NCBI GenBank assembly: GCA_028282685.1
Contig: JANQHK010000059.1
Coordinates: forward strand, 1 to 43,428
Direction of reading: 5' to 3'
Source: Phycisphaeraceae bacterium
Lineage (GTDB): Bacteria; Planctomycetota; Phycisphaerae; Phycisphaerales; Zrk34
DNA length: 43,428 bases
The notes under the pieces were generated by a model. That model was given only the letters and a program-made list of their open reading frames with translations. It did not search any database and had not been told where the DNA came from. This document shows, piece by piece, positions 1-43,428 of this stretch. A program made the position numbers and the translations under genes. Numbering within the stretch: the first letter of the stretch is position 1; every line of letters starts with the position of its first letter.

Positions 1-184
1 CGCTGCTCAACCGGTCGATCTGCTCGTCGGGCAGTTCGATGAGCATAACGATGGCGAACTGACCGGCGAGATTGATCATGCGCGAATCGGCGACATTGAC
101 GGCATAGCCGCTCAGGGTTTCGGTCAGCGAATCGACCAGTCCGGGCTGATCCGTGCCGATGGCCGAGAGTACCAGGTTGCTCAT
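1..184 (-). CDS. ACT-domain regulator, N-terminal part (GcvR-like), cut by window edge
   Basis: Reading leftwards from ATG at 184, 61 codons stay open to the window edge. The start of the protein, with the pattern LVLSAIGTDQPGLV, is the first strand and turn of an ACT domain, as in GcvR and other glycine-cleavage regulators or stand-alone ACT proteins. ACT domains bind amino acids and usually act as allosteric sensors in the cytoplasm. An AAAGGAT Shine-Dalgarno-like stretch lies 4 nt before the ATG and supports this start. A TATAAT on the minus strand at 260-255 could be its -10 box. The rest of the protein lies outside the window, so one versus two ACT domains cannot be decided. Confidence 0.75.
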   Translation of the reverse strand, partial: MSNLVLSAIGTDQPGLVDSLTETLSGYAVNVADSRMINLAGQFAIVMLIELPDEQIDRLSS

Positions 185-304
185 GGCGATCCTTTCGCGG
201 GAAGAGTATTTGATGAAACTCCGCGGTGCGGTCAAGCGTCTTAAACGAAGGGCCGATTATACCGTCGCGGGCAAGGCCGCGGCCCGGTGCAGGGGATGCG
301 TCCC

Positions 305-333
305 TTGCCGAGCATGCGATGTCCAATTATAGT
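305..333 (+). promoter_or_regulatory. sigma-70-like promoter for the CXXCH protein gene
   Basis: TTGCCG at 305-310, a 17-bp spacer and TATAGT at 328-333 fit a housekeeping promoter. Transcription would start near 340, leaving a leader of about 38 nt that contains an AGGAG ribosome site before the ATG at 378. The call is by motif only. Confidence 0.5.
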
Positions 334-377
334 ACCCACAAGGATTAAGCCCGATCCCCGGCAACCAGGAGTAAATC

Positions 378-1619
378 ATGCCCGCTTCCCGAACGCTCGG
401 CCGTTGGTTGGTTCTGACGGCGATGGTGCTGCTGTTGGGCCCGATGACTGCCGTCCAGGCCAAGAAAGCCATCATCACCATGCGCGACGGGCGCGTCATC
501 GAAGGCGATGTGGTGCGCGAAACGCCCGATGCGATCACGCTCGACATCCAGGGCATTGAAACCACCCTGCCTCGAAAGGACATCACAAACCTCGAGTTCA
601 CCAAGTCGCTCCTCGACGAATACAAAGAGCGCAAAGCGGGAATTAAGCCCGACCAGAAAGGCGATTGGTACGCTCTGGCGCGCTGGCTGTACGACCAGAA
701 CTCCGCCGAAGCCGACCAACTGGCCCAAACAGAGCTCAAGGCCCTGCTCGCGCAGCATCCGAATTACCAAGCCGCCCAAATCCTCCTGACGGTAGTCGAA
801 AAACGTCAGGCCGAGCGCAACCAAACCGTCCGGCCCGGTCCCGTCGCCCCGCCTCCGCCCGGGCCGCCCCCCAGCGACGTCCCGACCGATGACGAACCCC
901 TCATGCTCACCAAGCCGCAGGCCCAGCTCCTGAAAGTGTATGAGGTGGATCTGTCCACCAAACCGCGCGTAATCGTGCCGCAGCCGGTAGCGGACCGTTT
1001 CTACGAAACCTACCGCAATCAACCGGTTCTGGAATCGTTTCAAGGCGCGACGGGCAAACGCCGCTTCCTGCGCCTCGAAGGTTACGAGCAACTGAGTCAT
1101 ATCTTTCAGGCGCGGGCGCGGGATCTGTACGACCAAGTGATCGTCCGCGATGAGCCCAACTCGTTGAAGACTTTCCGCAGTAAGATCAATCCGCTCTACC
1201 TGGCGCGGTACTGCGGGGCCTGTCACGGAAAGCCGGATTCCGAGAAGTTCTATGTCTTCACCGAACGGTCGAGTTCCGAATCCGCGGCATACAGCAATTT
1301 CCTGATTCTCAACCGCGCCACCGCCACGGGCGAGAACCTGATCGATTACACCCAGCCGCGCCGGTCGCTGCTGGTTCAATACGGCCTGCCGTCTCACGAA
1401 GCGACCACCCCCCATCCCGAAGTGCCCGGACGCCGACCCTATTACACCGGCTTGAAGGACAAGCGCATCGAGATGATCACCAACTGGATCCAGAACGACC
1501 TGAACCGGGTCACGCCGCTGAGCTATCCGATCGAATATGAGATACCCCAGCGAGGCCCGCAAGCCCCGAAATCGTCCCCCCCGGCTGACAAGGCCGCCCC
1601 CAAGGCCGGCAACGGCTGA
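378..1619 (+). CDS. secreted protein with a single CXXCH (cytochrome c-like) motif
   Basis: This 413-aa protein has a signal peptide (residues 1-28, cleavage after VQA). Next comes a small beta-rich segment of about residues 30-75 (GRVIEGDVVRET...), an SH3-like fold often seen at the N-terminus of planctomycete envelope proteins. A proline-rich linker follows near residues 155-172. The only cysteines arranged as a haem site are C279-GA-C282-H283, a canonical CXXCH motif. The C-terminal tail is Pro/Ala/Lys-rich and disordered. An AGGAG sits 7 nt upstream of the ATG. The best reading is an exported protein that may bind one c-type haem, as in planctomycete cytochrome-like (PSCyt) proteins; its partner and reaction are unknown. 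A distal Met ligand was not identified. Confidence 0.7.
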   Translation: MPASRTLGRWLVLTAMVLLLGPMTAVQAKKAIITMRDGRVIEGDVVRETPDAITLDIQGIETTLPRKDITNLEFTKSLLDEYKERKAGIKPDQKGDWYALARWLYDQNSAEADQLAQTELKALLAQHPNYQAAQILLTVVEKRQAERNQTVRPGPVAPPPPGPPPSDVPTDDEPLMLTKPQAQLLKVYEVDLSTKPRVIVPQPVADRFYETYRNQPVLESFQGATGKRRFLRLEGYEQLSHIFQARARDLYDQVIVRDEPNSLKTFRSKINPLYLARYCGACHGKPDSEKFYVFTERSSSESAAYSNFLILNRATATGENLIDYTQPRRSLLVQYGLPSHEATTPHPEVPGRRPYYTGLKDKRIEMITNWIQNDLNRVTPLSYPIEYEIPQRGPQAPKSSPPADKAAPKAGNG

Positions 1620-1729
1620 CCCCTCACCGGGGTGCGTTGTCCGATTTATCGTGGTATGATACAGCCACTTAGAACGTTTTTTCGTTTGTCGTCCCAGACG
1701 CCTGGACTTGGTCAACGTAGAAAAAGATA

Positions 1730-1788
1730 ACGCGGCAAGCCGCGTCGTAAAACCGAGCATTTCAACTACGCTTGCGGTAGAAATGCTC
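1730..1788 (+). promoter_or_regulatory. two-hairpin leader upstream of the lipoprotein gene
   Basis: Two inverted repeats stand in series. The first is a near-perfect palindrome at 1730-1745 (ACGCGGC AA GCCGCGT). The second, at 1755-1788, has an 8-bp stem (GAGCATTT/AAATGCTC), a 3-nt CAA bulge, a 4-bp stem (CTAC/GTAG) and a 7-nt loop. They end about 40 nt before the GTG start at 1829. They could be an RNA control element or a mRNA-stabilising structure; no known riboswitch class is recognised. Confidence 0.4.
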
Positions 1789-1828
1789 TTGCTTCCCTCC
1801 ACGATACGCGAAAGGCAGGGTTGTCCCC

Positions 1829-3265
1829 GTGAAGAAGTTTCTCCTCATTGCCGCCATGCTGATGCTGACCGCCTGTTCGCCGGATGAACAGAGCAAGCAG
1901 CATACCGAGGCCGCCGATCAATTCAAAACCGCGCAAAGCGCGATGGACGCCGCCCTGGGCGGATACATCAATGATGAGAAGTTCCCCGATCAGTTGGCCG
2001 TCGACGCATTCGACACCTTCCGAGAGCAGAAACTACAGGAAGCGGCCGCGATCTTCGAGAAATTGCTGACCAAGGGCGACCCCGAACAACAATTGGCCTG
2101 CGCCACTTCCCTGGCGGAAATTCGCGCGTTCCAGGCCACGGTGGCTACGAACAATGCCATGAACGCCGGCAATGCACTGCTGGGCAAGGGCAACAAGCTT
2201 CTGGCCACGGTGACCGCCACAAGCAATGCCGACACCATGTACAAGGCCATGACCACCGGCAAGGCCCAGAAGGTCCGCGATGCGCTGGCCCAACGGTCGG
2301 TCGCCCTCAAACAACAGCTCGACATCGCCCAGTCCAAGATCAACATGCTTGATCGTCAACTGAATGACCTGCTGACTGACAAAGCCGAGGGGGAGCAGCA
2401 ACGCGTCGCCCTGATGGACAAGTCAGCGAAGATATCCACGACGCTCGGTTCGCTCACCGGCGAAGAGCGTTACCGGATGGCGACCCAGGCCATTCAACTG
2501 CGGAAGCAGGCCGATGAACGCACCGCGGAAATCGAAACGCTGGCCGGGCAGATCGATCTCAAACGTGGCGAACTCAAGGACGCCCGCGATGCCCATGCCA
2601 AGCTGGAAAGCCGTCTGACCGGTGTGAATGAAACGAAGAAGACTCTTGAAATGCATCTGCAGCAGCGCGGCAATGTCGCCACGGCCGCATCCGGCATGAC
2701 CAACGAATACACCGGCTCGCTGACCGGCGCGCTCAACGAGTTAACAGGAAACTACAACACCCGGGTTATTGAGCCGGTGGAACAGGCCATCAAGCAGATG
2801 ACCCAGGCGATTGACGTCTTGAGCAAAGCGCCGCGGTCGTCGAATTTCGATCGCATGCACACCGATTTCAACCTCGCCGCCAAACAAGCCGGCCTGGCTC
2901 ACATCCAGCACCTGCTGGCCACCTCGCTGCACGACTACCAGCAACTGCTGGAGTTGATCACCGGCATGACCAGCGAATCCATCGCCCCGGCCAAACTGAC
3001 GATCATCGGCGAAGCGGCGAAAATGGCCACCGAACGCATCGAAGCCCTCGGCGCCGATCGCACCGAAAACCTGACCAAGGCCTCCGAACTGTTCCTGGCC
3101 GCGGCCGATCAAGCCGATCTGCAGGAGATGCAGGCCGCCTGTTACCAGCAACTGGTCAGCGTGAACCGGATGCTCCTGGAGACCACCGGCGATACCCAGT
3201 GGCAGCAAAAGGTCCAGCAATTTCAGCAGAAACTTGACACGCTGGTCGTCGAAGACGCGGCCTGA
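1829..3265 (+). CDS. coiled-coil lipoprotein of unknown function
   Basis: This 478-aa protein starts at GTG, with AGGG 8 nt upstream. Residues 1-16 form a lipoprotein signal peptide ending in the lipobox LTAC with Cys16. The mature part is almost entirely helical. Long heptad-like stretches occupy about residues 140-300 (rich in Gln, Lys, Glu, Leu), and the rest is Ala/Gln-rich helix that may resemble a TPR-like solenoid. No catalytic motif is visible. It is probably anchored to a membrane facing the periplasm and acts as a scaffold. A clear intrinsic terminator follows 22 nt after the stop, so the gene is probably monocistronic. The function is not recognised. Confidence 0.75.
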
Positions 3266-3287
3266 TCCACCGACACGACTCTGTCCA

Positions 3288-3310
3288 CCCCGCCGACGGC
3301 GGGGTTTTTT
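3288..3310 (+). terminator. intrinsic terminator after the lipoprotein gene
   Basis: CCCCGCCG at 3288-3295 pairs with CGGCGGGG at 3297-3304 and is followed directly by six Ts. The queC -10 box starts only 17 nt after the T run, so termination and initiation are packed together here. Confidence 0.85.
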
Positions 3311-3326
3311 CTTGCGCCGCCCCCTC

Positions 3327-3332
3327 TACAAT
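3327..3332 (+). promoter_or_regulatory. -10-like box 6 nt before queC
   Basis: TACAAT ends 6 nt before the queC ATG (3339) and there is no Shine-Dalgarno sequence. With normal -10 to +1 spacing, transcription would start at or next to the A of the ATG, giving a leaderless mRNA. A clear -35 is not seen; the T run of the terminator occupies that place. Confidence 0.5.
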
Positions 3333-3338
3333 ATCGCC

Positions 3339-4031
3339 ATGGACCGCCCCGCCAAACCCGCCGTCGTGTTGCTGTCCGGCGGTCTGGACAGCGCCACCAC
3401 GCTGGCCATCGCCCGGGCCGAGGGTTTCGCCTGTCACGCGCTGAGTTTTGATTACGGCCAGCGTCATCGTGCCGAGTTGCACGCCGCGGGGGCCGTCGCC
3501 TCGGCGATCGGAGTCGTCGAACACCGCCGCGCCACCATCGACCTGCGTACCTTCGGTCATTCGGCCCTGACCGACGCCATCGCCGTCCCAAAGGACCGCG
3601 ACGACCGCGCCATGGCCGACGGCATCCCCATCACCTACGTCCCGGCCCGCAACACCATCTTCCTCAGTTACGCCCTGGCTTACGCCGAAGTGATTGACGC
3701 GACGGATATTTTCATCGGCGTCAACGCCGTGGATTATTCCGGATACCCGGATTGTCGCCCGGACTACATCGCCGCCTTCCAGCGCATGGCCAACCTCGCC
3801 ACGCGCGCCGGCGTCGAGGGACACGCGACCGCGATTCACGCTCCGCTGATTCACCTGAGCAAGATCGAAATCATCCGGCGCGGTCTGGAACTGGGCGTCG
3901 ATTACGCCCTGACGCACTCCTGCTACGATCCTGATGAATCCGGTCGACCCTGCCAACATTGCGATGCCTGCCTGCTCCGCCAGCGCGCTTTCGAAGAGCT
4001 GGGCATGACCGACCCGCTGTTGAACGCATGA
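3339..4031 (+). CDS. queC: 7-cyano-7-deazaguanine (preQ0) synthase QueC
   Basis: QueC converts 7-carboxy-7-deazaguanine, ammonia and ATP to preQ0 in the cytoplasm, a step of queuosine synthesis. The 230-aa length is normal. The PP-loop nucleotide motif SGGLDS is at residues 13-18. The zinc site is complete: Cys195, Cys205, Cys208 and Cys211 in the C-terminal C-x9-C-x2-C-x2-C array. I chose the ATG at 3339 over longer in-frame starts because the family begins a few residues before the PP-loop and because upstream codons would run through the terminator. Its TGA overlaps the queE ATG (ATGA, 4028-4031), so the two are translationally coupled. Confidence 0.95.
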
Positions 4032-4738
4032 ACGAAGCGACCCTGTCGATCAACGAAATCTTCCACTCCCTCCAGGGCGAGGGCACGCGTATCGGTCGGC
4101 CCTGCACGTTCGTCCGACTCACCGGTTGCCACCTGCGCTGCACCTATTGCGATACCGAGTATGCATTCCACGAAGGCCGGCGCATGACGCTCGACGAAAT
4201 CATCGAGCAGGTTGAACGAATCACTCCCCAAAAAACCGGGACCCGGGGCTCCGGACTCGTCGAAATCACCGGCGGGGAACCTCTGCTCCAGCCCAACGTG
4301 CATCCGCTGATGAGCCGACTGGCCGACGCCGGCCGGACCGTCCTGCTCGAAACCGGCGGCGCGTGCGACATTGCACCCTGCGACCGGCGCGTCATCCGCA
4401 TCGTGGACCTGAAAACGCCCGGCTCCGGCGAGTGCGATCGCAACGACTGGGCCAATCTCGATCGGCTCCACGAGCGCGATGAGATCAAGTTCGTCCTGAC
4501 CGACCGCGCCGATTACCAATGGGCGCGGAAGGTGATGTCGGAGCACAACCTGCCGGGCCGTGTTGCGGCCGTGCTGCTCAGTCCGGTTCAGCCGGTGCCG
4601 GCGGGCAAGGAACTGCCGGGCACAACGGGCATGTCGCTGAAGGACCTGGCGCAGTGGGTGCTGGAGGACGGCCTGGATGTCACGGTGCAGGTCCAGCTTC
4701 ACAAGCTGATCTGGGGTCCGCAGGCCCGCGGCGTGTGA
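4028..4738 (+). CDS. queE: 7-carboxy-7-deazaguanine synthase QueE (radical SAM)
   Basis: QueE rearranges 6-carboxytetrahydropterin to 7-carboxy-7-deazaguanine. In this 236-aa protein the radical-SAM cluster motif is C34-x3-C38-x2-C41 (CHLRCTYC), preceded by the family-typical SLQGEGT near residue 15. The SAM-contacting GGEP appears in the middle (TGGEPLLQ). The start is the ATG inside the ATGA overlap with queC. Upstream in-frame codons exist but lie inside queC and have no family support. A 50-nt gap separates it from queD. Together with QueC and QueD it covers the preQ0 branch; GTP cyclohydrolase, QueF, Tgt and QueA are not in the window. Confidence 0.95.
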
Positions 4739-4788
4739 GCGACATCCACAGGCAATCGACATATACTTGCACCTGAAGTTATCTGTGC

Positions 4789-5166
4789 ATGACGGTGAAA
4801 CCCATGAAAGTAAGACTGGTCAAGACATTCGATTTCGATTGTGCCCATCACCTGCCCTGTTTTCCCGAGGGACACAAGTGCCGCGGAATGCACGGCCACA
4901 CGATGCGCGTGGATGTGATCATTGAGGGCGACATGCCGCCGAGCCAGGATTACCTGATCGATTTCGCCGACATGAAAGCCGCGATCGATCCGCTCCGACA
5001 GCAAATCGATCATAAACTGCTCAACGAGGTGGAGGGACTGGGCATCCCGACCGTTGAAAACCTGGCGAAATGGCTGTGGGATCGTCTCAAACCCGCCTTG
5101 CCGATGCTGGCATTGTTACGCGTCTACGAAACACCGACCAACGTCTGCGAATACTGGGGTGAGTGA
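4789..5166 (+). CDS. queD: 6-carboxy-5,6,7,8-tetrahydropterin synthase QueD
   Basis: QueD makes 6-carboxytetrahydropterin from dihydroneopterin triphosphate. The 125-aa protein shows the zinc histidines His20 (CAHHLP), His35 and His37 (MHGHT), the catalytic Cys31 four residues before the HGH, and the C-terminal ETPTNVCEY signature with its Glu. An internal ATG at 4804 (MKVRLVKTFDF) matches the usual family N-terminus better and has GGTGA upstream, so the true product may be 120 aa. The 50-nt gap after queE contains a TATACT-like hexamer but no strong promoter. Confidence 0.93.
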   Translation: MTVKPMKVRLVKTFDFDCAHHLPCFPEGHKCRGMHGHTMRVDVIIEGDMPPSQDYLIDFADMKAAIDPLRQQIDHKLLNEVEGLGIPTVENLAKWLWDRLKPALPMLALLRVYETPTNVCEYWGE

Positions 5167-5178
5167 CGTGTACCACGG

Positions 5179-6135
5179 ATGGGCAATCGTCATCTCATGA
5201 ACGCCGGCGACATCAAACAACTGGCGCGCGATCGCGGTTTTGCCCTCTGCGGCATCGCCGAAGCACGGCCGAGCGATCACGGCGACCATTTCCGCCAATG
5301 GCTGGCCGAGGGCAAACACGGTGAAATGGCGTACCTGGCGCGGAACGTCAGAACGCGACTCGATCCGCGCCAATTGCTGCCCGGAGCGAAGTCGATCATC
5401 TGCGTCGCCGACTACATCGGCCCGCCCTCTCCTCAGGACTCAAAATTCAAAACCCAGGACTCCGGCCTCGTCGCCCGTTACGCCCAGGTCAGCGATTACC
5501 ACAAGGTGATTAAGAAGCGTCTGCACGGCCTGGCCGATGCGCTGCGCCGGGAGCATCCCGATGCGCAATTCCGCGTGTGCGTGGACACCGCACCGATCAT
5601 GGAACGCGAGCACGCGGCGCGCGCCGGGCTGGGGTGGATCGGAAAGCACACGCTCTTGCTCGACCGCCGCCTTGGCTCGCACCTGCTACTCGGCGAAATC
5701 GTCACCACGTTGACCCTGACTCCCGATGCGCCGCAAACCGACCACTGCGGGGGCTGCACGCGCTGCATCGACGCCTGCCCCACCGACTGCATCACGCCCT
5801 ACGCGATCGACGCTTCGCAGTGCATCAGTTACCTGACGATCGAGCACCGCACTGAGATTAATCTGAATCACCATCGGGCCATGGACCGGTGGATATTTGG
5901 GTGCGATGTTTGCCAGCAAGTCTGTCCTTATGTTAAAAAGTCGTCCCCGGCGGCTCTGCCTCCCGGCTACCAACCCCACCGCCAGACGCTGAATCCGCTC
6001 GAAGTGCTGAACTGGACCGAGGACGACCGACGCTCGGCTTTCACCGGCTCGGCGATGAAGCGGGCGAAGCTGGACATGATGCATCGGAACGCCGCGATTG
6101 TCGTGGCGAATATCCGGCATGAGACCGAAGGATAA
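5179..6135 (+). CDS. queG: epoxyqueuosine reductase QueG
   Basis: QueG reduces epoxyqueuosine in tRNA to queuosine, using cobalamin and two [4Fe-4S] clusters. The 318-aa product holds the cobalamin/active-site region (VDTAPIMEREHA...GLGWIGKHT, with the likely catalytic Asp in VDTAPI). Its ferredoxin-like cysteine sets are CGGCTRCIDACPTDC and CDVCQQVCPY, plus an isolated Cys in CISYLT. Typical QueG proteins are somewhat longer, so the C-terminal HEAT-like tail is short or missing here. An internal ATG at 5197 (MNAGDIKQLA) is an equally good start. It begins 13 nt after queD and probably shares its mRNA. Confidence 0.93.
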   Translation: MGNRHLMNAGDIKQLARDRGFALCGIAEARPSDHGDHFRQWLAEGKHGEMAYLARNVRTRLDPRQLLPGAKSIICVADYIGPPSPQDSKFKTQDSGLVARYAQVSDYHKVIKKRLHGLADALRREHPDAQFRVCVDTAPIMEREHAARAGLGWIGKHTLLLDRRLGSHLLLGEIVTTLTLTPDAPQTDHCGGCTRCIDACPTDCITPYAIDASQCISYLTIEHRTEINLNHHRAMDRWIFGCDVCQQVCPYVKKSSPAALPPGYQPHRQTLNPLEVLNWTEDDRRSAFTGSAMKRAKLDMMHRNAAIVVANIRHETEG

Positions 6136-6233
6136 AGACACACCGCTCAATTACCCGACATACTCCGATAGCGATCTGGTAACGGCCGTATGCCAAGGAC
6201 GCCCCACTTGCTCATCCCAGAGACGGTAACACC

Positions 6234-7622
6234 ATGAAGAAAATAATTAATCTCCTGCAGGAGTGGTCGATTCCGCTGATCATCGGTGTCTTCGCGGCGT
6301 TGATCTTCGCCAACGCCAACCCCGACTTGTACACCATTCTCGTGCACGACCCGATCTACGAATGGCCCGAGAAGATCGAGCAGTTTTACGACGGGACGTA
6401 CGACCCCGTCGCGGCGCACAGCCACGGTCACGGCCACGGTGACGCCAAGCACGGCGAAGCGGTGACGGAGCATGCCGAACACACCGGGCAAGACAACCAC
6501 GCTGAGCACGCCGCCGAAGAAGTAGCGGCCAACAAGCACACCAAACACGAAGGCATCGACTGGGCGCATTACCTGACGATGCACTTCCTGATCAACGACA
6601 TTTTCATGGTGTTCTTCTTCGGAATCGCCATGAAGGAGATCGTGGAGGCGATTCTGCCGGGCGGTCCGCTGAATCCGCCGAGCAAGGCGGTCAACCCGCT
6701 GCTGGGAACCATCGGCGGCGTGGTCGGGCCGGTCGGTGTCTACCTGGCGCTCAATGCCGTCATGGCCCCCGATGCGGAAACGGCCAAGGTCTGGGCCAAT
6801 GGCTGGGGTATTCCCACCGCAACGGACATCGCCCTGGCCTGGCTGGTGGCGCGCTTCGTCTTTGGCAACGGACACCCGGCGGTCAGCTTCCTTTTGCTGT
6901 TGGCTGTGGCGGACGATGCGATCGGCCTGGGCATCATCGCCTTTAAATATCCCAACGACGATCCGGTCTGGCTCAACACCGCCTGGATCATCCCCGGCAT
7001 GATCGTGGCCTACGCGCTGCGACGCGGCGGCGTGAAAAACTGGGTGCCTTACGTGATGTTCGGCGGCGCGCTGAGTTGGTGGGGGCTGTACAGCGCCCAT
7101 CTCCACCCGGCGCTGGCGCTGGTGCCGATCGTGCCCTTCCTGCCCTCGGGCAAGAAGGACATCGGCATGTTCGAGGAAGAGGCCGATTACGATCCGCACC
7201 ACGCCCACAGCCCACTGGAAAACTTCGAGCACAATCTCAAGACCTTCGTGGATTTCGGGTTGTTCTTCTTCGCCTTCGCCAACGCCGGCGTCTCCCTGAC
7301 GGGGATCAACGAGCTGACCTGGATCGTCCTGTTCTCCCTGCTGATCGGCAAGATCATCGGGATCACGGGCTTCAGTTGGGCCGGCGCGAAACTCGGCTTC
7401 GCCCTGCCGACGGGAATGGGACTGAAACACCTGTTCGTGGCGGGCATGGTGGCGGCGATCGGGCTGACCGTGGCGCTGTTCGTGGCCGGACAGGCCTTCG
7501 AGGGCGAAACGCAGGGCTCGGCGAAAATGGGCGCGATGTTCAGCGGCGGCATTGCCATTCTGGCCATCATCGTCGGCGCCATGCTCAAGGTGAAAGGCAA
7601 GCCGGACAAGTCAGGCGGTTGA
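6234..7622 (+). CDS. nhaA: Na+/H+ antiporter NhaA with a His-rich periplasmic loop
   Basis: NhaA exchanges sodium for protons across the inner membrane. Family markers are clear: PTATDIALA and the Asp pair D227-D228 in AVADDAIGL (the ion-binding site), plus the HHAHSPLE segment before a late helix. The protein has 462 aa against about 390 in E. coli. Much of the excess is an insertion of about 50 residues between TM1 and TM2 (about 57-108) that contains 11 histidines (HSHGHGHG and onwards) and many acidic residues. This loop faces the periplasm in NhaA and could bind metal or sense pH (inference). There is no clear Shine-Dalgarno sequence. The 3' end overlaps the convergent antiporter gene by 12 bp. 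Confidence 0.93.
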   Translation: MKKIINLLQEWSIPLIIGVFAALIFANANPDLYTILVHDPIYEWPEKIEQFYDGTYDPVAAHSHGHGHGDAKHGEAVTEHAEHTGQDNHAEHAAEEVAANKHTKHEGIDWAHYLTMHFLINDIFMVFFFGIAMKEIVEAILPGGPLNPPSKAVNPLLGTIGGVVGPVGVYLALNAVMAPDAETAKVWANGWGIPTATDIALAWLVARFVFGNGHPAVSFLLLLAVADDAIGLGIIAFKYPNDDPVWLNTAWIIPGMIVAYALRRGGVKNWVPYVMFGGALSWWGLYSAHLHPALALVPIVPFLPSGKKDIGMFEEEADYDPHHAHSPLENFEHNLKTFVDFGLFFFAFANAGVSLTGINELTWIVLFSLLIGKIIGITGFSWAGAKLGFALPTGMGLKHLFVAGMVAAIGLTVALFVAGQAFEGETQGSAKMGAMFSGGIAILAIIVGAMLKVKGKPDKSGG

Positions 7623-8963
7623 TTCGCCGTTGGTCTTTTCCAACTGGCGCCCCAGTCTGCCGATTTCACCGCTGCGCCCCAGCGCCAGGCGGAACCCGAT
7701 CGGCCCGAGAAACTGGTCGATGAAGATCGCCGTGAGTAAAACAGCAGCGGCCTGCTGAATGACCGCGTGCGTCTGCTCGGTGAAGCTGTTCTGGATCAGC
7801 ATCACCAGCACCAGCGACACCCCCGCCTGGGGCCACAGTCCGATCCAGGCGCCGCGCAGGGCCGGTTCACGATAGCCGGTCAGACGCAATCCCACTTTCA
7901 TGCTGAACCACAAACCGAACAGACGCAGCGCGGACAACCCCAATGCCATCGGCCAGAAGCGCACCAAATCCTGCGGGGCGAATTTGGCGCCGGCCAATCC
8001 GAAGAAAAGACAGTAGACCGGCGTGCTGGTCGATTCGATTGAGGAAAACAGGGATTCGGTCTGCTCGCCCCAAACGTTGCGCATCAGCATGCCGGCGCTC
8101 AGTGCCATCAGCAGTGGCTCCAGATGGACCTTGGAGCTCATCACCGTGAAATGGATTTCACCGAGCAGCGCAATGAACATGCAGCTGCCGATCGTGAACA
8201 CCACCAGGTGCGAGGCGATGCGGTGGGCATAACCGGCCATGAACAGGCCGAAGACGACCCCCAGCAGGATCGATCCGACCAACTGGACCGCGATGGCCAG
8301 CAGCACGCCAGCATGAAACGTCGAGGCATCGCCCAGCACCGCCCGTCCGATCGACAGAGCCACGGCAAACAGAATCACCAGGACCAGGTCCTTCAGCACG
8401 GCCATGAGCATGGTCATGCGACTCAACGGCCCGGCGGCGCGGTACGAGGTGATCATCGCCACGACCACCGCGGGACTGGCCGCCACCGTCACCGTCGCCA
8501 GCAGCAGCAGGGCGATACCGAACGTCGCCGAATCGGCCTGCTCAAAGATCGGCGTGATCGGCCGGGCCAGAAAGATTCCGCCCCCCACCACCAGCAACAG
8601 GATGACAATGTGGCTGGCGATCAAGCCGCCCAGTCGACCGACCTGCCCGCGAATATGGCGGAACTCGATCTCCCCGCCGGCGATCAGACCGATCAGCGCC
8701 ACCGCCAGGTCGCTGGCAAAACGCATGCTCTGTATCTGTTCCTGTTCGATCAGTCCGAACACGTACGGACCCATCACCGCGCCGACAATCAGGTAGCCGG
8801 TCAGGGCAGGCAATCGCACCTTCTCACAGAGCAATCCGAACAGCCAGGCACACAGGACCAGCATCCCCACGGCGAACACGGTGGAACCGGATGCGCCGAT
8901 CCACTGCGACCGAAGCAGCGCGGCCAACCCGATCACCATGACCAGCGATCCGACGATTCTCAT
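7611..8963 (-). CDS. CPA2-type cation/proton antiporter (Kef-like membrane domain)
   Basis: This 450-aa protein has about 12 hydrophobic helices and the CPA2 hallmark segment ARxLRLPALTGYLIVGAVMGP-like near residue 40-60, here reading KVRLPALTGYLIVG. No RCK/TrkA-N domain is attached, so regulation must come from other proteins. The start is the ATG at 8963, which overlaps the stop of the upstream antiporter gene (ATGA at 8963-8960), showing translational coupling. The upstream in-frame extension of 16 codons lies inside that gene. It converges on nhaA with a 12-bp overlap. Substrate (Na+ or K+) cannot be told from sequence. Confidence 0.85.
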   Translation of the reverse strand: MRIVGSLVMVIGLAALLRSQWIGASGSTVFAVGMLVLCAWLFGLLCEKVRLPALTGYLIVGAVMGPYVFGLIEQEQIQSMRFASDLAVALIGLIAGGEIEFRHIRGQVGRLGGLIASHIVILLLVVGGGIFLARPITPIFEQADSATFGIALLLLATVTVAASPAVVVAMITSYRAAGPLSRMTMLMAVLKDLVLVILFAVALSIGRAVLGDASTFHAGVLLAIAVQLVGSILLGVVFGLFMAGYAHRIASHLVVFTIGSCMFIALLGEIHFTVMSSKVHLEPLLMALSAGMLMRNVWGEQTESLFSSIESTSTPVYCLFFGLAGAKFAPQDLVRFWPMALGLSALRLFGLWFSMKVGLRLTGYREPALRGAWIGLWPQAGVSLVLVMLIQNSFTEQTHAVIQQAAAVLLTAIFIDQFLGPIGFRLALGRSGEIGRLGRQLEKTNGESTA

Positions 8964-10231
8964 CCCACAAGCCCCCCACTGTCCTGCTCCGTCGCCGTGG
9001 CGCCGCGCCACTTGCCCAGCAGGATGACCAGGTCACAAACCAGACCGATCGCAATCACCATCATCAGCAGTTCCCGCCCGGTGACGGCGGCGTGATCAAT
9101 CGGATGGGTGATGACCATGCCGACGGCCATCGCCATCGCCAACGGATGCTGTCGCAGCGGCGCCAGATGGAACAACGCCGACTCCCCCGCCGGGGCCGTG
9201 CGTGCGATTCGGTCGCCGATGAGTTTCCACTTGATCGCGATGCGCAGCAGAATGACGCCCCCCACCACCGCCCAGGCCATGCCGGGCAGCACCGGATCGG
9301 CCATCAACCCCGCCACAAGCATGATCGCCATGGCCATCGGCTGCTCGGCCTCCAGGAGCACGCGCTTCAGTCGCACCACCGGATCACCGGGCAGATTCAC
9401 CAGCACCGCTCCGCAAAGCATACCGACCAGCAACGGCGGCTCGCCCATCGCTTCGGCCGCGCCGGCGATCAGCGCCACCACCCCCAGCAACACCACAAGG
9501 AAATGCCCTTCGTTGCGTCCGGCCAATCGCATCAGCCAGTGACAGAGCCAACCCGCCGCCGCCGCGATCAGGATGGAAATCGACAGGCCGAACAGGATGC
9601 GCTGTGGAGCGATCACCGTTCCCATCGACCGGGCCGCATCGGCGCCAACCGCAGCACCCGCAGGGGTATCGAACAGAAAAAACAACATGCCGTACAACAG
9701 CAGCGCAAAGACGGAACTGAGCCCCGACGTGGCCCGCACCAATCGTTCGGAATCCGCATCTTGTGCCGGTTGTCGGCGCAACGAACGAACCTCCGCCGCC
9801 CAGCCGATCATGCAAACGCCCAGAAAGGCCGCGATGAACCAGCGCAGGGGATGGCCCATCGGCAGGTCGAGCAGCCAACCGGCCGCCAACCAGATTCCCA
9901 CACCGGCAAACAACGCCAGCCCCAGGTCCATCGCCATCAGACGCAGCAAAGCGCCCGGCAGGTATTTCGGTAAGTCCCGGCGCAGTTGCAGCCCCACCAT
10001 CAGCCCCACCCAGCCCAGGGCGAAATGCACCAGCGGTTCCAGCGCGCTGACCTGACCGGAGCGCACCAGGGCCAATCGGTCCAAACTCAGCAGCAGCCCC
10101 AGACCCACCGCCACCCATCCGCCGCTGAAGATCACCGCCCCCACCGCCGTGCGCCGCAGCGACCAGAACGATCGGCTCGACGCCACCAACGCCAGCGCCA
10201 CCACGACGGATAGGGAGATGAGCAGTTGCAT
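8960..10231 (-). CDS. CPA2-like antiporter paralogue (divergent)
   Basis: This 423-aa polytopic membrane protein has about 11-13 helices and the same general plan as the protein encoded just downstream, but the sequence is strongly diverged. Where the partner has the conserved VRLPALTGY segment, this one reads differently, and a hydrophilic loop with SLRRQPAQDADSE sits near the middle. Such paired, non-identical antiporter genes suggest a heterodimer or two exchangers with related roles (inference). It starts at 10231 without a Shine-Dalgarno sequence and is separated from the PII-like gene by 83 nt that hold a short tandem repeat. No soluble regulatory domain is attached. Confidence 0.75.
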   Translation of the reverse strand: MQLLISLSVVVALALVASSRSFWSLRRTAVGAVIFSGGWVAVGLGLLLSLDRLALVRSGQVSALEPLVHFALGWVGLMVGLQLRRDLPKYLPGALLRLMAMDLGLALFAGVGIWLAAGWLLDLPMGHPLRWFIAAFLGVCMIGWAAEVRSLRRQPAQDADSERLVRATSGLSSVFALLLYGMLFFLFDTPAGAAVGADAARSMGTVIAPQRILFGLSISILIAAAAGWLCHWLMRLAGRNEGHFLVVLLGVVALIAGAAEAMGEPPLLVGMLCGAVLVNLPGDPVVRLKRVLLEAEQPMAMAIMLVAGLMADPVLPGMAWAVVGGVILLRIAIKWKLIGDRIARTAPAGESALFHLAPLRQHPLAMAMAVGMVITHPIDHAAVTGRELLMMVIAIGLVCDLVILLGKWRGATATEQDSGGLVG

Positions 10232-10236
10232 AGCCG

Positions 10237-10264
10237 TTTTCAGTTTTCAGTGTTCAGTTTTCAG
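10237..10264. repeat. four copies of a 7-bp repeat
   Basis: The unit TTTTCAG (one copy TGTTCAG) occurs four times in tandem directly upstream of the antiporter start. Repeats of this kind are common intergenic filler, but the position could place it in the 5' leader of the antiporter pair. Confidence 0.7.
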
Positions 10265-10314
10265 GTGGAGAACCCAGTGGTCATACCCACCAAGTCGATT
10301 CGGGTGCTGAACAC

Positions 10315-10662
10315 TCAATGACGTATCCCTCGGAACTGTTCGACGGGCAACGTAAAACACACTGCCGAATTGGGTTTGTCCAGCCCCCCGATGATCTCCT
10401 CCACCAGTGAAAACACCCGATCGATAAGCGATTCGGCCATGACCGACAGGACCATTCGGCTTCCGGTGTTTTCCGGGAACAACGAAGCCAGCCCGGCGAA
10501 GATGGGCATGTCCTGCCGGATGATCGATCCCATTCCACGTGACTCGACCACCGTCGCACCGCGCACGCCCAGATCGAGAAATCCGGTGAGCAACTCATCA
10601 ACCAGCGCCGGCTGATCGAGAATGATCACCATCAGTTTGCGCCGGGGTTGGGCCTCAGACAT
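10315..10662 (-). CDS. small PII-like (GlnB-superfamily) signal protein
   Basis: The 115-aa protein begins MSEAQPRRKLMVIIL and has the ferredoxin-like beta-alpha-beta pattern of PII-like proteins. A first strand (about 10-15) is followed by a helix (about 18-31), then the strand and loop GVRGATVVESRGMG (32-45). The VxxSRGMG pattern resembles the base of the PII T-loop. A second helix lies near 76-92 and a final strand near 99-105 (AVCFTLPV). Canonical GlnB uridylylation motifs (ExRGFG..., Tyr51) are absent. PII-like proteins next to transporters usually bind adenine nucleotides or other small ligands and gate the transporter. Its start overlaps the upstream EIIA-like gene by 8 bp. I infer that it controls the two antiporters. 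Confidence 0.65.
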   Translation of the reverse strand: MSEAQPRRKLMVIILDQPALVDELLTGFLDLGVRGATVVESRGMGSIIRQDMPIFAGLASLFPENTGSRMVLSVMAESLIDRVFSLVEEIIGGLDKPNSAVCFTLPVEQFRGIRH

Positions 10663-11119
10663 GGCGCGCGTCCTCGGCCAGCAGGCGCTCGTGCAGTTGC
10701 GACGCATCGGCGGAGCCGCGCAGGTGATTCAGCGTGCCGGGGGTATGGCAGATCCGCGCCAGGCGCGCCAGGATGCGCACGTGCTCCCACGCCGCATTGG
10801 CCGGGCCCACCAGAACAAACACCACGTCGCAGGGCGGATGCTCGCTGCGGCCCATGCTCACCCCGCCGGCAACCAGCGCCGCGGCGATGAAGCTGTCCTC
10901 GATGCCTTCCAGCATCGCATGGGGGAAGGCCACGCCGTCCGGCGTACTGGTCACGCCGCGTTGTTCACGTTCCTGCAGGGCCGTGAACAACGGCTCGGCG
11001 TCGATCCCCTCCACCTGGTTGGCGATGCGCTGGGACAACATCTCCAACAGCCGGTCGCACGCATCGACCGCATCCAGTTTGAACGTCAGGTCCGGGCGTA
11101 AGAACTGGTCCAGTCTCAT
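10655..11119 (-). CDS. PTS EIIA domain protein (PtsN/fructose EIIA family)
   Basis: The 154-aa single-domain protein contains the EIIA active site TPDGVAFPHA, with phospho-accepting His67, in the usual place. Family members are phosphorylated by HPr or NPr. PtsN-like members often act as regulators rather than sugar carriers; E. coli PtsN, for example, controls potassium transporters by binding. No EIIB or EIIC gene is nearby, which favours regulation. The ATG at 11119 is chosen because the family starts close to the first helix. It is 56 nt downstream of pdxA on the same strand and overlaps the PII-like gene by 8 bp, so all five genes may be one transcript. Confidence 0.85.
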   Translation of the reverse strand: MRLDQFLRPDLTFKLDAVDACDRLLEMLSQRIANQVEGIDAEPLFTALQEREQRGVTSTPDGVAFPHAMLEGIEDSFIAAALVAGGVSMGRSEHPPCDVVFVLVGPANAAWEHVRILARLARICHTPGTLNHLRGSADASQLHERLLAEDARHV

Positions 11120-11175
11120 GGGCTCTCCTGCGTATCGGTGTGAGCGTCAGTGTATCACGATCCCACCGGCTCGGC

Positions 11176-12249
11176 TCATCGGCCGGTTTGCGATCGCTGG
11201 ATCCGGCTGAGCCGTACCGCCAGTCGAATCGCCTGCTTGAACGAATCGGCGCGGGCGCGATTCTTGCCGACAATATCGAACGCCGTGCCGTGGTCCGGGC
11301 TGGTCCGCACAATCGGCAGCCCCAGCGTGACATTCACCGCCTCGTCAAAACCCAGCAACTTGATCGGGATCAGCCCCTGGTCGTGATACATCGCCACCAC
11401 CAGGTCGTACTTGCCCGCCAGGGCATCGATGAACAGGGTGTCGGCGGGAAACGGCCCGCGCGCATCGATGCCGTTCTCCACGGCCATGCTGATCGCCGGC
11501 TCGATCACCAGTTTCTCCTCCGAGCCGAACAAACCGTTCTCCGAAGCGTGCGGATTCAAACCGCAGACCGCGATGCGCGGAGCGTCGATCCCCAGTTGTC
11601 GGCAGGCCTGGTGGCCCAGGTCGATCGGCGTGAACACCTTGCCGATCGACAACTCGTTGCGCAGGTTCATCAGTGGCGTGTGGATCGTCGCCAGCACCAC
11701 GCGCATCTTCGATGTCAGAAACATCATCGCGTAACGCTTGGCGTTGGTGTGGTTGGCGAACAATTCGGTATGCCCGGGATAACGCTTTTCGCCCGCCATC
11801 TGCCACGACTGCTTGCAGATCGGCGCGGTGACGATGGCATCGAGCCGCCCCGCCGAACCGATCGGCCGCAACGCCGCGGCGATCGCATCCTTGCAAAACG
11901 CCAACGAGGCCGCCCCGCCCTGGCGCGTGGGGTGATGCACCGCCTGGCCCAGCAACGAAAACTCGTCGTAATCCAGCACCAGCACCGTGCGCATCAACTC
12001 CGAATCCAGCAGCTCGCTGTCGTGCGGCACGCGCCACCAGAACGGTTCGATTTCCGCCAGGTCCGCCGCGTACGCCAGCAGTTCGTTCATGCCGAACACG
12101 ATGTATTTCGCCAGCGAACGAATGGCCGGATCGGCCAGGGCCTTGACGACAATCTCCGGTCCGATGCCCGCCGGATCGCCCATGGTGATGCCGATCGTCG
12201 GGCGATCACCCAGGGCGGATTTCATATTGACCGGCTCGCGTGAGGTCAT
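11176..12249 (-). CDS. pdxA: 4-hydroxythreonine-4-phosphate dehydrogenase PdxA
   Basis: PdxA oxidises 4-phosphohydroxy-L-threonine in pyridoxal phosphate synthesis, in the cytoplasm. Family signatures run along the protein: ITMGDPAGIGPE near the N-terminus, the metal-binding histidines in NHTNAKRYAMMF and YHDQGLIPIK, and LPIVRTSPDHGTAFDI near the C-terminus. ATGs at 12255, 12249 and 12225 are all possible. I chose 12249 (357 aa) because a TACGAT hexamer ends exactly 6 nt before it, the same geometry as at queC and nadK. The first Met of the conserved core is at 12225. It is divergent from pyrC with about 96 bp between the starts. Confidence 0.92.
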   Translation of the reverse strand: MTSREPVNMKSALGDRPTIGITMGDPAGIGPEIVVKALADPAIRSLAKYIVFGMNELLAYAADLAEIEPFWWRVPHDSELLDSELMRTVLVLDYDEFSLLGQAVHHPTRQGGAASLAFCKDAIAAALRPIGSAGRLDAIVTAPICKQSWQMAGEKRYPGHTELFANHTNAKRYAMMFLTSKMRVVLATIHTPLMNLRNELSIGKVFTPIDLGHQACRQLGIDAPRIAVCGLNPHASENGLFGSEEKLVIEPAISMAVENGIDARGPFPADTLFIDALAGKYDLVVAMYHDQGLIPIKLLGFDEAVNVTLGLPIVRTSPDHGTAFDIVGKNRARADSFKQAIRLAVRLSRIQRSQTGR

Positions 12250-12255
12250 CGCCAT

Positions 12256-12285
12256 ATCGTAGAGCGATCCACACGGTAGAAACAA
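12256..12285 (-). promoter_or_regulatory. pdxA promoter (leaderless geometry)
   Basis: On the minus strand TTGTTT (12285-12280), an 18-bp spacer and TACGAT (12261-12256) precede the ATG at 12249 by 6 nt. There is no Shine-Dalgarno sequence. It overlaps the divergent pyrC promoter region. Confidence 0.4.
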
Positions 12286-12307
12286 GCGGGCACGGACAGG
12301 CCGTTGC

Positions 12308-12336
12308 TTGTGGCGCGGGGCGCGTCGATTTACACT
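12308..12336 (+). promoter_or_regulatory. pyrC promoter (near-leaderless geometry)
   Basis: TTGTGG at 12308-12313, a 17-bp spacer and TACACT at 12331-12336 precede the ATG at 12346 by 9 nt. No Shine-Dalgarno sequence is present. The predicted transcript would carry only 2-3 nt before the start codon. Confidence 0.45.
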
Positions 12337-12345
12337 ACGTCTTTC

Positions 12346-13650
12346 ATGGCCCGCCTGACGATCAAGAACGGACGCGTGATCGATCCCGCCACGGGAACCG
12401 ATGCGCGGTTGGACATCGCCGTTGAAGGCGGGCATATCAGAAAAATCGGAAAGGTCAGTCGGCCTGACGGGCGTGTCTTCGACGCTTCGGGGTGCCTCGT
12501 CTGCCCCGGCCTGATCGACCCCCACGTCCATCTGCGCGAACCGGGCCAGGAGGAGAAGGAAACGATCGCCACCGGCGCCGCCGCCGCAGTGAACGGCGGA
12601 TTCACCAGCATCTGCTGCATGCCCAACACCCAGCCGGCACTCGACGACGATGCGCGGATCGAGTTTGTCTATCGCCAGGGCTCACGCGCCGGTTTGTGCA
12701 ACGTCTATCCCGTCGGAGCGATCACCAAGGGTCGCGAGGGAAAGGAACTGGCCGAGATCGGACTGATGGCACGCGCCGGGGCGGTGGGCTTCAGCGATGA
12801 CGGCGATGTGGTGGCCGACGCCTCCGTGATGGCGCGCTCGCTGGCTTATGTGAAAATGACCGGCAGGGCCCTCATGCAGCACTGCCAGGAACCGACCCTC
12901 ACCGCCGGCGCCATCATGAACGCCGGCTCACTGGCCACGCACATGGGCGTGGGCGGCTGGCCCAAGGTCGCCGAGGAACTGATCATCCAGCGCGACATCA
13001 TGCTCAACCGCGCGATCGGCTGCCGCTACCACGTGCAGCACGTCAGTTCCGCCGGCAGCGTGGACATCCTCCGCGCCGCGCGCAAGGCCGGCCAACCCGT
13101 CACCGCCGAGGCGTCCCCCCATCACCTGCTGCTGACCGAGTCGGCCTGCAACACCTACGACCCCAACACCAAGATGAATCCCCCCCTGCGCACCGAAGAA
13201 GATGTCCAGTCCTTGCGCAAGGGCATCCGGGACGGCGTGATTACCGTTCTGGCCACCGATCACGCCCCCCACACCCGCGAGGAGGACGAACTGGAGTTCG
13301 CCCTCGCCCCGTTCGGCATCATCGGCCTCGATTGCGCCCTGGCCCTCTACGCCAAGGCACTGCTCGAGACCGACACCATCGACTGGCCCGCCATGATCGC
13401 CATGATGACCACCGCCCCGGCCGAGTTGTGCGGCCTGGAGGACAAAGGCAAACTCGTCGAAGACGGCGTGGCCGACATCACCATCATCGACCCCGAAGAC
13501 GATTACCGGATCAACCTCGAGGACTTCCAGTCCAAAGCGCGCAATTGTCCTTTCGACGGCTGGCCGGTCCGCGCCCGGCCCATCGCCACGATCGTCGGCG
13601 GTTCGGTCAAGATGTGCTTCCACAAGGACCGGATGAAAAAACAGATGTGA
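12346..13650 (+). CDS. pyrC: dihydroorotase (type I, PyrC)
   Basis: Dihydroorotase closes carbamoyl-aspartate to dihydroorotate in pyrimidine synthesis. The 434-aa protein has the amidohydrolase metal motif DPHVHLREPG (His60, His62), the MPNT substrate loop (CCMPNTQPALDD), PHH (EASPHHLLLTE) and the ATDHAPH aspartate motif. Length and motifs fit class I enzymes of the PyrC/allantoinase type that partner aspartate transcarbamoylase in many bacteria. The Cys-Cys pair before MPNT is unusual. The ATG at 12346 is used because homologues start just before the first strand (MARLTIKNGRVID). No pyr neighbours are present. Confidence 0.93.
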   Translation: MARLTIKNGRVIDPATGTDARLDIAVEGGHIRKIGKVSRPDGRVFDASGCLVCPGLIDPHVHLREPGQEEKETIATGAAAAVNGGFTSICCMPNTQPALDDDARIEFVYRQGSRAGLCNVYPVGAITKGREGKELAEIGLMARAGAVGFSDDGDVVADASVMARSLAYVKMTGRALMQHCQEPTLTAGAIMNAGSLATHMGVGGWPKVAEELIIQRDIMLNRAIGCRYHVQHVSSAGSVDILRAARKAGQPVTAEASPHHLLLTESACNTYDPNTKMNPPLRTEEDVQSLRKGIRDGVITVLATDHAPHTREEDELEFALAPFGIIGLDCALALYAKALLETDTIDWPAMIAMMTTAPAELCGLEDKGKLVEDGVADITIIDPEDDYRINLEDFQSKARNCPFDGWPVRARPIATIVGGSVKMCFHKDRMKKQM

Positions 13651-13670
13651 TGTGAAGCCCGGGGTATGGC

Positions 13671-14948
13671 TTACTCGGTCTCGGTTTCCGTCACCGTTGT
13701 TTCTTCCGAAGTTGCCTCTTCCGAATCAGCCGGCGCGTCCGACTCTTCCGAAGCACCCGTCTGTATCTTCTCATCGGTCGCTTTGAGTTGCGCCGCGACC
13801 AGCGTGTTGGCATCCCAGTCCCCGTCGGTATCACCCCAGACAAACACCTTCCGCCCGCGCCACCAGGCCAGGTCGCCCGCCGGGCCGGTTTGAGACTCTG
13901 CCGCTGCCGCCGCGGTTCCGTGCACGGAGCGCTGAGGCACGTAATCCTTGTCCATGATCCAGACTTCCACCACGCCGCCCTTGCCGCGCTTCATGTCGAT
14001 CGGGCGATAGCCGATGCGCTGTAGCGTGATCTGCGTACCCTGCCCGGTTTTCCAGTGAACGGGCGTGGTGCGCCCCACCGCGATGTTATGAATCCACCAA
14101 CGAACCGGCAGTTGTTCATGCAGCAGGCGAATCAGTCGGACCATGGCTTTACGTTCGGAACGATCGGACTCTCCGGCCACGGCATCGGGCGTCCATTGCA
14201 GCAGGCGCTCCAGGCGGGCGCCTTTGAGTTGTTGCAGTGCATCGCTCACGCCGGGCGCCGCTTCGGCATCCGGATGCGCGCCCAGGTATTCCGACATCAG
14301 TTCCGCGGCCTGCACCTGCCGCGCGCTGGTGGACAGTTCCGAGTGATTGATTTCATACAGGTCGGCCGCGAGCAGCCAGAAGTCGCCGATCGCCTCGGCC
14401 CGCGCATGGTCCACCGCTTTGGCCTGGCGCGCCGTGATGCGCAACCGCGAGATGTGTCGATCGGCCAGGCGCGGTTCGGTGAAGCGCGTTACCTGCACAT
14501 ACAACCCCTGCGCCAGCATGTTCAGCGAATCGAGTTGCTCGCTCGGTTCGATCTCCGCCTGCGCCCGGTAGATGTTGGCCCGATTCAAACCCAGCAACTG
14601 GCGATGCACGGCACGCCGCGTAGCGCCTTCCTGCGGCTGGCGGCAGAGCGATTCGACCTGCTGCCGCAACCGCTGCCGCAACTCCACCGTCGGCGAAGCC
14701 AACTCGTCCTCGGATATTTCCTCCACCGCCGACGGCTCGGCCGGCGGATCAATGACCCGCGGTTCGGAGACCGGCGCCGGCTGCTGCGAGTCGGACTGAT
14801 CCGCCTGCACTGCGGGTGCGTCAGGCGCCTCATCCCAGACCGGCAAGGGACCGTGGGTGTCGGCGGATGTATCGACCTCCTCGGATTGCGCCCGGACCGC
14901 CCCGGTCAGTAAACCGATCGCCAACAGTGCTTTCCAGTGCCTTCGCAT
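13671..14948 (-). CDS. exported protein of unknown function
   Basis: The 425-aa protein has a signal peptide of about 20 residues (MRRHWKALLAIGLL..., cleavage after VRA) and a CAGGAG ribosome site 7 nt upstream. Residues 22-85 are acidic and Pro/Gln-rich, probably disordered. The middle (about 85-260) is helical and Gln/Leu/Arg-rich. The part near 260-370 contains VRWWIHNIAVGRTTPVHWKTG and several Trp residues and looks globular. The last 40 residues are Ser/Thr/Glu-rich and disordered (ends TVTETETE). No enzyme motif or membrane segment beyond the signal is seen. It is divergent from dnaB and stands alone. The function is not recognised. Confidence 0.7.
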   Translation of the reverse strand: MRRHWKALLAIGLLTGAVRAQSEEVDTSADTHGPLPVWDEAPDAPAVQADQSDSQQPAPVSEPRVIDPPAEPSAVEEISEDELASPTVELRQRLRQQVESLCRQPQEGATRRAVHRQLLGLNRANIYRAQAEIEPSEQLDSLNMLAQGLYVQVTRFTEPRLADRHISRLRITARQAKAVDHARAEAIGDFWLLAADLYEINHSELSTSARQVQAAELMSEYLGAHPDAEAAPGVSDALQQLKGARLERLLQWTPDAVAGESDRSERKAMVRLIRLLHEQLPVRWWIHNIAVGRTTPVHWKTGQGTQITLQRIGYRPIDMKRGKGGVVEVWIMDKDYVPQRSVHGTAAAAAESQTGPAGDLAWWRGRKVFVWGDTDGDWDANTLVAAQLKATDEKIQTGASEESDAPADSEEATSEETTVTETETE

Positions 14949-15032
14949 GGTTCAACTCCTGCCACCACTGTAACTTCGACGTCCGATTCGACCAAACGGT
15001 TCCACGGTTTTATCCACGGGACTGCCGACACC

Positions 15033-15060
15033 TATAATTTTCCAACGCATGGAGGCATAA
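15033..15060 (+). promoter_or_regulatory. dnaB -10 box followed by a three-codon ORF
   Basis: TATAAT at 15033-15038 is followed 10 nt later by ATG GAG GCA TAA (15049-15060). The GGAGG inside this mini-ORF (15051-15055) lies 12 nt before the dnaB ATG and may serve as its ribosome site. The arrangement could couple dnaB translation to a leaderless mini-ORF. Confidence 0.4.
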
Positions 15061-15067
15061 TCAAGTC

Positions 15068-16519
15068 ATGAGCCAACTCCGCATCAGCAAGGACGCTCCC
15101 GTCGGCCGCGATGAACTGTCCAAGCTCTTCGAGCGGCTTCCCCCCGAAGCCCCCGAAGCCGAGATGTCGCTGCTTGGCTCGATGATCATCGCCGGGGCCT
15201 CCAACATCCACATCATCGGCGAGGTGCTTCAGGTCCTCCAGGGCCCGGAGGATTTCGCCAAGCCCTCCCACGGCGCGCTCTACACGGTGCTGGTCGATCT
15301 GTACGATCGAAACCAGTCGCTGGACAGCGTGCAGATCATCCAGGAGTTGCGCAACCGGGATCTGCTCGATCAGGTCGGCGGGACCGATTACATCGTGCAG
15401 TTGGCCGAGTCGGTGCCCGTGGCCGACAACGCCCCGCACTACGCGCGCATCGTGCGCGACAAGGCGCTGCTCCGCCAGCTGATCTTCGCCACGGGGCAGA
15501 TTCTCAAAGAGGCCTACACCTCGGCGGAGAAGGCGGACAAGATCATCGACGCCGCCGAAACCTCCATCTTCAAGATCGCCGAGCGCCGCACCGGCGACGA
15601 TCCCCAGGCCCTGATCGAACTGGTCCAGCAGACTTACGAACTGCTCGACAAGCGCCACGAGGAAGGAACCACGCTGACCGGCCTGAGCAGCGGCTTCCAC
15701 CAGCTCGACGAATACCTGTCCGGCCTGCAGAAAGGCGAGATGATCATCCTGGCCGCGCGCCCCTCCATGGGCAAGACCGCCTTCGCGCTCAACCTCGCCG
15801 AGTACATCGCATTCGACAATCACAATCCCGTGGCGTTCTTCTCGCTGGAAATGAGCAAGCAGGCGTTGGCCCAGCGTCTGATGAGCAGCCGATCCGGCGT
15901 CGACGCCCAGCGCATGCGCAGAAACATGCTCGGGGCCGACGAGTTCCGCCGGCTCCAGGAAGTCGTCAGCGAAACCTACGAAGCGCCGATGTTCATCGAC
16001 GACACGCCCGGCTTGTCGGTGCTGCAACTGCGCGCCAAGGCCCGCCGGCTCTACACGCGCCACGGCATCCGCGCCATCTTCGTCGACTATCTGCAACTGA
16101 TGAGTTCACCCGGCGCAGAATCCCGCCAACAGGAGGTCAGCGAGATCAGCCGCGGCATTAAGGCGCTGGCGCGCGAGTTGAACCTGCCGGTGATTTGTCT
16201 GAGCCAGTTGAATCGAAATCCCGAAGGCCGGGCCGACAACCGTCCGCTGCTTTCCGACCTGCGCGAGTCCGGCTCGATCGAGCAGGATGCCGACGTGGTG
16301 ATGATGCTCCACCGCGAAGCGTATTACCACCTCAACGAGGAATGGCGCGCCGAGAACCCGGAAAAGATCAATCAGGCCGAGGTGATCCTCGCCAAGCAGC
16401 GCAACGGCCCCACCGGCACGGTCAAACTCACCTTCGATTCCAAGACCACGCGCTTCGAGGATTACCACGCCCCGGTCGGCGGCTACGTCCCGCAGGGCGA
16501 CGATGACATACCGATTTAG
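15068..16519 (+). CDS. dnaB: replicative DNA helicase DnaB
   Basis: DnaB is the hexameric fork helicase. The 483-aa protein has the N-terminal helical domain (about 25-150), the linker, and the RecA-like motor with Walker A ARPSMGKTA at about 230-238. The Walker B region is IRAIFVDYLQLM, followed by SQLNR and the arginine-finger segment LRESGSIEQDADVV. No intein or insertion is seen. The first 30 residues are a short charged extension ahead of the conserved PPEAPEAEMSLLGSM start. The C-terminal tail GGYVPQGDDDIPI is acidic, as in many DnaB proteins. The start is supported by GGAGG at 15051. It is divergent from the exported unknown protein gene. Confidence 0.96.
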   Translation: MSQLRISKDAPVGRDELSKLFERLPPEAPEAEMSLLGSMIIAGASNIHIIGEVLQVLQGPEDFAKPSHGALYTVLVDLYDRNQSLDSVQIIQELRNRDLLDQVGGTDYIVQLAESVPVADNAPHYARIVRDKALLRQLIFATGQILKEAYTSAEKADKIIDAAETSIFKIAERRTGDDPQALIELVQQTYELLDKRHEEGTTLTGLSSGFHQLDEYLSGLQKGEMIILAARPSMGKTAFALNLAEYIAFDNHNPVAFFSLEMSKQALAQRLMSSRSGVDAQRMRRNMLGADEFRRLQEVVSETYEAPMFIDDTPGLSVLQLRAKARRLYTRHGIRAIFVDYLQLMSSPGAESRQQEVSEISRGIKALARELNLPVICLSQLNRNPEGRADNRPLLSDLRESGSIEQDADVVMMLHREAYYHLNEEWRAENPEKINQAEVILAKQRNGPTGTVKLTFDSKTTRFEDYHAPVGGYVPQGDDDIPI

Positions 16520-16639
16520 GAATGACGAATCAAGTATGTTTAGCCGCGACCCGAAGGGGAGCGCGCATCTTGAGTTCAGCGGGCGACCGCAGATCGCCGC
16601 GAATCGGATTAAGCCGCCGCGTCTTGCGCGGCGCGCAAG

Positions 16640-16665
16640 CCCACGGGAGGGACCCCGTGGGTTTT
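16640..16665 (+). terminator. candidate intrinsic terminator downstream of dnaB
   Basis: CCCACGGG (16640-16647) pairs with CCCGTGGG (16654-16661) across a short loop and is followed by TTTT. It lies 120 nt after the dnaB stop. The 16520-16873 stretch holds no gene, only this hairpin, two palindromic repeats and the nadK promoter. Confidence 0.55.
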
Positions 16666-16716
16666 ATATCGCAGGAAAGACCGGCGATCGTTGACCACCG
16701 GCTATTTTTCAATCAT

Positions 16717-16746
16717 CTGGATTCCCGCCTACGCGGGAATGACAAG
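16717..16746. repeat. short palindromic repeat (ATTCCCGC hairpin type)
   Basis: ATTCCCGC at 16721-16728 pairs with GCGGGAAT at 16733-16740 around CTAC, with flanks CTGG and GACAA. A variant copy (TACCCGC/GCGGGTA) lies at 24771-24800. Units of this shape are scattered between genes in many bacterial phyla. Confidence 0.75.
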
Positions 16747-16748
16747 TA

Positions 16749-16800
16749 GTCAGCCGCGATGCGACTGCATCGCGCGCGATCAGGTCTGATCGCGGCTGAC
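16749..16800. repeat. nested hairpin with 12-bp perfect arms
   Basis: GTCAGCCGCGAT (16749-16760) is the exact reverse complement of ATCGCGGCTGAC (16789-16800). The 28 nt between them contain smaller inverted pieces built from CGCGAT-like words. It lies beside the ATTCCCGC palindrome and about 40 nt ahead of the nadK -35 region. Confidence 0.7.
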
Positions 16801-16838
16801 CTCCTTCCCTAGGCCCTTGGCCCCATGCCCTGCTTTTT

Positions 16839-16867
16839 CTGGCATCCCGCCCCCCGTGTCGTACAAT
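16839..16867 (+). promoter_or_regulatory. nadK promoter (leaderless geometry)
   Basis: CTGGCA (16839-16844), a 17-bp spacer and TACAAT (16862-16867) end 6 nt before the ATG at 16874. No Shine-Dalgarno sequence is present. Confidence 0.5.
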
Positions 16868-16873
16868 GGACTT

Positions 16874-17740
16874 ATGAAGAAGATCGCCCTGCTGGCCAAT
16901 CACAAGAAGCCCGCGGTGGTTGAGGCGTTGCAGTCGTTTCGGCCGTGGCTGGCCGAGCGCGCCGAAATCGTCGGCGAGGACCAGGCGCGGGAGTCCGGCG
17001 ACATCCCCGGCGAAGGGGCGGAGCTGGTGATCGTCCTCGGCGGCGACGGCACCCTGCTCAGCGTGGCGCGGCGCATGGTTGAGCAGGGACTGGACCTGCC
17101 ACTGGTCGGCGTCAACTTCGGCAAGCTCGGATTCCTGGCTGAGTTCTCACTCGACGAACTGAAGCAATACTGGTCCAGCATCGATGATGAATCGGCGCTG
17201 CTTTCGCGCCGCGTGATGATTGAAATCACCGTCTGTCCGCCCGGCTCGGACCGGCCCTGCTATCGCAGCGTGGCGATGAACGACTGCGTGGTCACGGCGG
17301 GTCGGCCCTTCCGTATGATCGAACTGGAAATGACCATCAATCCCGACAAGGGCGCGGAGAACGGACCGGGCACGCAATTCGCCGGGGACGGCGTCATCGT
17401 CGCCACGCCCAGCGGGTCCACGGCCTACAACGTCTCGGCGGGAGGCCCGATCGTCGCGCCGGATGTGCACGGCTTGGTGGTTACGCCGATCTGCCCGCAT
17501 TCGCTGAGCTTCCGCCCGCTGGTGGTCCACAGCGAAGACCAAATCCGTCTGACCTGCCACGCGGTGAACGAAGGCACGATGCTGGTGGTCGACGGCCAAC
17601 GATCGCAGCAACTGGCCGGCGGCTCCACCATCGACCTGGTCGCCCACCCCCAGCGGCTGCAACTGGTGATCAATCCGGTCATGCGTTACTGGCGTCGCCT
17701 GGCGGAAAAAATGCACTGGGCCCAGACACCGCGGAAGTAG
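16874..17740 (+). CDS. nadK: NAD kinase
   Basis: NAD kinase phosphorylates NAD to NADP. The 288-aa protein shows the GGDGT catalytic motif (VLGGDGTLLSVARR, near residues 58-62), the VNFGKLGFLAEF substrate segment, and PSGSTAYNVSAGGPI, the glycine-rich NAD-binding stretch. The later PICPHSLSFRPLVV stretch is also typical. The start at 16874 (MKKIALLANHKKP) fits the first Rossmann strand; a longer in-frame reading through 16817 would run back through the promoter. The gene stands alone, with noncoding repeats upstream and a convergent PEP-CTERM gene downstream. Confidence 0.95.
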   Translation: MKKIALLANHKKPAVVEALQSFRPWLAERAEIVGEDQARESGDIPGEGAELVIVLGGDGTLLSVARRMVEQGLDLPLVGVNFGKLGFLAEFSLDELKQYWSSIDDESALLSRRVMIEITVCPPGSDRPCYRSVAMNDCVVTAGRPFRMIELEMTINPDKGAENGPGTQFAGDGVIVATPSGSTAYNVSAGGPIVAPDVHGLVVTPICPHSLSFRPLVVHSEDQIRLTCHAVNEGTMLVVDGQRSQQLAGGSTIDLVAHPQRLQLVINPVMRYWRRLAEKMHWAQTPRK

Positions 17741-17791
17741 CGATTTTACGTAACTCCTCTCCCCCAAGTGGGCTTCGGCCGTAAGCTCAGC

Positions 17792-18733
17792 TCAACGCCT
17801 TCTCTTGATTAGCGCCAAGCCGCCGACTGCCAGCAAACTCATGCTCGCAGGTTCAGGGACTTCGGAGGCGACACGGAAACCGAAAATGCTGTTCTCGCCG
17901 CCCGGAGAGTAGTTGAGCCGGTACGACGAGGCGAGGTAGCCGCCGCTGAAGTAGCACGACCCGCCCCGCAGCCCGCGATCGGAACCGGTCCCATAGGCGG
18001 AATCGCTCCACGGGCTTTCCATCCACTCCCAGACGTTGCCCATCATGTCAAACGTGCCGTTGAGTTCCTCGATACCTGACCCGACGTTCCAAGGCTCGTT
18101 CCCGGCGGAGGAAGAGTAGTTCCACTTCGTGGGGTCGGGGGAACCGGAGACCAAGTCAGCAGGGGAAGCATTTGAATAGGTCTGCAGGCTGGTGCCATTC
18201 CAGTACCCCGCCTTGACCCACTCATCTTCGGTCGGCAGGTAGTAGAACGCATCCTTGTGACGGTACAGGTTCGTGCCGTTGTCCGCTTCGGCGGCGCTCC
18301 AAGTGTCCAACGCGTAATCGCTTTGGCCCTGCGTGCCGGTGAACTTGTACGCCGCCTGGTGGCCCGTCGAGGTGTTCAGCCAGTTCACGAACTGCGCCGC
18401 CTCGTACCAGCTCACCTCGTTTGTCGGGACGTTCGTACCGGTGAAGTGCGGGCTCTCGTCGTAGGCGTTGGACGGCGTGCCCGTGACCGGAACGCCCAGC
18501 GAGGCCTTGAACTTGTTCCACTGGTCGTTGGTGATCTCGTAGACGCCGATGCGGTAGTCGTTGTTGACGATGCCATACCCGTTTGCGGGATTGCTTGCCC
18601 CCGAGATCGTCACGAAGTCGATGTCGAACTGATTGCCGCCGGCGCCGAAGCTGTCTGCCGACGCCGCCGAGACCCAAGAGACAGACAAGACGGCCGCGCA
18701 GATCGCGACGCACAAACAAGAAGAGTGGATCAT
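17792..18733 (-). CDS. PEP-CTERM protein with FGE-sulfatase (SUMF1-like) domain
   Basis: The 313-aa exported protein has a signal peptide (about 1-26, SAASA) and one SUMF1/FGE-type fold. Signatures are YEITNDQWNKF, VSWYEAAQFVNWLN, YYLPTEDEWVKAGYW, MMGNVWEWMESPW and RGLRGGSCYFSGG ending in FGFRVAS. The C-terminus is a sorting signal: VPEPAS, a hydrophobic stretch, then KRRR. Exosortase cleaves such tails and attaches or releases the protein at the envelope, so an exosortase must be encoded elsewhere. A formylglycine-generating role is uncertain, since the twin active-site cysteines of true FGE are not both evident. Many homologues are lectin-like. GAAAGAGA lies before the ATG. Confidence 0.9.
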   Translation of the reverse strand: MIHSSCLCVAICAAVLSVSWVSAASADSFGAGGNQFDIDFVTISGASNPANGYGIVNNDYRIGVYEITNDQWNKFKASLGVPVTGTPSNAYDESPHFTGTNVPTNEVSWYEAAQFVNWLNTSTGHQAAYKFTGTQGQSDYALDTWSAAEADNGTNLYRHKDAFYYLPTEDEWVKAGYWNGTSLQTYSNASPADLVSGSPDPTKWNYSSSAGNEPWNVGSGIEELNGTFDMMGNVWEWMESPWSDSAYGTGSDRGLRGGSCYFSGGYLASSYRLNYSPGGENSIFGFRVASEVPEPASMSLLAVGGLALIKRRR

Positions 18734-18839
18734 GGATGAATCTCTTTCCGCCCTCGCCTCATCCCCGCCGATTACCCCGCCACCCCCAAGCCAATGGGCT
18801 TGTGCCAAGACAACGAGCCATAATCGGATAACTTGGTTG

Positions 18840-18868
18840 AGTATAAGCTACCCTCTCCTGATCTGCAA
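18840..18868 (-). promoter_or_regulatory. promoter of the PEP-CTERM gene
   Basis: On the minus strand TTGCAG (18868-18863), a 17-bp spacer and TATACT (18845-18840) form a good sigma-70-type promoter. Its transcript would have a leader of about 100 nt before the ATG at 18733. The promoter abuts the left end of the foldback element. Confidence 0.65.
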
Positions 18869-18879
18869 ATAAAAATGCA

Positions 18880-19167
18880 TTAGAGCGTCTTGCAAGGTTT
18901 GTGTTCGATCCGAACGAGCCGCGACGGTGACGGAGCGCTCGTCGGGCCGTTGATCCGCCGGGTGCCCCACTTTCGCCCTGAGCGAAGTCGAAGGGCAAAG
19001 TGGGCTGCGTCGCATCTTCTACCCACCCACCTTGCCCTTCGGGCGAAGATGGGGCACCCCGCAGGTCAATGACCGCACCTGCCCCGCCGGGTTCGGGTGT
19101 TGTGCAGACCGCTTCCTCACGGGCGCGGCTCGTACAAGCCCGGCATGAATGACGCAAGATGCTCTAA
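18880..19167. mobile_element. foldback (MITE-like) element, 288 bp, no ORF
   Basis: The ends are inverted repeats: TTAGAGCGTCTTGC (18880-18893) against GCAAGATGCTCTAA (19154-19167), 13 of 14 matching. Inside, ACGAGCCGCG (18914-18923) pairs with CGCGGCTCGT (19124-19133). GGGTGCCCCA (18960-18969) pairs with TGGGGCACCC (19050-19059), and a central hairpin CCCACTTT.../...AAAGTGGG lies between. The outermost TA on both sides could be a TA target duplication, as made by IS630/mariner-type transposases. No transposase is encoded. It fills most of the 615-bp gap between the PEP-CTERM gene and hisF. Confidence 0.6.
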
Positions 19168-19291
19168 GATGCGGTGAACGCCAGAACATACTGGGGCCAG
19201 TGCCGAGCAATGAACCTGCCGGCCGTGACCCACAACCTCATGATCCTGTTACGAATCAGGATCTCTTCGACGGAGCAGACCTGACGCCTTT

Positions 19292-19320
19292 TTTCCAATC
19301 TGCGGCAATTTCCGTACAAT
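19292..19320 (+). promoter_or_regulatory. promoter for the hisF-pilT unit
   Basis: TTTCCA (19292-19297), a 17-bp spacer and TACAAT (19315-19320) precede the hisF ATG by 28 nt, with no Shine-Dalgarno sequence in between. A TTG at 19334 is a possible alternative in-frame start. Confidence 0.45.
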
Positions 19321-19348
19321 AATCGCCTGCGATTTGCTGTACCCCACC

Positions 19349-20200
<852 letters not shown>

Positions 20201-20208
20201 GGAGTCCC

Positions 20209-21351
20209 ATGAACGCATACGGCGAACACCTCGGCGATACCCAGCCCGTTGTGACCCACGGTGCAAACCGGCTGGAGGGCACGCCGCTGATGAAGTTTTT
20301 CGAGGCGGCGGTCAAATTCAAGGCCTCGGACCTGCTGATCAAGCCCGGGCTGGCGCCGAAGCTTCGTCTGCGCGGCGAGCTGAAGGATGTGGAATCCAAA
20401 CCATTCACTGCTGAGCAACTGGAAGAGATGGTCCAGCAGTTTCTCACCGACGATCAGATGGCGCATTACCGCATCCACGGCTCGTACGACCTGGCATGCG
20501 AACTCGGCAGCGACAATCGCTTTCGCGTCAACGTTTATCGCGCGTGCGGACATTCGTTGATCTCCGCCCGGCGCGTCAGCAGCGAGATTCTCAGTTACGC
20601 CGATCTGCATTTGCCGCCGGTGCTCAGCCGGATCACCGAGACGCATCAGGGATTGGTGCTGGTCTGCGGAATCACCGGCAGCGGCAAGAGCACAACGATC
20701 GCCTCGATGCTCCAGGAGATCAACGAACAACGCCGCTGCCACATCGTGACCATCGAAGATCCGATTGAATACCTCTTCAAAGACGCCAAGGCGGTGGTCA
20801 GCCAGCGCGAAATCGGCGTGGACGTGCCCGACTTCAACACGGCACTGCGATCCCTGGTGCGTGAAAATCCGGACGTGGTGCTGATCGGCGAATTGCGCGA
20901 TCACGAATCCTTCGAGGCGGCGCTGCGTGCCGCGGAAACCGGACACCTCGTGTTCGGCACCATCCACGCTTCCAGTGCATCGCAGGCATTCGGCCGCATC
21001 TACAATCTGTTCCCCCCCGATCAGCGCGACTTGATCCGCGACATGCTGGCGAAAACCCTGCGGGCGATTGTTTATCAGAAATTGTTACCCGCGTTGCCCG
21101 AAGCGATCGATCGCATCCCCGCCGTGGAGATCCTGCGGAACAACCCCGTGGTCAGTAAATACATCCTCGAACAGCGGGAAGTGGAGTTGGGCGATGTCAT
21201 CCGCAGCAGCGTGCAGGAAGGCATGATCGACTTTGCCGGTTCCCTTGTCGATCTGGTGAAGAAAGAGTACATTCATTCCCGAACGGCGGTGGAAAACGCC
21301 CACAATGTCGACGAGTTGAAGATGCGTCTGAAAGGCATTTCCACCTCCTGA
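20209..21351 (+). CDS. pilT: PilT-type retraction ATPase
   Basis: This 380-aa cytoplasmic ATPase belongs to the PilT branch of the secretion/type IV pilus ATPases. The N-terminal domain (about 25-140) carries FKASDLLIKPG. The motor has Walker A GITGSGKS (154-161), the Asp box EDPIEY (183-188), Walker B VVLIGELRD (223-231) and the His box TGHLVFGTIHASS (244-256), all intact. It lacks the C-terminal tetra-cysteine zinc region of GspE/PilB, in keeping with PilT. AAGGAG lies 5 nt before the ATG. It follows hisF by 8 nt and precedes a degenerate relative by 35 nt. No pilin genes are in the window. Confidence 0.92.
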   Translation: MNAYGEHLGDTQPVVTHGANRLEGTPLMKFFEAAVKFKASDLLIKPGLAPKLRLRGELKDVESKPFTAEQLEEMVQQFLTDDQMAHYRIHGSYDLACELGSDNRFRVNVYRACGHSLISARRVSSEILSYADLHLPPVLSRITETHQGLVLVCGITGSGKSTTIASMLQEINEQRRCHIVTIEDPIEYLFKDAKAVVSQREIGVDVPDFNTALRSLVRENPDVVLIGELRDHESFEAALRAAETGHLVFGTIHASSASQAFGRIYNLFPPDQRDLIRDMLAKTLRAIVYQKLLPALPEAIDRIPAVEILRNNPVVSKYILEQREVELGDVIRSSVQEGMIDFAGSLVDLVKKEYIHSRTAVENAHNVDELKMRLKGISTS

Positions 21352-21386
21352 GATGACGCCCTGCCCGGCCTCGCTCCGAGTCCCCG

Positions 21387-23012
21387 ATGATGCCGTACAC
21401 ATCCATCAACGCCGTGATCCTGGTGAGCTTATTCAAACCGGTCCTGATGATTGCCGTGCTGCTGCTGTGGGGACGCTGGGCGACGTACCTGGATAAAGAA
21501 GCCGAATACTACTACATGCCCCGCACGGCGCTGAACCTGGCGCAGGCGGGAGCGGCGCTGGCCGCTTTCACGGCCTGGCTGCTGATTCCGATCTTCTGGC
21601 TGGGGCTGCCGGTCGCGCTGGGAATCCTCATCGCCGCCGGCGTGGTCTTCGCCGTCCTGCGCAATGCGAAAGTGCCGGCCGAAGCGCGCTGGGATATGTC
21701 ACTGGGATTCCTGCGGGAGATGCTGCAGGCACGACGACAGGCCGTGGCAGCCAAGGATGCCCGAATGCGCTTCGTCAGCAAAGGGGTATACAGTGAAATT
21801 CCCCTGGCCGATCAACCCGAATACGCAGCGCACATGGCCATGGAAACGGTGCTCGTTCCGGCGTTTGAGCGCGGGGCGCAGCGCGTGGTGGTGCAACTGG
21901 CCGGTCAGCAGGCCGTCATCCAGCACGAAGTCGATGCCGTGAACTACAAGCACGATCCGCCGGCCCCCCAGGAAGCACTGGCCATGATCAAGTATCTCCA
22001 GGCCAACGCCGGCATGGACAACCAGGACCTGCGCCGCAAACAGATCGGCCAATGTCGCATCGAGGCGAAGGACATCGCCGGGCACGATCTGCTGATCACC
22101 ACGTCCGGATCGACACGCAACGTGCAGATGACCATCGACTTCGACCTCGAAAAACAACTGAAGTTCGACCTCGATCAACTGGGTCTGCTGCCCGCTCAGA
22201 TCGAGCCGCTTCAGGGCGTCCTGCACAGCGAAGAGCGCGTGGTGTTGGTGGCCTGCCCGCCGCGCAGCGGTCGCACCACGGCGCTCTACACCCTGCTGCG
22301 GCAGCACGATCCGTACATGCTCGACATCCACACCATTGAAAAACGCGTCGAGTTGCAGCTCAACGGGGTCAGCCAGCACGAACTGGAAGACCGCCCGATG
22401 GGCAAGACGTTGCACTCGTTGTTCCTGCGCGATCCGAAAGTGGTGATGGTTTCCCACATTGCCGACAAGGAAACGCCGGGCGTGATCGCCAAGGCCGCCG
22501 CCGACCAGCGCCGCGTTTACGTCGGCATACCCGGCGCAGACACGATGACCGCCCTGCGCGCCTGGGCGAAATCGCTGGGCGATCTGAAACAGGCCGGCGA
22601 CAGTCTGGCGGCCATCATCAGCCCGCGCCTGGTCCGCAAACTCTGCCCCGCCTGTAAGCAGGCCTACCAGCCCGATGCGGCGGCGCTGAAAAAACTCAAC
22701 CTCCCCGCCGACCGTATCCGTGAACTCTACAAGGCCTCCGGCTCGATCACCGTAGAAGACAAGTCCCAGCCGTGCGAAATGTGCCACGGGTTGGGATACC
22801 GCGGACTGGCAGGCGTGTACGAGGTGATGATCTTTGATGATGCCGCGCGGGAATTTCTGGCCCAGGATGCGCTGGTCCCGTTGCGGAATCATTTGCGTAA
22901 GAACAAGATGCTCCTTCACCAGGAAGTCGCGCTGGCCAAGGTCGTCGAAGGCCTGACCAGCATCAGCGAAGTCATGCGTGTCCTGAGCGGACCCGGCGGA
23001 GCCAAGTCATGA
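21387..23012 (+). CDS. membrane-anchored GspE/PilB-like pseudo-ATPase
   Basis: The 541-aa protein begins with three hydrophobic segments (about 8-28, 50-70, 72-92), unlike soluble GspE/PilB. The rest aligns by plan with GspE, but the active elements are degraded. The P-loop reads CPPRSGRTT (290-298) with Arg for Lys and without its first Gly. The Asp box is TIEKR (317-321). The Walker B region is VVMVSHIADKE (352-362), lacking the catalytic Glu, and the His box position reads RVYVGIPGADT (376-386) with no His. The C-terminal zinc tetrad C420, C423, C463, C466 is kept. It probably acts as a structural partner, not an active motor (inference). Its stop overlaps the next start (ATGA). Confidence 0.75.
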   Translation: MMPYTSINAVILVSLFKPVLMIAVLLLWGRWATYLDKEAEYYYMPRTALNLAQAGAALAAFTAWLLIPIFWLGLPVALGILIAAGVVFAVLRNAKVPAEARWDMSLGFLREMLQARRQAVAAKDARMRFVSKGVYSEIPLADQPEYAAHMAMETVLVPAFERGAQRVVVQLAGQQAVIQHEVDAVNYKHDPPAPQEALAMIKYLQANAGMDNQDLRRKQIGQCRIEAKDIAGHDLLITTSGSTRNVQMTIDFDLEKQLKFDLDQLGLLPAQIEPLQGVLHSEERVVLVACPPRSGRTTALYTLLRQHDPYMLDIHTIEKRVELQLNGVSQHELEDRPMGKTLHSLFLRDPKVVMVSHIADKETPGVIAKAAADQRRVYVGIPGADTMTALRAWAKSLGDLKQAGDSLAAIISPRLVRKLCPACKQAYQPDAAALKKLNLPADRIRELYKASGSITVEDKSQPCEMCHGLGYRGLAGVYEVMIFDDAAREFLAQDALVPLRNHLRKNKMLLHQEVALAKVVEGLTSISEVMRVLSGPGGAKS

Positions 23013-24649
23013 TCATCAACATTGTGCTGCTGGTGTTCGTGTTGGCCATGACCTACATCTGGTCGATGCAGGGACTGTTCAGCGCGTTGCTTCATCTGAT
23101 CCTGACGATTCTGGCCGGGCTGCTTGCCCTGGCGGTGTGGGAGCCGCTGGTGTTGGGATTGCTGATCGACCGCATGCCCGAGTATGCCTGGGGCGTGGGC
23201 TTGATCGTACCGTTCCTGCTGATTCTGTTGGCGTTGCGCATCGCTTTCGATCGACTGGTCGCGGGGAACGTGCAATGCGTCCAGATCGTCAACGTGATCG
23301 GCGGCGGCGCGCTGGGCCTGATCAGCGGCGTGCTCAGCGGCGGACTGATCGTCATCGCCCTGCTGTTCATCGGCCCGATGCCCTTGGGCTACCAACCGCT
23401 GGAAACGCAGGAAGACGGCACGGCAGAACGCAGCCAGTCGTTATGGATCCCCGCCGACCGCATCGCTGGCTCGTTCTTCACCCTGCTCAGCGACAACGCC
23501 CTCTCCCCTTGGTCGGGCAACTCGATCGGCGCGTATCGCGGTTCGCTGCATGATTCAGCCGCACGCTTCGCCTTGGCCTCACGCCCCGGCGCACGCCATG
23601 CCATTCAACCCGACCAACTTAAAGCGGAATGGGCACAGGTTCCCCCGAAAGACTCACCGCTTCCCAACGACCGACAGCCCGGCGCAAACCAGAAAGTCTT
23701 GATCGTCTCCATGACAGTGACGCAAGGAGCGTTTGATCCGGACGGCGTGTTCACCGTCTTCCCCGCGCAGGTGGCGCTGGGATACCGGCCGAACGGGGGC
23801 CGCGATGATATCGTGCGCGATCATCCGGTGTGGTACATCCAGCGCAACGCCTTCGGCGATTACAAAACCAAACCGTACGTCAGTTCCAAGGCCGGCGTGA
23901 TGGAAGAAACCATCCGCTGGGCCTTTGCCGTTCACGTCGACGCCGTACCGGAGTATCTGTCGGTCAAGGGCACGCGCGTGCAACTGTCCAGCGAGCCGGT
24001 CGATTACGTTCCGTACCTGCAAGGCCTTGCGAACGAGACTCCCGATGCAGGCATCGCCGCGGAGCAGGCCGCCCCCGCCCCCGTGGCCCCGCCGGATCAA
24101 GGCCCGGTGACGGCCGAGGGCATGTCGGCGAAGGTGACGGACGGACTGGACGGAATCATCAACGCCAACGATCTGTCCATGGCCGGCGGTTCTACCACCA
24201 CCAATCCACGCGGCCAGACCGTCATCAACAACTTCGACGGCGTGGTCCGTTACGCCGGAAAATCCAACCTCGCGGACAACCTTCAGATTCGGGGATTGGC
24301 GCACTCGGCAGAAACCGCCATCGTGCAGGTGCGGATGAAGATCAACAAATTCCAGCACACGCTGCCCAAGATCATGGCCGAAGCCGCGTCGCTCAACCCA
24401 CCGCAGCTGCTCGACACCGAGGGCGACGTCTATTCTCCGATCGGTTTTTCCGTTACTCAGGGCGCCGAACTGCGCATGCGATACCGGCCCACCCAACCGA
24501 TCCTGCGCTTGGCGGAAATCGATCTGAGCCCCTATTCCGATCAGACCGAGCTGGTGTTGTATTTCCGCGTCCCGCGCGGCGTGACGATCATGCAGTACCG
24601 TCTCGGCAACGCCGGCGCACAGGCCCTGAACCTGGCAGTGCCGAAATAA
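23009..24649 (+). CDS. CvpA-like membrane protein with large extracytoplasmic domain
   Basis: The 546-aa protein opens with four hydrophobic helices (about 1-125), with the Gly-rich GGGALGLISGVLSGGLIV typical of CvpA/colicin V production family proteins. A soluble region of about 410 residues follows and should face the periplasm. It has beta-rich stretches, an Ala/Pro-rich linker near 345-365, and late conserved-looking segments (YSPIGFSVTQG, LRMRYRP, LVLYFRVPRGV). The ATG is in an ATGA overlap with the pseudo-ATPase gene, which implies coupled production. The soluble part resembles no family I can name. The set may form an envelope complex with PilT. Confidence 0.65.
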   Translation: MIINIVLLVFVLAMTYIWSMQGLFSALLHLILTILAGLLALAVWEPLVLGLLIDRMPEYAWGVGLIVPFLLILLALRIAFDRLVAGNVQCVQIVNVIGGGALGLISGVLSGGLIVIALLFIGPMPLGYQPLETQEDGTAERSQSLWIPADRIAGSFFTLLSDNALSPWSGNSIGAYRGSLHDSAARFALASRPGARHAIQPDQLKAEWAQVPPKDSPLPNDRQPGANQKVLIVSMTVTQGAFDPDGVFTVFPAQVALGYRPNGGRDDIVRDHPVWYIQRNAFGDYKTKPYVSSKAGVMEETIRWAFAVHVDAVPEYLSVKGTRVQLSSEPVDYVPYLQGLANETPDAGIAAEQAAPAPVAPPDQGPVTAEGMSAKVTDGLDGIINANDLSMAGGSTTTNPRGQTVINNFDGVVRYAGKSNLADNLQIRGLAHSAETAIVQVRMKINKFQHTLPKIMAEAASLNPPQLLDTEGDVYSPIGFSVTQGAELRMRYRPTQPILRLAEIDLSPYSDQTELVLYFRVPRGVTIMQYRLGNAGAQALNLAVPK

Positions 24650-24663
24650 CACAGAGTCGGGCG

Positions 24664-24710
24664 CTACGGACAGCGGAGTCCCGAGTCTGCGAAGGACGCA
24701 TTCGTCCGTA
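24664..24710. repeat. palindromic intergenic repeat, copy 1
   Basis: The element begins TACGGACAGCGGAG and ends in GTCCGTA, its own 7-bp inverted end. A related copy at 41294-41338 keeps GGACAGCGGAG, CCCGAGTC and GTCC. Both lie just past the 3' ends of genes. The 24650-24836 gap holds this and a second palindrome, but no gene. Confidence 0.6.
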
Positions 24711-24770
24711 CATGATGGGATTTTCCCATGGCGGGTTGTCGCGTTCGGCTCCGTAACCGTCCTGCAAATA

Positions 24771-24800
24771 CTGGATACCCGCCTGCGCGGGTATGACGGG
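24771..24800. repeat. short palindromic repeat, variant of the 16717 unit
   Basis: CTGGATACCCGCCTGCGCGG... forms TACCCGC/GCGGGTA around a short loop. It differs from the copy at 16717-16746 by paired changes in the stem (ATTCCCGC to ATACCCGC and the matching right arm), so the hairpin shape is kept. Confidence 0.65.
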
Positions 24801-24836
24801 TGACTTCAAGTCTCAGGACTCAGACCTCAAGTCTCT

Positions 24837-26177
24837 CTAGCCCAGCAGGCGTTCGACGAAGTGCACGTCAATGTCGCTGGAGACGAAATTGTTGTTGTTC
24901 ATCAGGCGACGGTGCAGAGTGACCGTACTGGCGATCGGGGCGATCTGAAACTCGGCCAGCGCCCGTCGCATCGTGACGATGGCCCGGGTGCGGTCGTCAC
25001 CGAAGGTGATCAGCTTGGCGATCATCGAATCGTAATTCGGCGGGATGGCGTAGCCGGTGCGGCAGTGGGTGTCCACGCGCACGCCCGGGCCGCCCGGCAC
25101 GTCGAACCGCTCCAGCATGCCGGGCTGGGGCGCGAAGCCGCGATCCGGATCCTCGGCATTGATGCGACACTCGATGGCGTGCCCCTGCAGCGCCAGATCG
25201 CTTTGGCGAACGGGCAGCTTCTCACCCGCCGCCGCCATGATCTGCGCCTTGAGAATGTCCACGCCGGTCACCATTTCCGTCACCGGGTGTTCCACCTGCA
25301 CGCGCGTATTGACTTCCAGCAGGTAGTATTTGCGCTGTTCATCGAGCAGGAACTCCACGGTGGCGGCGCTGTCGTATCCCGCGGCCTTGCACAAACGCAC
25401 CGCAGCGCGACAGAGCGATTCACGCGTGGCTTTGTCCAGCACGGGACAAGGCGCTTCCTCGATCAGTTTCTGATGGCGACGCTGCATCGTGCAATCGCGC
25501 TCGAAGAGATGGACTAGGTTGCCGTGGCGGTCGCCCAGCACCTGCACCTCGACATGCCGGGCGTGCTCGAAATATTTTTCGACGAAGATGGTGCCGTCTT
25601 TGAAGGCGGCTTCGGCTTCGTTGGCGGCCTGGGTGAAGCCGCTGCGCAGGGCGATTTCGTTGTGGGCCACGCGCATGCCGCGCCCCCCGCCGCCCGCCGC
25701 CGCCTTGAGGATGACCGGGAACCCGATGTCCTTGGCGATTTTCACCGCCGCATCCGCCCCTTCCACCGCGCCCTTGGATCCCGGAGCCGTGGGGACCTTG
25801 TGCTTGGCGGCCAGTTTTTTACAGGCCACCTTGTCGCCCAGCAGTCGCATCGATTCCACGCTGGGCCCGATGAATTCGATGTTGCAGGAACGACACACCT
25901 CGGCGAAGTGCGCGTTTTCAGCCAGGAACCCGTAACCGGGATGAATCGCATCGACGTTGGCCACCTCGGCCGCGGCGATAATGGACGGCACATTCAGGTA
26001 ACTGGACGCCGCCGCCGCCGGACCGATGCAAATGGCTTCGTCGGCCAGATCGAGATACGAGGCGTGCCGATCGGCCTGGGAGTAGGTGACCACGGTCTCC
26101 ACGCCCAATTCTTTGGCCGCGCGGATAATCCGCAGGGCGATCTCTCCACGATTGGCTATCAGGATGCGACTGAACAT
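24837..26177 (-). CDS. accC: acetyl-CoA carboxylase, biotin carboxylase subunit
   Basis: AccC carboxylates the biotin of AccB with ATP and bicarbonate, the first step of fatty-acid synthesis. The 446-aa ATP-grasp protein starts MFSRILIANRGEIALRI. It has the glycine-rich lid KAAAGGGGRGMRV, the catalytic region MQRRHQKLIEEAP, EVNTRVQVEHPVTE with the metal ligands, and the C-terminal RINAEDPDRGFAPQPG. Length is normal. No good Shine-Dalgarno sequence is seen (the upstream bases are GGTACCGCC). It follows accB by 75 nt on the same strand. AccA and AccD are not in the window. Confidence 0.96.
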   Translation of the reverse strand: MFSRILIANRGEIALRIIRAAKELGVETVVTYSQADRHASYLDLADEAICIGPAAAASSYLNVPSIIAAAEVANVDAIHPGYGFLAENAHFAEVCRSCNIEFIGPSVESMRLLGDKVACKKLAAKHKVPTAPGSKGAVEGADAAVKIAKDIGFPVILKAAAGGGGRGMRVAHNEIALRSGFTQAANEAEAAFKDGTIFVEKYFEHARHVEVQVLGDRHGNLVHLFERDCTMQRRHQKLIEEAPCPVLDKATRESLCRAAVRLCKAAGYDSAATVEFLLDEQRKYYLLEVNTRVQVEHPVTEMVTGVDILKAQIMAAAGEKLPVRQSDLALQGHAIECRINAEDPDRGFAPQPGMLERFDVPGGPGVRVDTHCRTGYAIPPNYDSMIAKLITFGDDRTRAIVTMRRALAEFQIAPIASTVTLHRRLMNNNNFVSSDIDVHFVERLLG

Positions 26178-26252
26178 GGCGGTACCGGGAAAAGGGAATC
26201 GAACGCCGGCGGGTGACGCGATGCGCCGGCGCGGCCGAGCGATTGGCCGGGA

Positions 26253-26708
26253 TTAATTGGGTTTGATCAGGAACAGGGGCTGACCAAACTCCACCGCCTG
26301 GCCGTTGTCGACCAGGATTTTCTCGATGGTGCCGCTGATTTCGGCCTTGATTTCATTGAACACTTTCATCGCTTCGATCAGGCAGATCACCGCATCCGCC
26401 TCGATGGTCGAACCGGTGCGGACGTACGGATCGGCATCGGGACTGGCGGCGAGGTAGAACGTACCCACCATCGGACTGGGCATTTCGACCAGACCCTGTG
26501 TATCGGGTGCCGTTTCCGGCTCGGGCGCGGCAGTCGTCTCGGCCGCCGGACCGCTCGGCGCCGCCGCAACGGGAGCCAACGGTGCGACCACCGCGGTCGA
26601 ACCACGCTTGATCGACACCTGTTCATCGCCCTCGCGCAGATCCAGCTCGGACAGATCGTTTTCCTTCATCAATTCGATCAACTGTTTGAGTTTTCGGATA
26701 TCGATCAT
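26253..26708 (-). CDS. accB: biotin carboxyl carrier protein (AccB)
   Basis: AccB carries biotin between the two half reactions of acetyl-CoA carboxylase. The 151-aa protein has an N-terminal helix pair (MIDIRKLKQLIELMKE), an Ala/Pro-rich flexible linker (about 37-70) and the biotinyl domain with the attachment site EAMKVFNEI, Lys115. The thumb-containing CxxxAMK form of the bacterial type is replaced by VICLIEAMK, a usual variant. I prefer the ATG at 26708 because GAGGG sits 8 nt upstream and homologues start with M-DIRK. An ATG two codons earlier (26714) leaves almost no room for a ribosome site. Confidence 0.95.
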   Translation of the reverse strand: MIDIRKLKQLIELMKENDLSELDLREGDEQVSIKRGSTAVVAPLAPVAAAPSGPAAETTAAPEPETAPDTQGLVEMPSPMVGTFYLAASPDADPYVRTGSTIEADAVICLIEAMKVFNEIKAEISGTIEKILVDNGQAVEFGQPLFLIKPN

Positions 26709-26762
26709 GGTCATGACCCTCTTGCCGGTGAAGGCGCGGCGACGATGACATACGAAAAGCGG

Positions 26763-27887
26763 CTATATCGGAATGATCGCGGATTCCAGACCCATTGGCA
26801 ACGAACAGAGGTCTTTATGGCCGGTTTCGGTGATGAGAATATCGTTTTCCAGACGCACCCCGCCGATCCCCGGCAGGTAGATGCCCGGTTCGATGGTCAG
26901 CACCTGGCCCGCCTGGAGTTTCTGCTTGGCTTTACTACCGATGCCCGGCGCTTCGTGAATGTTCAAGCCGATCCCGTGGCCCAATCCGTGACCGAAGTAT
27001 TTACCGAACCCGGCATCCCGGATGAACCCGCGTGCGGCCTGGTCCACCTCGACCAGGGGGACACCGGGGGCGAGGATATCGCGCGCCGCCAGGAACGCTT
27101 CGTGGACGATGGGATAAATCTTGCGGATGCGCTTGGGCATTTTGCCCACGCCGAACGTGCGCGTCATGTCGCTGTGGTAGCCCCGGTAGTTGGCTCCGAA
27201 ATCAATCAGCAAGACCTGTCCGCGCCGAATCGGTTTGTTGTCGGGGGTGTAGTGGCAGAGGGAACTGTTCGGTCCGGCTCCAACGATGGTTGAAAACGCC
27301 GGGTTGTCCGCACCCAGCCATTTCATGTTGTATTCCAGGACACCGGCCAGTTGGCGCTCGGTCATGCCCGGCTCAATTTCTTCCATGGTGGCCTGGAGCG
27401 CCCGCTCCTGGATACGAATGGCCTTGCGGATGAGCTTGATTTCATATTCATCCTTGATGGAGCGTTGTTCGCTCAACCAGCCATTGATCGACTTGAGTTT
27501 TTTGGCTCCGACCGCCTTGGCCACCCGCTGGCGCTGCATGACGGTCATGTATTCTTCCTGGATGCCCAGTTTCTGAATGCGGAGATCGCCGACCAGTTCC
27601 CTGAGAAGATCGGTGTGGGCCTTGTGGTTACGGAGGATCAAGCGCAAAAAGGGGCTGACGCGCTCGATTTCCTCGATAAAGCGGAAATCGCTGAGCACGT
27701 AGACCTGGCGCGGCGTGACCAGAAGTAAGGCGTCTTCGCCCTTGAAGTGGGTCAGGTAGCGAATGTCCGGCTCGTTGGAGATCAGCAGAGCATCGAGCCC
27801 GGCCTTCTTCGTTCTCGCCCGCAACTTGCGTAATCGCTTTTTCAGGCAATCGGGCCAGGCCCGTTTGTTCTTGCTGGAATTAGCCAT
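26763..27887 (-). CDS. Xaa-Pro aminopeptidase (M24, PepP/PepQ-like)
   Basis: M24 peptidases cleave next to proline using two metal ions. The 374-aa product has the N-terminal creatinase-like domain (LDALLISNEPDIRYLTHFKG) and a complete catalytic domain. Its ligands are the Asp pair in LLIDFGANYRGYHSDMTRTF, His in GHGLGHGIGLNIHE, Glu in TIEPGIYLPG and Glu in VRLENDILIT. The start is uncertain. ATG 27887 has TATAAT 9 nt upstream and no Shine-Dalgarno sequence. ATG 27920, 11 codons earlier, has a GGGGGG run 4 nt upstream. It leads accB by 54 nt, an order seen in several bacterial genomes. Confidence 0.9.
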   Translation of the reverse strand: MANSSKNKRAWPDCLKKRLRKLRARTKKAGLDALLISNEPDIRYLTHFKGEDALLLVTPRQVYVLSDFRFIEEIERVSPFLRLILRNHKAHTDLLRELVGDLRIQKLGIQEEYMTVMQRQRVAKAVGAKKLKSINGWLSEQRSIKDEYEIKLIRKAIRIQERALQATMEEIEPGMTERQLAGVLEYNMKWLGADNPAFSTIVGAGPNSSLCHYTPDNKPIRRGQVLLIDFGANYRGYHSDMTRTFGVGKMPKRIRKIYPIVHEAFLAARDILAPGVPLVEVDQAARGFIRDAGFGKYFGHGLGHGIGLNIHEAPGIGSKAKQKLQAGQVLTIEPGIYLPGIGGVRLENDILITETGHKDLCSLPMGLESAIIPI

Positions 27888-27896
27888 AGGGCGGGG

Positions 27897-27902
27897 ATTA
27901 TA
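27897..27902 (-). promoter_or_regulatory. TATAAT 9 nt before the aminopeptidase start
   Basis: A perfect -10 hexamer on the minus strand (27902-27897) ends 9 nt before the ATG at 27887. With a -35 of GTGCAA at 17 bp, the -35 is weak. If used, the mRNA leader is only 2-3 nt and the longer start at 27920 would not be transcribed. Confidence 0.45.
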
Positions 27903-27961
27903 TGAGATAACGACATCCATTGCACCCCCCTTGTGCCTGGCTGTGCAATCGTTGAAAGGGC

Positions 27962-28678
27962 TTACCGGTTTCCGGCCGGCGTCCAGAGCGGATCGCGCAA
28001 AGCCAGCGGTTGATCGAATATTTCCCGCAGCACCACCGCCTCGCGAAGGGACTGTCTGCGATTCTCGAATAAATCGGCGTAGCGGGATTTGCGCTGTCGG
28101 GCCGATGGGAGGTCCGCATTGCGCACGTGGCGATGCACCTGGGACACGGCGCTGTCGTGCGACCCCTCCATGACCCGCATCCGCTCGGCGATTTGCCTCT
28201 GGCGCTTGAGTTCGGCCTGGCGACGCTGATCGGCAAGCTGCTCGGCATGTTCGGAAGACCGGGCACGACGACGCTGGGCCTCGGCCAACTCGCGCGCGCG
28301 ACGGCGACGCTCCACTTCCTCCAGATGCTGCTGAACCGATTGGCCCTGATCGGACGATGAGGCGCGGGACGGCTGTGCCGGGCGGGAAGGACGGTCCCGC
28401 TGGGGTGGCGGCGCCACTGCGCCGCGCCGGCGCTCGGCCAGTTCCTGCAATTGACGGCGACGGCGCTCGGCCAGTTCGTTCAGGGATGGACGCGCCGGCT
28501 CCGCCTGATCGTCCTGGCCCAGGCCCAGGCGGTGACGCGATTTGCGTTCCTTCTGTTCCTTGCTCTCCTTGGACGCCTTGATGACCGAACTGACGACCGC
28601 AATGACAATGATGACCAGCGGCACCAGCAGATCCACCAGATCGGCCAGGGTGACGGGCAGGTAACTCGGCGGATTCAT
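27962..28678 (-). CDS. membrane-anchored charged coiled-coil protein
   Basis: The 238-aa protein has one N-terminal transmembrane helix (about 13-34). A very charged cytoplasmic or periplasmic part follows, rich in Arg, Glu, Gln and Ala, with repeated ELAERRR-like pieces at about 68-87 and a long helix near 119-170. A Pro/Ser-rich linker (about 88-115) separates two helical blocks. The C-terminus (after 200) is more globular. Its ATG overlaps the stop of the ABC ATPase gene (ATGA, 28678-28675), so it is translated with the importer. No homologous function is recognised; similar one-helix charged proteins are common in planctomycetes. Confidence 0.65.
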   Translation of the reverse strand: MNPPSYLPVTLADLVDLLVPLVIIVIAVVSSVIKASKESKEQKERKSRHRLGLGQDDQAEPARPSLNELAERRRRQLQELAERRRGAVAPPPQRDRPSRPAQPSRASSSDQGQSVQQHLEEVERRRRARELAEAQRRRARSSEHAEQLADQRRQAELKRQRQIAERMRVMEGSHDSAVSQVHRHVRNADLPSARQRKSRYADLFENRRQSLREAVVLREIFDQPLALRDPLWTPAGNR

Positions 28679-29505
28679 GAGCGATCCCCTTTCACTGCTC
28701 CATTGTAAGCGCCGGTACCCGACTCGGGCAATCCGGTCAGAAAGGTCGGTCGCCGGTGGTCGGGCAAAGGTTGATTCAATCGGCGGATCGGCGTGCGGTA
28801 GACCTTCTCCAGCTTGGTCGGATCGAGCACGTGATCCCAGGTCCCCTCGGCCGCCAGCGTTCCGCGATCCAACAGCCAGACGGTATCGGCATACGCGGCG
28901 GCAAGATTCAGGTCGTGCAGGATCGCCACCACCGCCAGTCCCCGCTCGGTGCGATGGCGCAGCAATCGCATCGCCCGGTGGACGTGTTCGAGGTCCATCG
29001 CGGAGGTCGGTTCGTCGAGCAGCATGACCCGCCCGCCGTCAAACGACTGGAACAGCGCCCGGGCAAGCAACACGCGCTGCTGCTGTCCGGCGCTCAGCTC
29101 GATGTAGGGGCAGTCGATCAAGTCGCACAGCTCGCATGCGTCGATGACCTGCTCGAACGCCTCGCGACGCCAGGGCAGGGCATAACGCCCCATGGCGATC
29201 ACATGCCCGACGGTAAACGTGAACGTGATCGTCGAGCCGTTGGGCACGTAACTGAGCCACTGCGCTCGTTGGGCAAGACCGACATGGCGGACCGGCCGCC
29301 GGTCGATGGTGATCTGCCCGCGATCCGGGGTCAGCAGGCCCAGCATGAGCTTGATCAACGTGGTTTTTCCCGAAGCGTTGGGGCCGATCAGCGCCAGCAG
29401 CTTGCCGGGCTCAATGGCGGCGGAGATGTCGCCGATCACCGTCCTGCCGCGGTGGTAGGCGAAACGCAAATCCCGCAACCGCATGATCGACTCGGCGCCG
29501 CTCAT
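28675..29505 (-). CDS. ABC importer ATPase (FecE/BtuD/HmuV type)
   Basis: The 276-aa ATPase energises uptake of an iron chelate, haem or cobalamin through the permease encoded upstream. Motifs in order: Walker A GPNASGKT (41-48), Q-loop region SYVPNGS, signature LSAGQQQR (137-144, Ala in place of the usual second Gly), Walker B VMLLDEPTSAMD (160-171) and H-loop ILHDLN. The substitution of Asn for the common Q in the Q-loop area is worth checking. The C-terminal 40 residues after PIRRLNQPLP extend past the family core. Start 29505 overlaps the permease stop by 4 bp. A second Met at residue 8 is possible. Confidence 0.92.
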   Translation of the reverse strand: MSGAESIMRLRDLRFAYHRGRTVIGDISAAIEPGKLLALIGPNASGKTTLIKLMLGLLTPDRGQITIDRRPVRHVGLAQRAQWLSYVPNGSTITFTFTVGHVIAMGRYALPWRREAFEQVIDACELCDLIDCPYIELSAGQQQRVLLARALFQSFDGGRVMLLDEPTSAMDLEHVHRAMRLLRHRTERGLAVVAILHDLNLAAAYADTVWLLDRGTLAAEGTWDHVLDPTKLEKVYRTPIRRLNQPLPDHRRPTFLTGLPESGTGAYNGAVKGDRS

Positions 29506-30506
29506 GAAAGCGCCCCCCTGCCGAGCTGACGGCGCAGCATGACCAGAAAGATCGGCCCGCCGATGATTGCCATGAGCACCCCGACCGGCAACAGCGCCCG
29601 CTGTTGGGTCAGGTGGTAAATGAGTTTTACCGCCAGGTCGCCGGCCACCACCAGCGCCGCGCCGGCCAAGGCGGAGCCGATGAGCAAGGGGGTGTGTCGA
29701 GGCCCCAGGATCAGCCGCACCGCATGGGGGCCGATCAAGCCGACGAACCCGAGCGGCCCGACGAGCTGCACCGCCACGGCGGTCAACAAGCCGGCCAATG
29801 CGAACAACATGAGCCGCATGCGCCCCAGATGCAGCCCCAGGGCCTGCGCTTCGGAATCGGGAAACGTGGCCAGATCAATCGATCGGCCCATCATGACCGC
29901 GACCATCGAAACGACAAGGATGACCGACGCCAGGATCCACAACCAAGGCCAACTGAGATTTTCATTCAGGGCGCCGAACATCCACAGCAGCAGCGATTTT
30001 CCCAGATTCGCCGGGATCAGCGTTTGCACGAGCATGATGATCGCGCCGTTGATGGCGTTGAGGATGACACCGACCAGCAGCAGCCCCAAAGGATCGATCC
30101 AGCCGCGCCGTTGCGACAGCAGGTAAAGCACGGACAACGTCAGCATGGCTGTGAGGAAAGCGCATGCCGATCGCCCGCCCCATCCCAGTACCGCTCCGGC
30201 TCCGGTGATGGCGATCACCACGCCCAGGGCCGCACCGCTGGATACGCCGATGATGTAAGGCGAAGCCAGAGGATTGCGCAGCAGCGCCTGAAGCAGCGCC
30301 CCGGCCACGGCCAACGCGACGCCGGCCGACACGGCGGTCAGCAGGCGATGGGCACGAAAATCCAGGACCGTCGAATCCGGCCAGCCGAAGGTGCTGCCCA
30401 TCATCAGCCGCGCCACGCACAGCAGCGCCAGCCCCAAGGCCAGCGCAAGCAGCACCACCCCGTCCCGGCGCTCGAATCGTCGCCTGGCGGCATCAGCGTG
30501 CATCAT
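29502..30506 (-). CDS. FecCD/BtuC family ABC permease
   Basis: The 334-aa inner-membrane protein has about nine to ten hydrophobic helices and the FecCD signatures AGALLQALLRNPLASPYIIG and GVSSGAALG near the first third. GPLGFVGLIGPHAVRL contains the EAA-like contact loop, and LLPVGVLMAIIGGPIF lies at the end. The fold is that of the vitamin B12, haem and siderophore permeases, and a homodimer with two ATPases is expected. It overlaps the substrate-binding protein gene by 14 bp upstream and the ATPase gene by 4 bp downstream, so the three are tightly coupled. The substrate cannot be decided from the sequence. Confidence 0.92.
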   Translation of the reverse strand: MMHADAARRRFERRDGVVLLALALGLALLCVARLMMGSTFGWPDSTVLDFRAHRLLTAVSAGVALAVAGALLQALLRNPLASPYIIGVSSGAALGVVIAITGAGAVLGWGGRSACAFLTAMLTLSVLYLLSQRRGWIDPLGLLLVGVILNAINGAIIMLVQTLIPANLGKSLLLWMFGALNENLSWPWLWILASVILVVSMVAVMMGRSIDLATFPDSEAQALGLHLGRMRLMLFALAGLLTAVAVQLVGPLGFVGLIGPHAVRLILGPRHTPLLIGSALAGAALVVAGDLAVKLIYHLTQQRALLPVGVLMAIIGGPIFLVMLRRQLGRGALS

Positions 30507-31428
30507 CGTGGTTCATGATCGGATCGACCTGGTCGGCCAAATCGGGATGCAGACATTGGACCAACCTGGCTGCGATGCGGGGCATCGAGGAACTGGGCAG
30601 CAACGCCAGCGGATCATCCAGATATGCGATGCGCTGATTTTGCACGGCGGGAATCTCCAGACCACGCAACAGCGGTGGCAGTTCATCGGGGGCGGCAGCT
30701 CCGAGCACCACGATGACGTCCGGTTTCAACTCAACGATCGTCTCACGATCCAGCGCGGGATAATCCGCCGCGGCCGTGATCATGACGTTGACACCGTTGG
30801 CGTAAACCAACAATTCGTTGAGGAAGGTTCCCGGGCCGACCGCTGCGGGCGGTTCGAGAGAATGCAACAACAGCACGCGCGGCGGCTTCTGCCCGGCGGT
30901 CAGTGTGGCGAGGGTTTCCAGTTGTTCCTGAATGCGCGCAGCGAGCTCGCCGGCGGTCAGGGGAACACCCAGCGCCCCTCCGATTTGCTTGAACTGATTG
31001 GAAGCGCCCGGATCATACAACACGTCAAGCACATCCCGGACGGTATCAAAACGGTACACGTGGATGCGCCAGCCGTGCCGTCCGGACAGCGCCAGCAGGC
31101 GATCGGGAGCGACGCCATCGGGCGGCTGGAGAAAAATATCGGTCGGCTGAACCGCCACCACCGCCTCGTAATCGATGCCGGGATACAGGCCCAGCACCGG
31201 AAGACCATCGGGCGCGGCCGGATCGTTCGCTCCCACGCCGACCAGAAGATCGGCCTGGTCGAGATCGACGATCATCTGCGTGACGGCCGGGGAAAGCGAC
31301 ACCACGCGCAGGTCCCGCTCCCGGTGGTAACGCGGGTATCGGTCTTCGCAACCCGCCACGCCAACCGCCAGCACCGCACCCACCAGCAGGAAAATAACAG
31401 GCGCCATTGACCGCATCATGCAGCGCAT
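30493..31428 (-). CDS. substrate-binding lipoprotein of the ABC importer (BtuF/FecB type)
   Basis: The product of about 311 aa has a hydrophobic leader and a lipobox ending in VAGC (Cys27), so it is membrane-anchored outside the cytoplasm. The periplasmic-binding fold is shown by RVVSLSPAVTQMIVDL...LLVGV at the N-terminal lobe and by the repeated DIIVxxPxxx-like strand (VQPTDIFLQPP). The second lobe begins near VLLLHSLEPP. The form resembles BtuF and siderophore-binding proteins. ATGs at 31428, 31419, 31416 and 31407 are all near, none with a clear ribosome site. No TonB-dependent receptor and no cobalamin riboswitch are seen; only about 51 bp separate it from the divergent gene. Confidence 0.85.
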   Translation of the reverse strand: MRCMMRSMAPVIFLLVGAVLAVGVAGCEDRYPRYHRERDLRVVSLSPAVTQMIVDLDQADLLVGVGANDPAAPDGLPVLGLYPGIDYEAVVAVQPTDIFLQPPDGVAPDRLLALSGRHGWRIHVYRFDTVRDVLDVLYDPGASNQFKQIGGALGVPLTAGELAARIQEQLETLATLTAGQKPPRVLLLHSLEPPAAVGPGTFLNELLVYANGVNVMITAAADYPALDRETIVELKPDVIVVLGAAAPDELPPLLRGLEIPAVQNQRIAYLDDPLALLPSSSMPRIAARLVQCLHPDLADQVDPIMNHDDAR

Positions 31429-31479
31429 CGTAAATTCACATCCGGCCCCGGTCAATCACATGCAAAGGGAGCTTTCGAG

Positions 31480-32088
31480 ATGTCCAACTTCGCTCGCAAA
31501 CTCGGCGAATGGCTCAGCGGCCGATGCTGCCCATCCGCCCAGCCGAACCGGATCGACCCGACCGAAGAACCAGCGCCGCTGGAGAGCGCGATCGACCAGA
31601 TCACCCGGGCACAGGAGGAATTGAACGAACGGCTCAGCGGCCTGAACCAATCGATGAACACCAGCGCCGAGCGCATGGATCGTCTGGCCGACGACCTGGG
31701 CCAATCCCTCCAGCCCGTACGGGAGCAGTTCCAGCAATACGAGCAGCGTATCGCCGAGCAGGCGCAGCAGATCGACGCACTCGGCCAACGGTTGGAAAAC
31801 CTGACCGGCCAGCAGACCGGCTCGCAGAATCAGTACGATCAATTGAACGCACAGATCGAACCTCTCCGCGGCCGGATCGAGGCCGTCGAGCAAACGCTCG
31901 CTGAGGCACGCCGGGAATTGAACAGCTCGCTGGAATCCACGCAGCACAGTCTGGTTGATGTGAAACTCCAGGCCCAGCGCGCCCGGCAAACCGCCGAGAA
32001 GGCGCAAAGGCAGGCCAAGACGGCGATGATCGTCGCCATTGTTGGCATCGCGGTGTTCCTGCTGATCATCCTGCTGGCGGCGGGGTGA
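31480..32088 (+). CDS. tail-anchored coiled-coil protein
   Basis: The 202-aa protein has no signal peptide. Residues 35-180 are almost continuous coiled coil (Gln, Glu, Leu and Arg in heptads), and residues 182-201 form one C-terminal transmembrane helix, so it should be inserted by its tail with the coil in the cytoplasm. A Cys-Cys pair is at 16-17. GGGAG lies 8 nt before the ATG. It is divergent from the importer operon, whose last gene is also a one-helix coiled-coil protein of the opposite topology (helix at the N-terminus). No family is recognised; a scaffold or tether role is an inference. Confidence 0.7.
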   Translation: MSNFARKLGEWLSGRCCPSAQPNRIDPTEEPAPLESAIDQITRAQEELNERLSGLNQSMNTSAERMDRLADDLGQSLQPVREQFQQYEQRIAEQAQQIDALGQRLENLTGQQTGSQNQYDQLNAQIEPLRGRIEAVEQTLAEARRELNSSLESTQHSLVDVKLQAQRARQTAEKAQRQAKTAMIVAIVGIAVFLLIILLAAG

Positions 32089-32093
32089 GATGG

Positions 32094-32115
32094 TTAACCG
32101 CCAAGGACACCAAGG
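32094..32115. repeat. gene-end repeat, left arm (TTAACCGCCAAGG type)
   Basis: TTAACCGCCAAGGACACCAAGG begins 6 nt after the stop of the tail-anchored gene. Its inverted, longer partner is at 32339-32369. The 32089-32365 gap holds no gene, only three repeat units. Confidence 0.6.
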
Positions 32116-32150
32116 AATTTCTGATCTCGGATTTATGATTGCTGATTTTC

Positions 32151-32203
32151 AAGCCGGACCTGAGGAATCCTGAGCTTGTCGAAGGATGACAAAGGTCCGG
32201 ATG
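32151..32203. repeat. 53-bp dispersed palindromic repeat, copy A
   Basis: It begins AAGCCGGACCTGAGG and ends AAGGTCCGGATG, with CCGGACCT and AGGTCCGG as inverted ends and an inner TCCT...AGGA stem. Copy B at 39754-39806 matches 48 of 53 positions. One inner pair differs as A-T in A and G-C in B, keeping the stem. Confidence 0.75.
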
Positions 32204-32258
32204 AATACCGGCATTGAATGAAACACAGAGGGCCACTGGGAACCACAGAGGATCATAT

Positions 32259-32312
32259 TGACAGGATGAACAGGATGTTACGGATTGTTTTTTATCAGGT
32301 TGATCCTGTTCA
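32259..32312. repeat. GACAGGAT-type palindromic repeat
   Basis: TGAACAGGAT (32267-32276) is the perfect reverse complement of ATCCTGTTCA (32303-32312), with a T-rich loop. A relative lies at 32869-32927 on the other side of the HIT gene. Confidence 0.6.
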
Positions 32313-32338
32313 ATCTCTTCAAAAATGAATTTGTAATC

Positions 32339-32369
32339 CCTTGGTGTTCTTGGCGTCCTTGGTGGTTAA
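32339..32369. repeat. gene-end repeat, right arm, containing the HIT stop codon
   Basis: Its reverse complement begins TTAACCACCAAGGACG, matching 32094-32115 in inverted order. Its last bases supply the TAA stop of the HIT gene (32366-32368). Confidence 0.55.
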
Positions 32370-32785
32370 TGACCCATCCGCTCGGTGATCGCTTCCAGCA
32401 ACCTCGGCGCTTCGTTTTTATCCAGTTCTCCGGCGGGCCAACGGTAACCCAGGCCGTCGCCTTCGTTGCGCGGGATGATGTGGAAGTGGACGTGCATGAC
32501 GACCTGTCCCGCGACCGGGCCGTTGTTCTGCAACACGTTCCAGCCCGCCGCACCGACGGACTGGGCCACGGCCGGGCCCAGCTTCGGCAGCAGCCGCCCC
32601 ACCGCCGCCATCTGCTCAACAGGGATTTCGTCGAGCGTGACGCAGTGGTGCTTGGGTATCACCAGCGTATGCCCCTTGCTCAACGGTCCGATGTCCAGAA
32701 ACGAGAGCACGTGCTCATCTTCATACACCTTGTAGCAGGGAATCTCCCCGGCAACGATCTTACAGAAAATGCAATCGGTGGACAT
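32366..32785 (-). CDS. HIT family nucleotide hydrolase
   Basis: The 139-aa cytoplasmic protein has the histidine-triad active site HVHFHIIP and the N-terminal CIFCKIVAGEIP of the bacterial HinT/Fhit group, whose cysteines can hold zinc. HIT proteins hydrolyse nucleotide-phosphoramidates or dinucleotide polyphosphates; the exact substrate is not determined by sequence. Also visible is the conserved LVIPKHH segment. AGGAGT lies 5 nt before the ATG, and TATAAT at 32812-32807 gives a leader of about 15 nt. So this gene, unlike neighbouring mnmG, uses a normal ribosome site. Both flanks are filled with palindromic repeats, one of which supplies its stop codon. Confidence 0.93.
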   Translation of the reverse strand: MSTDCIFCKIVAGEIPCYKVYEDEHVLSFLDIGPLSKGHTLVIPKHHCVTLDEIPVEQMAAVGRLLPKLGPAVAQSVGAAGWNVLQNNGPVAGQVVMHVHFHIIPRNEGDGLGYRWPAGELDKNEAPRLLEAITERMGH

Positions 32786-32806
32786 GCCAGACTCCTGTTT
32801 TTAACG

Positions 32807-32812
32807 ATTATA
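32807..32812 (-). promoter_or_regulatory. -10 box of the HIT gene
   Basis: TATAAT on the minus strand, 21 nt upstream of the ATG, which also has an AGGAGT ribosome site. No clear -35 is seen. Confidence 0.45.
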
Positions 32813-32827
32813 CCTGTTCCAGTTTCA

Positions 32828-32952
32828 CCACGGAGAGCACAGAGAACACAGAGATAATACAGAATAATTTTTGACAGGATCAACTTGATGATTATTCATC
32901 CAGACTATCCTGTTCATCCTGTCAAAATTCTTCTCTGTGGCCCTCTGCGGTT
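32828..32952. repeat. nested palindrome containing the mnmG stop codon
   Basis: Outer arms (ACCACGGAGAGCACAGAGAA against the complement of the CTGTGGCCCTCTGCGGTTA end) enclose a perfect TTTTGACAGGAT/ATCCTGTCAAAA stem at 32869-32880 and 32916-32927. The right end runs into TTAACCGC, whose complement holds the TAA stop of mnmG (32951-32953). No gene lies in 32786-32950. Confidence 0.6.
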
Positions 32953-34801
32953 AATCCGACCGTTTGCCCATGGAGATCGCCAGCACGGTCAAATCCGCGG
33001 GGGTGATGCCGGCGAGGCGGGCCGCCTGGCCGAACGTCGCCGGGCGGAACTTGCCCAGCACGTGGCGGGCTTCGTTGCGCAGGCCGCCGACCTGCGCATA
33101 ATCGCAATCGGTCGGCAGCGTGCGGTGCTCCATCTTCATCACGCGCTCGTGCTGACGGCGGTGGCGATCGATGAACCCGGAATATTTCACCTCGGCCAGC
33201 AACGCCGCGATCAGAAATTGATCGTGCGGGACCGGACCGCCGTTCAACCGTTCCAGCACATCGCGTTCGCAGACTTGCGGGCGCTTCATCCACTGCCAGA
33301 GTTTGGTTCCGTCGATGCTGTGGGCCTGAAGGTAATCGGTCAGCGTTCGCAGGTCGCGCTGCCGTTGCTCGTATGCAGCCCAGCGCTCGTCATCGACCAG
33401 CCCCAGGTCATGCGCCCACGGCGTCAACCGCTCGATCGCATTATCCGCCCGCAGCATCAACCGATGTTCGGCCCGGCTGGTGAACATGCGATACGGCTCG
33501 CGCGGCGTCTTGGTCACCAGGTCGTCCATCAACACACCCAGATACGACTGGTCGCGTCGATGACGGACCAGAGCTTCACCCCGTTCGTACAGCACGGCAT
33601 TCACCGCGGCGAGCAGACCCTGTCCCGCCGCCTCCTCGTAACCGCTGGTGCCGTTGATCTGGCCGGCAAGGAACAGCCCCGGGATGCGCTTGGTCATGCC
33701 GGTGGCGTCGATCTGGTGCGGCCAGACCATGTCGTACTCCACCGCGTAACCGTAACGCAGAATTTTCGCGCGCTCGCAGCCGGGCAGACCGCCCACCATC
33801 GCATCCTGCACGTCGGCCGGCAGCGACGTGGGAATGCCGTTGCAGTACAACTCGTCGCTTTCCAGCGATTCGGGTTCGAGAAAAACGTGGTGCGCGGACT
33901 TGTCGGCGAAGCGAACCACCTTGTCTTCAATGCTCGGGCAATACCGCGGACCGCAATCGGCCTCGATCTGACCGTTGTACATCGGGGCGCGATCGAGATT
34001 GGCGCGGATCGCCTCGTGAATGCGCTCGTTGGTGTGTGTGATCCAGCACGGCTTCTGTTCGAGAACCGGAAAACGGGCCAGATCGGTCATCGCACTGAAC
34101 GGCCGAGGCGGATCGTCGCCCGGTTGCCGTTGCATCCCGCTCAGGTCAACGGTGCGAATATCCAGCCGCGGGGGTGTGCCGGTTTTGAGTCGGCCGAGTT
34201 CAAAACCGAGTCGGATGAGATTGGCGCTGATGCCGACGGCCGGTTCTTCACCGACGCGCCCGCCTTCGGTGCGGCGCTCGCCGGTATGCATCAGACCGCG
34301 CATGAAGGTGCCGGTGGTCAGCACCACCGCCGGGGCCGGCAGCGCGCGACGTTCTCCGGTGGCGGCGCAGGTGTATTTCACGCCGGCGCATCGGCCGTTC
34401 TCGACGAGGATTTGCTCCACGGAACCTTCGAGCAGGTCCAGGTTCGGCCGGGTTTCCAGCAGGGAGCGGACCTTGCGGGCGTAAGCGTACTTGTCTGCCT
34501 GGGCGCGGGGCCCGCGCACCGCCGGACCTTTGGAGCGATTGAGCAGGCGAAACTGGATGCCCGTGTCATCAATGGCCAGCCCCATCAACCCGCCCATCGC
34601 ATCGATTTCACAGACCATCTGGCCCTTGGCCAACCCGCCGATGGCCGGATTGCAGGACATCTGGCCGATCGTATTGCGGCGCATGGTGATCAGGGCGACG
34701 CGCCGTTGCGAGGGCGCAAGCATATTCGCCGCCGCCCAGGCCGCCTCGGCCCCGGCGTGGCCGGCCCCAACCACCACGAGGGTGTACGTTTCGTCGCTCA
34801 T
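32951..34801 (-). CDS. mnmG: tRNA uridine-5-carboxymethylaminomethyl modification enzyme MnmG (GidA)
   Basis: With MnmE (not in the window), MnmG adds the carboxymethylaminomethyl group to U34 of several tRNAs, using FAD and NADH. The 616-aa protein has the FAD-binding GAGHAGAEAA (12-21), the signature SCNPAIGGLAKG, GPRAQADK and the long conserved GLFLAGQINGTSGYEEAAGQG. PRYCPSIEDK carries the conserved Cys. The C-terminal helical MnmE-binding region is full length. ATG 34801 is chosen because a TATAAT ends 9 nt upstream and a longer in-frame start would lie in the promoter. Its stop codon lies in a repeat. Confidence 0.96.
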   Translation of the reverse strand: MSDETYTLVVVGAGHAGAEAAWAAANMLAPSQRRVALITMRRNTIGQMSCNPAIGGLAKGQMVCEIDAMGGLMGLAIDDTGIQFRLLNRSKGPAVRGPRAQADKYAYARKVRSLLETRPNLDLLEGSVEQILVENGRCAGVKYTCAATGERRALPAPAVVLTTGTFMRGLMHTGERRTEGGRVGEEPAVGISANLIRLGFELGRLKTGTPPRLDIRTVDLSGMQRQPGDDPPRPFSAMTDLARFPVLEQKPCWITHTNERIHEAIRANLDRAPMYNGQIEADCGPRYCPSIEDKVVRFADKSAHHVFLEPESLESDELYCNGIPTSLPADVQDAMVGGLPGCERAKILRYGYAVEYDMVWPHQIDATGMTKRIPGLFLAGQINGTSGYEEAAGQGLLAAVNAVLYERGEALVRHRRDQSYLGVLMDDLVTKTPREPYRMFTSRAEHRLMLRADNAIERLTPWAHDLGLVDDERWAAYEQRQRDLRTLTDYLQAHSIDGTKLWQWMKRPQVCERDVLERLNGGPVPHDQFLIAALLAEVKYSGFIDRHRRQHERVMKMEHRTLPTDCDYAQVGGLRNEARHVLGKFRPATFGQAARLAGITPADLTVLAISMGKRSD

Positions 34802-34810
34802 CCGGTCGGC

Positions 34811-34816
34811 ATTATA
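34811..34816 (-). promoter_or_regulatory. TATAAT 9 nt before mnmG
   Basis: The perfect -10 hexamer ends 9 nt before the ATG and the same 9-nt spacing is seen at the aminopeptidase gene. No Shine-Dalgarno sequence is present. The promoter is divergent from the fusA promoter about 34 bp away. Confidence 0.5.
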
Positions 34817-34849
34817 GTTTGCAAATTGTGTTAGCAAAGCAGTTTCTAC

Positions 34850-34877
34850 TTGACTGATCGGCATTTGCAGCTATGCT
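34850..34877 (+). promoter_or_regulatory. fusA promoter
   Basis: TTGACT (34850-34855), a 16-bp spacer and TATGCT (34872-34877) give a transcript start near 34884, leaving a leader of about 294 nt before the fusA ATG. Confidence 0.6.
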
Positions 34878-34883
34878 GGCTCG

Positions 34884-35177
34884 CTTTATCGGGTGGCGGG
34901 CCGTGAGCGATCACAGAAGGCCCGCCGGCTAGCCGATAACACCGACATGTAAGGCCAGGGAAGGCCTGATTAACGGAAGGTTACACCGCCTTGCACAAGG
35001 CACGTTCCAACCCGTAATTCTCCCCGACCGGGTGTTCCGTCGGGGAAACGACGGACTGAACCGGTTCCACCAAGCGAACTGCCAGTCGAACGATCCGGGC
35101 TCCGCCCGTCGCACAGGGATCGTGATTCCCGACGACACGCCGATCCGCCAACCGACCGCCAACGAAGAGATTCAGTC
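34884..35177 (+). promoter_or_regulatory. long structured 5' leader of fusA
   Basis: No ORF with support is seen. Stems include GGCGGGCC/GGCCCGCC (34895-34926), GCCTTG/CAAGGC, CCCCGAC/GTCGGGG and CGATCC/GGATCG further on. The leader is long for an elongation-factor gene that stands alone and may be regulatory. No known leader class is recognised. Confidence 0.4.
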
Positions 35178-37286
<2,109 letters not shown>

Positions 37287-37299
37287 TCCGCGGGCAAGC

Positions 37300-37321
37300 A
37301 AAAGGTACCAAGAACCTTTTT
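37300..37321 (+). terminator. terminator-like hairpin after fusA (first)
   Basis: AAAAGGT (37300-37306) pairs with ACCTTTT (37314-37320) around a 7-nt loop and continues in T-rich sequence. It is an A/T stem and may work in both directions. Confidence 0.5.
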
Positions 37322-37358
37322 CTTACCAACGCCTTTTTCATGCCAAATATCCACAAAT

Positions 37359-37387
37359 CCCCCGCCATTGACGGGGCCGGGTTTTTT
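37359..37387 (+). terminator. intrinsic terminator after fusA (second)
   Basis: CCCCG (37360-37364) pairs with CGGGG (37372-37376), followed by CCGGG and a run of six Ts. The T-run terminator resembles the one at 3288-3310. Confidence 0.6.
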
Positions 37388-37427
37388 CTCACAATGAACC
37401 GGTGACCGATCAAGGAGGCAAGGGCCT

Positions 37428-39623
37428 ATGTTGTTGACCACGTGGCCGCTGGCTCGCCTGGGAAGCCGGTTCGGTTTGTTGTTTGAACCCCAGCACCGCC
37501 GCATTATGCACTCGGCGCTGGGACGGTTCCTCGATCAACCGCTCGACTTGGCCGTCGGCCTGATCGAACCGGACGGAACCGAACGCGTCATGCCCTTCAC
37601 GCAGCACGGCGAGTTGCTCTACGGCTGCGAACAGCGCGAGCGCATCAACTCCATCACCTACCGCGGCTTCTCCGAGCAGACCGGACTGAAACTCGAACTG
37701 AACTTCCACAGCCCGTTCTATCCGCAGGACGAAGAACTCTGCCTGCTGCCGGCGATCTACGTGGAAGTGCGCGTGACGTGGATGGATCGCATTCGCCGCA
37801 TGTGGGACCAGACGCAAATGATCCCCTGCGAGGACGCCGATCTGTTCATCCGCCTGCAACGGCCGGATACCCATCTGGAGTCAAAAGAGCATGGCATCTT
37901 CATGGAATACGATGTGCCACTGGCGCCGCGCTACCAACGGCTGGGTGCGCAGATCGTGGATGTCGATGCGCCCGCCAACGAAGTCGATCCCCCCAGCGCC
38001 CACGTGCGCGAGTGCCTGCACAGTCTTAACGAAAACACCGAGGCGTTTCAGGACGAGCGCAGCGTGGGCCTGCGCCTGACCCTTCCCGTCACCGAAGAAG
38101 GCAGCGGCACCAAGTGGCGGCTGGTCTGGGCGGCACACACATCCGATCCGATTCTCGACCTCAATGGCGAACGCGCGCCGCTGCGCTACACGCGCCACTG
38201 GCCAAACCTGGAAACCGTGATCGAGCAAGCCGCGGCACAGCGCGATCAGCACCTGGCCCGTTCGCGCCGTTTTGAGAAGGTGCTGGAGCAGACCCCGCTC
38301 ACCCGCTCGCGCTGGCATCTGCTGGTGCTGGGATTCCAGCAGTTTCTGGCCAACACCTTCTGGTGCACCCGCGCGGACGGCAGCGACTGGTTCGGCGAGT
38401 GGGAGGGCTCCAAACGCTTCATCAATACCGTGGACGTGGAATACAACGTCTCCCTGCTCTACCTGACGATCTGGCCCGGCTTGTTGCGCATGATCCTCGA
38501 TCAGTGGACCGGGCACGCCGCCGATCATGCCGCGTCCGGCGGAGCCATCCTGCAACACGACGTCGGCCAAAACCTGACCGTCGGCGCGCAGGCCTACCAC
38601 CACGATATGCCCGTCGAGGAAAACGCCAACTACCTCTTGCTGCTGCACACCTACACGCACTGGACGGGCGATGAAACGCTGCTACAAACTCATGCCGAGT
38701 TCGCCCGCAAACTGGCCGAGTACCTGATCTGGACCGACCGCGACAGCTCCGGCTTCCCCTCCGAGGGCACGGCCAACACGGTGGACGATGCCACCCCCGC
38801 CATGCAGTACGCGCGCAAGCAGACCTATCTGGCGATCAAGCGCGTGGTGGCGCTGCGTGCGGCGTCGCACATGCTCAGCCGGATGGACAGGGAGGAGACC
38901 GCTTCGCGTTGCCGCACCATCGTCGACCAGGCCGTCCGGCAGATCGAAGCCGAGGCGTGGATGGGCGACCACTACGCGGTCTGCGTCGATCCCGATGCGA
39001 CCGGATTAACCGACGTCTGGACCGGCAAACCCCTGCCCTATGAAAGACTGCCCGGCTGGGACGACTACTCGATCTACACCACCAACGCTCTGCTGCTGCC
39101 GGAACTGATCGGACGCAAGCTGCACTTCGATTCCGAACACATCATCACGGATCTGACCAGCAGCATCCGCGAAACCGTAACCCCCTACGGCTGCGGGCAC
39201 AGTTCCAGTCAGCCCAATCACATTCGCATCAGCCAGAACCTCTGGCGGGACCACACCGGCCGGTACCTCGGGGCGCTGGTTCCCCTGCTCGAAGGCCGCT
39301 ACTGGGATTTGCAGCTCTACTCGAACACCAACGGGCAGAGCTTCGGCTTCATGGACTTCTACATCACCAGCGAGTCGTGCTTTTACAGCCGCGGAGCCGT
39401 GGCGTTCGGCTACTTCCTCGCCGGACCGCGCATCCAGATCGATCGGCTCACCGAAGGCGAAGCCAAGATCACCATCACCCCCGACCGCTACCGCCACAGC
39501 CGCTGGCCCCTGCTGCCGCTGGCCGACTGGACCGCCGGAAAGATCCCCATCTGCTGCGTCGATTCCGTGGGCAACATCCGCATCGAAGGCGAACTGGAAC
39601 CGGTGCAGATCAAACAGCGGTAG
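37428..39623 (+). CDS. GtaA-like (DUF4965-type) six-hairpin barrel protein
   Basis: The 731-aa protein has no signal peptide, so it should be cytoplasmic. The second half fits a six-hairpin glycosidase-like barrel. The segments INTVDVEYNVSLLYLTIWPGLLRMIL, ILQHDVGQNL, MPVEENANYLLLLHTYTHWTGD and FARKLAEYLIW resemble the catalytic domain of glutaminase A (GtaA, DUF4965) and, more distantly, GH52 xylosidases. The first half (about 1-280) is beta-rich and could be the accessory domain found in such enzymes. AAGGAGG sits 9 nt before the ATG, a strong ribosome site. Reaction and substrate are not proven; GtaA-type names for planctomycete members are largely by homology. It stands alone. Confidence 0.55.
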   Translation: MLLTTWPLARLGSRFGLLFEPQHRRIMHSALGRFLDQPLDLAVGLIEPDGTERVMPFTQHGELLYGCEQRERINSITYRGFSEQTGLKLELNFHSPFYPQDEELCLLPAIYVEVRVTWMDRIRRMWDQTQMIPCEDADLFIRLQRPDTHLESKEHGIFMEYDVPLAPRYQRLGAQIVDVDAPANEVDPPSAHVRECLHSLNENTEAFQDERSVGLRLTLPVTEEGSGTKWRLVWAAHTSDPILDLNGERAPLRYTRHWPNLETVIEQAAAQRDQHLARSRRFEKVLEQTPLTRSRWHLLVLGFQQFLANTFWCTRADGSDWFGEWEGSKRFINTVDVEYNVSLLYLTIWPGLLRMILDQWTGHAADHAASGGAILQHDVGQNLTVGAQAYHHDMPVEENANYLLLLHTYTHWTGDETLLQTHAEFARKLAEYLIWTDRDSSGFPSEGTANTVDDATPAMQYARKQTYLAIKRVVALRAASHMLSRMDREETASRCRTIVDQAVRQIEAEAWMGDHYAVCVDPDATGLTDVWTGKPLPYERLPGWDDYSIYTTNALLLPELIGRKLHFDSEHIITDLTSSIRETVTPYGCGHSSSQPNHIRISQNLWRDHTGRYLGALVPLLEGRYWDLQLYSNTNGQSFGFMDFYITSESCFYSRGAVAFGYFLAGPRIQIDRLTEGEAKITITPDRYRHSRWPLLPLADWTAGKIPICCVDSVGNIRIEGELEPVQIKQR

Positions 39624-39625
39624 TG

Positions 39626-39721
39626 GGTTGACTGGTTAATTGGTTGACTGGTTAATTGGTTGATGGGTTAATTGGTTGATGGGTTAATTGGTTGACGGGT
39701 TAATCGGTTGACGGGTTGATC
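39626..39721. repeat. six tandem copies of a 16-bp unit
   Basis: The unit GGTTGACTGGTTAATT is repeated six times without spacers. Units 1-2 are identical, units 3-4 read GGTTGATGGGTTAATT, and units 5-6 carry GACGGG with AATC or GATC. Each unit is itself two 8-bp halves (GGTTGACT, GGTTAATT). The array starts 3 nt after the GtaA-like stop. Confidence 0.9.
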
Positions 39722-39753
39722 GGCAACGCGTTCATTTGATGCCTGGCGATGAC

Positions 39754-39806
39754 AAGCCGGACCTGAGGTGTCCTGAGCTTGTCGAAGGACAACGAAGGTC
39801 CGGATG
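39754..39806. repeat. 53-bp dispersed palindromic repeat, copy B
   Basis: This is the partner of 32151-32203 (48 of 53 identical). The inner stem here is TGTCCT...AGGACA, perfectly paired, against AATCCT...AGGATG in copy A. Confidence 0.75.
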
Positions 39807-39918
39807 GTTCCCCCGGATGACATGAATCAATCCCCCGCAAACATCGGCATGAACCTGCGAACATCAGCGGGTAACACCCAACAACAGGCCCGAAACGCCA
39901 AGCCCGCGAAAGCCCGCT

Positions 39919-39946
39919 TTGCCGCGGTCACGCCTGGCGTTACCAT
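39919..39946 (+). promoter_or_regulatory. tRNA-Pro promoter
   Basis: TTGCCG (39919-39924), a 16-bp spacer and TACCAT (39941-39946) precede the tRNA by 15 nt. A near copy of the whole 42-bp block lies at 42950-42991. Confidence 0.5.
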
Positions 39947-39961
39947 GTTCTGCAAACGCAT

Positions 39962-40035
39962 CGGAGTGTAGCTCAGCTTGGCAGAGCACCGTCTTTGGGT
40001 GGCGGGGGTCGCCGGTTCAAATCCGGCCACTCCGA
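39962..40035 (+). tRNA. tRNA-Pro(UGG)
   Basis: The 74-nt gene folds completely. Acceptor CGGAGTG pairs with CACTCCG; D arm GCTC/GAGC; anticodon stem CCGTC/GGCGG with loop TTTGGGT, so the anticodon is TGG; variable GGGTC; T arm GCCGG/CCGGC with TTCAAAT; discriminator A. The C1-G72 pair is typical of bacterial tRNA-Pro. The 3' CCA is not encoded. This tRNA would read CCA and, by wobble, other proline codons. Confidence 0.97.
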
Positions 40036-40044
40036 CTTGTCCGA

Positions 40045-40084
40045 ACAGAAAGCCGTTCAGTCTTCTCACTGAACGACTTTCTGT
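40045..40084 (+). terminator. long hairpin downstream of tRNA-Pro
   Basis: ACAGAAAG-C-CGTTCAGT (40045-40061) pairs with ACTGAACG-A-CTTTCTGT (40068-40084) around a 6-nt loop: 16 pairs with one mismatch. It begins 9 nt after the tRNA. There is no T run, so it may act as a processing boundary or a terminator that needs a factor. Confidence 0.55.
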
Positions 40085-40142
40085 TGTCCAGCACGGGACT
40101 TACACCACCCAGGAAAGGTCACCCATCGATGGGAGGTGCGGT

Positions 40143-41222
40143 ATGCGTTTGAACCGTCCTTTGATTTCCGCGGTCATTGTTTTCATTGCAAGTTCGGTAC
40201 ATTCGGCCGTACCGGTCATGATCGAAGAAGACGGCATGATCGTGTTCGAAGTTGAATCTCATCCGCCGGTCAGTGGCTGGGAAAAAAAGACCGAACTCGA
40301 TGGCTATACCGGCGCGTGTTATTATCTTTCAACAGGCGGCGGGCAGATGAGTTGGCGTCTATTCATTATCCGGGGCGGGAAGTATCGGCTCTATCTGCGT
40401 AACCGACACGATCACCCCGATCATACGTTGGAAAACGATTGCTTTACGAAGATGGATGACGGCCCATCCTGGAAAACCTACTCATCCAAACGTGGTCAGT
40501 GGACTTGGCATACCAAGCACGAACCGCCTCAGAACCGGCATCTTGATCCGATCTACCACCTCAGTCCGGGGATACATACCTTTACGATCAGCGGGCGCAG
40601 CGCCGGATTCATGATCGATCGCGTCCATTTTGCCCGAATCGATATTTCCAAAAAAAAGGCGGAAGATGCCACGCTGGCGCCGACGCCTGGCTACCCCCCA
40701 CCGCCTGACCTCGACCAACTGCCTTCTGTGAAACAGGCGTGGGCGAACGGCAAACTCGGGCAGGCCTGGAAGCTGGCGGAGAAGGAATTGGCCGGCAGTG
40801 CAGCGGCGCAAGCCGGACAGGCCATTGCGGAACTGAAAGCCCATGCAGCGAATCAGTTTGAGCAATGCACGGAACTGAAAGCCGGCGATCCCGTCGCCGC
40901 AGTAAGTTTACTGGAAGTGACGGCTGAGCAATTCACCGGCTGCTCCAGAAAAACAGAGCTATTGGCTACGTTGCGCAAGTGGAAAGCCGATCCAGCTTAT
41001 CGCAAGTTTCAGAAAGCCCAGCAGATTTACAATAAGGTGCTTGCCGCCCGTATGAAGATCCAGGGCAATGGCACGATCACAGATTCACAATTCGCCAATC
41101 GGAACCAACCGCATCTGAGCATGATCTACAGTGGCTATAAACGCCTCAAATCCGGTTACGCCGATACATCCTTGTTCGAGAAAGCAAAGCTGATGATCGT
41201 CGAGTTGGGATTTAAAGAATGA
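40143..41222 (+). CDS. exported protein with carbohydrate-binding-like domain
   Basis: The 359-aa protein has a signal peptide (about 1-21, SVHS/A). The mature N-terminal half (about 25-185) is a beta-sandwich-like domain with GWEKK, the WRLFIIRGGKYRLYLRNRHDHPDHTLENDC strand pair, WKTYSS, W.W, PIYHLSPGIHTFTISGRSAGFMIDRVHFAR. This form is seen in malectin/CBM35-like modules of bacterial exported proteins. The C-terminal half (200-359) is helical, with repeats of Ala/Lys helices reminiscent of tetratricopeptide-type repeats. GGGAGG lies 6 nt before the ATG. It follows the tRNA hairpin and has no recognised partner. Confidence 0.65.
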   Translation: MRLNRPLISAVIVFIASSVHSAVPVMIEEDGMIVFEVESHPPVSGWEKKTELDGYTGACYYLSTGGGQMSWRLFIIRGGKYRLYLRNRHDHPDHTLENDCFTKMDDGPSWKTYSSKRGQWTWHTKHEPPQNRHLDPIYHLSPGIHTFTISGRSAGFMIDRVHFARIDISKKKAEDATLAPTPGYPPPPDLDQLPSVKQAWANGKLGQAWKLAEKELAGSAAAQAGQAIAELKAHAANQFEQCTELKAGDPVAAVSLLEVTAEQFTGCSRKTELLATLRKWKADPAYRKFQKAQQIYNKVLAARMKIQGNGTITDSQFANRNQPHLSMIYSGYKRLKSGYADTSLFEKAKLMIVELGFKE

Positions 41223-41293
41223 GTTCCGTGCCACGGATTGGGGGGACATGTCGCGGCATGATCAGAATGCAAACCCATGCACTGCCGGGTTCT

Positions 41294-41338
41294 GTGGACA
41301 GCGGAGCCCCGAGTCGGCGAGGGACGACGTCGTCCGCG
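41294..41338. repeat. palindromic intergenic repeat, copy 2
   Basis: It shares GGACAGCGGAG...CCCGAGTC with the unit at 24664-24710 and again lies just past a gene end. It shows that this repeat family occurs at least twice in 43 kb. Confidence 0.5.
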
Positions 41339-41354
41339 CTTTGGGGGCAATATT

Positions 41355-41375
41355 AAAAAGTTCCTGACACCTTTT
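41355..41375. repeat. AAAAAG/CTTTT short palindrome
   Basis: AAAAAGT (41355-41361) faces ACCTTTT (41369-41375) around TCCTGAC, a shape seen in REP-like sequences linked to transposases in other genomes. With copy 2 of the preceding repeat, this makes up most of the 41223-41468 gap. Confidence 0.4.
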
Positions 41376-41468
41376 ATTTTCCAATGCCAAATATGATGAG
41401 TTTTTTTCTTATGGCTTCTCATTCCTCGATTCTGCTTGATTTCATGGATGGGCCGAAAATGGTAAGCA

Positions 41469-41861
41469 TCACATTTCTGCTAAAGAGACCAACAGGCCAT
41501 TGAATACATGCAGAGCGAGTGATAGTGCGTAGACAACAAGGAACCCCAAGGCAATCCGCCGACGGTTTCGCACCAGATATATTCCCAATACACCTGTAAT
41601 CCACACCAACATGTTTACGCCGGTCAGGAGTAGCGAGGCCATAAGATAGCCGGTCAACTCGGCCTCGAAATAGAGGTCGTACTCGAGAACAACAAACGAC
41701 AAGAGCGACAGAGGACCTGACCAAAGCGTTAGCATCGGGAACGGGGCGCTATAGCCCTCGCGCCAAGACATCCACACCATTGCCACCGATGCTGCGACAT
41801 ATACGGCGGCGAAGATGTGTTGGTTCAGACGAGTTGTGTGTTGCGTGGGACTCACCACCAT
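41469..41861 (-). CDS. small four-helix membrane protein
   Basis: The 130-aa protein starts MVVSPTQHTTRLNQH and has four hydrophobic stretches (roughly 15-32, 41-58, 70-90, 98-122). No family is recognised. The ATG at 41861 is chosen because the longer in-frame upstream codons lie inside the ATPase fragment; the two overlap by 10 bp, and no ribosome site is visible. It lies where the sequence begins to lose its GC bias, so it may be acquired DNA. Confidence in the start is low. Confidence 0.5.
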   Translation of the reverse strand: MVVSPTQHTTRLNQHIFAAVYVAASVAMVWMSWREGYSAPFPMLTLWSGPLSLLSFVVLEYDLYFEAELTGYLMASLLLTGVNMLVWITGVLGIYLVRNRRRIALGFLVVYALSLALHVFNGLLVSLAEM

Positions 41862-42268
41862 GACGGACGTACCGAGTAGTACTTTGTCAGGTTCACACCG
41901 GGCGCAGCCAACAACGACTTGGAAGGCGTACGGCCAATAAAGAACATTTTTACCCAACTTCCACCATCCAGTGTGTTTGCCACAATCACCGGCTCCACAT
42001 CGTGACTGTAATGTTTCAACGTTCCTGGTTTCTTCCAATCCACGGTTCCCGCCCCGGTGGGTTCAGTGAGCAATGTCACTGTCTGCCTATCCAGAGCATA
42101 AATGCACTGGTTGGCATGACCACGGACGAGATCGAATTGGTGGTATACCAACCACTCGGTGATGCTGTCGTACAGCGAGCCGTGGGGGTCGAGTAATAGC
42201 AGTCCGCATTTACTCTCCCACCATGCTTTGATGTCCTGGTGGATTATGTTGGCGAACTCGCGGTGCAT
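41852..42268 (-). pseudogene. truncated VirD4/HerA-like DNA-translocase ATPase fragment
   Basis: The 138-aa reading begins MHREFANIIHQDIKAWWES and continues CGLLLLDPHGSLYDSITEWL. This is the run from the helix after a P-loop into the Walker B-like LLLLDPHG of conjugative coupling proteins and related hexameric ATPases. The P-loop itself is missing: in-frame codons just upstream contain a stop, and the next gene ends 17 bp away. The second half shows no recognised fold and ends in VRPSWW. A remnant of a mobile element is the likeliest reading. It could also be a small expressed protein, as the frame is open. Confidence 0.5.
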
Positions 42269-42285
42269 TGGATTTCAGGTTGGCA

Positions 42286-42813
42286 TCAAGGCGCAGTTAT
42301 TTCATTCTTTGTAACCCACCTTAGTGATTCTGACTGTAGATCAATCTCAGATTCGTCCTTCCAATCTGTTGGCGCAAATTCAATGGGGCTTACCCCATCT
42401 TTGCCAGGATTTGCATATAGATGATTTCCAAGTGACCATTCTATACGCAGATGTTTAGCTCCCATAAAAGGTGATTCAGGATTTGACTCATGCGCATAGC
42501 TATATCCGTGTTCACGAATAGTTGGATTATTGTTTAATACTTCGCCAAAATACCAGTATTCATAGCGGACACCATCAAATAAACCACGGTGGCTAGATGA
42601 CCTAATGATTTTGATTGCTCCATATTCTTGGTTTGATCTCAGGATTACAATCTTTTCAAGAGGAACCGTGGCTGCGGGAGGATCATTCTCTACATGAAAT
42701 ATAGCCATGCTCGATTCACTAATACGAGCGGCAGAGTGATACAATACAAACAGAACAACAGCTACAAAACTGCTTATGATGAGTATCCCGATATTTCGCT
42801 TCTTATGCTTCAT
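42286..42813 (-). CDS. hypothetical membrane-anchored protein
   Basis: The 175-aa protein has one N-terminal hydrophobic helix (about 8-24) that serves as an anchor or uncleaved signal. The extracytoplasmic part contains YEYWYFGEVLNNNP and several Trp and acidic residues. No family is recognised. AGGAGA lies 9 nt before the ATG. Base use is clearly more AT-rich than in the conserved genes to the left, which suggests acquired DNA. Confidence 0.6.
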   Translation of the reverse strand: MKHKKRNIGILIISSFVAVVLFVLYHSAARISESSMAIFHVENDPPAATVPLEKIVILRSNQEYGAIKIIRSSSHRGLFDGVRYEYWYFGEVLNNNPTIREHGYSYAHESNPESPFMGAKHLRIEWSLGNHLYANPGKDGVSPIEFAPTDWKDESEIDLQSESLRWVTKNEITAP

Positions 42814-42949
42814 TAGAATACTTCTCCTGCAGCGACATTTTGATCATATGGCCAATACCATAACCTAAAGACACAACCGGGCGCCAAAGGTAGACGTCAG
42901 TGAATTCTAAAACATCAAGATTGCTTCAACGCGTTGGCAGGGCTTCGCC

Positions 42950-42991
42950 TTGCCGCAGTCACGCATCGTGTTACCATGTTCTGCAAACGCA
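42950..42991 (+). repeat. near copy of the tRNA-Pro promoter block
   Basis: Matches 38 of 42 positions of 39919-39960, with TTGCCG, a 16-bp spacer and TACCAT kept exactly. No tRNA follows. The first plus-strand ATG after it (43003) opens a 64-codon frame that overlaps the minus-strand gene. Confidence 0.7.
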
Positions 42992-43025
42992 ACAGAAGCT
43001 AAATGACGAGCATTCCCATCGACGA

Positions 43026-43352
43026 TTACCAATACATGCATAAATACGAATTCGCAATTAATATTAATATGATATTCACAGCCATCGTAAACAACACCAA
43101 GAACTCTATGACAGTAAGTGCTTTATACTTAATACACAGCAATGCGTTTAACGCAAAATATACCAAAAACAATAATATCGTCGCTATATGCGGGTAGCAG
43201 CCTATTGAATATCCGATCGATACTAAAGGAGGCAATATGTCTTCATGTTTATCCAGACCTAAGACTTTATTAATATGCATAGATAAATAACATACGCATA
43301 CTATATACAGTAATTGGAGAATCGCAACTACAGATACTCGCATATAAGACAT
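43026..43352 (-). CDS. small three-helix membrane protein
   Basis: The 108-aa protein has three hydrophobic stretches (about 7-27, 50-70, 83-101) and starts MSYMRVSVVAILQLL. GGAGA lies 7 nt before the ATG, a good ribosome site. The AT-rich base use resembles that of its neighbours at this end. No family is recognised. It is chosen over a 64-codon plus-strand frame on the same DNA because of its ribosome site and its coherent membrane profile. Confidence 0.55.
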   Translation of the reverse strand: MSYMRVSVVAILQLLYIVCVCYLSMHINKVLGLDKHEDILPPLVSIGYSIGCYPHIATILLFLVYFALNALLCIKYKALTVIEFLVLFTMAVNIILILIANSYLCMYW

Positions 43353-43428
43353 ATTTATTCTCCAGGATATGGCATGTGAGCTTGCCTACTTGTATCTGCT
43401 TTCATCAACAGGCATTGCAGAAATTCTA

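Follow-up and report, generated by a model that had tools for sequence, protein, structure and literature searches.

Three co-directional genes on the forward strand of a 43,428-nucleotide stretch of DNA (the window), a contig from a planctomycete genome of 2.9 Mb, may together encode a single inner-membrane device, in which a membrane-anchored, non-hydrolysing scaffold of the PilB type would dock an active PilT ATPase and cooperate with a CvpA-like protein. The probability of this reading is put at roughly 0.4. The genes code for a PilT of 380 aa (20209-21351), a PilB/GspE-like pseudo-ATPase of 541 aa (21387-23012) and a CvpA-like protein of 546 aa (23009-24649). The first two are separated by 35 bases, and the third, as the original prediction had it, is coupled to the second by ATGA, its start at 23009 lying inside the end of the preceding gene. 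The case for the device is made by the conserved gene order, the loss of catalytic residues from the second protein, the purifying selection on its gene, the intact motifs of the PilT and its placement in a clade of its own, together with a predicted membrane anchor.

The cassette is widespread among the relatives of this bacterium. An orthologue of the pseudo-ATPase is present in 58 of 60 genomes of the family and order and is of full length unless the contig stops short; the other two are fragmentary genomes of the family, which give paralogue-level matches only. Across the class, the best match reaches E <= 1e-99 in 187 of 198 sampled genomes (counted from the table of matches), a threshold that sets orthologues apart, the soluble PilB paralogues reaching about 1e-83 at best. 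A survey of the genome neighbourhoods found the three genes in unbroken order in all order-level loci of sufficient length, with pilT upstream in 55/55 and the cvpA-like gene downstream in 57/57; a further three loci for pilT and one for the cvpA-like gene are cut off by a contig edge. The other orders of the class contributed 20 loci, in which the genes of the pseudo-ATPase and the CvpA-like protein are always adjacent (20/20) and pilT adjoins them in 15/20. Families in which pilT is unlinked are f19, f11 and f21, to which one f8 genome is added. The tie of pilT to the cassette is therefore looser than that between the other two genes.

No further widely conserved neighbour was found in about 97 loci surveyed, the next most frequent being hisF (15) and murD (13), nor was a conserved PilC-type platform, pilin or secretin gene found within about 5-9 kb of these loci. 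The hisF gene of the window (19334-20200, forward strand) is regarded as an upstream neighbour outside the module, and the order hisF-pilT-pseudo-ATPase is seen again in other families, including one that lies outside the class. In many genomes of family f6 (for example L056-L069) a gene identified by eye as murD lies 3' of the cassette. The cassette as a whole suggests an undescribed inner-membrane machine in this little-studied class of planctomycetes.

The body of the second protein has the GspE plan that had been predicted for it. In a profile search against the GspE, PilB and PilT families it matches Pfam T2SSE (PF00437) at 1.8e-35, with 122.7 bits against a cut-off of 24.9; its sequence relatives in the PDB are GspE and PilB proteins at about 1e-30, and Foldseek aligns its model with PilB (5tsh) at 1.3e-33. 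The scores fall below the equivalog cut-offs (140 bits against 630 for GspE, 134 against 676 for PilB). The zinc cysteines expected to be kept are all present, Cys420 and Cys423 (22644-22655) being found in 75/79 class orthologues and Cys463 and Cys466 (22773-22784) in 79/79 and 75/79, and the tetracysteine is complete in 75/79. In four loci of one genus of family f2 (L097, L102, L103 and L105) three of the four cysteines are gone as well.

The predicted losses of the Lys of Walker A, the Asp of the Asp box, the Glu of Walker B and the His of the His box are seen in the window protein, and alignment of the four motifs extends the loss through the class. The Walker A motif (residues 290-297, CPPRSGRT, 22254-22277; the window protein reads CPPRSGRTT) carries Arg in place of Lys. 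Lys occurs here in 0/79 orthologues, the position being occupied by R (29/79), L, V, T, I, M, Q, S, G or A. The Asp box (residues 318-319, 22338-22343) reads EK for ED, with E318 kept in 77/79 and D319 in 5/79. In the Walker B region (residues 350-360, 22434-22466) Gly356 and Glu357 are replaced by Ser and His (SH for GE); the orthologues have Glu in 26/79 and Asp in 23/79, and Arg359 is retained in 1/79. The His box (residues 375-382, 22509-22532) has Arg at 375 and Pro at 382, His being found at these positions in 2/79 and 0/79. A different set of residues is retained, namely Gly295, Arg417, Gly522 and Glu528 in all 79 orthologues, Arg216 in 78 and Glu318 in 77. Judged by these counts, the class pseudo-ATPases have lost the residues for nucleotide binding and hydrolysis and have kept the structural ones. 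According to McCallum and colleagues (PMC5424180), conservation is complete in the PilT/VirB11-like family for the Walker motifs, two arginine fingers, the catalytic Glu and the Asp-box Glu. The class clade departs from this rule: the Walker A Lys is always missing and, in most members, so are the catalytic Glu and the arginine fingers, which leaves the Asp-box Glu as the one retained residue of the list.

A gene without catalytic motifs might be a decaying one that is retained through hitch-hiking. This explanation is refuted by several observations and has practically no chance of being correct. The reading frame is open in all complete order-level orthologues, 14 columns are invariant across 48 sequences, and the gene is present throughout the class. 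In congeneric pairs with usable dS, dN/dS is about 0.05-0.09; the ratios reach 0.46 in other pairs, which are less informative owing to saturated dS or low apparent dS. The gene is under purifying selection and is not a recent pseudogene, and the membrane-anchored pseudo-ATPase of the original prediction proves to be a conserved protein of the class, linked to pilT and cvpA.

It is also conceivable, if rather improbable, that the pseudo-ATPase senses a nucleotide or a metal, and that its altered P-loop binds a ligand without hydrolysing it and signals to the CvpA-like protein. The invariant P-loop Gly295, the replacement of the Lys by Arg or another residue and the retained zinc knuckle would agree with such a role, but the former Lys position is free to vary and the arginines of the N2 domain are lost. 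Compared with a set of 33 active proteins, where these arginines are invariant or nearly so, the 79 orthologues retain R179 in 2, R181 in 13, R236 in 25 and R251 in 4. Neither R236 nor R251, both invariant in the active set, is retained in the window protein; by counting, these two positions are taken to correspond to R210 and R225 of EpsE. With a variable Lys position and lost N2 arginines, an empty site fits better than a new site that has been selected for.

The same arginines bear on the proposal that PilT and the pseudo-ATPase alternate within one mixed hexamer. The two proteins are members of one ATPase superfamily, and a single operon encodes both. A mixed ring is nevertheless very unlikely, because the arginine-finger positions, which act on the neighbour's site (R236, R251 and R179), are lost in most of the pseudo-ATPases. 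PilT and PilB/GspE are, moreover, distinct branches, and PilT and PilU of V. cholerae are reported to form separate homohexamers (PMC6821130). This part of the original prediction is not borne out.

The single-chain AlphaFold2 model of the pseudo-ATPase (pLDDT 93.5) and hydropathy place three predicted transmembrane helices at residues 16-41, 46-66 and 70-95 (21432-21671), followed in the model by a cytoplasmic linker and then the PilB-like body. As some anchored sister proteins start with a signal-peptide-like stretch, the anchor would probably run N-out through three passes, leaving the body in the cytoplasm. Compared with the PilB/GspE extension ATPases, the protein is alike in its body fold, zinc tetracysteine and Asp-box Glu; it differs in lacking the Walker A Lys, the His-box His and the Asp-box Asp, in carrying three membrane helices in place of the soluble N1 domain, and in having no conserved PilC, pilin or secretin gene at its locus.

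Outside the class, an anchored protein is found in a minority of the sampled genomes (19/229, counted from the table). Its catalytic residues are intact in families f49, f56 and f70 and dead in f90 and f99. The active sisters share the layout of the class protein and adjoin pilT and/or a CvpA-like gene; they differ in their intact motifs (GPTGAGKST, ED, GEIRD and TGHMVFSTVHA) and in a short CvpA-like protein, which in the sister families has 185-251 aa. This active anchored form of the module, with pilT and/or CvpA-like genes beside it, is seen in other planctomycete families at loci L153-L163, L165 and L168-L170. Membrane helices are predicted in 15/15 active anchored proteins and in 0/18 soluble PilBs, so that the anchor is most simply taken to be older than the loss of catalysis. 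The three N-terminal helices had been predicted correctly, but not their gain along with the loss of the motifs. Homologues with intact catalysis exist only outside the class, and they date the loss rather than argue against it.

In the tree, a branch with support of 100/100 separates the class pseudo-ATPases from the remaining sequences. The dead f90 and f99 proteins can be placed together with the class clade on one side of a branch, as a single loss of catalysis rather than two would have it, but the support for this is only 60/25. In f90 the order is hisF, pilT, the pseudo-ATPase and a small membrane protein judged by eye to be CvpA-like. This is the order of the window, which suggests that the arrangement is old. 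In one f8 genome (L136:3387-5102) an FHA-type PilB with intact motifs, its FHA domain recognized by eye, lies between pilT and the pseudo-ATPase gene. A tandem duplication into an active and a dead copy was considered for this locus and rejected, the active ATPase being a soluble FHA-type PilB and not an anchored sister.

The first protein of the cassette is a member of the PilT/PilU family (TIGR01420, 366.6 bits against a cut-off of 319.1). An alignment of 32 orthologues shows no variation in the Walker A, Walker B, Asp-box and His-box motifs, by which the protein is catalytically intact. The cassette PilTs form their own clade (support 100/98) relative to the PilTs that adjoin pilB/pilC in the same genomes; two rows of the tree labelled 'other' are f49 copies located about 10 kb from their cassette and not adjacent to it. 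The AIRNLIRE signature, described as needed for retraction (PMC6153414), has been replaced in the cassette PilTs by a different conserved motif of the VRKYILEGRE type. Its R is kept in 2/83 and its N in 2/83, in contrast to the pilus PilTs of the same genomes, most of which retain them (R 16/19, N 12/19).

These properties bear on the main rival to the device, according to which the cassette regulates ordinary type IV pili encoded elsewhere. The pseudo-ATPase, held in the membrane, would then act as a decoy for PilC, PilM, PilB or PilT, and it would park or release the cassette PilT, which would serve as an additional motor for retraction. The parts for such pili are at hand: PilC-type proteins were found in 48/48 and secretins in 21/21 genomes tested, PilM genes also lie elsewhere in these genomes, there are several PilTs per genome, and PilT is by family a retraction motor. 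The separate clade of the cassette PilT, the loss of its AIRNLIRE signature and the lack of a conserved pilus gene near the cassette all count against regulation of this kind, which is considered unlikely, though well ahead of a sensor.

The third protein was predicted to join a CvpA-like membrane unit to a large extracytoplasmic domain, and its AlphaFold2 model (pLDDT 90.2), likewise of a single chain, agrees with this: four helices lie in the membrane, and the ectodomain comprises about 415 residues. The four-helix unit occupies residues 1-123 (23009-23377), and the predicted periplasmic, beta-rich ectodomain extends from about residue 130 to 546 (23396-24646). The match of the window protein to PF02674 (Colicin_V) is below the cut-off (16.3 bits against 29.3), but it is the only match to this family in the genome, and 43/48 orthologues match at E <= 0.1, the best at 1e-7. 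The four-helix core of CvpA is common to most orthologues, to which the third protein adds the ectodomain. The ectodomain has no Foldseek match at E <= 0.001 and no clear match in the PDB, where the protein as a whole has no sequence relative. Assignment of the ectodomain to a known fold by VIA-align 2 was abandoned; the best Z was 5.8, with beta-sandwich rows at a common level, and could not be used. MarP-type proteins are fusions of CvpA and a protease; no protease domain was found in the third protein.

By combining these observations, it is possible to describe how the three proteins might work as one inner-membrane device. The pseudo-ATPase would build a non-hydrolysing scaffold, probably a ring of its own, substituting for the PilC-type platform that is absent from the locus. 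This scaffold may hold the PilT ring at the membrane, and the active PilT would supply ATP-driven motion. The CvpA-like protein with its periplasmic arm could then be the element that is moved or gated. The dead scaffold can be likened to a catalytically dead PilT that still supports PilU: in V. cholerae, PilU-driven retraction is still supported when PilT carries a Walker mutation (PMC6821130, PMC6762196). The PilT/PilU pair of type IVa pili may be regarded as the closest precedent for the proposed device, one active ring cooperating with one that is catalytically dispensable. Both partners of that pair are soluble relatives of PilT and the dead state was engineered, while the dead partner in the cassette is natural, PilB-like and membrane-anchored.

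In the sister families the anchored protein exists in an active version, and a dead ring is therefore unnecessary for the device in general, which counts against the proposal. A more specific form of it, in which PilT drives the dead anchored ring to work the CvpA-like protein as an envelope motor free of any filament, is tentative and rather doubtful. If true, it would mean that a branch of the pilus-motor family has left filament assembly and that an extension ATPase has been turned into a stator. The class-wide dead anchored protein, with active sisters beside it, also represents a natural experiment on a PilB-type ring without hydrolysis.

All the parts of the cassette come from known families. 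Neither the joining of the three genes in one unit nor the dead anchored protein is described in the literature found, the search having turned up no description of a PilT-CvpA cassette or of a natural PilB pseudo-ATPase. A Tn-seq study of gene essentiality in Planctopirus limnophila (PMC10632474) names Plim_0410-0401, an operon whose genes resemble those of type II secretion. It was considered as a possible cassette and set aside, since that description is nearer to the PilB-PilT-PilB cluster of locus L177 (G447). A cluster of this type, with a PilC-type (T2SSF) gene nearby and resembling Plim_0410-0401 as described there, is also found at L174 (G000:C108).

Elsewhere in the window, three long ORFs on the forward strand (378-1619, 1829-3265 and 32885-34834) have no Pfam match at 1e-5. 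A gene on the reverse strand (17792-18808) encodes a protein with a sulfatase-modifying-factor (FGE) domain, the C-terminus of which, VPEPASMSLLAVGGLALIKRRR, resembles a PEP-CTERM sorting signal.
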